A stretch of DNA of 64,000 nt from Pseudonocardia sp. C8 (GTDB lineage Bacteria > Actinomycetota > Actinomycetes > Mycobacteriales > Pseudonocardiaceae), in contig NZ_JACMTR010000002.1 in the NCBI RefSeq assembly GCF_014267175.1, positions 5,109,501 to 5,173,500 of the forward strand, given 5' to 3'. This document shows positions 1 through 64,000 of this stretch, one piece after another. Made by a program: the position numbers and the translations under genes. Each line of letters begins with the position of its first letter. The stretch's first letter is position 1. The notes beneath the pieces are model-generated. The model was not told where the DNA came from. It searched no databases and worked only from the letters and a program-made list of their open reading frames with translations.

Positions 1-1200
1 GCGCATGCGGTACGGGTCGTCGCCGAAGAAGTACAGCAGGCCCCAGTGGGTGCCGAACGCGGTCCGCTTCGTGACCGTCTCCTCGAGCGGGGCCGAGAGG
101 TCGTGCGACTCGTAGTAGTCGTCGTCCTCGGTCTGCTCCGGGATCTCCAGCTTGCTCACGACCCGACGGCGCGGGTACACGCCGAAACAGCCGGCGACCC
201 CGGTCGCGTCCTCGACCTCGGTCGGGAAGAACGCGTCGATCTCCTCCTCGGTGGTCTTCGGGTCGAAGGCCAGCACGAGGGCCTGGTAGGCGTTGAAGCC
301 GTACGCCCGCTCGAGCAGCTCGAAGACCTTGAAGCCCGGCGGCCGGTAGGCGACCTCGCCGAAGTACATCTCGCCGTCGGAGGTGACGAAGTACTCCGGG
401 TGCACGAAACCGAAGTCGATGTCGAACGCCTTGATCAGCTTCTCGATCTGGGCGGTGATCTGCGGCCGGTACCGCTCGAGTTCCGGGGTCGCCGGCACGA
501 ACACCGAGTACCCGAGCGTGACGTACTCGGAGATGTTGAGGAACTTGATCTTCCCCTTGTGGATCCAGGCCTCGACGGCGAATTCCCACCCGTCGAGGTG
601 GGACTCCATCAGGACCGGGAACTCCTCGTCCGGGATCGTGTCGACCTCGTCCGGCGTCCGGATGATGCGGTGCCCGAGGCACCCGGCCTTGTCGAACGCC
701 TTGAGATGGATCGGGTCGTTCGGGTCACCGTCGAGCTTGAGCAGGGTCTGGTTGACGCGCTTGAGGAACCGGATGACGTCGTCCCGGTCGTGGGCCTCCT
801 CGAAGATCCCCACCCGGATACCGCCGAGCTGGGCCCGGCGCTTCATCAGCGCCTTGTCCCGCAGAAGCATGGCCTGGCCGAAGAGCCGCGGGTTGTCCAT
901 CAGGACGGAGTTGATGGCGCCGGCCCACTCGACGGTCTCCTCGAACAGCGGGATCGCGACGTCGACACCCATCTCCTGCAGCGTCTCGGCGATCTCCATC
1001 GAGCGGTCGTTGAGCCGCTCGAAGTTCCACGGGACGTACGGGATGCCGTGTTCGGAACAGTATTTCTCGGCCCAGTCCGGCGCGACGACGACGTACCGCC
1101 GATCGAAGCGGTCGAGTGCCTCGACAGCGGGCAGGCTCCAGCCGAGCAGCGCGACGAACCCCTTTTCGGGATCCTTCCGGACCGGTTCCGGTCGAGGCAT
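1..1200 (-). CDS. ATP-grasp domain protein (3' end outside window)
   Basis: From ATG 1200 an open frame of 400 codons runs leftward off the window edge, so the C-terminus is missing. The protein starts with a Rossmann-like pre-ATP-grasp part (GFVALLGWS, residues 14-22) and continues into an ATP-grasp fold: HLKAFDKAG (165-173), VLMESHLDG (196-204) and FGEVAYRPPG (280-289). The last motif looks like the acidic/Arg metal-ATP site of carboxylate-amine ligases. By family it should activate a carboxylate as acyl phosphate and join it to an amine; the substrate cannot be read from sequence. The start is supported by GGGAGGAAT eight bases upstream. An in-frame ATG nine codons earlier is less likely. 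It lies 76 bases behind the WhiA-like gene on the same strand and may be its operon partner. Confidence 0.8.
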   Translation of the reverse strand, partial: MPRPEPVRKDPEKGFVALLGWSLPAVEALDRFDRRYVVVAPDWAEKYCSEHGIPYVPWNFERLNDRSMEIAETLQEMGVDVAIPLFEETVEWAGAINSVLMDNPRLFGQAMLLRDKALMKRRAQLGGIRVGIFEEAHDRDDVIRFLKRVNQTLLKLDGDPNDPIHLKAFDKAGCLGHRIIRTPDEVDTIPDEEFPVLMESHLDGWEFAVEAWIHKGKIKFLNISEYVTLGYSVFVPATPELERYRPQITAQIEKLIKAFDIDFGFVHPEYFVTSDGEMYFGEVAYRPPGFKVFELLERAYGFNAYQALVLAFDPKTTEEEIDAFFPTEVEDATGVAGCFGVYPRRRVVSKLEIPEQTEDDDYYESHDLSAPLEETVTKRTAFGTHWGLLYFFGDDPYRMR

Positions 1201-1276
1201 ACAGTAATTCCTCCCACGACGGTGCATTCACATTCGAATTCGGGCTCCGCGCCGACCCTACCTCGAATGGTGCCCG

Positions 1277-2212
1277 TCAGGCCTGCCCGGCGTGCTCCTC
1301 GGCGTAGGCGACGAGCCGCCGCAGCCGCCCGGCGACCGCGTCCTTGGACAGCGGTGGGTCCGCGAGCAGCCCCAGCCGGGACAGCGAGAGCGTCGTGTGC
1401 TCGACCCGCAGCATCCCGGCGGCACGCAGGTGCTCGGGCGCCTCCGGGCCCAGCACGTCGAGCGCCCACCGGACCCGGGCGGTCGTCCGGTCGGCCGCCT
1501 CGGCGGCCCGCCGGGAGTTGACCGACTCCAGGGTGGCGCTCGGCGCCGCCCGCGGTGCCGCCGTGCCCCCGCAGCGGCGCAGCGCGTCGGCGACGCCCGA
1601 GGCACCGGTCGCGCGCAGCAGCGTGTCCATGCTGTCCGGGTCCCGGACGAGCACCCGGTGCTCGGTCGCCGTCTCCTGGGCGGCCGCCAGCACCCCGAGC
1701 CCGCGGGCGGCTCCGACGAGCGCGAGGACGACCGCGGGCCCCGGACAGGGCACCTGGATCCGAACCCGCCCGGACGGGCGGACGATCCGGCCGCGGGCCA
1801 GCAGCGCACCGCGCCAGACCCCGGCGGCGACCGCCGCGCCACCCCCCACCACCGCCGGGGGCAGGCCGAGCACGGGCCGGCCGAGCCGGTCGACGAGCCC
1901 GGTCGCCCGTGCCAGGTCGGTGCCGTTGGCCGTCATGCGGAGCAGGTAGCGCAGCGGGCGGCCGTTCACGGCGACGACCTCGGCCCGGACCGGCATGCGG
2001 CCGTACAGATCGCCCATCTCGCGGCGGAGCCGGACCGCGGTCTCCGGCACGGCGAACTCGGCCCGCACGACCGTCCGGCCGCCGGTCGCGGCGACGTCGC
2101 CGGCGAGCCGCAGCTGGGTCACGACACCGGCGTGCCGGACGGCGGGCCGCTCCTCGCGGACGGCGCCGAGCTCGCGGTGCAGCTCCGTGGTGATGCGCTC
2201 GGGATCGAACAC
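1277..2212 (-). CDS. WhiA-family (DUF199) DNA-binding regulator, divergent
   Basis: A 311-residue protein resembling WhiA over its whole length. Shared patterns include the N-terminal LRLAGD block, LRREMGDLYG, LVDRLGRPVLGLPP (WhiA: LLDGRGRPVRGLPP), WRGALLARG, CPGPAVVLALVGAARGLG and the C-terminal helix-turn-helix segment LADPPLSKDAVAGRLRRL. WhiA controls sporulation and division in actinomycetes. It normally sits with yvcK and gap-type genes; here the neighbours are an ATP-grasp gene and a small Cys protein, so this is probably a paralogue rather than the housekeeping WhiA (inference). GTG 2212 was chosen because AGGAGAGG lies just before it (2216-2223) and the family homology starts there. 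Target and role are unknown. Confidence 0.75.
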   Translation of the reverse strand: MFDPERITTELHRELGAVREERPAVRHAGVVTQLRLAGDVAATGGRTVVRAEFAVPETAVRLRREMGDLYGRMPVRAEVVAVNGRPLRYLLRMTANGTDLARATGLVDRLGRPVLGLPPAVVGGGAAVAAGVWRGALLARGRIVRPSGRVRIQVPCPGPAVVLALVGAARGLGVLAAAQETATEHRVLVRDPDSMDTLLRATGASGVADALRRCGGTAAPRAAPSATLESVNSRRAAEAADRTTARVRWALDVLGPEAPEHLRAAGMLRVEHTTLSLSRLGLLADPPLSKDAVAGRLRRLVAYAEEHAGQA

Positions 2213-2325
2213 GAACCTCTCCTGCAGGTGCGCACGAGTGCGGGATGGGGCCACGCATCCCCCGAGGTGACCCCATCCCGCCGGCCGGACGTGGGCCGTG
2301 GGAAGGCCCCGTCGTGGTCGTGGGA

Positions 2326-2529
2326 TCAGGCCGGCCCGTCCGGGCCGGCATGCATGGGACACCGCGGGTCGATCGAGGGATCCTCGACCGCCCCGGAGCG
2401 GTACGCGGCGTTCGCCAGGACCGAACACAGGCAGCCCTGGGCCTTCGCCCGTGGACCGCCCGGTGCCATGTCGTCCGGTGCGTCGCGTTTCGGCCGCTCG
2501 GCCTCCTGCCCGCTCGTCGCCTCCGTCAT
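2326..2529 (-). CDS. small Cys/His-rich hypothetical protein (67 aa)
   Basis: A 67-residue protein starting at ATG 2529 with a strong ribosome binding site (GGAGGGGGACC immediately upstream). The N-terminal half is polar and probably flexible. The C-terminal half has C33-x-C35, N40, then C57-P-M-H60: four possible metal ligands in a CxC-x21-CxxH pattern, suggesting a tiny zinc-binding module. I recall similar short actinobacterial proteins with a CPxH ending but cannot name a family. It lies 113 bases upstream of the WhiA-like gene on the same strand, so small protein, WhiA-like protein and ATP-grasp enzyme may be co-transcribed. Function unknown. Confidence 0.6.
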   Translation of the reverse strand: MTEATSGQEAERPKRDAPDDMAPGGPRAKAQGCLCSVLANAAYRSGAVEDPSIDPRCPMHAGPDGPA

Positions 2530-2657
2530 TGGTCCCCCTCCGGACACGGCGCGCCCCGGAGGAGCACGCCGCGTGTACGCGCAGTGACCGAATTGCGCCG
2601 TGACGTGGCGCATCGTGCCGGTCGGTCACGGAGGGTACCGTATACGTCGAGTAACGC

Positions 2658-3353
2658 CTATTTCGGCTCGACACCCGGCGGTAGCGGAGCGTCCGGATCG
2701 AGGACGACGCCGAGCTGCCGCGACAGGCCGTCGACCTGCGCCCAGATCAGTCTGACCAGGTGCTCGGTGACGACGTCGCGGTCCAGGTCGCGGTGCACCA
2801 GCCACCACTCGGCCGTCGTCTGGACGGCCCCGACCAGCGACTGCGCCCACACCTGGACGAGCTCGGGCTCGTGGATGCCGAACGACCCGAGGTGGTCGTC
2901 GAGCACGCTCGCCAACGCACCGGCGATGAAGTCCCGGCCGGCGTCCACGACCTCGTCGCCCTGGCCGGGCAGCCGGTGCCGGAACAGCAGGTGGACGTTC
3001 GGCGAGTCGTCGAGGAAGCACATGAACGCGTCCACCGAGGCACGGACGCGCTGCCGGAGGCCCACGTCGGCGTACAGCACGGGCATGAGCCGTTCCATCA
3101 GCCGGTTCGTCGCCCGTTCGGCCATCGCGTCGAGCAGCGCAGACCGGTCCCCGAAGTACCGGTAGATCACCGGCTTGGTCACCCCGGCCGTGAGCGCGAC
3201 CTGGTCGAGGCCCCAGTCCCGGCCGTCGCTCCCCAGGACGGCCAGCGCCGCGTCGACCAGCTGTTCCCGGCGGCGGGCGCGGTGGGCGTCCCAGCGGGTG
3301 GAGCGGCCGTCGGTCGGAGCGGGTCGCTTGCCGGGATGGTCGACGTCGGACAC
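2658..3353 (-). CDS. TetR-family transcriptional regulator
   Basis: A 231-residue TetR repressor. After a basic N-terminal extension the helix-turn-helix reads ALTAGVTKPVIYRYFGDRSALL, and the rest is a helical ligand-binding domain ending in a Pro-rich tail. GTG 3353 was chosen for GGAGGG about 11 bases upstream; nearby in-frame starts lack one. A likely promoter -10 (TACTGT on the minus strand) lies at 3393-3398. No metabolic gene is adjacent on its own strand; the divergent PASTA/Excalibur protein begins 227 bases away and is the nearest possible target. Ligand unknown. Confidence 0.85.
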   Translation of the reverse strand: MSDVDHPGKRPAPTDGRSTRWDAHRARRREQLVDAALAVLGSDGRDWGLDQVALTAGVTKPVIYRYFGDRSALLDAMAERATNRLMERLMPVLYADVGLRQRVRASVDAFMCFLDDSPNVHLLFRHRLPGQGDEVVDAGRDFIAGALASVLDDHLGSFGIHEPELVQVWAQSLVGAVQTTAEWWLVHRDLDRDVVTEHLVRLIWAQVDGLSRQLGVVLDPDAPLPPGVEPK

Positions 3354-3580
3354 GGTCGCGCTGACCCTCCATCGTGCCTCGGCACTGAACAGACAGTATC
3401 GCAAAGATGACGGGCGTGGCCGACAGTTGATCACGTCACCGCGCGCGGGCGACGACCGGGGGCGGGGCGTGCTCCCCCTCATCAACCCTGATGACGTGGG
3501 GTAACGGGTCGAACACGGTTCGCGAATACGCCGTTCGCCGGTGCGCTGCAGCGCCGGGAGGACGAACTCGTGAGGACAGC

Positions 3581-4474
3581 ATGACCGCGACGCGGCCCTG
3601 GGCCACCGTTCCCGAACCTCCGCGCGACCGTCGCGGAAACGTCCCGGCGACCGTCGGGTTCTGGCTGGGCATCGCCGGTCTGGCCGTCGGCTTCCTGCCG
3701 CTCGTCGGTCTGCTGGTGACCGTGCCGGCCGCCGCGCTGTCGCACGCCGGCCGTGCGCGGTTCCGGACCGGTCGGGCACCCACGGCCGGCCGGTCGACCG
3801 CGGGGGCGGTGCTGGGCTGGACCGGGACGGCGATCTGCCTGCTGATGTCGGTCCTCGTGATCGTCGGCGCCGCGAACATGCCACCGCCGAGCGTCCAGCC
3901 GGCCGCCGCGCCCGCGCCGACGCTGTCGTCCGTGCCGAACGTGGTGGGGATGAGCGGCCAGCAGGCCCGCGACGTCCTTCGCGCCGCCGGCTTCACCAAC
4001 GTCATGGCCGGCCCGTCGACCGGATCGGTCGCGGGCGTGGCGGCAGGGACCGTGACGACGCAGCTGCCCGGTGCGGCGGCACTCGCTTCGCCCACCGACC
4101 CCATCGTCCTCGGTGAGGCTGCGGCACCACCTCCTCCGCCGGCACCGGTGACACTCCCGCCGCCGGCCGCCGTCCCGCCGGCACCGGTCGCCGTCCCACG
4201 GGAGCCGGCTCCGGTGGCCGAGCCGGCACCGTCGACCGTCGAGCCCACTGCGGACGTGGACCTCGACCGTCCGTACGTGCCACCCGCACCGCGGCCACCC
4301 GCACAGCAGGCACCCGCGCCGCAGCCGCTCGTCTCGGCGCCGTCCGATGGCGGCTCGGCGTACTACCCGAACTGCGGTGCCGCACGTGATGCGGGCGCGG
4401 CGCCGTTGCACCGTGGGGATCCGGGCTACAGCAGCAAGCTGGATCGGGACGGGGACGGTGTGGCCTGCGAGTGA
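3581..4474 (+). CDS. membrane protein with PASTA and Excalibur calcium-binding domains
   Basis: A 297-residue envelope protein. Two hydrophobic segments (about 24-50 and 76-98) resemble the DUF4190 two-helix module. They are followed outside the membrane by one PASTA domain (about 117-180, starting VPNVVGMSGQQARDVL), a long Pro/Ala linker and a C-terminal Excalibur domain (about 260-297) with the DRDGDGVACE calcium-binding loop. PASTA domains bind peptidoglycan or muropeptides and Excalibur domains bind Ca2+, so a cell-wall sensing or anchoring role is likely (inference). ATG 3581 is chosen because GAGG lies six bases upstream; the frame is open 30 codons further but without a binding site. 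Confidence 0.8.
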   Translation: MTATRPWATVPEPPRDRRGNVPATVGFWLGIAGLAVGFLPLVGLLVTVPAAALSHAGRARFRTGRAPTAGRSTAGAVLGWTGTAICLLMSVLVIVGAANMPPPSVQPAAAPAPTLSSVPNVVGMSGQQARDVLRAAGFTNVMAGPSTGSVAGVAAGTVTTQLPGAAALASPTDPIVLGEAAAPPPPPAPVTLPPPAAVPPAPVAVPREPAPVAEPAPSTVEPTADVDLDRPYVPPAPRPPAQQAPAPQPLVSAPSDGGSAYYPNCGAARDAGAAPLHRGDPGYSSKLDRDGDGVACE

Positions 4475-4490
4475 CCGCCGTCCGGCGGTC
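4473..4490 (+). terminator. hairpin overlapping the stop codon of the PASTA/Excalibur gene
   Basis: Perfect inverted repeat GACCGCC / GGCGGTC with a 4-base loop starting in the TGA codon. There is no T-run, as is usual for actinobacterial terminators. Confidence 0.55.
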
Positions 4491-4611
4491 GCCGTGCGAC
4501 GGAGCACGGAACAACGCCCGCGAAGCCGCGACGGATCGACCGCCGGTGCCGCAGGCGTGGCCGAGTGGTGGAGTTCCTGGCCGGACCGGGTCCGGGCCGG
4601 GCATAGTCGGT

Positions 4612-5043
4612 GTGGTGAACGAGCCGGCGCACCCCGACGAGGTCCGGATCTCCGACGCCGACCGGAAGGCGGTCGCCGACCGGCTGCGCGCCGCGCACGA
4701 CGAGGGCTACCTCGACCTGGCCGAGTTCGACGAGCGGGTCACCGAGGTCTGGCGGATGCGCACTCGCGGCGACCTCGCCCGGGTGACCCGCGACCTGCCG
4801 GCACCGCGGACGCCGCGCCCCGACGGGCTGCTGTTCGCGGCCTCGTCCGGCGGCGTCGCGATGCGGGTGCTGTCGATCATCTGGCTCTGCGTGACCGCCG
4901 CGACCGCGGCCGGATGGGGCGTCATCGCCCTGCTGACCGAGGCCTCCCCGTGGTGGTTCCTGGTGGTCGCCGCACCGCCCGGGGCGGTGCTGCTGGCGCT
5001 GTGGCTGGCCGGGGTCGGCCGCCCCCGGCGGCGCGACCGGTAA
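4612..5043 (+). CDS. DUF1707 (SHOCT-like) domain membrane protein
   Basis: A protein of about 143 residues. The N-terminal 55 residues form the DUF1707 module (VRISDADRKAVADRLRAAHDEGYLDLAEFDERV, quoted in part), common in actinobacterial membrane proteins. Two transmembrane helices follow (LSIIWLCVTAATAAG and WWFLVVAAPPGAVLLALW), then a short basic tail, so the N-terminus is probably cytoplasmic. DUF1707 is thought to mediate protein or membrane interactions; no activity is known. Two adjacent GTG codons (4612, 4615) can start. There is no Shine-Dalgarno, but CATAGT lies just upstream, which fits a leaderless transcript. Confidence 0.8.
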   Translation: MVNEPAHPDEVRISDADRKAVADRLRAAHDEGYLDLAEFDERVTEVWRMRTRGDLARVTRDLPAPRTPRPDGLLFAASSGGVAMRVLSIIWLCVTAATAAGWGVIALLTEASPWWFLVVAAPPGAVLLALWLAGVGRPRRRDR

Positions 5044-5156
5044 CCCGCCGTACGGGCCGTCGGCCCACGTCACGGCCGTGCCCCCACCGGGTGACCCCGG
5101 CCGGGCGAGGAACGGCCGGTGTACGGGCGTCCGTTCCGACCGGATAGGTTCCGATC

Positions 5157-5753
5157 ATGGGACACCGCGAGGAGCTGCTGGCCGGGGCAGCGCAGTGCCT
5201 CTACGAGAAGGGCTTCGGGCGCACGACCGCACGGGACGTCGTCGCCGCCTCCGGCACGAACCTCGCCTCGATCGGCTACCACTTCGGGTCCAAGGACGCG
5301 CTGCTCACCGAGGCCCTGCTGCAGGCCACCGCGGCGTGGGGCGAGGAGCTGGACCGCGCGCTGGGCGAGCCCGACGGCGTCGCGACGTCCGACCCGGAGC
5401 GGCGGGTGGAGGACACCTGGAGCCGGGTCATCAGCCTGTTCACCACCCAGCGGCGGCTGTGGGCGACCCACGTCGAGGCCCTCGCCCAGGCCGAGCGGCT
5501 GCCCGAGCTGCGGGCGCGGCTCGCCGAGGCGCAGCGGGAGGTCCGGGAGGGACTCGCCCTCACCTTCCACACCCTGCCCGACGACGACCCGGTGGCGGCC
5601 GACCGGCGGCTGCACGTGCTCGGGTCCGTCTACCAGGCTGTGCTCACCGGCGTCATGGTCCAGTGGATGCTCGACCCGGACACCGCCCCGAGCGGCGTGG
5701 ACGTCGCCGAGGGCCTGCGCGCGATCGCCGAGCGCGCCGACGCGTTCGTGTGA
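5157..5753 (+). CDS. TetR-family transcriptional regulator
   Basis: A 198-residue TetR repressor with a canonical N-terminal helix-turn-helix (TTARDVVAASGTNLASIGYHFGSKDALL within residues 22-50) and a C-terminal effector domain. The ATG is preceded at six bases by TAGGTT (5145-5150), a good leaderless -10 hexamer, with no ribosome binding site. It converges with the small exported protein at 5757; the two stop codons are three bases apart. Target genes are not evident: the neighbours on its own strand are an unrelated membrane protein and, beyond the convergent gene, a peptidase. Confidence 0.85.
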   Translation: MGHREELLAGAAQCLYEKGFGRTTARDVVAASGTNLASIGYHFGSKDALLTEALLQATAAWGEELDRALGEPDGVATSDPERRVEDTWSRVISLFTTQRRLWATHVEALAQAERLPELRARLAEAQREVREGLALTFHTLPDDDPVAADRRLHVLGSVYQAVLTGVMVQWMLDPDTAPSGVDVAEGLRAIAERADAFV

Positions 5754-5756
5754 GGG

Positions 5757-6167
5757 TCAGCGGCGGGGCTGGACGATCCCGATGACGGTCCCGCCGCGGT
5801 CCGCCCCCGGCTCGGCGACCCGCACCGACAGGGTCCCCAGCGCGAGGAAGCGGATCGTCACCGTGCCGCCCGCGGTCACGTCCACCGTGCGGCCCTGCTC
5901 CAGGACGAGCACGCGGCGGGCGATGTCGCTGCCGACGGTGAGCACCACCGTCGTCCCGCGCGGGACGATCACGGTGGGCACCGCCTCGACCGGGTCGGTG
6001 GAGCGGAAGTCGAACCGCACCGGGGTGAGGCCGTTCGCGTCGGTCGTCGCGGTCACGGTGGGCCCGGCCGGCCCGGACGGTCCCGCCCCCGCGACCGCGC
6101 CGCAGCCGGCCGCCGCCGGGGTCGCGACGAGCGCCGCGGCGAGCAGCAGGCCGACCCCCTTCCCCAT
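5757..6167 (-). CDS. small exported (possibly lipo-) protein with beta-sandwich domain
   Basis: A 136-residue protein with an N-terminal signal sequence (GKGVGLLLAAALVATPAAAG) followed by Cys23 (M1GKG..AGC). The lipobox is imperfect (A instead of L/V/I at -3), so it may be a lipoprotein or simply secreted. The mature part is rich in beta-branched residues and repeats phrases such as VPRGTTVVLTVGSD and VTAGGTVTIRFLALGT, suggesting a cupredoxin-like beta sandwich. The His/Cys/Met copper ligands are absent. It lies divergent to the S9 peptidase, starts 75 bases apart. Function unknown. Confidence 0.65.
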   Translation of the reverse strand: MGKGVGLLLAAALVATPAAAGCGAVAGAGPSGPAGPTVTATTDANGLTPVRFDFRSTDPVEAVPTVIVPRGTTVVLTVGSDIARRVLVLEQGRTVDVTAGGTVTIRFLALGTLSVRVAEPGADRGGTVIGIVQPRR

Positions 6168-6242
6168 GCCTCCATGCTGCCGCAAGGGGACTTGCGACCC
6201 CCAACGGGAACAGCCGATCGTGGCATTCGGCACGATCGCAGC

Positions 6243-8084
6243 GTGACCTCGCATCCCACCGCACCCGTGCCCGAGCGGCTCTTCGACGACGAGCGCGAGC
6301 AGCGCTGGCGGTCCCGGTTCACCGCGGTCCGGATGTCCCGGCCGTCCTGGGCCCGCGACGCACCCCGGCGGACGGTGTACGTCTCCAACGCGACCGGCAC
6401 GTTCGAGATCCACGTGTGGGACCGGGACTCCGGGGACCACCGGCAGGTCACCGCCCGCCGCAACGGCACCACGTCGGCCGTGCTGCCGCCGGACGGCGAG
6501 CAGGTGTGGTGGTTCTCCGACACCGACGGCGACGAGTTCGGGCACTGGGTCGCCCAGCCGTGGTCGGCGGGTCCGGGCGCGGAGACCATGCCCGCCGTCC
6601 CGGGCGCCGGGGACGGCTACCCGGCCGGCCTGGAGATCGGGCGGCGGCGCAGCGCGGTCGGCGTGTCCACCGACGACGGCACGACGCTGCTGGTGCACGA
6701 GCGCGGGTCGGACGCACCGGCCCGCGTCGTCTACCAGCACACCGAGGACGCCGCGGTCGGTGCCCTGTCCGAGGACGAGACGCTGCTCGCGATCTCGCAC
6801 TCCGAGCACGGCGACTCCCGGCACCCCTCGCTGCGGGTCCTCGACCTCGACGGCGGCACCACCGTCGCCGAGCTGCACGACGGGCCCGGCAAGGGCCTCG
6901 TCCCGCTGGAGTTCGCGCCGGTCGCCGGCGACCAGCGGCTGCTCGTCGGGCACGAGCGCCGCGGCCGCGACGAGCTCCTGATCTGGGACCCGACCACCGG
7001 CTCCGTCACCGAGCTCGAGATCGACCTGCCCGGGGAGCTGGTCGGCGGCTTCTACCCGGACGCGTCCGCGGTGCTCGTCGCGCACACCTACGCGGCCCGG
7101 ACCCGGCTGTTCCGCTACACGCTGTCCGACGGCGCGCTCACCGAGCTCCCGACCGCCGAGGGCTGTGTCGGGTCGGCCGAGGTCCGCGACGACGGCACCG
7201 TCGAGTACTCGGCCTCCTCGGCCGCGGAACCGTCCCGGATCCGGGCCCTGCGCCCGGACGGCACCGACGACGTCCTGGTCACCCCGCCCGGCGAGCGGGC
7301 ACCGGGGTCGCTGCCGGTCCGCGACGTCTGGACCGACGGCCCGGGCGGCCGGGTGCACGCGCTGGTCACGGTCGCGCCCGCGGTGGACGGGCGGCCCGCC
7401 CCGGCGGTGTTCGTGCTGCACGGCGGCCCGCACGCCGCCGACGAGGACCGGTTCGACGCCTCCCGTGCCACGTGGGTGGACGCCGGATTCACCGTCGTGG
7501 AGGTCAACTACCGGGGGTCGACCGGGTACGGCTCGGCCTGGCGGGACGCCATCGAGGGACGCCCGGGCCTCACCGAGCTGGCCGACGTCGCCGCCGTCCA
7601 GGACGCGCTGGTGGCCGAGGGCGCGGTCGACCCGGCCCGTTGCGCCGTCGACGGCTGGTCCTGGGGCGGGTACCTGGCCCTGCTCGCCGCGGGCACCCAG
7701 CCGGAGCGGTGGGCGGCCGCCGTCGCGGGGGTGCCGGTCGCCGACTACGTGGCCGCCTACGCCGACGAGATGGAGCAGCTCCGCGCGTTCGACCGGGCCC
7801 TGTTCGGAGGCTCCCCGGACGAGCTGCCCGACCTCTACCGGGAGGCGTCCCCGCTGACCTACGTGGACGCCGTCCGGACGCCGGTGCTGATCCTGGCCGG
7901 GGAGAACGACCCGCGCTGCCCGATCCGGCAGATCGACAACTACCTGGACGCGCTCGCCGCCCGCGGCGACGTGGCCTACGAGGTCAGCCGGTTCGACGCC
8001 GGGCACGGCTCGCTCGTCGTCTCCGACCAGCTGGACCTGATCGCCACCGAGGTCGACTTCGTCCGCCGGGCACTGGCCCGCTGA
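6243..8084 (+). CDS. S9 family prolyl oligopeptidase / acylaminoacyl peptidase
   Basis: A 613-residue serine peptidase: an N-terminal beta-propeller (about 1-350) and a C-terminal alpha/beta-hydrolase domain. The catalytic triad is readable: Ser473 in GWSWGGY (GxSxGG), Asp556 in GENDPR and His588 in DAGHGS. By family it should cleave short peptides or N-acylated residues in the cytoplasm; no signal peptide is seen. GTG 6243 was chosen because CACGAT (6231-6236) lies six bases upstream, the local leaderless pattern, and because the protein then begins like its homologues. It is monocistronic, with the ArsC-like gene convergent 16 bases after its stop. Confidence 0.85.
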   Translation: MTSHPTAPVPERLFDDEREQRWRSRFTAVRMSRPSWARDAPRRTVYVSNATGTFEIHVWDRDSGDHRQVTARRNGTTSAVLPPDGEQVWWFSDTDGDEFGHWVAQPWSAGPGAETMPAVPGAGDGYPAGLEIGRRRSAVGVSTDDGTTLLVHERGSDAPARVVYQHTEDAAVGALSEDETLLAISHSEHGDSRHPSLRVLDLDGGTTVAELHDGPGKGLVPLEFAPVAGDQRLLVGHERRGRDELLIWDPTTGSVTELEIDLPGELVGGFYPDASAVLVAHTYAARTRLFRYTLSDGALTELPTAEGCVGSAEVRDDGTVEYSASSAAEPSRIRALRPDGTDDVLVTPPGERAPGSLPVRDVWTDGPGGRVHALVTVAPAVDGRPAPAVFVLHGGPHAADEDRFDASRATWVDAGFTVVEVNYRGSTGYGSAWRDAIEGRPGLTELADVAAVQDALVAEGAVDPARCAVDGWSWGGYLALLAAGTQPERWAAAVAGVPVADYVAAYADEMEQLRAFDRALFGGSPDELPDLYREASPLTYVDAVRTPVLILAGENDPRCPIRQIDNYLDALAARGDVAYEVSRFDAGHGSLVVSDQLDLIATEVDFVRRALAR

Positions 8085-8100
8085 CGCCGGTGGCCAGCAG

Positions 8101-8445
8101 TTAGCCCTCCAGCAGCGGCAGGACGTTCTCCGGCGGCCGGCCCAGGACGGCGCGGTCGCCGGAGCGCACCAGCGGGCGCTCCAGCAGCTTCGGCTCGGCC
8201 GCCAGCGCGTCGAGCAGGGTGTCCCGGTCGGCGCCCTGCAGGCCCTGCTCCCGGAACGCGGCCTCGCCGGTCCGGGTGATCGCCAGCGGGTCGTCGGTGC
8301 CGAGCGCGGCGAGGGCGTCCTCGAGCTCGGCCCGCGTCGGCGGGTCGTCCAGGTAGCGCCGCACCGTCGGCTCGACGCCGTGCTCCTGCAACAGGGCGAG
8401 GGTGGCGCGGCTCTTGGAGCAGCGCGGGTTGTGCCAGATCTCCAC
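8101..8445 (-). CDS. ArsC/Spx-family glutaredoxin-like arsenate reductase
   Basis: A 114-residue thioredoxin-fold protein of the ArsC family. The catalytic Cys9 lies in HNPRCSKSRATL, and the C-terminal conserved block ERPLVRSGDRAVLGRPPENV supplies the arginines that bind the oxyanion in ArsC. A true arsenate reductase would use glutathione/glutaredoxin or mycothiol; many relatives have no proven arsenate activity and no ars genes are nearby. GTG 8445 is preceded by TACGCT (8452-8457, minus strand) at six bases, so a leaderless start is likely. Length is normal for the family. Confidence 0.8.
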   Translation of the reverse strand: MEIWHNPRCSKSRATLALLQEHGVEPTVRRYLDDPPTRAELEDALAALGTDDPLAITRTGEAAFREQGLQGADRDTLLDALAAEPKLLERPLVRSGDRAVLGRPPENVLPLLEG

Positions 8446-8462
8446 GGGAGGAGCGTAGGACT

Positions 8463-8515
8463 CGTGAGTGGTGACGAGGGCCCGGGGATTCACAGAGCCC
8501 TCGTCACCACTCACG
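8463..8515. terminator. long perfect palindrome after katA
   Basis: Two perfect 19-base arms (8463-8481 and 8497-8515) with a 15-base loop lie between the katA stop and the ArsC-like start. Position suggests the katA terminator. The outer ten bases of the arm, CGTGAGTGGT, recur in the palindrome at 12892-12937. Confidence 0.7.
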
Positions 8516-8520
8516 ACGGC

Positions 8521-10014
8521 CTAGTCGAACCGGCCGCCGCCCTTCACCGACTCGCCCTCGCCCCGCAGTTCCTTGATCGCCGCCTCGATCCGGTCGCCGA
8601 TCGCCTTGTCGATGTTCTTCCAGTACTGGTAGACGCGCTCGCGGATCTCGTCGGACCGCACGCCGGCTGCCGCGCCCGCGACGTTGTGGACCAGCCGCTC
8701 CCGCTGACCCTCGTCCATCACCTCGTTGATCAAGGTGTTGGGCTGGCCGTAGTCGTCGTCGTCGGCACGCAGCGTGTAGGCCTGGCGCACCATCTCCCCG
8801 TCGACGGCGTACATGTTCGAGTAGACGGCGCGGGCCGGGTCGGCCGCCGGGCCGCCCGTCGAGTTGGGTGCGTACACCGGGTCGGTGACGTTCTCGACCC
8901 GCATGACGCCGTCCTTCGAGTAGCTGTGCACGGGCACCCGTGGCCGGTTGACCGGGATCTGCTGGTAGTTCACGCCGAGCCGGGCGCGGTGCGCGTCGGC
9001 GTAGGAGAAACCCCGGGCCAGCAGCATCTTGTCCGGCGAGAGCCCGGTGCCGGGCACGATGTTGTTCGGCTGGAACGCCGCCTGCTCCATCTCGGTGTGG
9101 AAGTCGGTGACGTTGCGGTCCAGCGTCATCCGGCCGACCTCGATCAGCGGGTAGTCGGCGTGCGGCCAGACCTTGGTGAGGTCGAACGGGTTGTACCGGT
9201 AGGTCTTCGCGTCCTCGAACGGCATGATCTGCACCTTGAGCGTCCAGCTCGGGTAGTCGCCGCGCTCGATCGCCTCGTACAGGTCGCGCTGGTGGGCGTC
9301 GCCGTCCTCGCCGGCGAGCTGGTCGGCCTCGGACTGGGTGAGGCACTCGATGCCCTGGTCGGTCTTGAAGTGGTACTTCACCCAGAACTGCTCGCCGGAC
9401 GCGTTCACCCAGGAGTACGTGTGGCTGGAGTAGCCGTTCATGTTCCGCCACGTCTTCGGGATGCCGCGGTCGCCCATCAGCCAGGTCACCTGGTGGGCCG
9501 ACTCGGGCGAGAGCGTCCAGAAGTCCCACTGCATGTCGGCGTCGCGCAGGTTGTTGCGTGCCAGCCGCTTCTGCGAGCGGATGAAGTGCTGGAACTTCAT
9601 CGGGTCCCGGATGAAGAACACCGGGGTGTTGTTGCCGACGATGTCGAGGTTGCCCTCGGACGTGTAGAACTTCAGCGCGAAGCCACGGGGGTCGCGCCAG
9701 GTGTCCGGGCTGCCGCGCTCGCCCGCGACGGTGGAGAAGCGCGCGACCATCTCGGTCTCGGTCCCGGGCTGGAACACCGCGGCCCGGGTGTAGGCGCTGA
9801 CGTCGCCGGTGACCCGGAACGTGCCGAACGCGCCGCCGCCCTTCGCGTGCGGCTGCCGCTCGGTGATGCGCTCCCGGTTGAACTGCGCCATCTGCTCGAT
9901 CAGGTAGTTGTCGTTGAGCAGGATGGGGCCGTCCGGGCCGACGGTGAGCGAGTGCTCGTCGCTGGAGACGGGGTTGCCGGAGTCGGTGGTGGTGTACGGC
10001 TGCGAGTTGGTCAC
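8521..10014 (-). CDS. katA: monofunctional haem catalase
   Basis: A 497-residue clade-3-type small-subunit catalase that dismutates hydrogen peroxide in the cytoplasm. It shows the distal His56 in [12 protein letters not shown], the distal Asn in [11 protein letters not shown] (about 129) and the haem-ligand Tyr in the [14 protein letters not shown] motif. Full length for the family. Its GTG start (10014) overlaps the fur stop codon in a GTGA junction, so the two are translationally coupled and co-transcribed from the fur promoter. The arrangement parallels Streptomyces catR-catA, where a Fur-like repressor controls the catalase under peroxide stress. Confidence 0.95.
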
Positions 10015-10478
10015 TGCCGTGCCTCCTCGTGGTGGGTGGGTGCGTTCGGGTCATCCCCGGTCCGGCAGCCGGCGCAGCGGCCCCAGAACACGACCTCGGC
10101 CTCCTCGACCGCGAAGCCGGCGACGTCGTGCGGGGTCAGGCAGGGCCGGGCGCCGACGACGCAGTCGACGTCGACGGTCCGGCCGCACTCCCGGCAGACC
10201 AGGTGGTGATGGTTGTCCCCGGTGCGGGTCTCGAACCGCGCCGGCGAGCCGGCCGGCACGATCCGCCGGACCAGCCCGGTGTCGGCGCAGGCGGCGAGGA
10301 CGTCGTAGACCGCCTGCGTCGACACCCGGCCGAGACGCGCGCGGACCAGCCCCGTCACGGTGTCGGCCGTGGCGTGCGGGTGCTCCGCGAGGACCTCCAG
10401 GACGGCGACCCGCGGGGCGGTGACCCGCAGGCCGACGCCCCGCAGCCGGCCCGCCGCCGCGCTGCTCCGGTGTTCCAT
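10011..10478 (-). CDS. Fur-family peroxide-responsive repressor (CatR/PerR-like)
   Basis: A 155-residue Fur-family repressor with an N-terminal winged helix ([25 protein letters not shown] in part), the His cluster [12 protein letters not shown] and two Cys pairs, CRECG and CAGC, which form the structural zinc site. Linkage to katA through a GTGA overlap argues for a peroxide sensor (PerR/CatR type) rather than an iron-uptake regulator. It starts at ATG 10478; the divergent MFS gene begins 91 bases away. A palindrome in that gap (10501-10517) is the obvious candidate operator. Confidence 0.88.
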
Positions 10479-10500
10479 CACCGGTGGACTTCCCGGCTTT

Positions 10501-10517
10501 TCTGGAACCAAACCAGA
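10501..10517. promoter_or_regulatory. candidate Fur/CatR operator
   Basis: TCTGG-7 bp-CCAGA inverted repeat in a locally AT-rich stretch between divergent fur-katA and the MFS gene, 22 bases upstream of the fur start. Autoregulation is typical of catR-type genes; the site is inferred from position and symmetry only. Confidence 0.4.
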
Positions 10518-10569
10518 TTCTCCCCGGGCCGGCCGGAATCCGGTGGACGCGGCGTCGCAGGATGGACGG

Positions 10570-11799
10570 GTGTCCGACGCCGTCCGCACGACCGCACCGG
10601 CCCGCACCGGGATCGGGGCCTTCGCCGACGTCCTGCGCCGCCCCGGGATCGGGGCGGTCACCGGTATCGGGATGGCCGCCCGGATCCCGGCGACGGCCGT
10701 CGGCGTCACCCTGACGCTGCACACGGTCCTGACCCTCGGGTACGGCTTCGGCGCGGCCGGGCTGGTCGCGGCGGCCGTCCCGACCGGGATGGCGATCGGC
10801 GCCCCGCTGCTCGGCTCGGTGATCGACCGCTACGGGCTGCGGCCGGTCGTGGTGCTGACGACGGCGGCCGGGGTGCTGTTCTGGACGGTCGCGCCGCTGC
10901 TCGGCTACGCCGGGCTGCTCGGCGCCGCGTTCGCCGCCGGGGTGCTGTCGCTGCCGGTGTTCACCCTGGTCCGGCAGGTCATCGCGGCGGTCGTGCCGGC
11001 CGGGCAGCGGCGGCCGGCGTACGCGCTCGACTCGATGTCGGTGGAGATCTCCTACATGACCGGCCCGGCAGCCGGCGCGCTGCTGACCGTGTGGCTGGGA
11101 TCCGCGGTGTCGATGCGGGTGATCGGGTCGGGGTTCGTGCTGGCCGGGCTGGCGCTGTGGTGGCTGAACCCGCCGGTCCGGGCGGGCGGCGCCGCGTCCG
11201 GGCCCGCGCCGGCCCGGCCGCCGGTGCGCACCTGGCTGTCCCGCCCGCTGGTGGGCGCGCTGCTGACCGTGACGGCCGCCGTCGTCGCGATCATGGGCAC
11301 CGAGTTCGCGTTCGTCGCCGCGCTCACCGAGGCGGGCCAGGCGTGGGCGATCGCGCTGGTCAACGCGGTGTGGTGCCTGGCGTCGCTGGTCGGCGGGTTC
11401 CTCTACGGCGCCGCCCGGCGGGCCGTCCCGCTGCCGCTGCTGCTCGCGGTGCTGGGGCTCGCGACGCTGCCGGCCGCGCTCGCCGGGTCCTGGTGGAGCC
11501 TGCTGCTCCTGCTCGTGCCCGCGGGGCTCGCCATCGCCCCGACGCTGGCCGCCGGCAGCGACGCGATCGGCGAGCTCGCCCCGGACCGGGTCCGCGGGCT
11601 GGTCACCGGCCTGCAGGGCTCGGCGACGACGCTCGGGATCGCGCTCGCCGGCCCGCTGTCCGGTGCGCTCGTCGACGCCGCCTCCCCGGCCCTGGCGATC
11701 GTCGTGTGCGCAGCCGTGGCCACGGTGGTCGCCGGGGTCGCGGCGGTGCTGATGCGGTCACGGGGACCGGAACGCACCGGAACGCAACCCGGTGCCTGA
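10570..11799 (+). CDS. major facilitator superfamily transporter
   Basis: A 409-residue membrane protein with about 12 hydrophobic helices and the MFS loop motif GSVIDRYGLRPVV after helix 2. It resembles small-molecule exporters of the DHA1 type; the substrate cannot be assigned. GTG 10570 gives a normal MFS N-terminus; the open frame extends 70 codons upstream through the operator region without a plausible start. It shares a 91-bp promoter region with the divergent fur-katA operon, so co-regulation by the Fur protein is possible. Confidence 0.85.
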   Translation: MSDAVRTTAPARTGIGAFADVLRRPGIGAVTGIGMAARIPATAVGVTLTLHTVLTLGYGFGAAGLVAAAVPTGMAIGAPLLGSVIDRYGLRPVVVLTTAAGVLFWTVAPLLGYAGLLGAAFAAGVLSLPVFTLVRQVIAAVVPAGQRRPAYALDSMSVEISYMTGPAAGALLTVWLGSAVSMRVIGSGFVLAGLALWWLNPPVRAGGAASGPAPARPPVRTWLSRPLVGALLTVTAAVVAIMGTEFAFVAALTEAGQAWAIALVNAVWCLASLVGGFLYGAARRAVPLPLLLAVLGLATLPAALAGSWWSLLLLLVPAGLAIAPTLAAGSDAIGELAPDRVRGLVTGLQGSATTLGIALAGPLSGALVDAASPALAIVVCAAVATVVAGVAAVLMRSRGPERTGTQPGA

Positions 11800-11875
11800 G
11801 AGCCTCCACAGGCGATCGGCGCAGCGCGTGTCCCGCCGCCCCGCCGGGGCCCCGCGCTCCGGCAGACTGGACCGG

Positions 11876-12898
11876 GTGAGCGCCCCGCCCCGCCCCGACG
11901 CCGAGACCACCCCGATCCGCGGCGGCCGTGCCCGTCGCCGGTTCGGCCCGGTCCGGTGGGCGGTCGCGCTGCTGCTCGCCGCCGGTGCGGCCGGGGTGAC
12001 CCTGCCCGACCTGGCCGGGCTGGACGCCCACTCGCCGTTCGCGCAGATCATCGCGTTCCGCCCGCTCGCGGTCGCCGTGCTGGCTGTCTTCGTCGTCCTC
12101 GGCCTGCTGGTCACGGCGTTCGTCCGGCGGTTCTGGCCGGTGCCCGTCCTGCTCGCGCTGGTCGCCCTGGTCGGGGCGTCCCTGGTGCTGCCCCGGACCA
12201 CGGCCGAGGCCACCCCGCCGCCGGGGGGCACGCCGCTGAAGGTGCTCGCCCTCAACGTCTACGAGGGCGAGGCGGACGCCGACTCGGTGGCCGCGCTGAT
12301 CGCCGCCGAGCAGCCGGACGTCGTGTCGATCCCCGAGTCCGGGGCTCGCTACGAGTCCGAGCTCGCCCCGCTGCTCGAACCGCTGGGCTACCGGACGGCC
12401 GCCAGCGTCGGGCCGTGGAAGCCCGACGTCCGCGGCAACACCGTCGCCTGGGCCGAGCGGCTCGGCGACGTGCAGACCCGGATCGGCGACGACGTCCAGT
12501 TCCCCTACATCGAGGCCACCGGCGGCCGCCTGGGCGAGCTGCGGTTCGTCGCGTTCCACTCGGTGGCGCCGGTGCCGCGCTCGGTCGGCCAGTGGCGCTC
12601 CGACCTGGCCACGGTGCGGGAGTGGTGCGCCGGGGAGGGCCCCGCGGTGATCGCCGGGGACTTCAACGCCAGCTTCGACCACTCGGTGTTCCGCGAGGCG
12701 GTCGCCGGGTGCGGCGACGCGGCCGCGCAGACCGGCAACGGGCTGCAGGGGACCTGGCCGACCTGGGCGCCGCAGTGGCTCGGCCCCCAGATCGACCACG
12801 TGCTCTCGACCGGCGGGATCACCGCGGAGTCGTTCGGGACGCGGGCCGTGCCGGGGACCGACCACCGGGCGATCGTCGCGACGCTTCGCGTCCCGTGA
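11876..12898 (+). CDS. membrane-anchored endonuclease/exonuclease/phosphatase family protein
   Basis: A 340-residue protein: a basic N-terminus, three hydrophobic segments (about 25-45, 57-80, 85-105) and a C-terminal endonuclease/exonuclease/phosphatase domain from about 120. Motifs of the fold are VLALNVYEGEADA (N of the metal site), IPESG (metal-binding Glu), VIAGDFNAS (catalytic Asp/Asn) and GTDHRAIVA (catalytic His). The active domain probably faces outside the membrane and hydrolyses phosphodiesters or phosphomonoesters, perhaps lipids. The start GTG 11876 follows CAGACT at seven bases (leaderless). Its TGA lies inside the left arm of the shared terminator palindrome. Confidence 0.8.
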   Translation: MSAPPRPDAETTPIRGGRARRRFGPVRWAVALLLAAGAAGVTLPDLAGLDAHSPFAQIIAFRPLAVAVLAVFVVLGLLVTAFVRRFWPVPVLLALVALVGASLVLPRTTAEATPPPGGTPLKVLALNVYEGEADADSVAALIAAEQPDVVSIPESGARYESELAPLLEPLGYRTAASVGPWKPDVRGNTVAWAERLGDVQTRIGDDVQFPYIEATGGRLGELRFVAFHSVAPVPRSVGQWRSDLATVREWCAGEGPAVIAGDFNASFDHSVFREAVAGCGDAAAQTGNGLQGTWPTWAPQWLGPQIDHVLSTGGITAESFGTRAVPGTDHRAIVATLRVP

Positions 12899-12937
12899 GT
12901 GGTTAGCGGGGTCAGGACCCCGCTAACCACTCACGGG
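12892..12937. terminator. bidirectional terminator palindrome holding both stop codons
   Basis: Perfect 20-base arms (12892-12911, 12918-12937) with a 6-base loop between two convergent genes. The TGA of the phosphatase-fold gene is in the left arm and the TGA of asd in the right arm. The arm shares CGTGAGTGGT with the palindrome at 8463-8515. Confidence 0.8.
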
Positions 12938-14013
12938 GCCCGGAGGGCCACTGTCTCGGCGACCTCGTAGGTGTTCAGCGCGGCACCCTTGCGCAGGTTG
13001 TCGCCGCAGACGAACAGCTCCAGGGTGTTCGGGAAGTCCAGCGACTGCCGGATCCGGCCCACCACGGTCGGGTCCCCGCCGACGGCGTCGGCCGGGGTCG
13101 GCCACTCACCGGCGGCCGGGTCGTCCTTCACGACGATCGTCGGCTGCTCGGACAGCACCTTGCGGGCCGCCTCGACCGACACGTCCCGCCCGAAGGTGGC
13201 GTGGACCGCCAGCGCGTGCGTGGTGACCACCGGGACCCGGACGCACGTCGCGGACACCTTCAGGTCCGGGATGCCGAGGATCTTGCGGGACTCGTTGCGG
13301 ACCTTCAGCTCCTCCGACGACCAGCCGTCGTCCTTGAGGGAGCCGGCCCACGGCACGACGTTCAGCGCCAGCGGCGCCGGGAACGGCGAGCCCGCCGCGG
13401 ACCCGACCTTGACGCCGGCCTCGGTGAGCGTCGCGGCGACGTCACCGGAGACGTTGCCGACCTGCTTGCCGGCCAGCGCCTCGATCTCCGCGTAGAGCTG
13501 GTCGATGCCCGGCTGGCCCGCACCGGACGCGGCCTGGTACGAGGACACGACCAGCGCCTCGAGCCCGAACTCGCGGTGCAGCGCGCCCATCGCCGCCATC
13601 ATCGACAGCGTCGTGCAGTTCGGGTTGGCGATGATGCCCTTGGGCCGATCGGTGACCTTCTCGGCGTTGACCTCGGGCACGACCAGCGGGACGTCCGGGT
13701 CCATCCGGAAGGCCCCGGAGTTGTCGACGGCGACGGCACCGCGGGCGGCCGCGATCGGCGCCCACTCGGCGCTGATCTCGTCCGGGACGTCGAACATCGC
13801 GATGTCGACGCCGTCGAAGACCTCGGGGGTGAGCTCGAGGACGGTGATGTCCTCGCCGCGGACCCGCAGCACCTTGCCGGCGCTGCGCGCCGAGGCGATC
13901 AGGCGGATCTCGCCCCACGGCACCGACTCGCGGCCGTCGATGATCTCGATCATGGTCGTGCCGACGGCACCGGTGGCGCCGACGAGCGCCAGTACGGGCT
14001 TGTCCATGGCCAT
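12931..14013 (-). CDS. asd: aspartate-semialdehyde dehydrogenase
   Basis: A 360-residue enzyme that reduces aspartyl phosphate to aspartate semialdehyde with NADPH, the second step of the aspartate pathway to Lys, Met, Thr and diaminopimelate. The NADP site GATGAVG is at 13-19 and the catalytic Cys133 sits in NPNCTT; the GAGQPGIDQ and SCVRVPV-like (ATCVRVPV) regions are conserved. It is the second gene of the lysC-asd operon, six bases after lysC. ATG 14013 and an alternative ATG two codons later are both possible. Full length. Confidence 0.95.
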
Positions 14014-14019
14014 GTCAGC

Positions 14020-15285
14020 TCACCGGCCCGTTCCCGCGGCGACCACCGCGTCGTCCTCGGCGCCCAGCTCGAACGCCTCGTGCAGGGCCTGCACCGCGGT
14101 GTCCAGCTGGTCGGAGCGGCAGATCACCGAGATCCGGATCTCGGAGGTGTTCATGGTCTCGATGTTGATGCCGGCGTCCGAGAGCGCCTCGCAGAACTTC
14201 GCGGTGACGCCGGGGTGGTTCCGCATGCCGGCGCCGACCAGCGACACCTTGCCGATGTCGTTGTCGTAGATCAGCTCGGAGAAGCCGATCTCGTCCTTGA
14301 CCCGCTCCAGTGCCGCGACGGCCGCGTCCCCGTTGGACCGGGGCAGCGAGAACGTGATGTCGGTCTTCTTGTCGGCGACGTTGGAGATGTTCTGCAGGAC
14401 CATGTCGATGTTGATCTCCGCGTCGGCGACCGTGCGGAAGATCTTCGCCGCCATGCCGGGGGTGTCCGGCACGCCGGTCACCGTGATCTTGCCCTCGGAC
14501 CGGTCGTGCGCGACGCCGGTGATGATCGGATTCTCCAACGGGATCTCCTCGATCGAGCCGGAGACCAGCGTGCCCGGCTTGTCGTTGTAGGAACTGCGCA
14601 CCCGCAGCGGGACGCCGTAGCGGCGGGCGTACTCCACGGCGCGCAGGTGCAGCACCTTCGCGCCGGACGCGGCGAGCTCGAGCATCTCCTCGTAGGTCAC
14701 CGTCTCCAGCAGGCTCGCCTTCGGGACGATCCGCGGGTCGGCGGAGTAGACGCCGTCGACGTCGGAGTAGATCTCGCAGACGTCGGCCTCCAGCGCGGCC
14801 GCGAGCGCGACGGCGGTGGTGTCCGAACCGCCCCGGCCCAGCGTGGTGATGTCCTTCGAGTCGGCGCTCATCCCCTGGAAGCCGGCGACGAGGACGATGT
14901 GGCCCTCGGCCAGCGCCTCCCGCAGCCGGTAGGGGTTCACCTCGGTGATCCGGGCGTCGCCGTGCTTCGAGGTGGTGATCATGCCGGCCTGCGAGCCGGT
15001 GAACGACCGCGCCTCCGCCCCGAGGGCGTGGATCGCCATCGCCACGAGCGCGTTCGAGATCCGCTCGCCCGCGGTGAGGAGCATGTCCATCTCACGCGCC
15101 GGCGGCTTCGGGGAGATCTGCTCGGCGAGATCGGTCAGCTCGTCGGTCGTGTCCCCCATGGCGGACACGACGACGACGACGTCATGGCCCTCCTTGCGGG
15201 TACGGACGATCCGCTCGGCGACCTTCTTGATGCGCTCCGCGCTCTCGACCGACGATCCGCCGTACTTCTGCACGACGAGGGCCAC
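14020..15285 (-). CDS. lysC: aspartate kinase
   Basis: A 421-residue aspartokinase, the same length as the corynebacterial enzyme. It phosphorylates aspartate to open the aspartate pathway. The kinase signature KYGGSS is at 7-12; GRGGSDTTA and the substrate-binding blocks follow; two ACT domains occupy the last 160 residues and include residues typical of Lys/Thr feedback control. GTG 15285 is fixed by AGGAGG six bases upstream. A separate beta subunit, made in many relatives from an internal start, is not obvious: I see no good internal ATG/GTG with a binding site. It is co-transcribed with asd; a hairpin in the 5' leader lies at 15301-15321. Confidence 0.95.
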
Positions 15286-15300
15286 GCCGACCTCCTGTCC

Positions 15301-15321
15301 CGGCTCCGCGAACCGGAGCCG
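15301..15321 (-). promoter_or_regulatory. lysC leader hairpin and upstream promoter
   Basis: CGGCTCCG / CGGAGCCG form a perfect 8-bp stem with a 5-base loop four bases upstream of the lysC Shine-Dalgarno (15291-15297). A -10-like TAGTGT (minus strand) at 15384-15389 would give a leader of about 90 bases containing this hairpin. No known riboswitch class is recognised in the leader. Confidence 0.4.
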
Positions 15322-15509
15322 TCGGGTGCTCTCATGGCCGCGGGAGGCGTGGACGACCGGCCCGCAGCGCTGGTCGGAACGGCACACTACCGCCGACGGG
15401 CACCCGATTTCAGGCCCTGGCCCGGCCTCGATGACCGATGCCACACGGGCGGGGCCGTCCGGCCGCCGCTCGCGTATCGCGCGCCGCGCGCGGGCCCGCG
15501 GGCCGCGGG

Positions 15510-15815
15510 CTACACCCGCCGCAGCAGGCGGACGACCACCGTCGTCACGACCAGCCACAGGACCGCCGCGACGCCGTAGTTCAGCGTCACCGCCAGCTTC
15601 GGCTCCTCGGGGGTGAACAGGTCACCGAGCCCCAGGTTGAACCGGGCCGCCCAGCCGGCGACGAACTCGGTCAGGAAGTTCTGCGGGTTCGCGTCGAGGA
15701 GCGTCAGCACGATGTGTGCCACGAGGATCCCGACGATCACCAGGCCGACGATCCGCACGATCGTCGCGATGATGCCGAGGCCCCGCCGCACGGTGGTCCC
15801 CACGGTTGCCGCCAT
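15510..15815 (-). CDS. small two-helix membrane protein, hypothetical
   Basis: A 101-residue protein with two hydrophobic segments (about residues 15-40 and 75-98) separated by a hydrophilic stretch [20 protein letters not shown], and a basic end (RLLRRV). ATG 15815 is supported by GGAGGG eight bases upstream. It precedes lysC on the same strand by 224 bases, too far to assume an operon, and GC-rich self-complementary sequence after its stop (about 15485-15509) may terminate it. I recognise no family; similar small proteins of unknown function are common in actinomycetes. Confidence 0.7.
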
Positions 15816-15972
15816 CACACATCCCTCCGAAGTGACGGGCACCATGGTCGCACCCCCGGCGCCCTCGCTGCCCGTTCAACGAGGCGGAACGCCCGCAGTT
15901 GTGATCCCTTCGTTGCGGCCCGGTCTCGATCCGTTCGCCGCACCGGGTTGCCGGAACACGGGGGGTCGGCGC

Positions 15973-15978
15973 TACCGT
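15973..15978 (+). promoter_or_regulatory. -10 element of leuA leader transcript
   Basis: TACCGT six bases before ATG 15985; the transcript would start at or next to the leader-peptide start codon. Confidence 0.55.
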
Positions 15979-15984
15979 GGACGC

Positions 15985-16023
15985 ATGGCGCGCCTGCTCC
16001 TTCGCCGCCGCGGCGGGGTCTGA
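15985..16023 (+). CDS. leuA leader peptide (12 aa)
   Basis: ATG 15985 to TGA 16023 encodes MARLLLRRRGGV, with three consecutive Leu codons (CTG CTC CTT) followed by three Arg codons. It is 75 bases upstream of leuA. A short Leu-rich peptide before a leucine biosynthetic gene is the mark of transcription attenuation, which has been described for leuA in several actinobacteria. A -10 hexamer six bases upstream makes it a leaderless start. The peptide is presumably not functional itself; ribosome stalling at Leu codons when leucyl-tRNA is scarce would control leuA. Confidence 0.65.
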   Translation: MARLLLRRRGGV

Positions 16024-17895
<1,872 letters not shown>

Positions 17896-17905
17896 CAGCG
17901 CGCCG

Positions 17906-17942
17906 GGGCGGTCCGGCCGCCCGCGTGGCGGCCGGACCGCCC
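17906..17942. terminator. bidirectional terminator between leuA and XRE regulator
   Basis: Perfect 16-base arms (17906-17921 and 17927-17942) with a 5-base loop between two convergent genes. Confidence 0.8.
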
Positions 17943-17952
17943 GGTGCCGGGC

Positions 17953-18846
17953 TCACGCGCCGTGGCGGGACGCCGAGCGGTAGCGGTCGCGGTAGCCCGC
18001 GATGACGGCCCGGGAGGCGTCCGGCTCGAGGGCGAGCCCGCGGACGTCGGCGAGCACGGCCCGGTAGGTCTCCAGGTCCCCGGGCGAGTCCAGGAACGTC
18101 TCCCCCGCGTGACCCTCGGTGTGCACGAGGTCGGAGCCGAGCTCGTCGGGGATCTCCAGGACGGCGAGCCGCCCGGTGTGCGCCCGGTGCACGCCGGTCG
18201 AGAACGGCAGCACGAGCAGGATGACGTTCGGCAGCCGGGACAGCTCCAGCAGCAGGTCGAGCTGCTCGGCCATCACCTCCGGCCCCCCGCTGCCCCTGGC
18301 CAGCACCGACTCGTCGATCACCGACCGGAACCGCAGCGGCGGCGTGCCGGTGAGTGCCTCGTGCCGGCGCCGGCGCAGGTGCACGAGCTGGTCGATCTCC
18401 CAGTCGTCGTGTCCGGGCAGCCGCGCGCGGAGCACCGCACGGGCGTACTCGGGGGTCTGCAGCAGCCCGTGCAGCACGGACAGGTCGAACGCGTCGATGC
18501 CGGTCGCGTCGGTCTCGACCGCGGTGTAACGGCCGGGCGCGGGGAGCACGTAGCGGTCGGTGCGGAGCCCCTCGGTGAACGGTTCCCACCAGCCGCGGGT
18601 GCGGCTCTGCGCCACGAGCCGGTGCAGCATGTCGGCCTCGACGTCGGCGACCCCACCGTAGAGCGCGAGCAGGGCGTCGACCTCGGCGATCCGGGGCACC
18701 GCCTTGCCGTTCTCCAACCGGCTGATCTTGGACGTCGAGCAGCCGAGGCCACGTGCGGCGTCCTCCAGCTTCAGTCCCGCGTTGCCGCGCAGGCGACGCA
18801 GCTCCGCACCGAGACGCCGCCGCGCGCCGACCGGCTCCTGCTCCAC
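17953..18846 (-). CDS. XRE-family regulator with DUF5753 domain
   Basis: A 297-residue regulator of the type abundant in Streptomyces and relatives: an N-terminal helix-turn-helix (LKLEDAARGLGCSTSKISRLENG, quoted in part) and a long DUF5753 domain that includes LLQTPEYARAVL and the LPFSTGVH block. Such proteins usually sit next to a DUF397 small protein and influence development; no DUF397 gene is seen here. GTG 18846 is chosen because GGGAGG lies five bases upstream; a TTG five codons earlier is also open. A perfect 12-bp palindrome in the divergent promoter region (18891-18902) is a candidate autoregulatory site. Confidence 0.85.
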   Translation of the reverse strand: MEQEPVGARRRLGAELRRLRGNAGLKLEDAARGLGCSTSKISRLENGKAVPRIAEVDALLALYGGVADVEADMLHRLVAQSRTRGWWEPFTEGLRTDRYVLPAPGRYTAVETDATGIDAFDLSVLHGLLQTPEYARAVLRARLPGHDDWEIDQLVHLRRRRHEALTGTPPLRFRSVIDESVLARGSGGPEVMAEQLDLLLELSRLPNVILLVLPFSTGVHRAHTGRLAVLEIPDELGSDLVHTEGHAGETFLDSPGDLETYRAVLADVRGLALEPDASRAVIAGYRDRYRSASRHGA

Positions 18847-18890
18847 CACGCCCTCCCGCAATCTCGCTCGTTATGCAAGTTTCATCGATT

Positions 18891-18902
18891 CTGCAATTGC
18901 AG
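18891..18902. promoter_or_regulatory. candidate operator of XRE regulator
   Basis: CTGCAATTGCAG, a perfect 12-bp palindrome in an AT-rich island 45 bases upstream of the regulator. A further TGCAA half-site occurs about 20 bases away (near 18874). The divergent small genes start at 19011. Confidence 0.45.
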
Positions 18903-19010
18903 GGCACCCCCCGGTCCGGCATCCTTGAGGTGTCCGGACGTGACGGGCACCACATCGCCCGGGGCGGCCGGGTGGGACCGGAGGATCAGCAGCGCAGGAG
19001 GGGGAACGAG

Positions 19011-19082
19011 ATGATCCGCAGGGCACGGGTTCCGCACGCCGGCAAGCACGAGCGCGCCCGCACGGGGCGGTGGACACCGTGA
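19011..19082 (+). CDS. short ORF (23 aa) coupled to a small membrane protein
   Basis: ATG 19011 follows a near-perfect Shine-Dalgarno (GCAGGAGGGGGAACGAG), the strongest in this part of the window, and encodes a very basic 23-residue peptide (MIRRARVPHAGKHERARTGR...). Its TGA overlaps GTG 19079 of the next gene in a GTGA junction, the usual sign of translational coupling. It may be a real micro-protein or only a coupling ORF. No similarity is recognised. Confidence 0.45.
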   Translation: MIRRARVPHAGKHERARTGRWTP

Positions 19083-19282
19083 TCACGCTGGTGACGCTGG
19101 TCCTCGCCGGGCTGGCGGTGATCGTCCTGACGGCGATCGTGATCGGGGTGACCGACGCCCGGCAGCGCACGGCGTGGCGCCGGATCGCGGCCGAGCGGCG
19201 GCGGGCGTGGGAGCGGCGGCAGCGGCAGCTGCACGGCGGCCCGCACCACGTCGACGCCTGGGCCGACGAGGACACGGACTGA
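19079..19282 (+). CDS. single-pass small membrane protein (67 aa)
   Basis: A 67-residue protein: one N-terminal hydrophobic helix (ITLVTLVLAGLAVIVLTAIV, residues 2-21), then a strongly basic, probably helical cytoplasmic segment (RQRTAWRRIAAERRRAWERRQRQ in part) and an acidic end WADEDTD. GTG 19079 is preferred because it overlaps the TGA of the 23-codon ORF; GTG 19070 in the same frame is the alternative. It takes the position where DUF5753 regulators often have a partner gene, though divergent. Function unknown. Confidence 0.6.
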   Translation: MITLVTLVLAGLAVIVLTAIVIGVTDARQRTAWRRIAAERRRAWERRQRQLHGGPHHVDAWADEDTD

Positions 19283-19287
19283 CGACG

Positions 19288-19309
19288 CGCCCGGGCCACG
19301 GCCCGGGCG
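19288..19309. terminator. bidirectional terminator before recR
   Basis: CGCCCGGGCC / GGCCCGGGCG, perfect 10-bp arms with a two-base loop between convergent genes. Confidence 0.7.
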
Positions 19310-19364
19310 GGGACGGTCGGCGTGGCAACGGGGGGTTGCTGCGCCGCCCGGCCGGGCCGGTCCC

Positions 19365-19982
19365 CTACAGGGACCGGCGCCCGGCGAGCGCGCGGCCGAG
19401 CGTCATCTCGTCGGCGAACTCCAGGTCTCCGCCCATCGGCAGGCCGGAGGCGAGCCGGGTGACGGTCAGCCCCGGGAAATCACGCAGGAGCCGGACCAGG
19501 TAGGTCGCCGTCGCCTCGCCCTCGGTGTTGGGGTCGGTGGCGATGATGACCTCGGAGATGGCGGTCTCGTCCTCGGCCGGCCCGGTGCCGCCGAGCCGGG
19601 CGAGGAGCTCGCGGATCCGCAGGGTGTCCGGCCCGACACCGGCCAGCGGGTCCAGCGCGCCGCCGAGCACGTGGTAGCGCCCCTTGAACTCCCGGGTCCG
19701 CTCGACGGCCAGGACGTCCTTGGGTTCCTCGACCACGCACACGAGGGACGGGTCCCGGCGGGAGTCGGAGCAGTACCGGCACCGGGTGCCGGCCGCGACG
19801 TTGCCGCAGACCTCGCAGAACGCGACGCCCTGCTTGACGGTCTGCAGGACCTCCTGGAGCCGGGCGATGTCCGCCGGGTCCGCCGCCAGCAGGTGGAAGG
19901 CGATGCGCTGGGCGCTCTTCGGACCGACGCCGGGCAGGCGGCCGAGCTCGTCGATCAGGTCCTGGACCGGTCCCTCGAACAC
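19365..19982 (-). CDS. recR: recombination mediator RecR
   Basis: A 205-residue RecR, part of RecFOR-type gap repair and loading of RecA. It has the N-terminal helix-hairpin-helix ([20 protein letters not shown] in part), the zinc finger Cys56, Cys59, Cys68, Cys71 and a Toprim domain ([24 protein letters not shown]). Length is normal. It directly follows ybaB on the same strand: its GTG 19982 is one base after the ybaB stop. This is the conserved ybaB-recR pair downstream of dnaX in many bacteria; here the amidase gene on the other strand interrupts dnaX and ybaB. Confidence 0.96.
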
Positions 19983-19983
19983 C

Positions 19984-20319
19984 TCAGGCGCCCGGGAGTC
20001 CCAGGCCGCCCATGTCGAGGCCGCCGGCGAGCGGGCCCATCTTCTGCTGCTGCAGCTCCTGCGCGCGCCGGACGGCGTCGGCGAGCGCGCCGGTGACCAG
20101 GTCCTGGAGCGTCTCGACGTCCTCGGGGTCGACGACCGTCGGGTCGATCTTCACCGAGCGCGGTTCGAGACCGGCGGTGACGGTGACCTCGACGAGGCCG
20201 TTCCCGGCCTGGCCCGTCACCTCCGCGGCGGCGAGCTCCTCCTGCACCTGCTGGAGCTGCTGCTGCATCTTCTGCGCCTGCTGCAGGATCGTCTGCATGT
20301 CGGGCTGACCGGGTTGCAC
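19984..20319 (-). CDS. ybaB: YbaB/EbfC nucleoid-associated protein
   Basis: A 111-residue dimeric DNA-binding protein of the YbaB/EbfC family, with the Gln-rich helix [19 protein letters not shown] (in part), the central [16 protein letters not shown] strand region and a Gly-rich tail. These proteins coat DNA and are encoded next to recR. GTG 20319 has GAGGGG six bases upstream; ATG 20298 is an internal alternative that would give the usual shorter N-terminus. Confidence 0.93.
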
Positions 20320-20426
20320 GCGTACCCCTCGCTGTCGGTCCCGGCTCACGCGTCCAGGGGGCTTCCCCCGACACGGCCGGTGCGGGCGTCTCCCCCTCCA
20401 GCGTAGCCGTGTCAGGCTGTCCCACC

Positions 20427-21206
20427 GTGCACGCCCCGATCCGTTCCGCCGCCGCGCTCCTCGCAGCCACCGCCCTGTGCAGCGCCTGTGCCGCCGTGCC
20501 GGGCGCGTCGGCGACGCCACCCGCCCGGGCCACCGTGCAGTCGGCCGCCGCGACGGCCCCGGCCGCCCCGGTCGTGCTGCTCGACCCCGGGCACAACGGC
20601 GGCAACCGGGCCGCTAGGGACGCGATCGACCGCCCGGTGCCGGACGGTCGCGGCGGCACGAAACCGTGCAACACGACCGGGACCGCCACGGCGGCCGGCT
20701 ACCCCGAGCACGCCTTCGCCTGGGACCTCGCCCAGCGGGTCCGGGCCCGGCTGGAGGCCTCCGGGGTGCGGGTGGTGACGACCCGCGGCGCCGACGACGG
20801 AGTCGGGCCCTGCGTCGATGCGCGCGGCGCGGCGGGCGGCCGGGCCGGCGCGGTGGCCGCGGTGTCCCTGCACGCCGACGGGGCCGCGCCGTCGGCCCGG
20901 GGCTTCCACGTCGCGCACGCCGACCCGCCGGTGCACGGCACCGGGCCCGCGTCCCGGCGGCTGGCGACCGCGCTGCGGGACGCGCTGCGCTCGGGCCGGT
21001 TCAGCCCGGCCGGCTACATCGGGCGGGACGGTCTCGACGGCCGCGACGACCTCGCCGGGCTGAACCTGTCCACGGTGCCGACCGCGCTGGTCGAGGCGGG
21101 GAACATGCGCAACGCCGAGGACGCCGCCGTGCTGGCGAGCGCCGCGGGCCGGGACCGCTACGCCGCGGCGATCAGCGCCGGCGTGCTCGCCTACCTCGGG
21201 CGGTGA
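20427..21206 (+). CDS. exported N-acetylmuramoyl-L-alanine amidase (Amidase_3)
   Basis: A 259-residue exported hydrolase. The N-terminal signal ([20 protein letters not shown]) contains Cys residues near its end, but the lipobox is poor. The Amidase_3 zinc fold is clear: LLDPGHNGG (first His), [10 protein letters not shown] (Glu), VSLHADGA (second His) and the C-terminal catalytic Glu in LVEAGNMRN. It should cut the amide between MurNAc and the stem peptide. GTG 20427 follows CAGGCT at eight bases (leaderless). It is encoded opposite to and between ybaB and dnaX, with its stop three bases from that of dnaX. Confidence 0.9.
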
Positions 21207-21209
21207 CCG

Positions 21210-23498
21210 TCACCGGGGTTCGATGGTCCGGGCGCCCAGCTGCTCCTTGAGGATGCCCAGCGCGGCGGCCTCCGGGTCCCGCCGGGCCGCCGGCGAGGCC
21301 GCCTCGGCAGCCGCCTCGGCGAGCATCGCCTCCTCCTCGTCGGCCTGGCTGGCCGGTGACGACCGGGCCGCGTCCCCGTTCCCGGACGGGCGCCGGGGCC
21401 CGGGCTCGTCGAGGTCCGGTGGGGCGTCCTCCGGCGGCGGTTCGGGCGGCAGCGGGATGTCGCCGTCCGGGGCCGGGGACCGCCGCGCGGGCCCGGCCTG
21501 CGGCGGAGGGGTCTGCTGCCGGCCGGGCTGCTGCGAGGGCCGCTGCGGGACCGGGCGCTGCGGCCGCTCCGGGGCGGCCCGGCGAGGCGGCCCGGCCGCC
21601 TCGCCCTGGTCGCAGCGCACCCGCCACTGCACGCCGAGCACCGCCCGCAGCGCCTCGCTGATGACGTCGGTGTTGCGTTGCTCCGAGAGCCGGCGCGCCA
21701 GCGGCGGCGCCGCGATGGCCAGGACGAGGGTGTCCCCGTCGACCGCCCGCACGGTGGCGTTGACCAGCAGCGCCTCGGTGCTGCGGCTGCGCTGCCGCAC
21801 CGCGGAGAGGATCTCCGACCAGACCCGGCGGACGGCCGTGGCGTCCAGCGACCCGGCCGCCGGCGCGGGCTGCGCGGACGCCGGCGGGGCCGCGTCGGGG
21901 GGCGCACCGTCCCGGGGTGGGGCCGGGCGGGTGCGCTCCGGTGGGGTGGGTGCGGCCGCCTGCGCCTCGGGCGCCGTGGCCTCGCGTGGCCGGCCCTGCC
22001 CGGGCGCGTCCGCCGGGTGGGTGCCCCCGTCACCGGGGACGGGCCGGGTGGACGCCGGCGGGGTCGCCTCCTCGGACGGAGTGGTCGCGGCGGAGCCGTC
22101 GCCGCCGGGCCCTCCGCCGTCCGCGGCCGCACCGCTCGCCGCCTCGGACCCGGAGGCCGCCGGGCCATGCCCGGTGGCCGCGGCGCTCGCCGCCTCGGAC
22201 GCGGCCGGTCCCGCACTCCCGGAATCGGCCGCCCCGGTGTCCCCGGGCGGTCCCGGGTCGGCTGGGCCGGCCGCCCGCTCGCTGGGGCGCACGAACCGCT
22301 TGGCGGGTGCGCCGCCGTCGTCGGCGCCGTCGGAGACGATCGCGTTCCGGCGTTCGATCCGTTCCAGCCGCTCGAGCAGCCCGCCGTCCGAGGTGGTGGC
22401 GGCGGGCAGCAGCATCCGGGCGCACAGCAGCTCGAGCAGCAGCCGCGGCGCCGTCGCACCTCGCATGTCGATCAGGCCCTGGTGCAGGATCTCGCCGTAC
22501 CGGGTGAGGGTGGCCGCGCCGAGCCGGGCCGCCTGGTCCGCCATCCGCGACAGCTCGTCGTCCGCGCCGTCGACGAGGCCCTGCTCGGCGGCGTCCGGGA
22601 CGGCCTGGATCAGCATCAGGTCCCGGAAGCGCTGCAGCAGGTCGCTGGCGAAGCGGCGCGGATCGTGCCCGGCCTCGACCAGGCGGTCCACCGCGCCGTA
22701 GACGGCGGCGGAGTCGGCCGCGGCGAGCGCGTCCACCGCGTCGTCGATGAGCGCCGAGTCGGTGACGCCGAGCAGGGCGACCGCCCGGTCGTAGGTGACG
22801 CCCTCCGGCCCGGCCCCGGCCAGAAGCTGGTCCAGCACCGACAGCGTGTCCCGGGCGGAACCCCCGCCGGCCCGGATGACCAGCGGGAACACCGGCGGCG
22901 CGACGGTGACGTGCTCCTCGCCGCAGATCCGCTCCAGCAGCGAGCGCATGGTCCCCGGCGGGATCAGCCGGAACGGGTAGTGGTGGGTCCGCGACCGGAT
23001 CGTCGGGAGGACCTTGTCCGGCTCGGTCGTCGCGAACACGAAGACCAGGTGCTCCGGCGGCTCCTCGACGATCTTCAGGAGCGCGTTGAAACCCTGGTTG
23101 GTGACCATGTGGGCCTCGTCGACGACGAAGACCCGGTAGCGCGACTCGGCGGGCGCGTAGAACGCCCGGTCCCGCAGCTCGCGGGCGTCCTCGACACCAC
23201 CGTGCGAGGCCGCGTCGAGCTCGACGACGTCGATGCTGCCCGGCCCCTCGGGTGCGAGCGCCACGCACGACGCACACTCCCCGCAGGGATCGGGTGTCGG
23301 CCCCTGCTCGCAGTTCAGCGAACGGGCGAGGATCCGGGCCGACGACGTCTTCCCGCAGCCACGCGGCCCCGAGAACAGGTAGGCGTGATTGATCCGCCCC
23401 GCGGACAGGGCCGTGGCCAGGGGCTCGGTGACGTGCTCCTGCCCCACGACGTCGGCCAGCTTGGCCGGGCGGTACTTGCGGTACAGAGCCAGAGCCAC
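21210..23498 (-). CDS. dnaX: DNA polymerase III subunit gamma/tau
   Basis: A 762-residue clamp-loader ATPase. Walker A GPRGCGKT is at 44-51, zinc ligands are Cys63, Cys72, Cys75 and Cys78, Walker B is VFVVDEAHM and the SRC-like sensor follows. From about residue 390 there is a very long Pro/Ala/Gly-rich insert, then the tau C-terminal polymerase-binding domain (about 570-650) and another low-complexity tail. GTG 23498 starts the conserved ALYRKYRP motif; TAGCCT (23506-23511, minus strand) lies seven bases upstream, suggesting a leaderless transcript. I see no slippery sequence for a shorter gamma product. Confidence 0.96.
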   Translation of the reverse strand: MALALYRKYRPAKLADVVGQEHVTEPLATALSAGRINHAYLFSGPRGCGKTSSARILARSLNCEQGPTPDPCGECASCVALAPEGPGSIDVVELDAASHGGVEDARELRDRAFYAPAESRYRVFVVDEAHMVTNQGFNALLKIVEEPPEHLVFVFATTEPDKVLPTIRSRTHHYPFRLIPPGTMRSLLERICGEEHVTVAPPVFPLVIRAGGGSARDTLSVLDQLLAGAGPEGVTYDRAVALLGVTDSALIDDAVDALAAADSAAVYGAVDRLVEAGHDPRRFASDLLQRFRDLMLIQAVPDAAEQGLVDGADDELSRMADQAARLGAATLTRYGEILHQGLIDMRGATAPRLLLELLCARMLLPAATTSDGGLLERLERIERRNAIVSDGADDGGAPAKRFVRPSERAAGPADPGPPGDTGAADSGSAGPAASEAASAAATGHGPAASGSEAASGAAADGGGPGGDGSAATTPSEEATPPASTRPVPGDGGTHPADAPGQGRPREATAPEAQAAAPTPPERTRPAPPRDGAPPDAAPPASAQPAPAAGSLDATAVRRVWSEILSAVRQRSRSTEALLVNATVRAVDGDTLVLAIAAPPLARRLSEQRNTDVISEALRAVLGVQWRVRCDQGEAAGPPRRAAPERPQRPVPQRPSQQPGRQQTPPPQAGPARRSPAPDGDIPLPPEPPPEDAPPDLDEPGPRRPSGNGDAARSSPASQADEEEAMLAEAAAEAASPAARRDPEAAALGILKEQLGARTIEPR

Positions 23499-23569
23499 GG
23501 ACGCGAGGCTACCGATGACCCCCGACTGTTCCCGACGACGGCAGGAACTCGAGAGGGCCCGGGACATGA

Positions 23570-23662
23570 GGGGACCCCGCGCACCCGCCAGAGCCTGCTG
23601 ACCCTTGCTGCCTTCCGGCCCTGGGGGAGTTCACAGGATGGACGCCGCACGGGGTCCACGGA
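23570..23662 (-). ncRNA. ffs: signal recognition particle RNA (4.5S, small type)
   Basis: On the minus strand the core GTGAACTCCCCCAGG... GGCCGGAAGGCAGCAAGGGTCAGC matches the conserved SRP RNA domain IV (GGAAGCAGC-type loop with the GTGAA...GGTCAG stem). The two ends pair: GGACCCCGTGC near 23650-23660 with GCGCGGGGTCC near 23572-23582, closing a hairpin of about 93 bases. The RNA binds Ffh and targets membrane proteins to the translocon. Location just upstream of dnaX is conserved in actinobacteria. Exact ends are estimated from the closing stem. Confidence 0.9.
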
Positions 23663-23740
23663 CAGTGTGCCACGAACACCGCGCCGCGGGGACGAGGGGG
23701 CGGTGCCGCACCGCGTGCCACGGCGGGTAGCCTTGTTCGC

Positions 23741-23828
23741 GGAGGATTCGCCTAGTGGCCTAGGGCGCACGCTTGGAAAGCGTGTTGGGAGCAATCCCTC
23801 ACGGGTTCAAATCCCGTATCCTCCGCCA
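23741..23828 (+). tRNA. tRNA-Ser (anticodon GGA)
   Basis: An 88-base class II tRNA. The acceptor GGAGGAT pairs with ATCCTCC, followed by discriminator G and encoded CCA (23826-23828). The anticodon loop CTTGGAAAG gives GGA; a long variable arm and GGTTCAAATCC T-loop are present. A -10 hexamer TAGCCT (23728-23733) lies seven bases upstream. Confidence 0.97.
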
Positions 23829-23848
23829 GCCCGAACGGGCCGAGCGCC

Positions 23849-23881
23849 GGACACTCCACCGCGGGGTGCCCGGCGTTCGTC
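23849..23881 (+). terminator. terminator of tRNA-Ser
   Basis: Hairpin downstream of the tRNA: CGCCGG...CCGGCG outer arms continued by CACTCC/GGGGTG with a short loop. Confidence 0.6.
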
Positions 23882-23983
23882 GTTTCCGGGCTCGTGCGCG
23901 GCCTCCGCAAATCCGTTGACGGACCGCGGGCGGCCGCTGCTAGCTTCCCGGAGGCCGTGCGAGAGATCGAGGAGGTGGTACCC

Positions 23984-24034
23984 GTGAACGCATCGACATG
24001 GGTGCTCCCCTCCGGGGTCACGGTCGGACGATAG
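23984..24034 (+). CDS. 16-aa upstream ORF / putative leader peptide of the hydrolase gene
   Basis: GTG 23984 follows GAGGAGG at a good distance and opens a 16-codon ORF (MNASTWVLPSGVTVGR) ending TAG 24034, 49 bases before the hydrolase gene. The ORF and the following leader can pair in alternative ways: GCTCCC (24004-24009) with GGGAGC (24046-24051), GTGCTC (24002-24007) with GAGCAC (24061-24066), and CGGGAG (24045-24050) with CTCCCG (24066-24071). This resembles ribosome-controlled attenuation. No known leader peptide is recognised. Confidence 0.45.
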   Translation: MNASTWVLPSGVTVGR

Positions 24035-24044
24035 GCAGGTCGTC

Positions 24045-24071
24045 CGGGAGCGCCGTTCGCGAGCACTCCCG
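24045..24071 (+). promoter_or_regulatory. leader hairpin before alpha/beta hydrolase
   Basis: CGGGAG/CTCCCG stem with a 15-base loop, ending 12 bases before ATG 24084. It competes with pairings to the upstream ORF region described there. Confidence 0.35.
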
Positions 24072-24083
24072 AGAGGCACGACC

Positions 24084-24803
24084 ATGCATGTCATTTCCGA
24101 GCAGCGGCTCGACGACACCGTTCTCGAACGCGAGTTCGTCCTCGGCGAGGTCCCCGGCACCCTGTGGACGCCGGGATCCACGGCGGCCCCGCTGATCCTC
24201 ATGGCCCACAACAACGGCCTGCCCAAGAGCGACCCCCGGCTCGTGGCCCGGGCCCGGCAGTTCGCGACGCGCGGGTACGCGGTGGCCACCATCGACGCCG
24301 CCGGGTGCGGTGACCGGCCCCGGTCGGCCACCGAGGAACGGGCCCGCGCCGACCTCCGCCGGGCGGTGCAGGCCGGCGGACCGGTCGACGAGGTCTTCGA
24401 GTCCGTGGTCGGCCCGCTGGTCGAGCGGGCGGCACCGGAATGGCGGACCACCCTCGACACCCTCCTGTCGCTTCCCGGGATCGCCGGCCCGGTCGGGTAC
24501 TCGGGGTGGACCGCCGTGGGCATCCGGCTGGCGGTGACCGAACCGCGAATCGCGGCCGTCGGCCTCTTCGCCGGGGGGTTCGTGCCCCGCACCCAACGCG
24601 AGGAGGCCCGCCTGGTCACCGTTCCACTGCTGTTCCTGCTGCAGTGGGACGACGAGGGGAACCCCCGGCAGCGGGCGCTGGACCTGTTCGACGCCTTCGG
24701 CAGCACGCAGAAGACGCTGCACGCCAACATGGGCGGGCACGTCGGCACCCCGTGGTTCGAGGTGGAGGACGCGGGTCGGTTCTACGACCGGCACCTGCGG
24801 TGA
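24084..24803 (+). CDS. alpha/beta hydrolase (dienelactone hydrolase-like)
   Basis: A 239-residue alpha/beta hydrolase. The nucleophile elbow is GYSGWTAVG (Ser in GxSxx), with oxyanion region MAHNNG, Asp region LQWDDEGNPRQ and a C-terminal His in NMGGHVGTPW. It lacks a signal peptide and should act on a small ester or lactone in the cytoplasm. It is preceded by a short upstream ORF and a structured leader, unusual for a housekeeping esterase and reminiscent of inducible detoxification or resistance genes (inference). Its stop is 12 bases from the stop of the convergent reductase gene. Confidence 0.75.
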   Translation: MHVISEQRLDDTVLEREFVLGEVPGTLWTPGSTAAPLILMAHNNGLPKSDPRLVARARQFATRGYAVATIDAAGCGDRPRSATEERARADLRRAVQAGGPVDEVFESVVGPLVERAAPEWRTTLDTLLSLPGIAGPVGYSGWTAVGIRLAVTEPRIAAVGLFAGGFVPRTQREEARLVTVPLLFLLQWDDEGNPRQRALDLFDAFGSTQKTLHANMGGHVGTPWFEVEDAGRFYDRHLR

Positions 24804-24815
24804 TCGGGTCAGGGG

Positions 24816-25460
24816 TCACTTCCGCCAGAAGAGGTGGTGCGTGACCCCGCTCGAACTGGGCACGACGTCGAGGTGGAAGCGGTCACGGAGCTCGTCGGGA
24901 GACTCCCAGAGCCGTACCCCGGATCCGAGCTTCACCGGTGCGACCACGACGTGCATGGTGTCGACGAGGTCCGCGTCGAGGAACTCGCGGATGACGGAGG
25001 TTCCGCCGCCGAGACGGACGTCCTTGCCGTTCGCGGCCGCTCGTGCCCGTTCGAGGACCGTTGCCGGGTCACCCTGCACGAAGTGGAACGTCGTGTCGCC
25101 GAGGCTGAACGACGGACGCTCATGGTGGGTCAGCACGAACACGGGGGTGTGGAACGGCGGCTCGTCGCCCCACCAGCCGCGCCAGTCGTGGTCCGCCCAG
25201 GGACCACGCTGGGGGCCGAACTTGTTGCGCCCCATGATCTCGGCCCCGATGTTACGGGTGAAGTCCCGGGTGAAGTAGTCGTCGAGGCCGCGGCTTCCAC
25301 CGGGATCCGTGCGGTTGGGCCAGCTCGCGGTGGCGCCGGCCCACGCGAACATCTCGCCGGGGTCGGCATGCCCGAACGGTCGCTCGAGGCTCTGGTTCTC
25401 GCCGGCGCCGAACCCGTCGCTGGAGACGGTGAAGTTCTGGACTCTGAGCATCTGGGTCAC
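24816..25460 (-). CDS. dihydrofolate reductase-family (RibD C-terminal domain) protein
   Basis: A 214-residue protein of the RibD-C/YyaP-type reductase family: N-terminal VQNFTVSSDGFGAG, the GRNKFGP block, PVFVLTHHERPS, and the NADPH-binding LGGGTSVIREFLDADLVD (in part). Family members reduce small substrates with NADPH; most, including this one, have no known substrate. GTG 25460 is taken as start; ATG 25451 three codons later is equally possible. It is convergent with the alpha/beta hydrolase. Confidence 0.8.
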   Translation of the reverse strand: MTQMLRVQNFTVSSDGFGAGENQSLERPFGHADPGEMFAWAGATASWPNRTDPGGSRGLDDYFTRDFTRNIGAEIMGRNKFGPQRGPWADHDWRGWWGDEPPFHTPVFVLTHHERPSFSLGDTTFHFVQGDPATVLERARAAANGKDVRLGGGTSVIREFLDADLVDTMHVVVAPVKLGSGVRLWESPDELRDRFHLDVVPSSSGVTHHLFWRK

Positions 25461-25504
25461 AGGGGGTACGACTCCCGGTGCCGCGCAAACTCATCGCCGC
25501 CCGC

Positions 25505-26074
25505 TCAGCGGGTGCGCAGCGCCGTGTCCAAGGCCGTCATGAGCCGGGCGACGCGGTTCACCCCGTCAGGCGGCGGTGGGTACCGGCGGACGATGTCGGC
25601 GAGCGCAGGCGTCGCACGCAGCCGGGCCCGCTCGATGTACAGGTCTCCGGTGGCAGGATCGCGCCCGGCAGCCAGCTCCGTAGCGCGCGCCGCGTGCGCG
25701 GCGGGGCGCAGGATGTGCCCGACCTGGGACGTCCGGGCCCGGATTGACGTCCACTCCCACACCGCCCCGGGTGGATGGAGGTACGCCGCCGCGGCCGCAT
25801 CGCCGGCCGCGCGCGCCGAGTGCACAGCCGCCTCGATCGTCGCCTCCTTCGCGGCCCGGTGCGCGTCGAGAGAGGTGACGCGCTGCAGCCGGGATCGTGC
25901 CGCGCCGCCGACGAAGGCTCGCGCCGCGTCGATCGCCGCGCGCGGGCGTCGGTCGTGCGGATGCGGGTCCTCGAAGATCGGCAGGACGTCCTCGGCGCAC
26001 TCGACGGCATAGCGGGTGACCACGCGGAGGTCCTCCGTCGTCAACCCGGCATCGTCAGGTCCGGCCTGCACCAC
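25505..26074 (-). CDS. Imm5-like putative immunity protein
   Basis: A 189-residue helical protein with the pattern of the Imm5 family of toxin immunity proteins: an N-terminal VVTRYAVECAEDVLPIFE block, then DxRPRxAIDAARAF and repeated Ala-rich helices with AAGDAAAAAYL. Imm5 proteins are predicted to neutralise polymorphic toxins. No toxin gene is adjacent, so it is an orphan here and may have another role. GTG 26074 is preferred because CACAAT (26081-26086, minus strand) sits six bases upstream. It lies just downstream of a broken DUF222-HNH gene on the same strand. Confidence 0.6.
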   Translation of the reverse strand: MVQAGPDDAGLTTEDLRVVTRYAVECAEDVLPIFEDPHPHDRRPRAAIDAARAFVGGAARSRLQRVTSLDAHRAAKEATIEAAVHSARAAGDAAAAAYLHPPGAVWEWTSIRARTSQVGHILRPAAHAARATELAAGRDPATGDLYIERARLRATPALADIVRRYPPPPDGVNRVARLMTALDTALRTR

Positions 26075-26106
26075 GGGTGCATTGTGTCGGGCGGCCCCGT
26101 GACCGG

Positions 26107-27396
26107 TCAGGGTCCGGCGCGGCTGGTGTAGGTGTGCCCGGTCGGGGTGGTGGTCCGCACGGTGTGCGGCTGGTCGCCGAGTCCGTCGTGGATGACCTCG
26201 GCGGTCCAGCCGGGTAGTTCCTTGATCTGGTTGCCGCGTACGCAGGTGCCGCGGCCGTTGGTGTAGCTGGTGGGACCGCCTTATGCGTCGGGGTGGATGT
26301 GGTCGATGTTGCGGCACGGTGCCCCGCAGTAGGGGTCCCGGCAGCGGTCGTCGTCCCGGATCCGGATCAACGCCGCGAGCACGCCGTCGAAGTAGCGGCG
26401 CCGGGGGTCGGCGCCGATCAGCGGTCCGCCGGCCGGTCGGGTGAACAGGCGTCGCCACCAGCGGCGGCCCTTGGTGCCGGCCAGGACCTCGCGGGCGAGG
26501 CAGGCCGGGATCGGGCCGTGCCCGACCACCTGCGCGGTGGCCGGGGAGCGGGGGTCGACCAGGGCGTCGACCGGGATGACGATGCCGACCTCGACGTTCA
26601 CATCGGCGGCTTCGGTTTGCCCGGTGAGGCGTTCGACCAGGGTGTCGGCCATGACCTGGTCCCGGTTACGGGGTTCGTCGCCGACCCCGACCGTGGTGTC
26701 GGCGTGCCGGCGCAACGCGGCCAGCGCGGCGACGCCTTGTTCGACCGGCACCAGGGCGGAGAGCACGGCCATGGTGTCCGGGGCCGGCCGCAGGGTGACC
26801 CGGCGATCCTTACGCGCGGTACGGCCCCGCTGGACATAAGCGGCCTTGTCCGCCCGGTAGGCGAGGTCGCGGACCTTCAACGCGGCCTGGCGCGGGTTCA
26901 GGTCCTCGATCCGGGTGGCGACGATCTGGGTGTCCACCTGCCGGCGCAGCTCCGCGGTCAGGTGCCGGGTCTCGGACACCACCTGGGTGGCGATGTCTTC
27001 GGAGATCCGCCCGGCCACCAGCAGGCCACGCACGCCGGGCAGGTCGGCGCGCAGGGTCCAGGCGGTGTTCAACCGCCGCGACCCGGCGGTGGGCGAGATG
27101 CGAGAAGCGAGGGCGATCTGGTCGGCGATCCCGCGCTGCACCTTGCTGGGGTGGATGTCGCCGCGGGCGAGCGTGTCTTCGACCTGGGCGCGGGCGAACC
27201 CGATCGCCTCGGTGTGCTGGGCCGCGGCGACCGCGCCACGGAGTTTCTCCAGCAGCGCGATCCGGTCGATCCGGGTCGCCGCGGTCACCCCGCCGGTGGG
27301 GTCGGTGTCGGTGTCGGCGAGCGTGGACAGCTGGTCGAGCATCGCCGACAGCGCGGCGGTGACCGGGTCCCCGCCGTCGCTCGACTTCGCTCGCAT
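26107..27396 (-). pseudogene. DUF222-HNH endonuclease-like gene with in-frame stop
   Basis: ATG 27396 opens a 371-codon frame with the DUF222 domain and the first half of a C-terminal HNH motif (CRDPYCGAPCRNIDHIHPDA), where a TAA (26281-26283) interrupts it. The same frame then continues 57 codons with the expected HNH remainder (GGPTSYTNGRGTCVRGNQIK, then ELPGWTAEV...) to TGA 26107. The second zinc Cys of the usual CxxCN motif is Gly here, so decay has gone beyond the stop. Intact DUF222-HNH genes are highly multiplied in actinobacteria and behave like selfish or repeat genes. A leaderless -10 TAGAAT (27403-27408, minus strand) is kept. Confidence 0.8.
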
Positions 27397-27547
27397 GTTC
27401 GAATTCTATCGTGTGGCCACGCCATCTTCTGGCCGTTCGGCGCACCGAAGGACCGCTCGCCGCAGGCTCACGGGGCGGTCCGCCACCTCCGACGAGGGCG
27501 GCACTCCGCGATCCGTGCCACCAGCGGGCCGTTCGTGGCAACGGTTC

Positions 27548-28411
27548 TCACGACGTCCGCGCGGACGGCGCCCTCGCCGCGAGCCGCCGCCGGCCCAGCA
27601 GCCCGTGTCGCGGGCCGAACAGGTACGCGAGCGTGAACTCCACCGTCAGGCAGACGACGACCGACCCACCGGTGGAGACGTCGAGGTGGTAGCTGAGGTA
27701 GGTGCCCGCCACCGCCGCAGCGACCGCGACCAGCACCGCGATCAGCAGCATCCGTTCCATCCGGTCGGTCAGCAGGTACGCCGTCGCCCCCGGCACGATC
27801 AGCACCGCGACGACCAGCACGATCCCCACCGCCTGCAGCGCGACGACGACGGCCAGCGCGAGCAGCCCGAGCAGCACCGCCTCGGTGCGGCGCGGGTCGA
27901 TCCCGACCGCGTGCGCGTGCGTGCGGTCGAACGCGACCAGGGTGAAGTCGCGGTGCTTGACCGCCACGATCAGCACGGTCAGCGCGCCCAGCACGAGGAT
28001 CTGGACGACGTCCGCCCCGGAGAGCCCGAGCAGGTTGCCGAACAGGATGTGGGCGAGGTCGGTGTCCGACGGCGTCGTCGAGATCAGCACCAGCCCGAGC
28101 GCGAACAGGCCGGTGAACACGACGCCGATCGCCGCGTCCTCCTTCACCCGCGACGTCCGCCGGACCACCCCGATCAGCGCCACCGCGCCCGCACCGAACA
28201 CGAACGCGCCCACCCCGAACGGGATCCCGATGATGTAGGACAGCACCACCCCGGGCAGCACCGCGTGCGAGACGGCGTCGCCCATCAGCGACCAGCCGAC
28301 CAGGGTCAGCCAGCAGGACAGCAGCGCCCCGACCGTCCCGGCGACCACGGCGACCAGCAGCGCCCGCTGCATGAACCCGAACTGCAGCGGCTCGACCAGC
28401 CAGGCGATCAC
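27548..28411 (-). CDS. metal ABC transporter permease (ZnuB/MntB-like)
   Basis: A 287-residue inner-membrane permease of the ABC-3 family with eight to nine hydrophobic helices and the conserved block LTLVGWSLMGDAVSHAVLPG (in part) that contacts the ATPase. It should import Mn2+, Zn2+ or Fe2+ with the two genes upstream. GTG 28411 overlaps the ATPase stop in a GTGA junction. It is the last gene of a three-gene operon (binding protein, ATPase, permease), all coupled by overlaps. Confidence 0.92.
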   Translation of the reverse strand: MIAWLVEPLQFGFMQRALLVAVVAGTVGALLSCWLTLVGWSLMGDAVSHAVLPGVVLSYIIGIPFGVGAFVFGAGAVALIGVVRRTSRVKEDAAIGVVFTGLFALGLVLISTTPSDTDLAHILFGNLLGLSGADVVQILVLGALTVLIVAVKHRDFTLVAFDRTHAHAVGIDPRRTEAVLLGLLALAVVVALQAVGIVLVVAVLIVPGATAYLLTDRMERMLLIAVLVAVAAAVAGTYLSYHLDVSTGGSVVVCLTVEFTLAYLFGPRHGLLGRRRLAARAPSARTS

Positions 28412-29130
28412 GACGCCCCCCGCAGCCCGAACACCCGGCCGAGCACGTCGGGGGTGAGGACCTCGTCCGGGGTCCCGTCGGCGAGCAGCTGCCCGGCCAG
28501 CAGCGCCACCCGGTCGCACAGCCGGGACACCCCGCCGACGTCGTGCGTGGACACCAGGACCGTGCAGCCGGCGTCGCGCAGCTGGTGCAGCACGCCGGTC
28601 AGCTCGGCCTGCGTGCCGTGGTCGACGCCGGCGAAGGGCTCGTCGAGCAGCAGCAACGGCGCGTCCTGAGCGATCGCCCGGGCCAGGAAGACGCGCTTGC
28701 GCTGCCCGCCGGAGAGCCGCCCGATCTGCCGGTCCGCCAGCCCGGTCATGCCGACCCGGTCCAGGGCGGCCGCGACCGCCGCCCGGTCGGCCGGCCGTGC
28801 GCGCCGGGCGATCCCCATGCCGGCGTACCGCCCGGTGAGGACGACCTGGTGGGCGACGATCGGGAAGTCCGGGTCGATCTCCTCGGCCTGCGGCATGTAG
28901 GCGACGGCCGCCCGGCGGCGGGCTCCGGCCGAGGTCGTCCCCAGCACGCGGACCGTGCCCCGTTCCGGCGCGACCAGGCCCATCACCGCGCGGAACAACG
29001 TCGACTTGCCGGAGCCGTTGGGGCCCATCAGCCCGCAGACCGTGCCCGGGTCGAGCCGCAGCGAGACGTCGTCGAGGGCGAGCACGTCACCGTGCCGGAC
29101 GGTCAGCCCGGTGACCTCGAGCGCGGTCAT
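28408..29130 (-). CDS. metal ABC transporter ATP-binding protein
   Basis: A 240-residue ATPase with Walker A GPNGSGKST, signature LSGGQRKR, Walker B LLLLDEPFAGVD and switch His in STHDVGG. It energises the cluster 9-type metal importer. ATG 29130 overlaps the stop of the binding-protein gene as ATGA, so translation is coupled. The Q-loop YMPQAEEID and the VDHGT element after Walker B are typical of MntA/ZnuC-type subunits. Confidence 0.93.
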   Translation of the reverse strand: MTALEVTGLTVRHGDVLALDDVSLRLDPGTVCGLMGPNGSGKSTLFRAVMGLVAPERGTVRVLGTTSAGARRRAAVAYMPQAEEIDPDFPIVAHQVVLTGRYAGMGIARRARPADRAAVAAALDRVGMTGLADRQIGRLSGGQRKRVFLARAIAQDAPLLLLDEPFAGVDHGTQAELTGVLHQLRDAGCTVLVSTHDVGGVSRLCDRVALLAGQLLADGTPDEVLTPDVLGRVFGLRGAS

Positions 29131-30053
29131 CGGCGGACCCCGGTGAGGCCTTCGGCGATCGTGCGGGCGTCGTCCCGGAGCAGGTCCAGGTACGACGGGA
29201 CCGGGCCGCCCGGACCGGTCAGCGAGTCGACGTGCAGCGTCCCGGCCAGCCGCGCGCCGGTCTCCTCGGCCACCCGCCGCTGGGCGGAGTCGTTCACCGT
29301 GGACTCGCAGAACACCGCGGGGACCCGGTTCGCCCGGACGAACGCGACGACGTCGGTGATCTGTCGCGGGGTGCCCTCGCCCTCGCTGTTGACCGGCCAC
29401 AGGTACGCCTCGCGCAGGCCGGAGTCGCGGGCGAGGTAGGAGAACGCGCCCTCGCAGGTGACCAGCACCCGCTGCGCCGGCGGGATCGAGGCCAGGTCCG
29501 CGGCCAGCTCGTCACCCACCGCCCGCAGCTGCGCGGAGTACCGCGCGGCGTTGGCGGCGTACGCGGCCGCGCCCTCCGGGTCCAGCCGGGTCAGCGCGGC
29601 CCGGATGTTCTCGACGTACCGGATGCCTGCGGAGGGGGACATCCAGGCGTGCGGGTTGGGCCGGTCCCGGTACTCCCCCGCCGCGATCGGCACGGGTGGC
29701 ACGCCCTCGCTCGCCACGACCGAGGGCACCTCGGCCCGGTCGACGAACCGCTCGAACCAGCGCTCGAGCCCGAGGCCGTTCTCGATCAGCAGGTCCGCGC
29801 CCGCCCCGCGGACGAGATCGTCCGGCGACGGCTCGTAGTCGTGGATCTCCGCACCCGGACGGGTGATCGACTCCACCCGTACCCGGTCACCCGCGACCTG
29901 GCGGGTCATGTCGGCCAGCACGGTGAACGTCGTGAGCACGACCGGGCGCGGATCGTCGTCCGGCCGGGGCTGCCCCGAGCAGCCGGCGGCGAGCAGGCCC
30001 GCGACCAGCACGACCACTAATGTTCGCCATACCGAAGTCGAGCCGTTAGGCAT
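29127..30053 (-). CDS. metal ABC transporter substrate-binding lipoprotein
   Basis: A 308-residue cluster A-I (ZnuA/MntC-like) binding protein with a lipobox LLAAGC near residue 25. Metal ligands are recognisable: His in [11 protein letters not shown], His in NPHAWMSP, Glu in [10 protein letters not shown] and the C-terminal Asp in LHVDSLTG. The His-rich loop of zinc-specific ZnuA is absent, which favours manganese or iron (inference). ATG 30053 follows CATGGT at six bases (leaderless). A TTAG-6 bp-CTAA box covers the start codon, suggesting DtxR/MntR-type repression of the whole operon. Confidence 0.9.
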
Positions 30054-30059
30054 AGCTAA
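30046..30059. promoter_or_regulatory. candidate DtxR/MntR-type metal box
   Basis: TTAGGCATAGCTAA: outer TTAG...CTAA arms as in DtxR/IdeR/MntR operators, placed over the likely transcription start and start codon of the metal importer operon, just downstream of the CATGGT -10 (30060-30065, minus strand). The inner bases are not symmetrical. Confidence 0.5.
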
Positions 30060-30117
30060 ACCATGCCGGAGAGCCCGGCCGTCGCACAACCCGGGGGCAC
30101 GACGGCAGGATGCGGCC

Positions 30118-30453
30118 ATGACCGTTCTGCGCTCGATCGTCCTGTTCGCGATCGCCGCCCTGTGCGAGATCGGCGGCGCCTGGCTGGTCTGGCAGGGCGT
30201 GCGCGAGCATCGCGGGTGGCTGTGGATCGGTGCCGGGGTGGTCGCGCTGGGCCTCTACGGGTTCGTCGCGACGCTGCAGCCGGATGCCCACTTCGGCCGC
30301 ATCCTGGCCGCGTACGGCGGTGTGTTCGTGGCCGGGTCGCTGGCCTGGGGCGTGCTCGCCGACGGCTTCCGGCCGGACCGCTGGGACGTGACCGGTGCCC
30401 TGATCTGCCTGGCGGGCGTCGCGGTGATCATGTATGCGCCGCGTCCGGTGTAG
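30118..30453 (+). CDS. YnfA-family (UPF0060) membrane protein
   Basis: A 111-residue protein with four transmembrane helices and the YnfA signatures [18 protein letters not shown] (in part) and [23 protein letters not shown]. YnfA proteins resemble small multidrug resistance transporters. ATG 30118 is preceded by CAGGAT at six bases (leaderless). It is divergent to the metal importer and is followed, after the riboswitch, by a true SMR exporter, so two SMR-fold proteins are side by side. Confidence 0.9.
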
Positions 30454-30534
30454 ACCTGGTCGGACCGGTCACCATCGCTTGCCCGTGCGCGCGGATCGCG
30501 CATCATGGGAGGTGGGCCGCCGCCCGGCGGCACC

Positions 30535-30575
30535 CCGGACGAGACGCGCCGTACCCGGAACGCCAAGACGACGCA
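30535..30575 (+). ncRNA. guanidine-III riboswitch
   Basis: The stretch starting CCGGACGAG, continuing CGCGCCGTACCCGG and ending CAAGACGACGC matches the guanidine-III (PK1) class as I recall it from Thermobifida fusca: the same CCGGACGAG start, GCGCCGTACCCGG middle, a short variable segment and CAAGACGRCGC end, which fold into a compact pseudoknot. Its 3' part ends about 12 bases before the AAAGGGG ribosome binding site of the SMR gene, so guanidine binding would expose translation of the exporter. The downstream gene is exactly the expected regulon member. Confidence 0.88.
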
Positions 30576-30597
30576 CTCGCCGGAAAGGGGTGTCATC

Positions 30598-30912
30598 GTG
30601 GCCTGGGTCTACCTGGTCGTCTCGGGTGTGCTGGAGACCGTGTGGGCGGCTGCCCTATCGCAGAGCAAGGGGTTCAGCCGGCTCGGACCGTCGGTCCTGT
30701 TCGCGGTCGCGCTGTTCTTCAGCATGGCCGGGCTGTCGCTGGCCCTGCGCGAGCTGCCGGTCGGGACCGCGTACGCAATCTGGGTCGGCATCGGCGCGGT
30801 CGGCGCCGCGATCTACGGGATGGTCGCGCTCGGCGAGCCGGCGACGACCGCGCGGCTGCTGTGCCTGGTCGCGATCGTCGGTGGCGTCGTCGGGCTCAAG
30901 GTCCTCCACTGA
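30598..30912 (+). CDS. gdx: guanidinium exporter (SMR family, Gdx/SugE type)
   Basis: A 104-residue, four-helix SMR transporter. Gly10, Glu13 and Trp16 in VSGVLETVWAAAL form the G-x-x-E-x-x-W pattern of the guanidinium-exporting Gdx subtype rather than the EmrE subtype; Glu13 is the substrate/proton site. It works as an antiparallel dimer exchanging guanidinium for protons. GTG 30598 follows AAAGGGG. A guanidine-III riboswitch lies directly upstream, which fixes the substrate with good confidence. The stop codon lies in the first copy of a 35-bp tandem repeat. Confidence 0.93.
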   Translation: MAWVYLVVSGVLETVWAAALSQSKGFSRLGPSVLFAVALFFSMAGLSLALRELPVGTAYAIWVGIGAVGAAIYGMVALGEPATTARLLCLVAIVGGVVGLKVLH

Positions 30913-30983
30913 GGCCCGGCGGTCGAGGGCCGAAGCAGCCGCACTGAGGCCCGGCGGTCGAGGGCCGAAGCAACAACACTGAG
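30907..30983. repeat. 35-bp tandem repeat after gdx
   Basis: Two copies of a 35-bp unit (30907-30941 and 30942-30976, differing only in the last bases) and a third start CACTGAG (30977-30983). The first copy contains the gdx stop codon. Each unit has GCCC-9-GGGC arms able to form a weak hairpin. Confidence 0.85.
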
Positions 30984-30996
30984 TGCGGACGAGGAC

Positions 30997-31028
30997 GGTG
31001 GGGCCGGCACCGTGGCGCCGGCCCCACC
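30997..31028. terminator. bidirectional terminator
   Basis: Perfect 12-base arms GGTGGGGCCGGC / GCCGGCCCCACC with an 8-base loop, between convergent gdx and the small secreted protein. Confidence 0.8.
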
Positions 31029-31044
31029 GCCTCCTGGGAGCCCC

Positions 31045-31362
31045 TTACTCGAAGGGTCCGTTGAGGAGCCCGCCGGCCGGGCCCTCGACGTATCCGGGGT
31101 TCAGCGCCGGGAACTCGGTCTCGGTGCCGTTGACCCCGTCGGGGCGGTTGCCCGGGAGGTGGCTGTCGGCCGCGTCGGCGAAGCCGCTCCCCGCGGTGCC
31201 GGTGAGGCCCTCCACCGCGCCGACGACCTGCGTCGGGCTCTGCGTGCTCGGGTAGCCGTGCCCGTCGCCCTCGTCGGCAGCGGCCGCGACCCCGGCCGGA
31301 AGCAGTCCCACGGCGCCCAGGGCGCCGGCGGCGATCAGCGAGCGCCGCGTCCGGTTCTTCAT
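31045..31362 (-). CDS. small secreted protein, hypothetical
   Basis: A 105-residue exported protein: basic start (MKNRTRR), hydrophobic core LIAAGALGAVGLLPAGV and an AxA cleavage site (AAAADEG) give a clear Sec signal. The mature part is small, polar and Gly/Pro-rich, without Cys, and resembles many short actinobacterial secreted proteins of unknown function. ATG 31362 has GGAGGAG about 11 bases upstream; TTG 31365 is the alternative. It lies 28 bases after the 2Fe-2S subunit gene on the same strand and could be the last gene of the molybdenum hydroxylase operon. Confidence 0.7.
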   Translation of the reverse strand: MKNRTRRSLIAAGALGAVGLLPAGVAAAADEGDGHGYPSTQSPTQVVGAVEGLTGTAGSGFADAADSHLPGNRPDGVNGTETEFPALNPGYVEGPAGGLLNGPFE

Positions 31363-31390
31363 CAATCCGTCCTCTCCTCCAGCGACACCG

Positions 31391-31861
31391 TCACATGTTG
31401 TCGGCGCCGGCCTTGATCGCCTCGCGGATCCGGTTGTAGGTGCCGCACCGGCAGATGTTGCGGATCTCGTCGAGGGCGTCGTCGTCGATCGACCGGCCCT
31501 CCTCGGCGCACCGCTTCACCAGCGCCACCGCGGCCATGATCTGGCCGGGCTGGCAGTAGCCGCACTGGGCGACGTCGTTGTCGATCCAGGCCTTCTGCAT
31601 CGGGTGCAGCTCGTCGCCGTCGGCGAGCCCCTCGATCGTGGTCACCTCGTCCGACTCGGAGAGCGCACCGACCGGCACCGAGCACGGGTTGAACGCCTTG
31701 CCGTTGATGTGCGACGTGCAGGCCTTGCAGACGTTGATCCCGCACCCGTACTTGGGGCCCTTGACCCCCAGCAGGTCACGCAGGACCCAGAGCAGCCGGA
31801 CGTCGTCCTCGACGTCGACGGAGACGAGCTCGCCGTTGACCTTGAACGTGTGTGTCGACAT
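31391..31861 (-). CDS. 2Fe-2S subunit of molybdenum hydroxylase (IorA/CoxS-like)
   Basis: A 156-residue electron-transfer subunit with two [2Fe-2S] clusters: plant-ferredoxin-like cluster Cys in YGCGINVCKACT and NPC, and the helical cluster in QCGYCQPGQ and CRCGTYNR. It passes electrons from the molybdopterin subunit encoded just upstream. ATG 31861 has GAAGGAG upstream. There is a 14-base gap to the large subunit. No FAD subunit is encoded, as in isoquinoline 1-oxidoreductase-type two-subunit enzymes, so the electron acceptor is probably a cytochrome or quinone pathway. Confidence 0.92.
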   Translation of the reverse strand: MSTHTFKVNGELVSVDVEDDVRLLWVLRDLLGVKGPKYGCGINVCKACTSHINGKAFNPCSVPVGALSESDEVTTIEGLADGDELHPMQKAWIDNDVAQCGYCQPGQIMAAVALVKRCAEEGRSIDDDALDEIRNICRCGTYNRIREAIKAGADNM

Positions 31862-31875
31862 GGACGGTCTCCTTC

Positions 31876-34200
31876 TCAGCGGGCGTAGTCGAGGCCGTTG
31901 GTCGGCGACGGCGGGACCGGCGGCACCGTCGGGTACGGCTCGAACGGGAGCGGCTCCTTGTGCAGGATCGGGAAGTACTCCGGCACCGTCCCGGTGGCAC
32001 GGGCGTAGGCGTTGGCCACCGCGCCGCAGGTCGGCGCGACGCCGAGCTCCCCGACGCCGCCGGGCTCCGGCCGCCCGTTGTCGACGATGAAGATCTGCAT
32101 GTCGAGCGGGGTGTTCCACTGCCGGGTGTAGAAGTAGTTGTCCCAGCTGGCCTCGATGAAGTGACCGTCCTCCAGGTGCAGGCCGGAGGTCAGCGTCATG
32201 GCGATACCGTCGTTGATCCCGCCCATGAGCTGGGCCCGGTACCCGAGCGGGTTGATGATCAGGCCGCCGTCACTGGCGAAGACCACCTTCGTGACGCGCG
32301 GGCCGGTGCGGGCCGAGCGGACCTCGCGGTTGACCGTCTCCGGCCGGCAGTCGATCTCGACCAGGCACGCGGCGTAGCTCTTGTACTCGACGTGGAAGCC
32401 GAGGCCCTGGGCGGTGCCCTCCTCCATGGAGCGGCCCCAGTTCCCCTCCTCCGCGACCTTGTCCAGCACCGCGCGCATGGCGTCGTTGCGCAGGAACTCG
32501 CGGCGGAACTCGTAGGAGTCCTTGCCCATCTTCGCCGCGATCTGGTCGACGATCAGGTCGCGCGCGGTGCACACGTCCGGCGAGTACACGTTGCGCATCG
32601 AGCAGGTGTTGAACCGCAGGTCGACCTCGGTGAGCGTCCGGGTCTGGGCCCCGAAGTCGTAGGGCGTGTTCTGGGTGAGCTCCCAGATCGCCTCGGAGAC
32701 CCCGACCTGGCCGAGCGGCGCCTTGGCCGCCGCCGCGGTGACCGCGTCGCCGAAGCCGTGCCCGAAGTCGGTGGTGACGCTCGTGTGCCGCTGCTCGAAG
32801 CTGACGACCGACTCGCCGCTCACGACGGCCCGGATCCGGGAGGTCGCCATCGGGTGCGTGCGGCCCTGCCGGGAGTCGTCGGCCCGGGTCCAGACCAGGC
32901 TCACCGGCTTGCCCATCTTCTGCGAGACCTCGGCGGCCTCCTTGGCCGCGTCGCCGAACAGCCGGCGCCCGAACGAGCCGCCGCCCTCCACGACGTGCAG
33001 GGTCACCGCGCTGACCGGCATGCCGAGCAGCTCGGCGATGTCGTGCTGGACGGTGATCGGGATCTTCAGGGCCGACCAGATCTCGGCGGAGTCCTCGCGG
33101 ACGTCGGCGATCGCGGCGTTCGTCTCCAGCGCGGAGTTGCTGCGGAAGTAGAACGCGAAGTCACCCTCGACGGTCTCGCCGGGCACGGACGGCACGGCCA
33201 GCGGCAGCTCGGCGGCGCGGACCTTCTCCAGCACGGACTCGTCGTTCTCGCCCTCGACGGTGCCGCCGTCCCACTGGACGCGCAGCGCGTTGACCCCGTC
33301 GATGGCCTGGCCGGTGGTCTTGGCCCGGACCGCGACGCCGGTGCTCACCATCTCCACGTCGGTGACGCCCGGCATGTTGCGGACCTCGTCGGCGTTCTCG
33401 ACGCTCTGCGGCTCCGAGTTCAGGTACGGGCCCCGGCAGATCACGGTCGGCAGCGCGTCCGGGACCTGCATGTCGGCGAGGAACTCCTTCTTGCCGGTCA
33501 CGATCGCGCGGGCGTCCGCCTTGGTCCGCTCGGTGCCGATGACCGTGAACTCCTCGCGCGGCTTGAGCGCGACCTCGACCTGCTTGGTCACGTCGCTGGC
33601 CGCGGCCTCGGTGAGGTCGGAGAACGGGATCGCGCTGCCGCCGGCTCCGGTGATCAGCCCGGAGCGGCTGGTGAGAGTGTCGACGTCCTGCCCGAGCATG
33701 TGGGCCGCGGCGTCGAGCAGCCGGCCCTTCGCGATGGCGGCGGCCACCCGGATCGGCGTGAACGTCGAGAACGTCGTGCTGGACCCGCCGGTGAGCTGGT
33801 TGAACACCAGCTCGGGGCGCGAGTCGGCCAGCGTGACGTGCACCTGGTCCGGGTCGAGGTCCATCTCCTCGGCGATGATCATCGCGGTGGAGGTGATGAT
33901 CCCCTGGCCGTTGTCCGAGCGGGGCAGCGCGAACGAGACCGTGCCGTCCCGGTTGACCTCGACCTTGATCAGGTTGGCGGTGGGCCGGGACGAGTCGCGG
34001 ATCGCGTCCAGCAGGTCGTAGACGTCCGCGGTCTGCGGCGGCGACGGGATCGCCGCCGCCGAGGCGTCCGGCGGGGCGAACAGCTGCTGGCGGCCGAGTT
34101 CGGCCGCGACCACCAGCGTGGGCGCGGCGACCAGGTATCCGAGGAAGCGGCGGCGGCTGACGTCGCGGCGCTTCTCGCGTGCACGTGTCGGGGCAGACAT
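31876..34200 (-). CDS. Tat-exported molybdopterin subunit of aldehyde/xanthine oxidase family (IorB-like)
   Basis: A 774-residue catalytic subunit. The N-terminus carries a twin-arginine signal (SRRRFLGYLVAAPTLVVAA), so enzyme and partner are probably exported folded. Cofactor-binding regions include GQGIITSTAMIIAEEM, GGGSFGRRLFGDAAKEA and the C-terminal GGVGELGVAPTCGAVANA with the catalytic Glu. Such enzymes hydroxylate aldehydes or N-heterocycles using water; the substrate is not evident. ATG 34200 has AGAGGACG upstream. First gene of the operon; three palindromes lie 190-255 bases upstream. Confidence 0.9.
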   Translation of the reverse strand: MSAPTRAREKRRDVSRRRFLGYLVAAPTLVVAAELGRQQLFAPPDASAAAIPSPPQTADVYDLLDAIRDSSRPTANLIKVEVNRDGTVSFALPRSDNGQGIITSTAMIIAEEMDLDPDQVHVTLADSRPELVFNQLTGGSSTTFSTFTPIRVAAAIAKGRLLDAAAHMLGQDVDTLTSRSGLITGAGGSAIPFSDLTEAAASDVTKQVEVALKPREEFTVIGTERTKADARAIVTGKKEFLADMQVPDALPTVICRGPYLNSEPQSVENADEVRNMPGVTDVEMVSTGVAVRAKTTGQAIDGVNALRVQWDGGTVEGENDESVLEKVRAAELPLAVPSVPGETVEGDFAFYFRSNSALETNAAIADVREDSAEIWSALKIPITVQHDIAELLGMPVSAVTLHVVEGGGSFGRRLFGDAAKEAAEVSQKMGKPVSLVWTRADDSRQGRTHPMATSRIRAVVSGESVVSFEQRHTSVTTDFGHGFGDAVTAAAAKAPLGQVGVSEAIWELTQNTPYDFGAQTRTLTEVDLRFNTCSMRNVYSPDVCTARDLIVDQIAAKMGKDSYEFRREFLRNDAMRAVLDKVAEEGNWGRSMEEGTAQGLGFHVEYKSYAACLVEIDCRPETVNREVRSARTGPRVTKVVFASDGGLIINPLGYRAQLMGGINDGIAMTLTSGLHLEDGHFIEASWDNYFYTRQWNTPLDMQIFIVDNGRPEPGGVGELGVAPTCGAVANAYARATGTVPEYFPILHKEPLPFEPYPTVPPVPPSPTNGLDYAR

Positions 34201-34390
34201 CGTCGTCCTCTCATCTCCTCCGGCGGCCCTGGTTCGGGGGAGCTGCCTGCCGGAGTCCGTCACGGGCAGAACGAAGCCCGGTGCGGCGGGATGCGGCGCC
34301 GGGACCGGCCCCGGCGAGGGCGCCGGTTCCGCACCGCGGACGGTGAGATGAGGGAGAACTGCAGGTCGGAGCAGCTGAGGTGAGGCACAC
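34201..34390. other. intergenic region upstream of molybdenum hydroxylase genes
   Basis: Non-coding stretch between the hydroxylase operon and the operator-like palindromes further upstream. I see no gene in it. It should hold the promoter of the hydroxylase operon but no clear -10/-35 pair is recognised. Confidence 0.5.
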
Positions 34391-34453
34391 TTCATCCGCA
34401 GATGCGGATGAATCCCGTCACGTTAATCCGTATTAACACGTTGTCCCGACAAC
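34391..34453. promoter_or_regulatory. three consecutive palindromes (candidate operator cluster)
   Basis: Within 63 AT-enriched bases: TTCATCCGCA-GA-TGCGGATGAA (34391-34412), GTTAAT-CCGT-ATTAAC (34422-34437) and GTTGTC-CC-GACAAC (34440-34453). All are perfect but unrelated in sequence. They lie between the end of etfA and the divergent-facing upstream region of the molybdenum hydroxylase operon, so they could be regulator sites for that operon; the first could also act as an etfA terminator. Confidence 0.5.
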
Positions 34454-34513
34454 ATTGCGACGACCCGATCGGGTGAGTGCGGGCACCCCCGTCGGTGGGT
34501 AGTGGCGCGGGGC

Positions 34514-35503
34514 TCACGTCTCGGAGCGCGCGCTCACCCCCGCCGGCGGGGCGTGGCCGGAGCCGCGCACGCGCGCCCGCAGGGCGTCGACCAGCGCCGG
34601 GAGGACCTCGTGGAGGTCCCCGACGACCGCGTAGGTCGAGCGCGTGACCATCGGCGCCTCCGGATCGGTGTTGATCGCGAGGATGGTCCGGGCGTTCATG
34701 CAGCCGACCCAGTGCTGGGTCGCGCCGCTGATGCCGCACGCGATGTAGAGGTCCGGGGCGATCCGGGTGCCGGTCAGCCCGACCTGGTCCCGGTGCGGGC
34801 GCCACCCGTTGTTGGTCGCCACCCGGGAACAGCCCACCGCGCCACCGAGGAGGTCGGCGAGCTCCTCCAGCACGGCGTACCCCTCGGCGCTGCCCACCCC
34901 GCGCCCACCGGAGACGACGACCGGGGCGGTGGCCAGCGAGACGCCCTCGGCCCGCGGGACTCGCTCGACCACCCGGGTGCGGGCCAGTGCCGGGTCCAGC
35001 TCGGGGGTGAAGTCGACGATCTCCGGTGTCCCGGTGGCGGCAGGCGTCTCCGCTCCGGCGGCCGCGCCCGGTGCGACGGTCGCGAACGCGACCGGCGCGC
35101 TCAGCTCGGCGTCCTCGAGCAGGACCCCGCCGCTGCGCAGGCGGGTCAGCGACCACGGATCACCGGGCCGCAGCGCCACGCAGCGCGTGGCCAGCGGCAC
35201 CCCGGCCCGCGCCGCGGCCTGGGCCAGGACCTCGTCGCCCCGCTCGGTCGCCGCGGCCAGGAGCCCCGCGGGGCCGGCCCGGGTCACGAGCTGGGCCAGG
35301 CTCTCCCCGTACGCCTCGGGGGCGTAGCCACTCAGCAGGTCGTGCCGGATCCGGTGGACGCACTCGGCGGGCAGCCCGTCCGGCACGGTCCCGATCACGA
35401 CGGCGTGCACCGGCAGCCCGGTGCCGTGGGCCACCGCGAGCAGGTCATCGGTGCCCGGACCGGGCACGCCGTCCTCGTCGGTGTCGATCAGTACGAGCAG
35501 CAT
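34514..35503 (-). CDS. etfA: electron transfer flavoprotein alpha subunit
   Basis: A 329-residue ETF alpha subunit. The C-terminal FAD domain is clear: VVSGGRGVGSAEGYAVLEEL (in part), GCSRVATNNGW, QVGLTGTRIAPDLYIACGISG (in part) and AINTDPEAPM. With EtfB it takes electrons from the flavoprotein dehydrogenase encoded next to it and passes them to the respiratory chain. ATG 35503 overlaps the etfB stop as TGATG. It is the last gene of the C1 operon. The N-terminal half is Ala/Gly-rich and less conserved. Confidence 0.93.
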   Translation of the reverse strand: MLLVLIDTDEDGVPGPGTDDLLAVAHGTGLPVHAVVIGTVPDGLPAECVHRIRHDLLSGYAPEAYGESLAQLVTRAGPAGLLAAATERGDEVLAQAAARAGVPLATRCVALRPGDPWSLTRLRSGGVLLEDAELSAPVAFATVAPGAAAGAETPAATGTPEIVDFTPELDPALARTRVVERVPRAEGVSLATAPVVVSGGRGVGSAEGYAVLEELADLLGGAVGCSRVATNNGWRPHRDQVGLTGTRIAPDLYIACGISGATQHWVGCMNARTILAINTDPEAPMVTRSTYAVVGDLHEVLPALVDALRARVRGSGHAPPAGVSARSET

Positions 35504-36309
35504 CAGAGCACCCCGAGCTCGGTCAGCTTCTCCACCACTGCGGGCACGGCCGCGGCCCCGGTGCCGAGCACGACGGTCTCCGGCCGGTCCTCGCGGGGGC
35601 ACCGCAGCCCCACCGTGCGCAGCCCGCCGGGCTCCGTCCGGCCCGGGACGGTGCGCAGCTCCGCCTTCCGGGCCCGCATCCTGCCCTTGATCGTCGGGTA
35701 GCGCGGGAGGTTGATCCCCTCCTTCACCCCGACGGCCGCCGGTAGCGGCACCCGGTACACCTCGTTGCCACCGGGGGTCTCGCGGTGCAGCACGACTCCC
35801 TCACCGTCGATCTCCATGCCCTTGATCCCGGTGACCATCGGCAGCCCGAGCGCGCGCGCCACCCGGATCCCGGCCTGCGCGTTCCCGGCGACGGCCGAGT
35901 CGGTGCCGAACAGCAGCAGGTCGTAGCGGGTGCCCCCGTCGGCCGCCGCCCGCACGGCCGCCGTGATCGACGCCGCGGTCGGCTCCGGGGCCAGCTCCTC
36001 GGTGGGCACCTCGACGAGCACCCCGTCGTCGGCGCCCATGGCGAGCGTGTACCGGAGCTGCTCGGCGGCGTCCGGCGGCCCGACGGTCAGGACGGTGACC
36101 CGCGCGGTGCCGCCGCCGGCCCGGTGCTCCTCGGCGATCCGGACGGCGGCCTCGACCGCGCACTCCTCGTGCGGCCCGACGGTGAACCCGAGGTGGCGGG
36201 TGTCGATCGCCATCCGGTCCTCGGTGAGCGTGATCCGCGCGCCGACCGCCGGGGTGCGCTTGACGCACACCAGCACGTCGCGCCGGGCCGGGTCGTCGGC
36301 CGTGCTCAT
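35503..36309 (-). CDS. etfB: electron transfer flavoprotein beta subunit
   Basis: A 268-residue ETF beta subunit with the N-terminal VLVCVKRTPAVGARI, the AMP-binding region LLFGTDSAVAGNAQAG and the recognition-loop equivalent VPLPAAVGVKEGINLPRYPT (in part). It forms a heterodimer with EtfA and docks with the DMGDH-type dehydrogenase. The start is one base after the stop of that gene, and it overlaps etfA, so the three are co-translated. Confidence 0.93.
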   Translation of the reverse strand: MSTADDPARRDVLVCVKRTPAVGARITLTEDRMAIDTRHLGFTVGPHEECAVEAAVRIAEEHRAGGGTARVTVLTVGPPDAAEQLRYTLAMGADDGVLVEVPTEELAPEPTAASITAAVRAAADGGTRYDLLLFGTDSAVAGNAQAGIRVARALGLPMVTGIKGMEIDGEGVVLHRETPGGNEVYRVPLPAAVGVKEGINLPRYPTIKGRMRARKAELRTVPGRTEPGGLRTVGLRCPREDRPETVVLGTGAAAVPAVVEKLTELGVL

Positions 36310-36310
36310 G

Positions 36311-38827
36311 TCAGCCCCGCATCCGGCTGTCGTCCGGGTCGAACAGCGGGGTCCGCCCGACCCGGGCGACGGTCACCGGATGGTCGTGGTTCATGTAGCG
36401 CACGGCCAGCCGGGTCCCCTCGACGGCGCGTTCCCGCGGCAGGTACGCCATCAGCAGGTGCCGGCCCAGCGAGGGGGCCGCGCCCGCGGTCGTCACCACG
36501 GACGGGCGGCCCATCCGGTCGACGAGCCGGTCGCCCTCGAGGGTCACGACGGGTTCGCCGCCCTGCGGGACGCGTCGCGTGCCGTCCGCGCCGGTGTGGT
36601 CGTCGACGGTGAGGGTGCACAGGATCGCGGCGGGGGCCTGCTCGCGGGCCCGCAGGTAGGCCTGTCTGCCGATGAAGTCGTGTGCCTTGACCCGCGGCAG
36701 CGCCAGCCCGGCCTCCACCGGGTCGTGCTCGGAGTCCAGCTCCGCGCCCATCAGGCGGTAGCCCTTCTCCAGCCGCCCGGTCGTGCCGTAGACGCCGATC
36801 CCGGCGGCGACGACGCCGAGCGGCTCCCCGGCCGCCCACAGCACGTCCCACAGCCTGCGGCCCTGCTCGAACGGGGCGTGCAGCTCCCAGCCCAGGTCAC
36901 CGACGTAGGACACGCGCAGGGCCAGTACCGGGACGCCGTCGATCGTGATCCACTTCGCCCGGCCGAAGGGGAACCCGCCCGCCGAGACGTCGTCCGGCGT
37001 GACGGCCGCGAGCAGGTCACGGGCCCGCGGGCCCCAGACGCCGACCGTGCACACCCCGGAGGTGATCTCGGTCAGGCTCGCCGCGCCGTCGGTGGGCAGG
37101 TGGGCGGTGAACCAGGCCAGGTCGCGCGGCCCGTCGGCCGCCCCGGTGATGACCCGGAACCGGTCGCGGCCGAGCCGCACCACCGTGAGGTCGGAGCGGA
37201 AGCCGCCGTTCGGCGCCAGCACCGGGGTGTAGATCATCCGGCCGTCCGGCCTGTCGACGTCGGCCACCGTCAGGCCCTGCAGGTACCGGCACGCCCCGGG
37301 GCCGGTGACCTCGAACTGGGTGAACGCGGACAGGTCGATCATCGCCACCCGCTCGCGCATGGCCAGGTGCTCGGCGTCGATGATCGGGGACCACCACCGG
37401 GCGTCCCACTCGTGCGGCCGCTCGGAGATCCGGCCCGCGAACTCGGCGAGCAGCGGCCGGTTGGCCTCGTACCACTGTGGCCGTTCCCACCCGCCGACCT
37501 CGAAGAACTCCGCACCGAGCGCGGCCTCGGCTGCGTGGAACGGCGACAGCCTGCGGTCCCGGTCCGCGCTCCACTGCTCGCGCGGGTGCACGATCCCGTA
37601 GGTCTTGTTGAACCCCTCGGACGTGCGCGCCCGGACGTGCGTGGCCGCGCGCTGGTGCGGGCCGAACCGGGCGATGTCGGCGGCGTGCAGGTCGATCCCG
37701 GGGACGCCGTCGGTCATCCACTCGGCGAGCCTGCGGCCCACACCGGGCCCCTCCTTGATCCAGACCGCGGCGGCCGACCACAGCCCGCCCACCTCGGGCA
37801 CCGGGCCGAGCACCGGGGCGCCGTCCGGGGTCAGCGAGAGCAGCCCGTTGATCGCGTGCCGGATCCCGGCGTCCGGCCGGGAGAGGATCTCCGGGAACGC
37901 CGCCAGCGCCTGCTCCAGCTGCGGGTCGAAGTCCGCCTCGGTGAACGGCAGCTGGGTCGGCGACAGGGCGGCGGCCGCGAGCGAGGGGATCTCGTCGGGC
38001 TCGTGCAGGATCGGCCGGTGGGCGTAGGAGCCGATCTCCAGGTCGGCCCCGGACTGGCGCTCGTACATCAGCGCGTCCATGTCCCGCACGATCGGGTAGG
38101 CGATCTCGCAGCCGGTGGCTTCCAGCTCCGGGATCGGCCCGACGTCGATCATCTGGTGCACCGCGGGGGTGAGCGGGATGCGGGCCCCGGCCATCGCCGC
38201 GATCCGCGGGCTCCACACCCCGCAGGCGACGACGACGGTGCCGGTCTCGATGTCGCCGCCGTCGGTGCGCACCCGGACGACCTGCCCGCCCTCGGTGTCG
38301 ATGCCCAGGACCTCGGTGTTCGCCCGGACCGTGAGCGCGCCGAGCTCCTGGGCGCGCTCCCGCATCAGTGCCCCGGTGCGCAGCGGGTCCACCACGGCGA
38401 CCGACGGCGTGAAGAACCCGAGCAGCACGGTGGAGGTGTCGAGGAACGGCATGCGCTTCGCGATCTCGTCCGGCCCGATCAGCTCGGCCGGGATGCCCCA
38501 CGCCGTGGCCGAGGACATGCGGCGGTGCAGCTCCTCCACCCGCTCGGGGGTGCGTGCGAGCTCGATGCCGCCGCAGGTGGTGAGCGTGCCGAACTTCTCG
38601 TACTGCCGCATCGAGTCCAGGGTCAGCGCGGTGATCTCCTGCGAGTGGTCGACCGGGAACACGAAGTTCGACGCGTGCCCGGTGGAGCCGCCGGGATCGG
38701 GCAGCGGCCCCTTGTCCAGCAGCACGATGCCCCGCCGCCCGCGTTCGGCGAGGTGGTGGGCCAGCGAGTTGCCGACGATGCCGGCGCCGATCACCACGAC
38801 GTCGGCCCGTTCCGGTGGTGTGGTCAT
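36311..38827 (-). CDS. dimethylglycine/sarcosine dehydrogenase-type flavoprotein with GcvT domain
   Basis: An 838-residue fusion: FAD-dependent DAO domain (1-380, GAGIVG at 14-19), an FAO-type connecting domain, and a C-terminal tetrahydrofolate-binding GcvT region (from about 430, YLQGLTVADVD, GYRLMGAELDSEHDPVEAGL). His51 in STGHASNF is at the position that carries covalent FAD in dimethylglycine dehydrogenase. The enzyme should oxidise an N-methyl group and hand the methylene to THF, with electrons leaving via the neighbouring ETF. ATG 38827 has AGGAGGACG. Dimethylglycine, sarcosine or a related amine is the likely substrate; exact specificity is not readable. Confidence 0.88.
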   Translation of the reverse strand: MTTPPERADVVVIGAGIVGNSLAHHLAERGRRGIVLLDKGPLPDPGGSTGHASNFVFPVDHSQEITALTLDSMRQYEKFGTLTTCGGIELARTPERVEELHRRMSSATAWGIPAELIGPDEIAKRMPFLDTSTVLLGFFTPSVAVVDPLRTGALMRERAQELGALTVRANTEVLGIDTEGGQVVRVRTDGGDIETGTVVVACGVWSPRIAAMAGARIPLTPAVHQMIDVGPIPELEATGCEIAYPIVRDMDALMYERQSGADLEIGSYAHRPILHEPDEIPSLAAAALSPTQLPFTEADFDPQLEQALAAFPEILSRPDAGIRHAINGLLSLTPDGAPVLGPVPEVGGLWSAAAVWIKEGPGVGRRLAEWMTDGVPGIDLHAADIARFGPHQRAATHVRARTSEGFNKTYGIVHPREQWSADRDRRLSPFHAAEAALGAEFFEVGGWERPQWYEANRPLLAEFAGRISERPHEWDARWWSPIIDAEHLAMRERVAMIDLSAFTQFEVTGPGACRYLQGLTVADVDRPDGRMIYTPVLAPNGGFRSDLTVVRLGRDRFRVITGAADGPRDLAWFTAHLPTDGAASLTEITSGVCTVGVWGPRARDLLAAVTPDDVSAGGFPFGRAKWITIDGVPVLALRVSYVGDLGWELHAPFEQGRRLWDVLWAAGEPLGVVAAGIGVYGTTGRLEKGYRLMGAELDSEHDPVEAGLALPRVKAHDFIGRQAYLRAREQAPAAILCTLTVDDHTGADGTRRVPQGGEPVVTLEGDRLVDRMGRPSVVTTAGAAPSLGRHLLMAYLPRERAVEGTRLAVRYMNHDHPVTVARVGRTPLFDPDDSRMRG

Positions 38828-38850
38828 GACGTCCTCCTAGGACGGTCCGG

Positions 38851-40545
38851 TTAGGACAGCCCGACGATCTCGCCGTCGTCGTCGATGTCGATGCGCTCCA
38901 CGGCGGGCGACGACGACAGCCCCGGCATGGTGCGCATGTCGCCGCAGATCAGGTAGACGAACCCGGCGCCCGCCGAGAGCCGGACCTCGCGGACCGGCAG
39001 CCGCCAGCCGGTGGGCGCCCCCGGCCGGGAGGGGTCGGCGGTGAGCGACAGGTGGGTCTTCGCGATGCACACCGGGAGCCGGCCGAACCCGTTGCGCTCG
39101 CAGGACTCCAGCTGGCGGCGCGCGAGCGGGGTGGGGTCGACGCCGTCGGCGCCGTACATCCGGCGGGCCACCGTGTCGACCTTGTCCAGCAACGGCAGGT
39201 CGTCGTCGTAGAGCATGCGGAAGCCGTCCGCGCGCTCGGTGCAGGCGTCCTCGACCGCCCCCGCCAGGTCGGCGGCCCCGATACCGCCCTTCGCGACGTG
39301 GTGGGTCACCGCGGCGCGGGCGCCCTCCTCCGCCGCGACCTGCATGATCGCGCGGCGCTCGCTGTCGAAGTCGGACGGGAACGCGTTCACCGCGACCACG
39401 GGCGGCACGCCGTGCGCGCGGACGTTCGCGATCTGGCGGCGCAGGTTCGCGGCCCCCTCGAGCACGTGGTCCGGGTTCTCGCGGAGCATCTCCTCGGGCA
39501 GCGGGCGCCCGGCGACGACCCGGTACCGGCCGGAGTGTGCCTTGAGCGCCCGCACCGTGGCGACGACGACGGCGGCGTCCGGCACCAGGCCGGACGCCCG
39601 GCACTTGATGTTGAAGAAGCGCTCGGCACCCATGTCGGCGCCGAACCCGGCCTCGGTGACCAGGTAGTCGCCGCTCCGGATGCCGATCAGGTCCGCCACC
39701 ACCGACGAGTTGCCGTGCGCGATGTTGCCGAACGGTCCGCAGTGGACGAATGCGGGTGTGTGCTCCGCCGTCTGCATGAGGTTCGGCTTGATCGCCTCGC
39801 GCAGCAGCACGCACATCGCGCCCGCCGCCTTCAGCTGCTCGGCGGTGACCGGGTCACCGCCGCGGTCGGTGCCAACGACGATCCGGCCGAGCCGCGCGCG
39901 CAGGTCCGGCAGCGAGTCGCACAGCGCGAGCACCGCCATCACCTCGCTGGCGGCCGTGATGTCGAAGCCGGTCTCGCGCGGGTTGCCGTCGTCCCGGCCG
40001 CCGAGGCCGGTCACGACGTGGCGCAGGTTCCGGTCGCAGACGTCGAGCACCCGGCGCCAGCTGATCGACCAGGGGTCCAGGCCGGAGGCGTTGCCGCGGT
40101 GCAGGTGGTTGTCCAGCACGGCGGCCAGCAGATTGTGCGCGGCGGTGACGGCGTGCAGGTCCCCGGTGAGGTGCAGGTTGACCGTCTCCATCGGGACCAC
40201 CTGCGAGTAGCCCCCGCCGGCGGCGCCGCCCTTGATCCCGAACGTGGGTCCCATCGACGGCTGCCGGATCGCGATCACCCCGCGCCGGCCGAGGTGCCGG
40301 AACGCCTGGCCGAGCCCGATCGTCGTCGTGGTCTTGCCCTCGCCGAGCGGGGTCGGCGTGATCGCGCTGACCACGACGTAGCGGCCCCGCGGCCGGTCGG
40401 CCAGCTCGGAGGCGGCGTCGAGGGAGACCTTGGCGACCGAGTTCCCGTACGGCTCCAGGTGGCGCGGGTCGATCCCCGCCTCGGCCGCGATCTCCGGCAG
40501 CGGCCGCGGTGCGACGCTGCGGGAGATCTCGATGTCGGTCGGCAT
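38851..40545 (-). CDS. fhs: formate-tetrahydrofolate ligase
   Basis: A 564-residue FTHFS with the P-loop TPTPLGEGKTTT (63-74), GGAAGGGYSQVVPME and EAGFGADMGAERF regions. It interconverts formyl-THF and formate with ATP. In this operon it most likely runs towards formate and ATP, disposing of C1 units from demethylation, as proposed for aromatic O-demethylation clusters elsewhere. Full length. ATG 40545 has AAGGGGGT upstream. It lies between the MetF-like and DMGDH-like genes, all on one strand; no folD is present, so that step must be encoded elsewhere. Confidence 0.95.
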   Translation of the reverse strand: MPTDIEISRSVAPRPLPEIAAEAGIDPRHLEPYGNSVAKVSLDAASELADRPRGRYVVVSAITPTPLGEGKTTTTIGLGQAFRHLGRRGVIAIRQPSMGPTFGIKGGAAGGGYSQVVPMETVNLHLTGDLHAVTAAHNLLAAVLDNHLHRGNASGLDPWSISWRRVLDVCDRNLRHVVTGLGGRDDGNPRETGFDITAASEVMAVLALCDSLPDLRARLGRIVVGTDRGGDPVTAEQLKAAGAMCVLLREAIKPNLMQTAEHTPAFVHCGPFGNIAHGNSSVVADLIGIRSGDYLVTEAGFGADMGAERFFNIKCRASGLVPDAAVVVATVRALKAHSGRYRVVAGRPLPEEMLRENPDHVLEGAANLRRQIANVRAHGVPPVVAVNAFPSDFDSERRAIMQVAAEEGARAAVTHHVAKGGIGAADLAGAVEDACTERADGFRMLYDDDLPLLDKVDTVARRMYGADGVDPTPLARRQLESCERNGFGRLPVCIAKTHLSLTADPSRPGAPTGWRLPVREVRLSAGAGFVYLICGDMRTMPGLSSSPAVERIDIDDDGEIVGLS

Positions 40546-40578
40546 GACCCACCCCCTTGTGGTGCTCGCGACCGCGGA

Positions 40579-41430
40579 TCACGCGGCGACGCGACGGTGC
40601 GCCAGCTGCAACCAGCGCAGCGTGGCCTCGACCTGGTTGAACGTGTAGACGTGCAGGCCGTCGAGCTCGCACCGGCCCGCCGCGACGTGCGCGCCGAGCC
40701 GGCGCACCAGCCCGTCCGGCCGGTAGCCGTTCGGCCGCAACAGCTTTCCCGCCAGCGACCGGTGCCCGCGGAGGAAGCGGGCCGAGGACCCCACCCCGAT
40801 CCGCAGGCTCACCCGGAGCAGCCGGCCGGCGTCGACGGCGCCGGGGATGCCGGCCACGACCGGCAGGGTGACCCCCCGTTCCCGGGCCCGGGCGGCGAAC
40901 GTGCACACGGTGTCGGCGTCGAAGCAGAGCTGGGTGACCGTGTAGGTGGCGTGCTCCTGCTTCTCGCGCAACAGCTGCCACAGGGTGTCGCCGGGCAGCC
41001 CGCGCAGCCCCTCCGGGTACGACGGCACGCCGACCGAGGTCATCGGGTGCCCGAGCTCGGCCATGGCGCGCAGCAGCGACAGCCCGTCCGGGAACTCCCC
41101 CGCCGGCTCCGGGGCGTCCCCCGCCACCACGAACACGTCCCGCACGCCGGCCCGGTCCAGCCGGTCGAGCACCCCTGCGAGCTGGGCACGGCCGGTGAAC
41201 TGGCGGGCCGCGAGGTGCGGGACCGCGCGGAACCCCCTGCCGGACAACGCCTCGGTCAGCTCGACGGTGGCGTCGACCCCCTGCCGGGGCGACGCCGTGA
41301 CCGTCACCGTCGCGCCGGCCGGCAGCGCGGCGGTCGCGTCGAGCGCCCCGCGCAGCGGGAGCAGCTCGAAGCGGGGCCGGGCGAGCAGCCGCGCCGTGGC
41401 GCGGCGGCTGCCCGGTGTCGATCCCCCCAT
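40579..41430 (-). CDS. methylenetetrahydrofolate reductase (MetF)-like
   Basis: A 283-residue TIM-barrel protein of the MetF family: VTVTASPRQGVDATVELTEAL (in part) near the N-terminus, FVVAGDAPEP, the FAD/substrate block TVTQLCFDADTV and the LPVVAGIPGAV region, ending with HVYTFNQVEATLRWL. In biosynthesis MetF reduces methylene-THF; in a demethylation operon it would oxidise methyl-THF back to methylene-THF. The ATG is five bases after the stop of the methyltransferase gene. It is rather diverged from housekeeping MetF, consistent with a dedicated copy. Confidence 0.85.
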   Translation of the reverse strand: MGGSTPGSRRATARLLARPRFELLPLRGALDATAALPAGATVTVTASPRQGVDATVELTEALSGRGFRAVPHLAARQFTGRAQLAGVLDRLDRAGVRDVFVVAGDAPEPAGEFPDGLSLLRAMAELGHPMTSVGVPSYPEGLRGLPGDTLWQLLREKQEHATYTVTQLCFDADTVCTFAARARERGVTLPVVAGIPGAVDAGRLLRVSLRIGVGSSARFLRGHRSLAGKLLRPNGYRPDGLVRRLGAHVAAGRCELDGLHVYTFNQVEATLRWLQLAHRRVAA

Positions 41431-41435
41431 GCCAC

Positions 41436-42644
41436 TCAGCCCTTCGGGGTCGCCTTGGTGGGGTCCACGAACGGCTTCGGCACGACGACGGCCCGCCGCA
41501 CGCCCTGCGGCGTCACCACCTTCAGCTCGGTGCCGATCCCGGTGAGCGGCACCGGCAGCATCGCCAGCCCGATGTTCCGGTCCAGCCGCGGCGACCAGCA
41601 CGCGCTCGTCACCCGGCCCACCTCGACGCCGTCCGACTCGACCGCGAACGGCTCGATCATCGACCCGTCGTTGAAGGAACCGAGCCGCGGACCGTCCATC
41701 TCGACGCCGGCGATCTGGCGGCTCACGCCCTCGCTCCGGATCCGGGCCAGGGCCTGCTTGCCGACGAAGTCGGCCTCTTGGTCCAGGTCGACCATCCAGT
41801 GGTAGTCGTAGCCGACCTCGAGCGGGTTCGTGTCGAGGGTGATGTCGCAGCCGTAGGCCAGCATCCCGCCCTCGATCCGCCGGATGTGGCAGGGACCGAT
41901 CGCCCGCATGCCGTGCGGTCGCCCGGCCTCCCAGATCCGGTCCCACAACGCACCCGCGTTGCGGGTCGCCTCGAACAGGTAGATCTCGTAACCGATCTCG
42001 GCGCTGTAGCCGGTGCGGCTGACCACCACGTCGATGCCGTCGAGGGTGTACCGGCGCATCCCGTAGTAGGGGATGTCCAGCACGTCGCTGCCGAACAGGT
42101 CGGTCATCACCGGTTTGGCGAGCGGTCCCTGGACCTGGACCGGGGCCACGTCGACCTCGCGGACCGTGACGTCCCAGCCGCCGGCGTGCGCCAGGCCCAT
42201 CGCCCACAGCCCGGCATCGCTGTCCGCAAGGGACAGCCAAAACCGGTTGTCCTCCAGGCGGAGCAGGACCGGGTCGTTGATGATGCCGCCGTCCGGCGCA
42301 GTCATGAACACGTACTTGCACTGCCCCACCGCACACCGGTGCAGGTCACGGGGGACGAGGTAGTTGGTGAAGTCGAACGCCTGCGGCCCCGAGATCTCGA
42401 GCTGCCGTTCGACGCCGACGTCCCACAGCGTGACCCCGGTCAGCAGCGCGTGGTACTCGCCGATCGGATCACCGTAGTGACGCGGGTGGTAGGTGTGGTT
42501 GTACACGCTGTACATCGCCACGCCGTGCTCACGCGACTTCCAGAAGTACGGCGACTTCCGCAACCGGCTGTAGAGCAGGATGCCGGGTGCGCCGACGACC
42601 GGGGTTTCTCGCGAGGACTGCTGTGGCTCAAGTACGTCCGTCAT
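41436..42644 (-). CDS. DmdA-like GcvT-family THF methyltransferase
   Basis: A 402-residue GcvT-fold protein. Several blocks resemble DMSP demethylase DmdA: YSVYNHTYHPRHY, VWDVxxER-type LWDVGVERQLEI, PRDL, GGIINDPVLLRL, LADSDAGLWAMGL, VSRTGYSAEIGYEIYL and SACWSPRL. It should move a methyl group from a quaternary N or S compound to THF, making 5-methyl-THF. Whether the donor is DMSP, glycine betaine or another compound is unknown. ATG 42644 is chosen over upstream in-frame codons because homology starts shortly after it and GGAG/GAGG lie upstream. First gene of the C1 operon. Confidence 0.8.
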   Translation of the reverse strand: MTDVLEPQQSSRETPVVGAPGILLYSRLRKSPYFWKSREHGVAMYSVYNHTYHPRHYGDPIGEYHALLTGVTLWDVGVERQLEISGPQAFDFTNYLVPRDLHRCAVGQCKYVFMTAPDGGIINDPVLLRLEDNRFWLSLADSDAGLWAMGLAHAGGWDVTVREVDVAPVQVQGPLAKPVMTDLFGSDVLDIPYYGMRRYTLDGIDVVVSRTGYSAEIGYEIYLFEATRNAGALWDRIWEAGRPHGMRAIGPCHIRRIEGGMLAYGCDITLDTNPLEVGYDYHWMVDLDQEADFVGKQALARIRSEGVSRQIAGVEMDGPRLGSFNDGSMIEPFAVESDGVEVGRVTSACWSPRLDRNIGLAMLPVPLTGIGTELKVVTPQGVRRAVVVPKPFVDPTKATPKG

Positions 42645-42666
42645 CCGGATCGCCTCGCTCCGAGAG

Positions 42667-42700
42667 TTGCGTATCACGCAATGGATCTGGCGTGACGCAA
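42667..42700. promoter_or_regulatory. candidate operator: TTGCGT/ACGCAA repeats
   Basis: TTGCGT-ATC-ACGCAA perfect palindrome (42667-42681) plus a third half-site ACGCAA (42695-42700), starting 23 bases upstream of the DmdA-like gene, in the 245-bp region shared with the divergent GAF-LuxR regulator. Confidence 0.55.
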
Positions 42701-42889
42701 CGAGTGTGCGCGTCGTCACACCGGCCCGTCAAGAGCCGAATTCGACGATCCTCCAGGGGATTCCGGCCCGTGATCGTGCTGGCCACGGCGGGACGGGGTA
42801 ACCAGGACTCGAGTGGCTCGTTGCAGGTGCTACGCGAACGGCGGTACGCCGTCCGTGCAGTTCCAGCCGACGGCAAGGGCGCTCAGGTG

Positions 42890-43744
42890 ATGGAAACGGC
42901 CACTGCGGAATCCACGGGTCTGCGACCACTGCTCGACCAGCTCCGGGAGGTCGTCCCGGTGAACGTCCTCGGGGCGGGCTGGGCGGCTCGGCCGACCGAG
43001 CCGGTCAGCCTGACGGAGTTCTCGGGCACGAGGACCGAATCCCTGAGCGGGCTCCGGATCGATCGGGGGCGCGGGATCGGGGGGCGTGCGCTCGCGCTGC
43101 GCAAGCCCGTCAAGGTGCGGGACTACACCACGGCGTCGAACCTCCCTCGGGACTACACGCGCGCGGTGTCCGCCGAGGGCCTGCATGCGATGTACGCCCT
43201 GCCGATCAGCGTGCTCGACGGCCCGACCGGCCTGGTCTACGGCGCGTTCCGCACCGAGGTGGAGATCTCCGACCGGCTCGTGGCGGCGACCGCCGCCGTC
43301 GTGCGCAGGTTCGAGTTCGAGTGCTCGGTACACGTCGCCGCGCGGCGGCAGGTCGAGGAGCTCCGCGCACGTGCCGAACGGCTGACCTGCGGCCCGCGCG
43401 CCCCCGAGGCGGCCGCAGGCAGGCTGCGCGAGCTCTACGCCGACCTGCGTCACCTGTGCGCGACCGCGGACGACAGCCCCCTGCGGGACCGGCTGGAGGA
43501 TGTGCTGAACGACGTCGAACGCCGCTTCGGCTCGAGGTCGTCGCCGGTGCCGCGGCTCGCCCGCCGAGAGATCGACGTTCTGGCGCAGGTCGCGGCCGGG
43601 CACAGTGCCGCGCACGCCGCCGTCCGGCTGGGGCTGGCCCCGTCGACGGTGAAGGCCTACCTCCGTTCGGCCTACCGCAAGCTCGGCGTGCACAACCGTG
43701 TCCAGGCGGTCGCGGCGGCCCGCGCGCTCGACGTCGTGCTCTGA
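42890..43744 (+). CDS. GAF-domain LuxR-family transcriptional regulator
   Basis: A 284-residue regulator. The N-terminal 150 residues look like a GAF sensor (GIGGRALALRKPVKVRDY, then LPISVLDGPTGLVYGAF), followed by a helical linker and a C-terminal LuxR-type helix-turn-helix (LARREIDVLAQVAAGHSAAHAAVRLGLAPSTVKAYLRSAYRKLGV, quoted in parts). There is no response-regulator receiver domain, so it probably binds a small ligand. ATG 42890 is preferred; GTG 42887 is adjacent. It is divergent to the C1 operon and precedes the Tat/GMC pair, so it could control either or both. Confidence 0.82.
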   Translation: METATAESTGLRPLLDQLREVVPVNVLGAGWAARPTEPVSLTEFSGTRTESLSGLRIDRGRGIGGRALALRKPVKVRDYTTASNLPRDYTRAVSAEGLHAMYALPISVLDGPTGLVYGAFRTEVEISDRLVAATAAVVRRFEFECSVHVAARRQVEELRARAERLTCGPRAPEAAAGRLRELYADLRHLCATADDSPLRDRLEDVLNDVERRFGSRSSPVPRLARREIDVLAQVAAGHSAAHAAVRLGLAPSTVKAYLRSAYRKLGVHNRVQAVAAARALDVVL

Positions 43745-43890
43745 CCGACACCTCCTTTCGGACGGTCAGCCCCCCGAGCGGTCCTACCGTCCCGGGCACC
43801 GGCCGCATCTGTGGCGCGTGGTGGCGATTCGCCCCGACCGGCGTGGCCTTCCCGGCCGCCGGCCCACCGTTCGAGAGGAACCGAATCGAC

Positions 43891-44790
43891 GTGCAGGACA
43901 AGGTAGTCGGCCGCCGGGCCTTTCTCGCCCGTCTGGGCGTGCTCGGTGCGGTGGTGGCGACCGGCGGGCTGTTCGCCGACCGTGCCGTCGCCGCCGTCGG
44001 GCTCGAGCCGGACGGCTCGGCGCTCGACCAGATCGTCGAGGACCTGCAGCCGGTCCTCGCCGAGCTCGCCCGGGACACGCTGAACGGCCTGGTCGTGATG
44101 GTCTGCCCGGGCCCGGACGAGTACTCGCGGGCACAGGGCACGCCGCGCCCCGAGGACGGCGCGCTCGAGGCCCGCGCGACGGATTTCATGATCGCTTCGC
44201 TGGACGGCTTCGTCCCGTTCCCGGACCAGCTCGGCACCGCGCTGGCCGGGGGCCTGGCAAGCGGCCTGGAAGGAACAGGCATCACGTTGCCACCGGCGCA
44301 GGCCGCCCTGCCGATCGGTCAGGTCGGCACGGTGGACCGGGCCCTCACCACGTTGTTGCGCAACGACGCGACGCTGCCCTTGTCGGCGGTGGTCGCGATG
44401 CTGCTGAACCTGGTGGCCACCCAGGTCGACCCGGCCGCGGTGCACGGCCCGTTCCTCTCGCCGTTCGCCCGCCTGTCCTACGCGGGCAAGTGCGCCGTGT
44501 TCGAGCGGCTCGAGGGGCCGGACCCCGCCCTCGTGTCCGTCCTGGACTCGAAGGCGCCGGAGCCGTTCACCGGGACGCTCTCCGGAATGCTCCGGTTCCT
44601 CGCCGGCGCGCTGCTGGAGTTCGCGGCCTACGGCAGCTACGGCGAGTGGGGCGTGTTCGACCCCGACCAGAAGACGCTCTCCGAGCAGCCGGTCGGGTGG
44701 CGCCTGACCGGGTACCAGCCCGACGGCGTCGTTCAGGGATGGGACGAAATGATCGGCTACTACCAGGACCGGGAGCGGGTGAGCGCCTGA
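43891..44790 (+). CDS. Tat-exported partner subunit of GMC oxidoreductase
   Basis: A 299-residue protein with a twin-arginine signal (GRRAFLARLGVLGAVVATGG) at its N-terminus. The mature part has no motif I can name; conserved-looking phrases are FARLSYAGKCAVFERLEG and LLEFAAYGSYGEWGVFD. The gene overlaps the GMC oxidoreductase gene (TGATG), and a small Tat-signal subunit escorting a signal-less flavoprotein is known for gluconate 2-dehydrogenase-type enzymes; I infer the same here. GTG 43891 has GAGAGGAA upstream. A TACCGT at 43785-43790 may be the promoter -10. Confidence 0.65.
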   Translation: MQDKVVGRRAFLARLGVLGAVVATGGLFADRAVAAVGLEPDGSALDQIVEDLQPVLAELARDTLNGLVVMVCPGPDEYSRAQGTPRPEDGALEARATDFMIASLDGFVPFPDQLGTALAGGLASGLEGTGITLPPAQAALPIGQVGTVDRALTTLLRNDATLPLSAVVAMLLNLVATQVDPAAVHGPFLSPFARLSYAGKCAVFERLEGPDPALVSVLDSKAPEPFTGTLSGMLRFLAGALLEFAAYGSYGEWGVFDPDQKTLSEQPVGWRLTGYQPDGVVQGWDEMIGYYQDRERVSA

Positions 44791-46574
44791 TGCGCGACGT
44801 CATCGTGGTGGGCGCCGGCGGTGGGGGCGCCGTGGTCGCCAAGGAGCTCGCCGCCCGCGGCCTGGACGTGCTGCTCCTGGAGGCAGGCCCGCGGCACGCC
44901 GACATCACCGAGGAGTGGACGCACTACGAGAACGACGCGAACAACCCGCTGACCGGGTTCCTGCGGTTCGGGCCCTCCGACCGGTCGCAGCCGGCCTGGT
45001 ACCGCGAACTTCCGCAGAACTCGTTCCTGTGGCAGCTCTCCGGCGTCGGTGGCACCACCCAGCACTACTTCGGCAACTGCCCGCGGGCCTATCCCGGTGT
45101 GTTCGCCGGCTACGACGGTGCCGACCGCGACGCCTACGACACCGCCCACCTGTTCCCGTTCGGCTACTCCGAGCTGGTGCCCTACTACGAGTGGGTCGAG
45201 GCGACGCTGCCCGTGCAGACCGCCGCGATGGGGCGCAAGGAGGAGGTGTTCTTCCGCGGCTGCGAGCAGCTCGGACTGCCGGTGCAGACCGCGAAGACCA
45301 CCACCGAGGACTCCTACCGACCGCAGGAGAACGCGATCCTGCAGCCCGGGGGCGCCGCTGGCCGGGTGTCCGGCTACGAGGGTGAGCCGCGGCTGCTCTA
45401 CCCGGAGGCGACCGGGTGCACGTTCTGCGGATACTGCTTCCAGGGGTGCTCGCACCCGGCGAAGGCGCCGCGCAACCTGATCGCGAAACGGTCCACCGAC
45501 AACAGCTACGTGCCGATGGCGCTGACCGCGGACCGGTGGGCACCGGGCGGCCGGCCGGTCACCCTGGTCACCGACGCGTTCGTCACCCGGGTGCACACCG
45601 AGCAGCGCGGTGGCCGGACGGCGGCGAGCGGGGTGACCTGGCGGGAGGGCGCCACGGGCGATCACCAGCGCGAGGACGCCAAGGTCGTCGTGCTCGCCGC
45701 CGGCTGCACGGAGAACCCCCGGCTGTGGTTCAACAGCGGGCTGCCCGACCCCAACGACTGGGTCGGTCGCGGCTACACCGACCACTACTTCGACTGGATC
45801 ATCGCGAGCTTCGACTCCTACACCGGCTCCAGCAAGGGCACCGGTTCCTCGGCACGGTCGGACTGGCCCGGGCGCGGCGGCGTGATGAACGTGGGCCTCC
45901 CGCCGGCGTTGAAGGCCTTCACGATGACCTTCTCGGACAGCGGGATCCGCGGGCAGTACGGGAACGGCCGGGGCGAGGCCGGCCCCTGGGACGGCCCGGC
46001 CGGTCGGCTGATGGGACCGGAGCTGAAGGACATGATGATGGGCGGCATCGACCAGATGTTCTGCATGCTGGTGATGACCGACGACGACGTGGAGCGGCAG
46101 AACCGGGTCACGCTCTCCGCGCTACCGGCCGACGAGCACGGCTCGGTGGCCAAGGTGGAGATGCACCAGCGGCAGCGGTCCCGGCGCACCGTGGCCAATC
46201 GCGAGTTCCTGGTCCGCAAGGGTGTGGAGATCGCGCGGGCGGCCGGGGCGCGCACGGTGCACCGGATGGACTGGCCCCCGCTGATCCTGCACGTCCAGTC
46301 CACCATGCGGATGGGCGAGTCGGAACGGAACTCGGTACTCGACGCCGACGGCCAGGCCCGCTGGGTCGACGGGCTCTACGTCGCGGACAACTCCGCGCTG
46401 GCCAACTCGGCCGCCGGTGTCAACCCGACCCTGACCACGCAGGCGGTGGCGACCCGGACCGCCGAGAAGATCTTCACCAGCCGGTTCGGCGGGGCCGCGT
46501 GGGTGCGCTCCGAGGCCCCGGTCGTCTCCACCGACGACCGGGTCGCCCAGGGCATGGACGACCTCGGCCTCTAG
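44790..46574 (+). CDS. GMC-family FAD oxidoreductase with Cys cluster motif
   Basis: A 594-residue flavoprotein: FAD site VGAGGGGAVVAKELAARG (5-25), GMC signature region SGVGGTTQHYFGNCPRAYP (in part) and C-terminal active-site His/Asn in HVQSTMRMG and GVNPTLTTQAVATRTA. A Cys-rich segment GCTFCGYCFQGCSHP (about residue 210) could bind an iron-sulfur cluster as in some sugar dehydrogenases of this family. No signal peptide; export with the Tat-signal partner encoded upstream is likely. It oxidises an alcohol or sugar; substrate unknown. The ATG overlaps the partner's stop. Confidence 0.85.
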   Translation: MRDVIVVGAGGGGAVVAKELAARGLDVLLLEAGPRHADITEEWTHYENDANNPLTGFLRFGPSDRSQPAWYRELPQNSFLWQLSGVGGTTQHYFGNCPRAYPGVFAGYDGADRDAYDTAHLFPFGYSELVPYYEWVEATLPVQTAAMGRKEEVFFRGCEQLGLPVQTAKTTTEDSYRPQENAILQPGGAAGRVSGYEGEPRLLYPEATGCTFCGYCFQGCSHPAKAPRNLIAKRSTDNSYVPMALTADRWAPGGRPVTLVTDAFVTRVHTEQRGGRTAASGVTWREGATGDHQREDAKVVVLAAGCTENPRLWFNSGLPDPNDWVGRGYTDHYFDWIIASFDSYTGSSKGTGSSARSDWPGRGGVMNVGLPPALKAFTMTFSDSGIRGQYGNGRGEAGPWDGPAGRLMGPELKDMMMGGIDQMFCMLVMTDDDVERQNRVTLSALPADEHGSVAKVEMHQRQRSRRTVANREFLVRKGVEIARAAGARTVHRMDWPPLILHVQSTMRMGESERNSVLDADGQARWVDGLYVADNSALANSAAGVNPTLTTQAVATRTAEKIFTSRFGGAAWVRSEAPVVSTDDRVAQGMDDLGL

Positions 46575-46621
46575 AGGCCGGCGGGTCCGCGTCCGTCCGG
46601 CGCTCGTGCCGCGAGCACCGT

Positions 46622-47242
46622 TCAGGCGGTGATCTTGTCGAGTTCCGGGAAGTACCAGCGCAGGATCGACCGGAGCCGGTCGGCACCCGGCCGCCCCCAG
46701 TCGCGCTGCAGCTCGGCTGCCAGCGAGATGGCGGTGACCGGCTGGGCTCCCGCCCGGATCATGCGCTGCATCGCGCGCTCGTGGGCGTCGACGCTGACGC
46801 CGCCGATGGCGTCGGAGACGGGGTGGACCTCGTAGCCTTCGCGCAGCATGTCCAGGGTGGGGAACGCGACGCAGACCTCGGTCCACAGCCCGGTCATGAT
46901 GATCTTCTTGCGACCGGTGGCCTCGACCGCGGCCCGGAAGTCGGGGTCCTCCCAGGAGTTGAGCGTGGTCCGGTCGATCTCGGGGACGTCCGGGAGTTCG
47001 GCGCGGAGTTCCTCGATCGTGCCGGTGTTGACGCCCATCTCGACGCCGACCGTGCTCAGCACGACCGGCAGCTCGAACGCCCGCGCGGCGCGGGCGACGG
47101 CGGTGGTGTTGAGCATCATCAGCTCGGGGCTGGTCGAGCGGACCGTCTGGACCTGCTCGGGCTGATAGTCGATCAGCACGAGGGCCGCGTTGTCCGGGGA
47201 GATCAGGTGGTCGTCCGGACGTACCGGGGTCTGGCCTGCCAT
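46622..47242 (-). CDS. isochorismatase-family (YcaC-like) hydrolase
   Basis: A 206-residue cysteine hydrolase of the isochorismatase superfamily. The Asp is in LVLIDYQPEQ and the nucleophilic Cys in TGLWTEVCVAFPTLD, with NSWEDPDF and DAIGGVSVDAHERAM as in YcaC-type proteins. Members cleave amides or vinyl ethers; the substrate is open. It is the last gene of the aromatic-degradation operon, 64 bases after the dioxygenase gene. ATG 47242 has CGGAGGAAA. Confidence 0.85.
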   Translation of the reverse strand: MAGQTPVRPDDHLISPDNAALVLIDYQPEQVQTVRSTSPELMMLNTTAVARAARAFELPVVLSTVGVEMGVNTGTIEELRAELPDVPEIDRTTLNSWEDPDFRAAVEATGRKKIIMTGLWTEVCVAFPTLDMLREGYEVHPVSDAIGGVSVDAHERAMQRMIRAGAQPVTAISLAAELQRDWGRPGADRLRSILRWYFPELDKITA

Positions 47243-47306
47243 GGCGTTTCCTCCGTGGTCGCGGTTCGTCGGTGCGCGATGTCGATGGTCGCGGTGATCG
47301 CGGGGA

Positions 47307-48242
47307 TCAGCGCGAGGCGTTCGCCGGCGCGTGGGTGCCGGTCATCAGCTCGGCGAGGTCGTCCGGCTCGAGGAACGACGGCGGCGGGGGCGGCCCCCAG
47401 GAGTAGAGACCGGCTAGCCCGTGCAGCACGTCCGGGTCCCAGAGCTCGTCCTCGGGGATGGTGTCCATGTCGGAGTAGTACTCGGAGAAGTTCCCGGCGG
47501 GGTCCTTGAGGTAGTAGAAGAAGTTGGCACCCGCGTAGTGGCGACCCAGGCCCCAGACGTGGCGTTCGGGGTGACCTTCGAGCATGGCGTGGGCGCCGCG
47601 CCCGACCTCGTCGACGTCGTCGACCTGCCAGCTCGTGTGGTGCAGGAAGTTGACCGGGGCGGCCATCACGAGCACGTTGTGGTGATCGACCGAGCAGCGC
47701 AGGAACGCGGCCTTGTCGCCCATGTAGTCGCTGACCTTGAACCCGAGTCCGTCGGTGAAGAACCGCATGCTCGTCTCCAGGTCGGTGCTGCCCAGCACCG
47801 CGTGACCGAGCTTGCGCGGAGCCACCGGCTCGGCGCGGGACAGGAACGGTGCCCGGCCCCAGCGGTCGATGCGGCCAGGACCGTTGTACGGGGTCGGGGG
47901 CGGCACCGGGTCGGCCGCGACGCGCGGTCGCACCGCCACCCGGACCCTCGTGCCGGTCACCGGCTCGACGGCCCGCGCCGACGTGCCGTCCCGGTCGACC
48001 GGAACCCCGAGCCGTGCGAGGTCGCGGCCGACCGCGGCGATGTCGTCCGGGTCGTCGGCGGCGACCGTCAGCTCGACCAGCCGCCGGGTCGGGCTGTGCA
48101 CGATCTCGAGCTGCTCGCCGCCGTCGCGGGTGGCGAACACGCCGCCGCCGCGATGGCTGAGCCCGAAGTCGGTGTAGTACGCGATGGTGTCCTCGACGTT
48201 CGGGACACCGATGGTGGCCTTACCCAGTCCGTGCAGTGCCAT
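47307..48242 (-). CDS. extradiol ring-cleavage dioxygenase (type I, VOC fold)
   Basis: A 311-residue dioxygenase with two VOC domains. The C-terminal one carries the Fe(II) facial triad: His in KLGHAVLGS, His in LHHTSWQV and Glu in NFSEYYSD. The N-terminal one has lost the metal ligands, as is normal in catechol 2,3-dioxygenase relatives. It should cleave a catechol next to the hydroxyls. ATG 48242 has GGAGGG upstream. Neighbours (FAD hydroxylase, FAH-family hydrolase) supply the steps before and after ring cleavage. Confidence 0.88.
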   Translation of the reverse strand: MALHGLGKATIGVPNVEDTIAYYTDFGLSHRGGGVFATRDGGEQLEIVHSPTRRLVELTVAADDPDDIAAVGRDLARLGVPVDRDGTSARAVEPVTGTRVRVAVRPRVAADPVPPPTPYNGPGRIDRWGRAPFLSRAEPVAPRKLGHAVLGSTDLETSMRFFTDGLGFKVSDYMGDKAAFLRCSVDHHNVLVMAAPVNFLHHTSWQVDDVDEVGRGAHAMLEGHPERHVWGLGRHYAGANFFYYLKDPAGNFSEYYSDMDTIPEDELWDPDVLHGLAGLYSWGPPPPPSFLEPDDLAELMTGTHAPANASR

Positions 48243-48277
48243 GGTCGTACCCTCCGTGCTCGGCGGCGATCCTTCTC

Positions 48278-49159
48278 TTACTCGGCGCGGGTGGTGGTGG
48301 TGAAGCGCTGGTGCAGCTCGCCGATCCCCTCGATCCAGCTGTCGAGCCGTTCGCCGTCCTGCAGGTACCGCGGGGGCTTACGACCGAGTCCGACACCGGC
48401 CGGGGTGCCGGTGAAGATCACGTCGCCGGGGTGCAGCGTCACGATGGCCGACAGCGCGGCGACCAGCTTCGGGACCGAGTAGATCAGGTCGCTGGTGCGG
48501 CCCTTCTGGACGTCCTCGCCGTCGATCGCACACCCGAGCTCGAGGTCGTCGGGGTCGGCGAGCTCGTCGGGCGTCACCAGGTAGGGCCCCTGGGGGGAGA
48601 AACCGGGGAAGGACTTGCCGAGTCCGAACTGCGGGGCGGGTCCGGCCAGCTGGGAGACCCGCTCGGAGATGTCCTGACCCGCGGTCAGGCCGGCGACGTA
48701 GGACCAGGCGGCGGCCTCGTCGACCCGGCTCGCCTCCGCCCCGATCACCGCGACCAGCTCGACCTCCCAGTCCACGTTCCCACCCGGCGGCAGCGCGACG
48801 TCGGTGTCGGGCCCGGTGAAGCTGGAGACGTACTTGGTGAACACCGGCGGTAGCCGCGTCGGGGCCTCGAAGCCGGACTCCGCGGCGTGGGTGCCGTAGT
48901 TCAGTCCGATCGCGAAGACCTGCGCCGGAGCAGGCGACGGGGCACCGAGCCGGGCCCGATCGATCGGCACGGCACCGGTCGCCACCGCGGCCGGGTCGAG
49001 GCCCGTCCACCAGGCCTGCACGTGGGCCCAGTCCCGGTAGACACCGGGAAGATCGGGGCCGAACCGCCCGTCCGAGGCCGTGGCGAGGTCGACGGCGGCG
49101 TCGGCGCCCGCGGCGTCGACGACGAGAACGGCGCGCTGGTCGAGGTTGGCGATCCGCAT
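48278..49159 (-). CDS. fumarylacetoacetate hydrolase-family protein
   Basis: A 293-residue FAH-fold enzyme: FAIGLNYGTHAAESG, PPVFTKYVSSFTGP, the metal-binding VDWEVELVAVIG (Glu pair) and the GDVIFTGTPAGVG signature. In meta-cleavage pathways FAH-family enzymes act as hydratases, decarboxylases or acylpyruvate hydrolases on ring-cleavage products. ATG 49159 with GGAGAACC; the 41 bases to the NTF2-like gene and same strand fit one operon. Confidence 0.88.
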   Translation of the reverse strand: MRIANLDQRAVLVVDAAGADAAVDLATASDGRFGPDLPGVYRDWAHVQAWWTGLDPAAVATGAVPIDRARLGAPSPAPAQVFAIGLNYGTHAAESGFEAPTRLPPVFTKYVSSFTGPDTDVALPPGGNVDWEVELVAVIGAEASRVDEAAAWSYVAGLTAGQDISERVSQLAGPAPQFGLGKSFPGFSPQGPYLVTPDELADPDDLELGCAIDGEDVQKGRTSDLIYSVPKLVAALSAIVTLHPGDVIFTGTPAGVGLGRKPPRYLQDGERLDSWIEGIGELHQRFTTTTRAE

Positions 49160-49199
49160 GAAGGTTCTCCAGGGTCGGGCCCGGTCGGAACGGGTGGGT

Positions 49200-49655
49200 T
49201 CAGGCTCGGGCGAGCCACGGGTAGCGGGCGGTGTCGGCGTCCGCGTAGTCGGGGTCGAGGTAGATGAACAGGCGCTGGATCCGGTTGTCGCGGATCTCGA
49301 AGACGTCGCACCAGCGTCCGGCGTGAGTGACACCGGCTCGCCATTCGGTGCCGTCGGTCGTCCGTCCGCTGGAGGTGCCCTCGACGACGAGGGTGTCGCC
49401 TTGCCCGATGACGTTCAGGTACGCGTAGTCATGGGTGACGGCCGCGACGATGCTCCCGATGCCGGCGAACAACGCGCCGATCTCGTCGTGGCCGACGGCC
49501 AGCGGGCACTTCGGGAAGTAGACCTGGGCGCGCTCGTCGAAGAGCTCCAGGATGTCGCCGCCGGTGTCCAGGCGCTTGAGGTACTCCAACGCGAGCTGCT
49601 TGCGCTGGTCGTCGGTCATCGTGGCCATCTCGGCGATGCGTGCAGGTGCGTCCAT
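49200..49655 (-). CDS. NTF2-like (SnoaL-fold) protein
   Basis: A 151-residue alpha+beta barrel protein of the NTF2/SnoaL superfamily (LEYLKRLDTGGDILELF, then FAGIGSIVAAVTHDY, VVEGTSSGRTTDGTEW, DVFEIRDNRIQRLFIYLDPDY in parts). Such proteins are small cyclases, isomerases or ligand-binding partners. It is placed between hydroxylase and FAH-family hydrolase, so it may isomerise an intermediate. ATG 49655 has GGAGG within the 3' end of the hydroxylase gene. Specific role unknown. Confidence 0.8.
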   Translation of the reverse strand: MDAPARIAEMATMTDDQRKQLALEYLKRLDTGGDILELFDERAQVYFPKCPLAVGHDEIGALFAGIGSIVAAVTHDYAYLNVIGQGDTLVVEGTSSGRTTDGTEWRAGVTHAGRWCDVFEIRDNRIQRLFIYLDPDYADADTARYPWLARA

Positions 49656-49661
49656 CGGGTA

Positions 49662-51440
49662 TCAGCCTCCGGTGGCGGTGAGGTGGGGCAGCGTGGCGGG
49701 ATCACGGCGAAGCACCGAGTTCAGCGCGTCGCGCAGGGCAGCGCCGGGGTCGGTGGCGAGTTCGTGGTGCCGCCACGCGACGTGGCCGTCGGGCCGGACC
49801 AGCAGCGCTCCGGTTTCGGCGGTACCGCGCAGCCGGGCCCAGTCGCCGTAGACGTCGCGGTAGGCGCAGCCGAGGCCGATCGTGCAGGTGTCGAGCGGGA
49901 TCCCCAGCTCGTCGGCGAGCTGGTCGGCGGCAGTGCACCAGGGCTCGCCACCGTTACCGGTGAGCAGCGTGAACCGGCCACGACCGCACAGGTCCAGCGT
50001 GGACTGCGGCTGGTCACCGTGCTCGAGCCGGGCGTGCGGGAGGCGGGCTCCGGGACGGGTGGTCGGCTGGTAGTACAGCTCGGGGTCCCGGTCGGGTTCC
50101 GGCCAGGCGGTCCCGTCGTCGACGACGGCGCAGGACTCGTAGCGCTGACCGAGCTCCACGCCGTGGCAGTTGAACTGGTAGTTCTGCAGCTCGACCGCGG
50201 CGGCCAGCTCGTCGCGGCGGCGCCGCCCCTCGTCGGTGGGGGCCAGGAGCCCGTCGAGGGCCGCCCAGCCCTCCTCGGCCGTCTGTCCCGGCCGGAACCC
50301 GAATGCCGACGTGATGGGGGCCATGTCCGCGACGCTCTTCATGGCGCGGTCGACGACCTGCTTGCCGACCGGCCGACGCTCCGCGTCGTAGGAGTCGAGC
50401 AGCTCCTCGCCCGCCGCACCGCGCAGCACCGCGGTGAGCTTCCAGCACAGGTTGTACGAGTCCTGGATCGAGGTGTTGGTGCCCAGCCCGTTCGCGGGCG
50501 GGTGCCGGTGCGCGGCGTCACCGGCCAGGAACACCCGGCCCTGCCGGAACCGGGTGGCCACCACGCGATTGATCTGCCAGGTGCTCACCGCCTTGATCCG
50601 GATGTCGACCCCGGGATCGCCGATCGTGGTGCGCGCGCGTTCGAGCACCGCCTTCTCGCCGAGGTCGGGCTCGTCGGCCGGGTCGTACATGAACAGCAGG
50701 ACCCACTCCGTCCACGGCGTGACGCAGATCCAGGTGCCGCTGCCGACCCAGTAGTCGTTGCCGGGCCGGCACATCCAGTACAAGGTGCCGGGCCGGTGGG
50801 CGCAGTAGCGGGTCAGATCCGCCTCGAGCCAGACGTTCGCGGCCGCGCCGAGGCCGGACTCGCCTTCGAACGGGAACCCGAGCTGCTCGGCGACCGTGCT
50901 GCGGCCGCCGTCGGCGCCGATCGCGTACCGGGCGCGGACGGCGGTCCGCTCACCGGTGTCGCGGTGCCGGACGACGGCGCGGACGCCGTGCTCGTCCTGG
51001 GTGATCGAGATCAGCTCGGTGGAGAAGCGGATGTCGGCACCGAGATCGAGCGCCCGGTCCAGGACGACCGGTTCGAGCAGGTGCTGGGGGATGTTGCACA
51101 TCCGGCTCGGGCTGGCCGCCGTGTAGTCCGAGACCCGTTCGACAGCGGTGCCCCACGTGGACAGCCGCGCCAGCTCCGGTGCGGCGAAACTGGTCGACCA
51201 CACGTTGTTGCCCATGAGCTCGTTCGGTGTGGCGACCGCCCGCACCGCGTCCTCCATGCCGAGGTCGCGGAAGACCTCCATGGTGCGCTGGTTGGTGATG
51301 TGGGCCCGCGGCGAGTGCGCGGTGCCGGGGTACTTGGTCACGGTGAGGGCGTCGACGCCGTCGCGAGCCAGCAGGGCCGACGCGGTGAGGCCGGCCGGGC
51401 CGGCTCCGACCACCAGGACGTCGGTGTCGATGGTCTGCAT
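49662..51440 (-). CDS. FAD-dependent aromatic hydroxylase (phenol 2-monooxygenase-like)
   Basis: A 592-residue group A flavin monooxygenase: GAGPAGL (11-18 region), the GADGGRSTVAEQLG motif (DG) and GDAAHRHPPANGLGTN (GD motif) are in order; the C-terminal third is the thioredoxin-like domain of the phenol hydroxylase/TfdB group. It should hydroxylate a phenolic ring with NAD(P)H and O2, making the catechol for the extradiol dioxygenase downstream. ATG 51440 with AGAGAGG upstream. First gene of the operon, divergent to the GntR regulator. Confidence 0.9.
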   Translation of the reverse strand: MQTIDTDVLVVGAGPAGLTASALLARDGVDALTVTKYPGTAHSPRAHITNQRTMEVFRDLGMEDAVRAVATPNELMGNNVWSTSFAAPELARLSTWGTAVERVSDYTAASPSRMCNIPQHLLEPVVLDRALDLGADIRFSTELISITQDEHGVRAVVRHRDTGERTAVRARYAIGADGGRSTVAEQLGFPFEGESGLGAAANVWLEADLTRYCAHRPGTLYWMCRPGNDYWVGSGTWICVTPWTEWVLLFMYDPADEPDLGEKAVLERARTTIGDPGVDIRIKAVSTWQINRVVATRFRQGRVFLAGDAAHRHPPANGLGTNTSIQDSYNLCWKLTAVLRGAAGEELLDSYDAERRPVGKQVVDRAMKSVADMAPITSAFGFRPGQTAEEGWAALDGLLAPTDEGRRRRDELAAAVELQNYQFNCHGVELGQRYESCAVVDDGTAWPEPDRDPELYYQPTTRPGARLPHARLEHGDQPQSTLDLCGRGRFTLLTGNGGEPWCTAADQLADELGIPLDTCTIGLGCAYRDVYGDWARLRGTAETGALLVRPDGHVAWRHHELATDPGAALRDALNSVLRRDPATLPHLTATGG

Positions 51441-51596
51441 CGTGTGTGCGCCTCTCTGCGCGGTCGGCCGGTGGCCCGGTCGACAGGGGTTGAGCGGTCG
51501 ACGAGCGGCGCTCCGGAGTGCGCCGGTGGCGGAACCGGACACCCGTCGCCGACAGGCTCAGTTGTACGCAGTAGAACATTCACAAGTCAACAAAAA

Positions 51597-51610
51597 ATCC
51601 ATATTTGGAT
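51597..51610. promoter_or_regulatory. candidate GntR operator
   Basis: ATCCA-TATT-TGGAT palindrome in the AT-rich core of the 199-bp divergent promoter region between the aromatic operon and the GntR gene, about 30 bases before the regulator start. Confidence 0.45.
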
Positions 51611-51639
51611 AGATGATCGATACAGGTTACGATGCTGGC

Positions 51640-52356
51640 ATGTCCGCACGAGGGGCGCCGTCGCTGACCGAACGCACGTATCGAGCGCTGCGCGCCGACA
51701 TCCTCGGCGGGCGCCACACCCCCGGACAGCGCCTGCGTCCGACCGCGCTGGCGGCCGACCACCAGGTGAGCCTGAACGTGGTGCGCGAGGCACTGAACCG
51801 GCTCTCGGGAGAGCGGCTGGTGCGGGCCTCCCCGCAGCAGGGGTTCGCCGTGGCTCCGGTGACCGCCGCCGACCTGGCCGATCTCACCGACGTCCGGGGG
51901 CTGGTCGAGACCGCGGCCCTGCGCCGCTCGATCGAGCGCGGTGACCTCAACTGGGAGGCCGAGCTCGTCGCCGCCCACCACCGCCTCGCCGGCACGCCGA
52001 TGACCACAGCCGAGCAGCCCGAGATCATCAGCCCGGAGTGGGACCGGGCGCACCAGGCGTTCCACCTCGCCACCATGTCCGGGTGCGGCAGCCCGCGGCT
52101 GCTCGAGGTCGCCGGAGGCCTGACCGAGTGCGCGGCGCTGTACCGGCACTGGTCACACCGCTACGACCAGGGTCACCGTGACGTGGCCGGCGAACACAGG
52201 GCGATCTTCGAGGCGACCGTCGCCCGGGACGCCGACCTCGCCTGCCGGCGCCACCTCGACCACATCGGGCGCACGGCCGAGATCGTCCTCGCCGCCCTGC
52301 AGGACGAGGAGGGCATGTCCGGAGCCGGTCCCGGGGCGGCGTCCTCGCCGGCGTGA
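51640..52356 (+). CDS. GntR-family (FadR/FCD subgroup) regulator of the aromatic operon
   Basis: A 238-residue regulator: winged helix (LRPTALAADHQVSLNVVREALNRLSGE in part) and a C-terminal all-helical FCD domain with the metal/ligand residues D/H (DRAHQAFH, AEHRAIFEA-type GEHRAIFEA, CRRHLDHI). ATG 51640 is chosen over ATG 51613 because TACGAT (51628-51633) lies six bases upstream, the leaderless pattern. Divergent orientation to the hydroxylase gene makes it the likely repressor, with a ring-cleavage intermediate as inducer (inference). Confidence 0.88.
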   Translation: MSARGAPSLTERTYRALRADILGGRHTPGQRLRPTALAADHQVSLNVVREALNRLSGERLVRASPQQGFAVAPVTAADLADLTDVRGLVETAALRRSIERGDLNWEAELVAAHHRLAGTPMTTAEQPEIISPEWDRAHQAFHLATMSGCGSPRLLEVAGGLTECAALYRHWSHRYDQGHRDVAGEHRAIFEATVARDADLACRRHLDHIGRTAEIVLAALQDEEGMSGAGPGAASSPA

Positions 52357-52446
52357 GCCGCACCGGCCGGGCTCCGTCCCGGCGCTCCGATCCGCCCCGG
52401 GCGCGAACCGGTCGTGCGCCGGAGAGGCGCGGCCCCGACACGGAAA

Positions 52447-52477
52447 CGCCGGGCCTCCCCGATCGGGAGGCCCGGCG
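52447..52477. terminator. terminator between GntR gene and tRNA-Ser(CGA)
   Basis: Perfect 13-base arms CGCCGGGCCTCCC / GGGAGGCCCGGCG with a 5-base loop, serving both convergent transcripts. Confidence 0.8.
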
Positions 52478-52484
52478 TCCGGGT

Positions 52485-52572
52485 TGGCGGTAGCGGTGGG
52501 ATTTGAACCCACGGAGGCGTGAACCTCACGCGCTTTCGAGGCGCGCTCCTTCGGCCGCTCGGACACGCTACC
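52485..52572 (-). tRNA. tRNA-Ser (anticodon CGA)
   Basis: An 88-base class II tRNA on the minus strand. The acceptor GGTAGCG pairs with CGCTACC, discriminator G and encoded CCA (52485-52487). The anticodon loop CCTCGAAAG gives CGA; long variable arm and GGTTCAAATCC T-loop are present. Confidence 0.97.
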
Positions 52573-52593
52573 GCCGAAAAGGCTACTAGACCG

Positions 52594-53067
52594 CTAGCCG
52601 GCGTCGACGGACGGGGGGCGCCCGAAGAACTCCTGCAGCAGCGCGGCGGCCTCACCAGCGCGGACCCCGCCGACGACCTCGGGCCGGTGCGCGAGCCGGC
52701 GGTCCCGCAGCACGTCCCACAGCGATCCGGCCGCCCCGGTCTTCGGCTCCCAGGCCCCGAAGACGACCCGCTCGACCCGGGCCAGCCCGATCGCGCCCGC
52801 GCACATCGTGCACGGCTCGACGGTCACGGCCAGAGTCGTGCCGATCAGCCGCCACTCCCCCACCACGGCGGCCGCGGCACGTAGTGCCAGCAGCTCGGCG
52901 TGCGCGGTGGGGTCGCCGAGCGCCTCGCGGGCGTTGCAGGCGGCGGCCAGCTCGGTGCCGTCCGCCGCGAACACGACCGCGCCGATCGGGATGTCACCGG
53001 TGGCCGGCGCGGCGCGCGCCACCTCCAGGGCGCGGGCCAGCGCCCGCTCGTCGGCCGGCCGGAACAC
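52594..53067 (-). CDS. tadA: tRNA-specific adenosine deaminase
   Basis: A 157-residue zinc deaminase converting A34 of tRNA-Arg(ACG) to inosine. The active-site HAE is at 56-58 and PCTMC (85-89) supplies the zinc Cys pair. GTG 53067 lies directly after the stop of its conserved partner gene. The 3' end is 21 bases before tRNA-Ser. Confidence 0.93.
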   Translation of the reverse strand: MFRPADERALARALEVARAAPATGDIPIGAVVFAADGTELAAACNAREALGDPTAHAELLALRAAAAVVGEWRLIGTTLAVTVEPCTMCAGAIGLARVERVVFGAWEPKTGAAGSLWDVLRDRRLAHRPEVVGGVRAGEAAALLQEFFGRPPSVDAG

Positions 53068-53583
53068 TCAGGAGTTGACGAGCTCGTCCAGCTGGGCGGC
53101 GAACCCGCAGCGCCGGGCGATCGTGTCGAGCTGCTCGTCCGGGTAGAGCTCGAGGTCCTCGACCAGGACCTCCAGCTCGTCGGCCGGCAGCCCGAGGTCG
53201 GACAGGATGCCGAGGTCGCCCTCCGGCCACGGGTCGTCCAGCGCGTCGTCGTCCGGCGGGAGCTCGACCCGCAGCAGGTCCAGGACGTCGGCGGCGACGT
53301 CGTAGTCCAGCGCCGCGGCGGCGTCGGAGAGCAGCAGGCGCACCCCACCCGGGGACGGGCGCAGCAGGACGAAGAACTCGTCGTCGACGTCGAGCAGGCC
53401 GAGCACGGCCCCGGTGGACCGTTGGGCGCGCAGCGCGGTGATCGCCGCGTCGAGGTCGACCAGGGCGACCGGGTCGAGCTGGACGCAGCGCCACTTCCCC
53501 TCCTCGCGGATCGCGGCGACCGCGAATCCGGGGAGGGCGGCATCCCGGGTGTCCGGGGCGGCCTCGACGCTCTGGGTGGGCAC
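53068..53583 (-). CDS. tRNA adenosine deaminase-associated protein
   Basis: A 171-residue acidic protein of the family annotated as tRNA adenosine deaminase-associated because it precedes tadA in actinobacteria. Visible features: FAVAAIREEGKWRCVQLDP, FFVLLRPSPGGVRLLLSDAAAALDYD (in part) and an acidic C-terminal half. Biochemical role is not known. GTG 53583 has TACCGT (53591-53596, minus strand) seven bases upstream. Its stop is immediately adjacent to the tadA start, so translation is coupled. Confidence 0.88.
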   Translation of the reverse strand: MPTQSVEAAPDTRDAALPGFAVAAIREEGKWRCVQLDPVALVDLDAAITALRAQRSTGAVLGLLDVDDEFFVLLRPSPGGVRLLLSDAAAALDYDVAADVLDLLRVELPPDDDALDDPWPEGDLGILSDLGLPADELEVLVEDLELYPDEQLDTIARRCGFAAQLDELVNS

Positions 53584-53694
53584 GACGACAACGGTACGTC
53601 GCGAACGCGCTGTGAGCCACGCCACGACCAGGTATGCGTGGTCACATCGGTGCCGCCGGTCGCCGGGCGGCCGGTCGTGGGCGACGATCGGTTG

Positions 53695-54918
53695 ATGGCG
53701 ACCCCCGTGCCGATCACCCCCGCGTCCGTCGCCGGGCTGCCCCGCGGGCTGCTGGCGGCCGCTCGCCGGCTGCAGCCGCGCACCGTCGCGCTGCGCCGGG
53801 CGCTGCACCGGGTGCCCGAGCTCGGGCTCGACCTGCCCCGCACCCGGGACGCCGTCCTCCGGGAGCTGGCGGACCTGCCCGTGACGGTCCGCACGGGGCG
53901 GTCGTGCAGCTCGGTCGTCGCCGTGCTGGAGGGGGCCCGGCCGGGCCCGGCGCTGCTGCTGCGCGGGGACATGGACGCGCTCCCGCTGCAGGAGGACACC
54001 GGGCTGGAGTTCGCATCGGAGGTCGACGGCGCCATGCACGCGTGCGGCCACGACACGCACACCGCGATGCTCGCCTCCGCCGCCCGGCTGCTGGCCGGCC
54101 ACCGGGAGCGGATCGCCGGCCGGGTGCTGCTGGCCTTCCAGCCGGGCGAGGAGGGGTTCCACGGCGCCCGGCACATGCTCGACGAGGGCCTGCTGGACGA
54201 CGGGCCGGAGCTGGCCTACGCGCTGCACATCTCCTCCACCGTCCCGAGCGGGGAGCTGCACCACCGGCCGGGCCCGATCATGGCGGCGGCCGACGTGCTC
54301 GCCGTGACCGTGACCGGGCGGGGCGGGCACGCGTCGGCCCCGCAGGACGCCTGCGACCCGGTCCCGGCGGCCGCGGCGATGGTCGGCGGCCTGCAGGCCC
54401 TGCTCACCCGCCGGGTCGGCCCGCACGAGTCCGCGGTGCTCACGATCGCCCGGATCCAGGCCGGGACCACCGACAACGTCATCCCCGAGACGGCGGAGCT
54501 GACCGGAACGCTGCGGACCCTGTCCGAGCCCGTGCGGGCACTGCTGCACCGCGAGGTCGCGACGCACTGCCGGCACGTTGCCGAGGCCTACGGATGCACC
54601 GCCGAGGTGGTGATCACACCGGGTTACCCGGTGACGGTGAACGACGCCGAGGCGACGGCGGCGCTGGTCCGGGTGGGCGAGAAGGTGCTCGGCGACCGGG
54701 CCTGCGTGCCGATGCGGGACCCGCTGATGGGCGCCGAGGACTTCGCCTACGTGCTGGAGCGGGTGCCGGGGGCGCTGGCGTTCCTCGGCGCCCGGCCGCC
54801 GGCCGTCCCGCAGGCCGGGGCCCCGCCGAACCACTCGAACCGGGTGGTGTTCGACGAGGCGGCGTTCCCGGCCGGCGTCGCCGTCCACGCCGGGCTGGCG
54901 CTGGCCGCGCTGTCCTGA
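53695..54918 (+). CDS. M20-family amidohydrolase/peptidase
   Basis: A 407-residue metal hydrolase of the HipO/AmhX type: MHACGHDTHTAML (Cys/His metal site), FQPGEEGFHGARHML (Glu pair) and DNVIPETAELTGTLRT as in N-acyl-amino-acid hydrolases; the C-terminal GAEDFAYVLERVPG and final NHSNRVVFDE are conserved. It should remove an acyl group from an amino acid or conjugate. ATG 53695. The amidase gene follows 18 bases later on the same strand. Confidence 0.9.
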   Translation: MATPVPITPASVAGLPRGLLAAARRLQPRTVALRRALHRVPELGLDLPRTRDAVLRELADLPVTVRTGRSCSSVVAVLEGARPGPALLLRGDMDALPLQEDTGLEFASEVDGAMHACGHDTHTAMLASAARLLAGHRERIAGRVLLAFQPGEEGFHGARHMLDEGLLDDGPELAYALHISSTVPSGELHHRPGPIMAAADVLAVTVTGRGGHASAPQDACDPVPAAAAMVGGLQALLTRRVGPHESAVLTIARIQAGTTDNVIPETAELTGTLRTLSEPVRALLHREVATHCRHVAEAYGCTAEVVITPGYPVTVNDAEATAALVRVGEKVLGDRACVPMRDPLMGAEDFAYVLERVPGALAFLGARPPAVPQAGAPPNHSNRVVFDEAAFPAGVAVHAGLALAALS

Positions 54919-54936
54919 CACCGGCAGGCTGGGCCC

Positions 54937-56235
54937 GTGCTGCCGCTCACGGACCTGTTGCGCGCCCTGGCCACCGGTGATCTGTCGCCCCGTGAGCACG
55001 TCGACGACGTGCTGGCCCGGCTGGAGGCCGACACCACCAACAGCGTGATCGTCCTGGACGCCGAGCGGGCCAGGGCCCGGGCCAGGGAGCTGACCGCGCT
55101 CGCCGCCCGCGGGGAGCGGGCCGGGCCGCTGCACGGCGTCGCCGTCGGGATCAAGGACCTGATCGACGTGGCCGGGCTGCCGACCCGGTGCGGGTCGCGG
55201 CTGCTCGACGACGCGCCGCCGGCCGCCGCGGACGCCCCGGTCGTGGCGATGCTGCGGGCGGCGGGCGCGGTCGTCGTCGGGAAGCTGCACACCCACGAGT
55301 TCGCCTACGGGCCGGTCGGGGACGTCGCAGCGACCGGCCCGGCACGCAACCCGCACGACCACGGGCGGGTGACCGGCGGGTCCTCGTCCGGGCCGGCGGC
55401 GGCGGTCGCGGCCGGGCACCTCGCCCTCACGGTCGGCACCGACACCGGGGCGAGCGTGCGCACCCCGGCCGCGATCTGCGGGGTGGCGGGGCTCAAGCCG
55501 CGCCGCGGCGCGCTGCCCGGTGGGGGTGTCTTCCCGCTCGCGGAGTCCTTCGACACGGTCGGGCTGCTCGCCGCCGACGCCGGTTCGCTGGCCGCCGCCC
55601 GGTCCGCACTCGGGGGCGGGACGGACGGCCCGCCCGGCGGTGCCGCGCGGCCGCGGGTCGGGGTGGCGTGCGACGACTGGTGGCGCCCGCACGATCCGGT
55701 GATCGCCGGCGCGGTCCGCGCCGCGGCCGACGCGCTGGCCGGGCTCGGCGTCCCGGTGGCCGAGCAGGACACCCCGGGGATCGCGGAGCTGACCGCGGCC
55801 TACCCGGTAATCACCGGGAGCGAGGCGTACACGACGCACCGGCACTGGTTCGCCACCCGGCGCGGGGAGTACCAGCAGGCCACCGCCGACCGGCTCGCCC
55901 CGCACGCCGACGCCCCGGCGTACGCCTATGTGGACGCGCAGCGCACCCGGTCCCGGCTCGGCGCCGCGCTGCTCGACCACCTCGGGTGCGACGTGCTGCT
56001 CTGCCCGACGACGCGGTTGCGCGCCACCCCGATCGGCGTGTCCGAGGTGGAGGGCCATCCGGTCCGGGCGTCCTTCCTGGACCTGACCTCGCCGTTCAAC
56101 CTCACCGACCGCCCGGTCGTGGCGCTGCCGGTCCCGGTGCCGGGACTGCCCGCCGGGATCCAGCTCGTCGGGATCACGGTCGGCGAGGACGTGCTGCTGG
56201 GGCTGGCCCGCGCGCTCGAGGGAGCCCTGCGGTGA
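54937..56235 (+). CDS. amidase (amidase signature family)
   Basis: A 432-residue amidase with the Ser-cisSer-Lys triad: Lys in VGIKDLIDVAG, cis-Ser in GGSSSGPAAAVAAG and nucleophile Ser in GTDTGASVRTPAA. Substrate unknown; relatives include glutamyl-tRNA amidotransferase GatA, but length and lack of GatB/C neighbours argue for a catabolic amidase. GTG 54937 has CAGGCT (54925-54930) at six bases. With the M20 gene it may form a two-gene acyl/amide degradation unit. Confidence 0.88.
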   Translation: MLPLTDLLRALATGDLSPREHVDDVLARLEADTTNSVIVLDAERARARARELTALAARGERAGPLHGVAVGIKDLIDVAGLPTRCGSRLLDDAPPAAADAPVVAMLRAAGAVVVGKLHTHEFAYGPVGDVAATGPARNPHDHGRVTGGSSSGPAAAVAAGHLALTVGTDTGASVRTPAAICGVAGLKPRRGALPGGGVFPLAESFDTVGLLAADAGSLAAARSALGGGTDGPPGGAARPRVGVACDDWWRPHDPVIAGAVRAAADALAGLGVPVAEQDTPGIAELTAAYPVITGSEAYTTHRHWFATRRGEYQQATADRLAPHADAPAYAYVDAQRTRSRLGAALLDHLGCDVLLCPTTRLRATPIGVSEVEGHPVRASFLDLTSPFNLTDRPVVALPVPVPGLPAGIQLVGITVGEDVLLGLARALEGALR

Positions 56236-56326
56236 TCCTCCCGGCGCGGGGTGCGGCGTTCCCGGCGGCCGGAGCCCGGCCGGACGGGTGATCGCGGCCC
56301 CGCCGGACGGCTCTACGCTGCGGGGC

Positions 56327-57277
56327 ATGCGAGCGGTGTGCGTGCTGGGGACCGGTCTGATCGGCGGGTCGCTGATGCGGGCCGCGGCCCGTGCCGGGCG
56401 GGAGGTCTGGGGCACCGCCGCGTCCGACACCACGGCGGCCGCGGCCGTCGCCGACGGGTTCGACGTCACCACCGACACCGACGCCGCGCTGGCCCGGGCG
56501 GCGGAGGCCGATGCGCTGGTCGCCGTCGCCGTCCCGCTCCCGGCGCTGGAGCCGGTGCTGCGCCGGGTCGACGCGGTCGCCCCCACCTGCCGGCTCACCG
56601 ACGCGGTGAGCGTGAAGGTCGCCGTCGCCGACGCCGTCGCCGAGCTCGCACCCCGGGCCCGCTACGTCGGCGGGCACCCGATGGCCGGTACCGCCGAGTC
56701 CGGCTGGGCCGCCGGGGACGCGGAGCTGTTCACCGGCGCCGCCTGGGTCGTCGCGGCCGACGACGGCCTCGACCTCGACGTCTGGCGGGACGTCGCCGAG
56801 CTGGCCTGGGCCTGCGGGGCGCGGGTCGTGCCGGCCGCGGCCGACGAGCACGACATCGCCGTCGCGCGGATCTCGCACCTGCCGCACCTGCTCGCCGCCG
56901 TGCTCGCCTCGGTCGGCGCGGGCGAGCAGGGCGACGACCTCGCCCTGGCGCTGTCCGCGAGCTCGTTCGCCGACGGCACCCGGGTCGCCGGGACCCGCCC
57001 GGAGCTGGTGCTCGCGATGTGCGAGGGGAACCGGGCCGCGCTGCTCGCGGCCGTCGACGACGCGCTGGGCCGGCTCGGCGCGATGCGCGGGGCGCTGGCG
57101 TCCACCGGCGGGCTGGCCGCCACGGTCCGGGCCGGTCACGCGGCCCGGATGCGGTGGGCCTCCACCCGCGAGCCGCTGGAACAGCCGGTCTCCTTCGACG
57201 GCGACCCCGCCGCGGTGCTCGCCGAGCTGCGCGAGCTGGGCCGCCGCGGCGACGTCGTGGAGCCCGGGAAGGGCTGA
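56327..57277 (+). CDS. tyrA: prephenate dehydrogenase
   Basis: A 316-residue NAD-dependent dehydrogenase of tyrosine synthesis. The dinucleotide motif GTGLIGGSL is at 8-16; DAVSVKVAV, GGHPMAGTAESGW and the HDIAVARISHLPHLLA block contain the catalytic His and substrate residues. No ACT domain is attached. ATG 56327 follows TACGCT (56314-56319) by seven bases, so a leaderless start is likely; an upstream in-frame GTG/ATG region lacks homology. Confidence 0.9.
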   Translation: MRAVCVLGTGLIGGSLMRAAARAGREVWGTAASDTTAAAAVADGFDVTTDTDAALARAAEADALVAVAVPLPALEPVLRRVDAVAPTCRLTDAVSVKVAVADAVAELAPRARYVGGHPMAGTAESGWAAGDAELFTGAAWVVAADDGLDLDVWRDVAELAWACGARVVPAAADEHDIAVARISHLPHLLAAVLASVGAGEQGDDLALALSASSFADGTRVAGTRPELVLAMCEGNRAALLAAVDDALGRLGAMRGALASTGGLAATVRAGHAARMRWASTREPLEQPVSFDGDPAAVLAELRELGRRGDVVEPGKG

Positions 57278-57290
57278 GGAGCCGGCGGGG

Positions 57291-57884
57291 TCAGCGCAGC
57301 TCGGCGCGCGCGGCGATGCCCGGGTGGTCGAGCACGAAGCCGTCGGCGTCGACGGTCAGCTCCGCGGAGAACTCCCCGGCCTCGAACCCGACCACGGCGG
57401 GCTCGGCCCCGGTCCCCGTCCGTACGGTGCGGTAGGTCTGCTCGGCCGCCTCCACCGTCAGCGTCGGCAGGTCGACGACCACGACGGTCAGCACGTGCTC
57501 GGCCGGTTCCCGGTGCAGGCCCAGCCGGCGGATCGGCAGGGCGTTGAACACCGGGCTGAAGGCGAGGTCGACGTCCCGCGCGTCGCCGAACGCGCGCTGG
57601 GTGCCACCGGATCCGTCGTCGACCAGCCAGACGCCCTCGGCGCTGCGGCTGATCGTCACCTGCTGCTCGCCTGCCGCGGTCGCCACGTCCACGGCCAGAC
57701 GCGACGGCGTGCCGTCCCCGGCCACGACGAGCCGGTATGACGCGGTCAGCACGCCCTCGGCGGTCCCGCGGATCATCCGGCCGACCGCGCGGAAGCCGTC
57801 ACCGGACGTCGTGATCCGGGCCGACTCCAGCCCGGTCGCGCCGTCGGTGTCCGGGTCGGACCGCCAGCTCAGCATGAGTGCCAT
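57291..57884 (-). CDS. putative glycolipid-binding family protein (PF06475-like)
   Basis: A 197-residue beta-rich protein matching the 'putative glycolipid-binding' family in layout: N-terminal LSWRSDPDTDGATGLESARI, YRLVVAGDG, WLVDDGSG, FSPVFNALPIRRLGL, and C-terminal TYRTV and VDADGFVLDHPGI. Function is not established. ATG 57884; GTG 57890 is an alternative. It is convergent with tyrA, stops 13 bases apart. Confidence 0.75.
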   Translation of the reverse strand: MALMLSWRSDPDTDGATGLESARITTSGDGFRAVGRMIRGTAEGVLTASYRLVVAGDGTPSRLAVDVATAAGEQQVTISRSAEGVWLVDDGSGGTQRAFGDARDVDLAFSPVFNALPIRRLGLHREPAEHVLTVVVVDLPTLTVEAAEQTYRTVRTGTGAEPAVVGFEAGEFSAELTVDADGFVLDHPGIAARAELR

Positions 57885-57925
57885 GCACACACCACCCGAT
57901 CGAGGATCTCCGGGTGGAGATCGTG

Positions 57926-58870
57926 TCATCCCGCCGGTTCGCGGCGGACGTCGGTGGGGTCGACGTCGTCGCGCACCCCGCGGAACACCGGCTGGCGGAG
58001 CCGGGCGGCCGCCGTCCAGCCGAGGTGGGCGACCTCCACGACGACCGACGGCGTGCACCAGACCGCGCCGTCGGCGTCGGCGCGGGCGAGCGGCGCGGCG
58101 AACGGCGGCCCCTCCTGCCGGAGCGGCCCGAGCCGCTCGACGAGCACCTGCTGCACGGCCGCCCCGGCCAGGCCGGACCCCACCCTGCCGGCGAACTCCA
58201 GCCCGTCCGGGCCCGGGACGCCCAGCAGCAGCGCCCCGATCCGGGACGATCCGCCCCGCTCCGGCCGCCACCCGCCCACCAGGCAGCTCTGCGAGTGCCG
58301 GTGCGCGACCTTGACCCAGTCCGGGCTGCGCCGGCCCGGCCGGTAGCGCGAGGACTCCTTCTTGGCGACGACGCCCTCCAGGCCGCGCTGGGCGGTGACG
58401 GCCAGCAGCGCAGCGCCGTCCGGGTACAGCGGTGAGCTCTCGACGTGCGCGAGCCCGGCCAGGTCCAGCCGTTCCAGGGTGGCGCGGCGCTCGGACAGCG
58501 GCCGGTCCAGCAGCGACACCCCGTAGAGGCGCAGCACGTCGAACACCATGAACGTGACCGGGCGGCGCTCGGCGGCGGCCGGGGCGACCACCCCCTGCAT
58601 GCGGTGCGCGAGCGCGGCGAAGCTGGGGACGCCGCCGTCGAGCAGCACGATCTCGCCGTCGAGCACGACGTCCGGGGCCAGGTCCACCAGATCGGCGAGC
58701 TCCGGGAAGTTGGCGGTGACGTCCCGGCCCGAGCGGGTACGCAACCGGAGGGCCGGGCCGTCATCACCGTCGGCGACCTCGGCCAGCACGCGCATGCCGT
58801 CCCACTTGACCTCGAACGACCAGCCGGGACCGGTCGGGAGCGGTCCGGGGGTGGCGAGCATGGGCAACAC
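57926..58870 (-). CDS. ATP-dependent DNA ligase (LigD ligase-domain type)
   Basis: A 314-residue ATP-dependent ligase. The adenylated Lys is in FEVKWDGMR (motif I), followed by RTRSGRDVT (III), LDGEIVLLDGG, FDVLRLYG, LEGVVAKKESSRYRPGRRS (IV-V) and WVKVAHRH; the C-terminal OB fold ends the protein. It corresponds to the ligase domain of LigD alone, without polymerase or nuclease domains. Divergent pairing with ku (starts 73 bases apart) indicates non-homologous end joining. GTG 58870 is used; ATG 58861 three codons later is an equal alternative. Confidence 0.9.
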   Translation of the reverse strand: MLPMLATPGPLPTGPGWSFEVKWDGMRVLAEVADGDDGPALRLRTRSGRDVTANFPELADLVDLAPDVVLDGEIVLLDGGVPSFAALAHRMQGVVAPAAAERRPVTFMVFDVLRLYGVSLLDRPLSERRATLERLDLAGLAHVESSPLYPDGAALLAVTAQRGLEGVVAKKESSRYRPGRRSPDWVKVAHRHSQSCLVGGWRPERGGSSRIGALLLGVPGPDGLEFAGRVGSGLAGAAVQQVLVERLGPLRQEGPPFAAPLARADADGAVWCTPSVVVEVAHLGWTAAARLRQPVFRGVRDDVDPTDVRREPAG

Positions 58871-58943
58871 ACCGTCATGCTGTCACCGAATGCCCGGCGC
58901 GCCACGCGGTGAACGCGCCGAACCGGCGGAGGGGGAACGCCTC

Positions 58944-59960
58944 ATGCGGGCGATCTGGAGCGGGGCCGTATCGTTCGGCCTGGTCAGCGTCCCGATCAAG
59001 GTCTACTCGGCGACGTCCAACCACGACGTGCGCTTCCACCAGGTGCACGGCGAGGACGGCGGCCGGATCCGGTACAAGCGGGTCTGCGAGGTGTGCGGCG
59101 AGGAGGTGTCCTACGCCGACATCGTCAAGGGGTTCGAGACCCCCGAGGGCGAGCTGATCACGCTGGACGAGAACGACCTCGCGTCGCTGCCGGTCTCGAC
59201 CGGGCACGAGATCGACGTCATCGAGTTCGTGCCGAACGAGCAGATCGACCCGATGCTGTTCGACAAGAGCTACTACCTCGAGCCGGAGACGAAGGCCGCG
59301 AAGCCCTACGCGCTGCTGCGCGAGGCGCTCAACGAGACCGACCGCACGGCCGTGGTGAAGGTGGCGTTGCGGCAGCGCGAGACGCTCGCGCTGCTGCGGG
59401 TGCGGGACAAGGCGATCGTCCTGCAGACCCTGATCTGGCCGGACGAGGTGCGCGAGCCGGAGTTCGACGTCCTCGACTCCGACGTCGAGCTGCGCCCGCA
59501 GGAGCTGCAGATGGCGTCGTCGCTGGTCGAGAGCATGGGCGCGGACTTCGACCCGGCCGAGTTCCACGACGAGTACCGCGACGCGATGGTCGACCTCATC
59601 GAGGCGAAGAAGACCGACGGCGACGCCCGGCCCGCCCCGGCCCCGGAGAAGGCCGACGACTCCGACTCGATGAGCGACCTGCTCTCCGCACTGCAGGCCA
59701 GTGTGGACGCGGCGCGGTCGTCCGGCGGCAAGGCGGAGGCCGGCACCGCGAAGCGCTCGTCGTCGAGCCGGTCCTCGTCCGCGCGGGCCGGTGGCTCGTC
59801 CGGATCGTCCGGGTCGACCCGGAAGGCCGCGTCGGGGTCGAGCACCCGGTCGCGGTCGAAGAAGGCGACCGAGGAGAAGGAGCCGGCGGCGACCGGCACC
59901 GAGGGCGGCCGGACGAAGTCCACCACCACCCGGCGCCGGTCGACCAAGAAGACCGCCTGA
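58944..59960 (+). CDS. ku: Ku protein (non-homologous end joining)
   Basis: A 338-residue bacterial Ku. The core (1-240) begins MRAIWSGAVSFGLVSVPIKVY and contains VCEVCGEEV, FDKSYYLEPE and the IWPDEVREPEF region; it forms a homodimer ring on DNA ends. The last 100 residues are a low-complexity Ser/Arg/Lys-rich tail ending TTTRRRSTKKTA, which in other Ku proteins helps bind DNA. ATG 58944 has GGAGGGGG upstream. Divergent to the DNA ligase gene, forming a compact repair module. Confidence 0.95.
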   Translation: MRAIWSGAVSFGLVSVPIKVYSATSNHDVRFHQVHGEDGGRIRYKRVCEVCGEEVSYADIVKGFETPEGELITLDENDLASLPVSTGHEIDVIEFVPNEQIDPMLFDKSYYLEPETKAAKPYALLREALNETDRTAVVKVALRQRETLALLRVRDKAIVLQTLIWPDEVREPEFDVLDSDVELRPQELQMASSLVESMGADFDPAEFHDEYRDAMVDLIEAKKTDGDARPAPAPEKADDSDSMSDLLSALQASVDAARSSGGKAEAGTAKRSSSSRSSSARAGGSSGSSGSTRKAASGSSTRSRSKKATEEKEPAATGTEGGRTKSTTTRRRSTKKTA

Positions 59961-59967
59961 GGCGGAG

Positions 59968-61284
59968 CTACGGCCCGAAGCTGGACTCCGGCGGCGCCTC
60001 GTCCTGCTGCAGGGCGCCGAACAGCGCCTGCGAGCGCTGCCTGTCCCAGCGCAGGGTGGACCCGCTACCGGTCCCGGAGATCGGCACGGTCGTCTGGATG
60101 CCGTCCCCGCCGGACACGCCCTTCATCCCCCAGGCGAGCCCGGCCAGGTGCCAGAGGTGGTCGGAGTCGTCGACGGTGATCGTGTCGGTGACCGCCGACG
60201 CGAGCGGGACCATCCGGAACGGGTTGATCAGCGTCAGCGGGCTGGTCGCCTTCCCGAGCAACGCCGACAGGAACTCACGCTGGCGCTTGACCCGGTCGAA
60301 GTCCGAGCCGGGCGTGGCCCGGGTGCGGACGTAGCCGAGCGCGGTCTGGCCGTCGAGCTCCTGGCAGCCCGCCTGGATGTTCAGGCCCGCCAGCGGGTCC
60401 TCGATCGCCTGCGGGACGCACATGTCCACCCCGCCGACCGCGTCGACCGCGCCGACGAACCCGCCGAAGCCCACCTCGACGTAGTGGTCCATCCGCAGAC
60501 CGGTGGCCGCCTCTATGGTCTTCACGAGCAGCTGGGGGCCGCCGATCGCGAACGCAGAGTTGATCTTGCCGGTGCCGTGCCCGGGGATCGGGACCGTGGA
60601 GTCGCGCGGCAGCGAGACGAGCACGCTGCCCGAGCTGCCGGTGTGCAGCAGCATGATCGTGTCGGTGCGCTGACCGGCCGCGTCACCGGTGGCGAGCCGT
60701 TCCTCGTCCTCGGCGGACAGGCCGTCGCGGCTGTCCGATCCGACGATCAGGTAGTTCGTCCCGGACGACGACGCCTCCGAGTCGGCGGGCAACGCCTCGA
60801 CCCGGGTCATGTTCTGGTCGAGGTAGACGCCGAACCCGAGGACCGCGACCACCAGCACGATCGCGATCGCCTTCCACCGGCCGCGGCCGGCGCCGCGCAG
60901 CCGCCGCCAGTCCGGCAGCGTCGGCCCCTTGGTGATCCTCCCGTCCCGGGGTGCCCGGGTCGCAGGGTGCGCCGGTGGGCCGGCCCCGGCACCCCCGGCC
61001 GGACGCGGCAGGGCCTCCTGGCGGGTCCGTGGCGGTCCCTGCGGCGGCGGCCCGGCGGCCCGGCCGGGCGGGGGCTTGCGCAGCGGACCCCCGCGACCCT
61101 GCGACGGCGGCCGGTTCGGCTGCTGGGGAGGTGACGGCGGCGGCAGCGGCCGGCCGCCGTGCCCCGGGAGCGGGCCTCGCGGGGGTTGCCTCGCCCAGCC
61201 CGGGCTACCGCCGCGCCGCGGCGGGCGCCCACCCTGCGGAGGCCCACCACCACGCGGGGGCGGGCCGCGGAAGTCTCCGGCCAT
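59968..61284 (-). CDS. LytR-CpsA-Psr (LCP) family cell-wall glycopolymer ligase
   Basis: A 438-residue membrane protein: a 135-residue Pro/Gly/Arg-rich cytoplasmic N-terminus, one transmembrane helix (WKAIAIVLVVAVLGFGVYL), then the LCP domain with YLIVGSDSRDGLS, SLPRDSTVPIPGHG, HYVEVGFGGFVGAVDAVGGV (in part) and the conserved Arg region GYVRTRATPGSDFDRVKRQREFL (in part). LCP enzymes move teichoic-acid or arabinogalactan-type polymers from lipid carriers to peptidoglycan. ATG 61284. Its stop is seven bases from that of ku. The very long Pro-rich head is unusual in length. Confidence 0.9.
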   Translation of the reverse strand: MAGDFRGPPPRGGGPPQGGRPPRRGGSPGWARQPPRGPLPGHGGRPLPPPSPPQQPNRPPSQGRGGPLRKPPPGRAAGPPPQGPPRTRQEALPRPAGGAGAGPPAHPATRAPRDGRITKGPTLPDWRRLRGAGRGRWKAIAIVLVVAVLGFGVYLDQNMTRVEALPADSEASSSGTNYLIVGSDSRDGLSAEDEERLATGDAAGQRTDTIMLLHTGSSGSVLVSLPRDSTVPIPGHGTGKINSAFAIGGPQLLVKTIEAATGLRMDHYVEVGFGGFVGAVDAVGGVDMCVPQAIEDPLAGLNIQAGCQELDGQTALGYVRTRATPGSDFDRVKRQREFLSALLGKATSPLTLINPFRMVPLASAVTDTITVDDSDHLWHLAGLAWGMKGVSGGDGIQTTVPISGTGSGSTLRWDRQRSQALFGALQQDEAPPESSFGP

Positions 61285-61441
61285 GCCTGCTCCACCGTCC
61301 CGACCGGCCCTCGGGTCTGCGGGCCGGACCCCGACGATACTGCCGCCGTTCCCCCGGGTGGAGGACCCGGGGGAAGGCGTACCCCCGGCGGGGTCACGCC
61401 GCGTGTCGGCGAACCGGTCGCCACCGGGCATGATCGTCCCG

Positions 61442-62245
61442 GTGGACCTCCCCGCGCTCCCGCTGTTCGAGGACGACCTGGACGCCGAGGGCGTCATCCG
61501 GGCCACGGCACTCGTGCGCCGCCCGGACGACATGCCGGACGCCGCCGTCCTCTGCTGGTTCCCCGAGGTCGTCGACGCGGTCGGCGCCGGCGAGGCCCGC
61601 GCGCTGTCCGTGCTGCGCACCGAGCTGGGCCGCACCCCGGTCTGGCAGGCGCGCGGGCCGGCCGGGCGGCCGGTCGCCGTCCTGCATCCCGGTGTCGGGG
61701 CGCCGCTCGCGGCGATCTTCCTGGAGATCCTGGTGGCGCTGGGGGTGCGCACGGTCGTCGGCGTCGGCGGGGCCGGGGCGCTGCGGCACGAGCTGACGCT
61801 CGGGCACGCGGTGATCCTGGGCAGCGCGCTGCGCGACGAGGGGACGTCGTTCCACTACCAGCCGCCGTCGCGCACGCTCGACGCCGACCCGGGCGGGATC
61901 GCTGTCCTCGAACGCGTGCTCGGCGGCGCCGGCATCCCCTGGGTGGTCGGCCGGGCCTGGACCACCGACGCCGTCTACCGCGAGACCCCGCAGCGGGTCG
62001 CGCGGCGCCGGGAGGAAGGTTGCGCGGTCGTCGACATGGAGGCCGCCGCGCTGGTGGCGGCCGCGCGACGGCTCGGCGTGCGGTACGGCCAGCTGTTCCT
62101 GGCCGCCGACTCGCTGGCCGGCCCGGAGTGGGAGCACCGCGGCTGGATGACGGCGCGGGCGGCCCGCTCGGGCCTGTTCGACCTGGCCCTCGCCGCGGCC
62201 GAGCAGTGGGCCGCGGCACCCGCCACGGCAGGATGGGAGGCATGA
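61442..62245 (+). CDS. nucleoside phosphorylase-like protein (PNP/UDP family)
   Basis: A 267-residue protein with the PNP_UDP_1 fold: LHPGVGAPLAAIFLEIL, GVGGAGALRHELTLGHAVIL and the VDMEAAALVAAARRLGV motif that binds ribose and base. It should cleave N-glycosidic bonds of a nucleoside, with or without phosphate. GTG 61442 is preferred because CATGAT (61429-61434) seven bases upstream matches the leaderless pattern; ATG 61430 in the same frame is the alternative. It overlaps the PH-domain gene by ATGA. Confidence 0.78.
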   Translation: MDLPALPLFEDDLDAEGVIRATALVRRPDDMPDAAVLCWFPEVVDAVGAGEARALSVLRTELGRTPVWQARGPAGRPVAVLHPGVGAPLAAIFLEILVALGVRTVVGVGGAGALRHELTLGHAVILGSALRDEGTSFHYQPPSRTLDADPGGIAVLERVLGGAGIPWVVGRAWTTDAVYRETPQRVARRREEGCAVVDMEAAALVAAARRLGVRYGQLFLAADSLAGPEWEHRGWMTARAARSGLFDLALAAAEQWAAAPATAGWEA

Positions 62246-62607
62246 GCGAACCCGTCTTCGACAAGCGCGACCAGCTGGACAAGGTCGCGGCCGGCCTGCT
62301 GGAGGGCGAGCGGATCGTCGCGGTGCTCGACGCTGTCGGGGCCGGGACCGGGTTCCTCGGCCTCACCGACCGGCGGGTGGTGCTGCAGGACAACTCGTTC
62401 GCCCGGAAGAAGACGGCGATCACCTCGATCCCGTACTCCCGGATCAGCACCGTCTCGTTCGTCGCGGACCGCAACGTGCTGGGCCGGTTCGCGAGCTCCA
62501 GCACGATCTCGGTGACGGTCGGGACGCAGTCCTACGAGGTGCAGTTCCGGGGCGACGACAAGGTCAGGCTGGCCCACGACGTCATCCTCGGGCACCTCAC
62601 CCGCTGA
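62242..62607 (+). CDS. PH-domain-like small protein
   Basis: A 121-residue protein with the bacterial PH (bPH/YokE-type) pattern: LEGERIVAVLDAVG, TGFLGLTDRRVVLQDNS, the SIPYSRISTVSF strand and VQFRGDDKVRLAHDVIL helix. Such domains bind proteins or lipids; no enzymatic activity is expected. ATG 62242 overlaps the stop of the preceding gene (ATGA) and GGGAGG precedes it, so it is co-translated. Confidence 0.8.
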   Translation: MSEPVFDKRDQLDKVAAGLLEGERIVAVLDAVGAGTGFLGLTDRRVVLQDNSFARKKTAITSIPYSRISTVSFVADRNVLGRFASSSTISVTVGTQSYEVQFRGDDKVRLAHDVILGHLTR

Positions 62608-62613
62608 ACGGGC

Positions 62614-63033
62614 TCAGGCGTCGCGCAGGGCGGCGAGGAAGGCGAGCAGGTCGGCGGGCCCCTCGGAGGCGATCGCGTGGACCCGCCGGAGGTCGAGGTC
62701 GCCGTAGGCGTGGACCAGGAGGTTGCGGAACGCGGCCGCCCGGGCGAGCCGGTCGGCGAGGCCCTGATCGAGTACGCCGTGCCGCCCGAGGGTCCGGAAC
62801 GCGTCACCGTAGGTCGGCGGGGAGCCCAGTCCCAGGGCGACGCAGGACGAGACCGCCATGTCGATGACCACCTGGATCGCCTGCCAGAGATGCAGGACGA
62901 CGGCATCGGTCACGTCGGTCATCGGCCTGAGCGCCTCCGGGTCCTCCGGCAGCCGGTCGGCGACCCGGGTCAGGTGCCGCCGGACGGTCGCCGCCCGCTC
63001 GGCGAGGAGCTCCGGACGGATCGCCCCGCTCAC
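62614..63033 (-). CDS. hepT: HepT-like RNase toxin
   Basis: A 139-residue helical protein of the HepT (DUF86) family with the HEPN RNase motif R103-NLLV-H108-A-Y110 (RX4HXY). Toxins of this type degrade RNA and are silenced when the cognate MntA adds AMP to the motif Tyr. GTG 63033 overlaps the MntA stop as GTGA, the usual MntA-HepT order and coupling. Confidence 0.88.
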   Translation of the reverse strand: MSGAIRPELLAERAATVRRHLTRVADRLPEDPEALRPMTDVTDAVVLHLWQAIQVVIDMAVSSCVALGLGSPPTYGDAFRTLGRHGVLDQGLADRLARAAAFRNLLVHAYGDLDLRRVHAIASEGPADLLAFLAALRDA

Positions 63034-63413
63034 CGGCCGAGCTCCGCGAGGACCTCGTCCTGGGCCCGGCGGATGACGGGGCCGGCGTCGCACCAGAACG
63101 TGGTCGCGTCGACGACGAACCGCCGGTGGGACCCGGCGGTCTCGTGGATGCAGACGCCGTCCCGCGCCGCCTCGAACCGGAGCAGGGCCGTGGCCCGGGC
63201 GAGGTCGACGAGGTCGACGCGGTTGGTCCCGAGCGCGCTCGCGACCGCGTCGAGAAGACGGGCGGGGTCGACCTCGCCCAGGTAGCCGAGATCCCAGTCC
63301 GAACCGGGATGTGCCTCACCGCGGCTGCGGGAGCCGTGCAGCAGCAGGAGGTCCAGTCCCGGGGTCCGTGCGGCGGCAGCACGCAGGGCGTCGGGCACAT
63401 CCGGGCCGGTCAT
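63030..63413 (-). CDS. mntA: MntA-like minimal nucleotidyltransferase antitoxin
   Basis: A 127-residue minimal nucleotidyltransferase. GS27-28 and D39-x-D41 in HGSRSRGEAHPGSDWDLG give the GSX10DXD active site. By homology it AMPylates the HepT Tyr110. ATG 63413 is preceded by TACGGT (63420-63425, minus strand) at six bases, so it is probably leaderless. First gene of a two-gene toxin-antitoxin operon. Confidence 0.88.
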   Translation of the reverse strand: MTGPDVPDALRAAAARTPGLDLLLLHGSRSRGEAHPGSDWDLGYLGEVDPARLLDAVASALGTNRVDLVDLARATALLRFEAARDGVCIHETAGSHRRFVVDATTFWCDAGPVIRRAQDEVLAELGR

Positions 63414-63493
63414 GGCCCCACCGTAACGGGACCCGCCGTGACCGGGCGCACGCTCGGCGGCGGGGTCGCGCGTCCGGTTGCGACACTGGTCGC

Positions 63494-64000
63494 ATGACCA
63501 CCGCCTCGCCGCCGAGCACGCCCGCCCCGGAGAGCACGGACGTGCTCGTCGTCGGGGCGGGGCCGGCCGGGTCCGCGGCCGCCGCGTGGGCGGCCCGGCA
63601 CGGGCTGGACGTCGTGCTCGCCGATGCGGCCACGTTCCCCCGGGACAAGGCGTGCGGGGACGGGCTGACCCCGCGGGCGATCGCCGAGCTCCACCGGCTC
63701 GGGCTCGGCGCGTGGGTGGACGGGCACGGCACCAACCACGGGCTGCGCGCGCACGGGTTCGGGCAGGTCCTGGAGCTGCCCTGGCCGGGCGGGTCGCTGC
63801 CGGCGCACGGCTCGGCGATCCCCCGCACCCGGCTCGACGCCGGGATCCGGCAGGCCGCACTCGACTCCGGGGTGACGCCGGTCGAGGGGGCCAAGGCCGT
63901 CGACGTGACCTACGCCGGGGGCCGCGTCGAGTCGGTGACCTTCGCCGACGGCCGGTCGGTGCGGTGCCGGCGGCTCGTCGTCGCCGACGGGGCCCGCTCC
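63494..64000 (+). CDS. geranylgeranyl reductase-family flavoprotein (3' end outside window)
   Basis: 169 codons are visible before the window ends. It begins with a Thr/Pro-rich stretch, then the FAD-binding VLVVGAGPAGSAAAAWAARHG and the family signature FPRDKACGDGLTPRAI, typical of GGR-type reductases (menaquinone or lipid side-chain reduction). ATG 63494 follows GACACT at six bases. Substrate cannot be decided without the C-terminus. Confidence 0.85.
   Translation, partial: MTTASPPSTPAPESTDVLVVGAGPAGSAAAAWAARHGLDVVLADAATFPRDKACGDGLTPRAIAELHRLGLGAWVDGHGTNHGLRAHGFGQVLELPWPGGSLPAHGSAIPRTRLDAGIRQAALDSGVTPVEGAKAVDVTYAGGRVESVTFADGRSVRCRRLVVADGARS

Follow-up and report, generated by a model that had tools for sequence, protein, structure and literature searches.

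Six genes, all on the minus strand, lie tightly packed at positions 34514 to 42644 of the 64,000-nt stretch of DNA that was analyzed (the window). The outermost (41436..42644) encodes a 402-aa protein with GCV_T (144.1 bits) and GCV_T_C domains, a THF-dependent methyltransferase of the DmdA superfamily that we propose to be a betaine:THF methyltransferase. It is followed by genes for a divergent MetF-like protein (40579..41430; MTHFR, a weak 50.9 bits; top PDB match 7xg9, 8.2e-25), proposed to convert methyl-THF into methylene-THF; the formate-THF ligase Fhs (38851..40545; FTHFS, 804.7 bits; NCBIfam PRK13505, 777.6 bits, above the cut-off of 652), proposed to work in the direction of formate and ATP; an 838-aa DMGO/DMGDH-type flavoprotein with a THF domain (36311..38827); and EtfB (35503..36309; ETF, 100.4 bits) and EtfA (34514..35503; ETF and ETF_alpha, the latter with 110.7 bits), of which EtfB is the proposed electron acceptor of the flavoprotein or flavoproteins. 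From the DmdA-like gene to etfB, the intergenic gaps measure 5, 33, 23, and 1 nt, and the etfB stop codon and the etfA start codon share one base (TGATG). A sequence-only reading of this DNA had described six same-strand genes with tiny gaps or overlaps, which the coordinates and the family matches bear out. Its term "complete" is slightly too strong for the six genes, since folD is encoded outside the operon; as that reading anticipated, it lies elsewhere, with six FolD matches in the rest of the genome, five of them strong and one weak. A second and stronger MetF match (297 bits) is also found elsewhere, at G000:C2:1905457-1906302. A divergent LuxR-type regulator of the RamA kind is encoded nearby (42890..43744, plus strand, start inferred; NCBIfam RamA, 147.8 bits, below the cut-off of 500). 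The molybdenum cofactor (MoCo) hydroxylase gene downstream (31876-34395) was considered as a further member and rejected, as the Etf genes are followed by an opposite-strand gene in loci L009 and L010.

We then looked into the identity of the 402-aa protein. Its best PDB match was DmdA (3tfh, 3.3e-64), compared with 2.3e-42 for GcvT (1woo) and 7.5e-5 for LigM. In a tree of 80 rows, from which 27 near-copies or paralogues and all matches below 90 bits were left out, it fell on the DmdA-superfamily side (66 rows, support 100/100), split from GcvT and DMGO (100/100) and also apart from the TMAO demethylase Tdm. Grouping with ordinary GcvT, an outcome that would have spoken against the sequence-only reading, was thus not what we obtained; the gene that does group with GcvT is a separate one, at G000:C2:3684701. 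True DmdA proteins (Pelagibacter, Phaeobacter, Marinovum, and Antarctobacter) formed a group of their own, with the 402-aa protein outside it. The protein scored below the NCBIfam cut-offs for DmdA (PRK12486, 323.7 of 410 bits), GcvT (177.3 of 300), LigM (41.9 of 580), DesA (59.1 of 800), and Tdm (194.8 of 1100, for 402 aa against a 763-position model). The label "DmdA-like" holds for the superfamily and not for the group of true DMSP demethylases. An excerpt of one report gives W171 as the DMSP-contact tryptophan of DmdA (PMC7487153). The alignment column at Pelagibacter ubique position 197, whose equivalence to W171 is uncertain, holds Y in three and W in one of the four true DmdA rows; all 34 main-clade rows have Y there. 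Tryptophan at this position was rejected as a marker of DMSP use, given the Y in 3/4 true DmdA rows. In one set of database matches, those DmdA-like genes that carried a name were annotated as glycine cleavage proteins or aminomethyltransferases.

The flavoprotein carries the full domain set of DMGO/DMGDH (DAO, FAO_M, GCV_T, and GCV_T_C), and its best PDB match was DMGO 1pj5 (1.2e-160, 39% identity). H48, H225, Y259, W361, and D552 (1pj5 numbering) are all present. A DMGO tree of 45 rows, which left out 21 near-copy or duplicate loci, matches shorter than 2150 bp (hence genes split in the alignment), and matches with stops, placed it in a distinct subfamily (II), apart from the side holding 1pj5, and it may favor another dimethylamino acid. 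By comparison, a GbcA-linked DMGO encoded elsewhere in the same genome is 65% identical to 1pj5. Another difference from 1pj5 is that EtfBA is co-encoded here, which suggests that the flavoprotein is a dehydrogenase.

The grouping of these genes recurs in relatives. Of 45 main-clade DmdA-like loci, a number that includes near-copies, 36 have Fhs, 34 a DMGO-type gene (≥34% identity; in L032 as a fragment only), and 32 a detectable MetF at a distance of no more than 7 kb, and we conclude that the association is not due to chance. The operon occurs in eight families (Pseudonocardiaceae, Jiangellaceae, Glycomycetaceae, Micrococcaceae, Microbacteriaceae, Nocardioidaceae, Intrasporangiaceae, and Thermomicrobiaceae), reduced in the last to the DMGO and DmdA-like genes. 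Looking for a transporter or substrate enzyme, we also surveyed 152 neighboring proteins, one set of 64 and another of 88 (all but one drawn from the 190 within 4.5 kb, of which they cover 151), leaving out several IclR genes that had already been recognized. Among the families listed (25 of 86 for the set of 64 and 25 of 101 for the set of 88), IclR accounted for at least 2/64 and at least 3/88 neighbors, Aldedh for at least 2/64, SHMT for at least 1/64, and serine dehydratase alpha for at least 1/64 and at least 1/88; BCCT accounted for at least 1/88 and was absent from the 25 families listed for the set of 64. The families were scattered, and those listed included no consistent transporter.

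An MttB-superfamily methyltransferase, MtgC, MtgA, and RACo form the kind of set known to move betaine methyls to THF. Relatives without the DmdA-like gene have operons in which an orthologous DMGO and EtfBA, in most cases along with MetF-like and Fhs genes, are accompanied in its stead by genes for an MTTB protein, an MtgC-like corrinoid protein, an MtgA-like methyltransferase (Pterin_bind), and a RACo activator. The MTTB protein scored 606 bits against PF06253 and matched PDB entries 4yyc (414.5 bits), 2qne (381.3 bits), and 9yce, "Glycine betaine methyltransferase" (379.1 bits), compared with 121.2 bits for the trimethylamine methyltransferase 7xcl. Scoring six candidates per genome in 149 genomes, we found DMGO of subfamily II in 23, all of which also had a DmdA-like gene (11 genomes; 9 of the main clade and 2 of a 40% clade) or an MTTB gene (12 genomes), and never both; either partner occurred in 39 of the 149, and the genomes are related, so that such counts are not independent. 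In genome G065, the DmdA-like and DMGO-II genes lie on different contigs. Of the 12 MTTB loci with DMGO-II, 9 contained MetF and 8 contained Fhs; neither was present in the stretches of L124 and L129, and L123 and L133 stop at a contig end. Main-clade DmdA-like genes (15 genomes) and MTTB genes (17 genomes) showed no overlap over all 149 genomes, but this exclusion falls short of significance on its own (P = 0.15) and was not relied on alone. No MTTB match was found at E 1e-80 in the genome of the window.

On the DMGO tree, the MTTB label needs four changes, and the starred branches force four. Each partner type is found with each DMGO subfamily, the one containing 1pj5 among them (a second DMGO, L037_1396, was also labeled DmdA, by distance). 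The two operon types have different gene orders, and the identity of their MetF-like proteins is just 36%, so what is swapped beside the shared DMGO is a module rather than a single gene. In the place taken by IclR-MtgC-MtgA-RACo in MTTB operons, locus L085 has IclR, an MtgC-like remnant of 63 aa, and a DmdA-like gene, and in L088 an IclR gene (81%) adjoins DmdA-like and MetF genes; both swaps belong to the 40% clade and not to that of the window. By analogy, the DmdA-like protein would be the functional counterpart of the MtgB-MtgC-MtgA(-RACo) set. The resemblance is one of operon partners and of the presumed net reaction of a betaine with THF; in contrast to that set, the DmdA-like enzyme is a nonhomologous single protein with neither corrinoid protein nor activase.

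From these sequence comparisons, we consider it probable that the operon demethylates a quaternary betaine, most likely glycine betaine, without oxygen or cobalamin and feeds the product to DMGO. The DmdA-like enzyme would transfer one betaine methyl to THF, most likely turning glycine betaine into dimethylglycine, and the MetF-like protein would oxidize methyl-THF to methylene-THF. The DMGO-type enzyme, judging from its family and conserved residues, would pass the next methyl oxidatively to THF and its electrons to EtfBA, and FolD and Fhs would convert the C1 unit into formate and ATP. This THF-linked route, first put forward in the sequence-only reading, is well supported by the conservation of the operon and by the MtgB-type module swap. 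That reading left the donor as glycine betaine or DMSP; the former is now favored, because of the DMGO-type partner, the MtgB-like swapped module, and the lack of dmdBCD-like genes in the operon. We also lean, by a narrow measure, toward a broader proposal, that the new clade is an O2- and B12-free glycine betaine:THF methyltransferase and that members of its superfamily have traded places with MtgB-MtgC-MtgA several times beside conserved dimethylglycine oxidases.

The same chemistry could act on another betaine (proline betaine, carnitine, or gamma-butyrobetaine), with DMGO-II oxidizing the N-methyl or N,N-dimethyl compound that results. The genome already encodes, elsewhere, a Rieske cluster of the GbcA type that also includes DMGO, FolD, and BCCT, and this would make the operon redundant there for glycine betaine; the separateness of DMGO subfamily II from the 1pj5 side also fits, and MttB relatives use several betaines, according to an excerpt of one report (PMC8604678), so the swap leaves the substrate unfixed. 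However, DmdA-like genes also lie beside 1pj5-side DMGOs (L089-L092, L037, and L045), as do MTTB genes (L136-L139), and we regard another betaine as possible but rather unlikely. A DMSP demethylase in the strict sense, with an unrelated flavoprotein substrate, appears improbable. DmdA provides the top NCBIfam and PDB relatives, and the protein shares with 3tfh its superfamily, its length, a W-x-S-x-x-D-S-D region, and the presumed transfer of methyl to THF; in addition, roseobacter relatives at 47-51% identity adjoin acyl-CoA synthetase and enoyl-CoA hydratase genes. Against this reading stand the subthreshold DmdA score, the separate group of true DmdA, an operon with DMGO, Etf, MetF, and Fhs in place of dmdBCD, and the swap with an MtgB-like module beside DMGO.

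An aromatic O-demethylase of the LigM/DesA kind would likewise be a GcvT-fold THF demethylase working with MetF and a formate-THF ligase, and metF and ligH do partner DesA-type demethylation according to an excerpt of PMC9296663. Those enzymes act on aromatic ethers without DMGO or Etf, which would here be left without a role, the exchange is with MttB-type enzymes, and the LigM match is remote beside that to DmdA, all of which makes this reading very improbable. We give still less credence to an ordinary glycine-cleavage or sarcosine-type aminomethyltransferase set, which the Pfam GCV_T domains would allow, as the tree splits off GcvT and DMGO and assigns another gene of the genome to GcvT.

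For the favored substrate, glycine betaine, the introduction of PMC12478193 names as known first demethylations those by a Rieske oxygenase, by betaine-homocysteine methyltransferase, and by corrinoid systems. If correct, our proposal would add a further kind of first step to GbcAB, betaine-homocysteine methyltransferase, and the Mtg systems, and give a function to genes now named after glycine cleavage or aminomethyl transfer. An abundant osmolyte would supply these actinobacteria with reducing power and ATP, with no need for B12 or, at this step, for O2, and the operons would offer a natural test case of one enzyme replacing a multiprotein cofactor system. GbcAB would share the proposed first step and the ensuing DMGO, but it is a Rieske oxygenase and yields formaldehyde. 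Of the 15 main-clade genomes in the set of 149, 12, that of the window included, also had a GbcA-type Rieske gene. A further 25 DmdA-like genomes all lacked MTTB, and in 16 of them no match of the GbcA type was found at E 1e-40; Saccharomonospora piscinae (L018) and Nesterenkonia salmonea (L030) are examples of DmdA-like strains without such a match. Eleven DmdA-like loci lack a nearby DMGO, and a GbcA-type gene was found in the genome for all 7 that were tested, compared with 14 of the 32 loci with a nearby DMGO (Fisher p = 0.0096, post hoc). This is the pattern to be expected were dimethylglycine an intermediate common to both routes.

The window covers C2:5109501-5173500 of a 6.24-Mb genome (G000). 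The six genes of the operon are located on its minus strand, from 42644 to 34514, in the order DmdA-MetF-Fhs-DMGO-EtfB-EtfA. The sequence-only reading had described them as tightly packed, and we found gaps of 5, 33, 23, and 1 nt plus a single overlap of 1 nt; its gene names agreed with the Pfam and NCBIfam results, and folD, which it had noted as absent from the operon, is encoded elsewhere in the genome (five strong FolD matches and one weak match). The MetF-like protein has a weak MTHFR score (50.9 bits in Pfam; best PDB match, 7xg9, 8.2e-25), and a second, stronger MetF match (297 bits) is found elsewhere in the genome. Directly downstream of EtfA lie a molybdopterin hydroxylase gene and a gene resembling its 2Fe-2S subunit (31391-34395, minus strand), and a GMC oxidoreductase gene (43698-46574, plus strand) is located past a divergent LuxR regulator.

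We then analyzed the 402-aa protein. Its closest named DmdA-like relatives are from Pseudonocardia nantongensis (87%), P. parietis (86%), and P. ammonioxydans (85%), which makes Pseudonocardia the probable genus of the organism. In the PDB it matched the DmdA structure of Pelagibacter ubique best (3tfh, 3.3e-64), with weaker matches to GcvT (2.3e-42) and LigM (7.5e-5). The proposed DmdA-like assignment held in phylogeny, where an 80-row tree put the protein on the DmdA side (66 rows, support of 100/100) and not with ordinary GcvT. The tree also separated it from DMGO, TMAO demethylase, and L005, a paralogue in the same genome, and placed the actinobacterial rows of the DmdA side outside the true-DmdA group. 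Since this tree has long branches and unlike composition in four rows, Pelagibacter DmdA among them, its deep branching order is less sure than the GcvT split. W136 and S138 of the protein also occur in true DmdA and are absent in GcvT, DMGO, TMAO demethylase, and L005; D141 and D143 follow the same pattern with few exceptions (D141 is present in L005 and its kin L096, and D143 in one DMGO row). L005 (G000:C2:1186466-1187239), part of a 903-aa open frame, clustered with TMAO demethylase (100/99).

The operon is real and conserved. Of 45 loci of the main clade, near-copies included, 36 carry Fhs within 7 kb of the DmdA-like gene, 34 carry a DMGO-type gene, and 32 a detectable MetF; Etf was present anywhere in the locus in 14 and the MttB-superfamily methyltransferase (MTTB) in none. 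Restriction to the 40 loci flanked by 6 kb or more on each side gave 32 (Fhs), 30 (DMGO), 29 (MetF), 12 (Etf), and 0 (MTTB). No DMGO was found within 7 kb at 11/45 loci, and four loci (L023, L024, L026, and L048) lacked all three of these genes within reach. A gene of the IclR type is a recurrent neighbor of the operon (16 ORFs in a single cluster, of which three were scanned). Other neighborhoods were seen as well: in P. eucalypti, a DmdA-MetF pair preceded by genes for a cytochrome P450 and a family III CoA-transferase (L021:7158-9648); a THF chain of MetF, DmdA-like, PurU, and FolD, with PurU replacing Fhs, on a Lichenihabitans plasmid (L071:10603-15170); and, in Hyphomicrobiales, a DmdA-like gene adjoining TPP enzyme, MetF-like, and PurU-type formyltransferase genes (L053, assigned by domain scan, and L052, by similarity).

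A search of 149 genomes, the own one included, with the window DMGO identified a clear ortholog in 23 (62 to 100% identity; next best, 45%), one of them, in G018, as two fragments (57% and 66%). Nine of the 23 genomes carry a main-clade DmdA-like gene, which in G065 is on a contig other than that of the DMGO. Twelve further ortholog loci (L122 to L131, L133, and L141) start with a different gene, whose product is an MttB-superfamily protein (606 bits for PF06253); after it come DMGO-like, EtfB, EtfA, and mostly also MetF-like (9/12) and Fhs (8/12) genes. These loci also encode an IclR regulator and an MtgC-like corrinoid protein (185.8 bits for MtgC, its best NCBIfam model, below the cut-off of 370), together with a Pterin_bind protein (PRK07535, 281.8, above the cut-off of 259), a RACo-type activator, and, on the opposite strand, DUF1638. 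Eleven of the 12 loci have the complete corrinoid set along with both Etf genes, the remaining one (L133) ending at the contig. Gene order is unlike that of the window operon, and the MetF-like proteins of the two operon types share 36% identity. The MttB-type protein matched 4yyc, a Sinorhizobium protein (414.5 bits), and two structures of Desulfitobacterium MtgB, 2qne (381.3) and 9yce (379.1; titled "Glycine betaine methyltransferase"), versus 121 bits for the trimethylamine methyltransferase 7xcl, an enzyme of the pyrrolysine kind. By its gene partners, the operon's first enzyme stands in for the corrinoid betaine methyltransferase module without being homologous to it, and we infer the same for its function. 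MtgBCDE are reported to be co-located in S. meliloti, and MtgC and MtgD to be essential for betaine demethylation in Ruegeria (PMC12478193).

Overall, MTTB was found in 17/149 genomes (E, 1e-80), the main-clade DmdA-like gene in 15, a second DmdA-like clade (40% clade) in 8, in one of them split into two fragments, and a GbcA-type Rieske gene in 77 (E, 1e-60). All 23 genomes with a DMGO of the window's subfamily (DMGO-II) have exactly one partner type (a main-clade DmdA-like gene in 9, a 40%-clade one in 2, and MTTB in 12), with any partner present in 39/149 genomes (nominal hypergeometric P of 6e-17, which ignores kinship). GbcA-type genes occur in 12 of the 23, near the overall rate, so DMGO-II goes with the methyltransferases rather than with the Rieske enzyme.

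In a tree of 45 DMGO-type proteins, each subfamily contained rows linked to MTTB as well as rows linked to DmdA; one subfamily includes PDB 1pj5 and the GbcA-linked DMGO of the own genome, and the other is the window's subfamily II. On this tree 4 changes are needed to explain the MTTB label, and 4 are forced by well-supported branches, with gains and losses indistinguishable. The DmdA-linked L085 and L088 are nested within an MTTB-linked group (99/94 and 99/98). At the position of its relatives' corrinoid genes, L085 has an IclR gene and a DmdA-like gene along with an MtgC-like remnant of 63 aa (67% identity); EtfB was not detected there, EtfA was only partial, and its genome gave no MTTB match. 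As the DmdA-like genes of L085 and L088 belong to the 40% clade, these loci document the swap for the superfamily and not for the window's exact clade.

We propose glycine betaine as the most likely substrate of the DmdA-like enzyme. In its favor, both partner types pair with DMGOs on the 1pj5 side. GbcA was present in 7/7 tested genomes (of 11) with DmdA-like loci lacking a nearby DMGO, versus 14/32 with one (Fisher P of 0.0096, noticed after the fact and mixing two search thresholds), as if the DMGO were shared, and no GbcA-type match was found in 16/25 other DmdA-like genomes; we counted both observations for glycine betaine. Counted against it is a GbcA-type cluster in the own genome (L119, G000:C2:944500-964400, cluster at ∼946-960 kb), which makes the window operon a second system. 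This cluster encodes SoxA-type and DMGO-type flavoproteins (the latter 65% identical to 1pj5), FolD, a GbcA-type Rieske protein, and a BCCT whose gene adjoins that of urocanase. With NCBIfam GbcA, the Rieske protein scored 232.6 of 670, and its L011 relative (65%) matched 3vca (the stachydrine demethylase Stc2), 4qup, 3n0q, and carnitine monooxygenase best in the PDB; judging from these matches, it may itself act on another betaine. The window DMGO retains H48, H225, Y259, W361, and D552 (1pj5 numbering), but subfamily II departs from 1pj5 at two positions: T363 is replaced by K (by R in one row) and F335 by L. 3gsi differs at D552. In the open-licence literature, neither the operon nor a glycine betaine enzyme of the DmdA type or GcvT fold turned up, an absence of little weight. 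Work on SAR11 mentions a pair of aminomethyltransferases whose substrates it gives as unknown, one of them encoded close to betaine transporter genes (PMC3160333). A different methylated substrate is likely for the DmdA-like proteins (47 to 51% identical to the window protein) of a Roseobacter plasmid unit, arranged as Lrp, DmdA-like, OsmC, enoyl-CoA hydratase, and acyl-CoA synthetase, with no acyl-CoA dehydrogenase annotated (L069:11322-16121, L070:11318-16049, L072:11317-16057, and L081:9317-14069).
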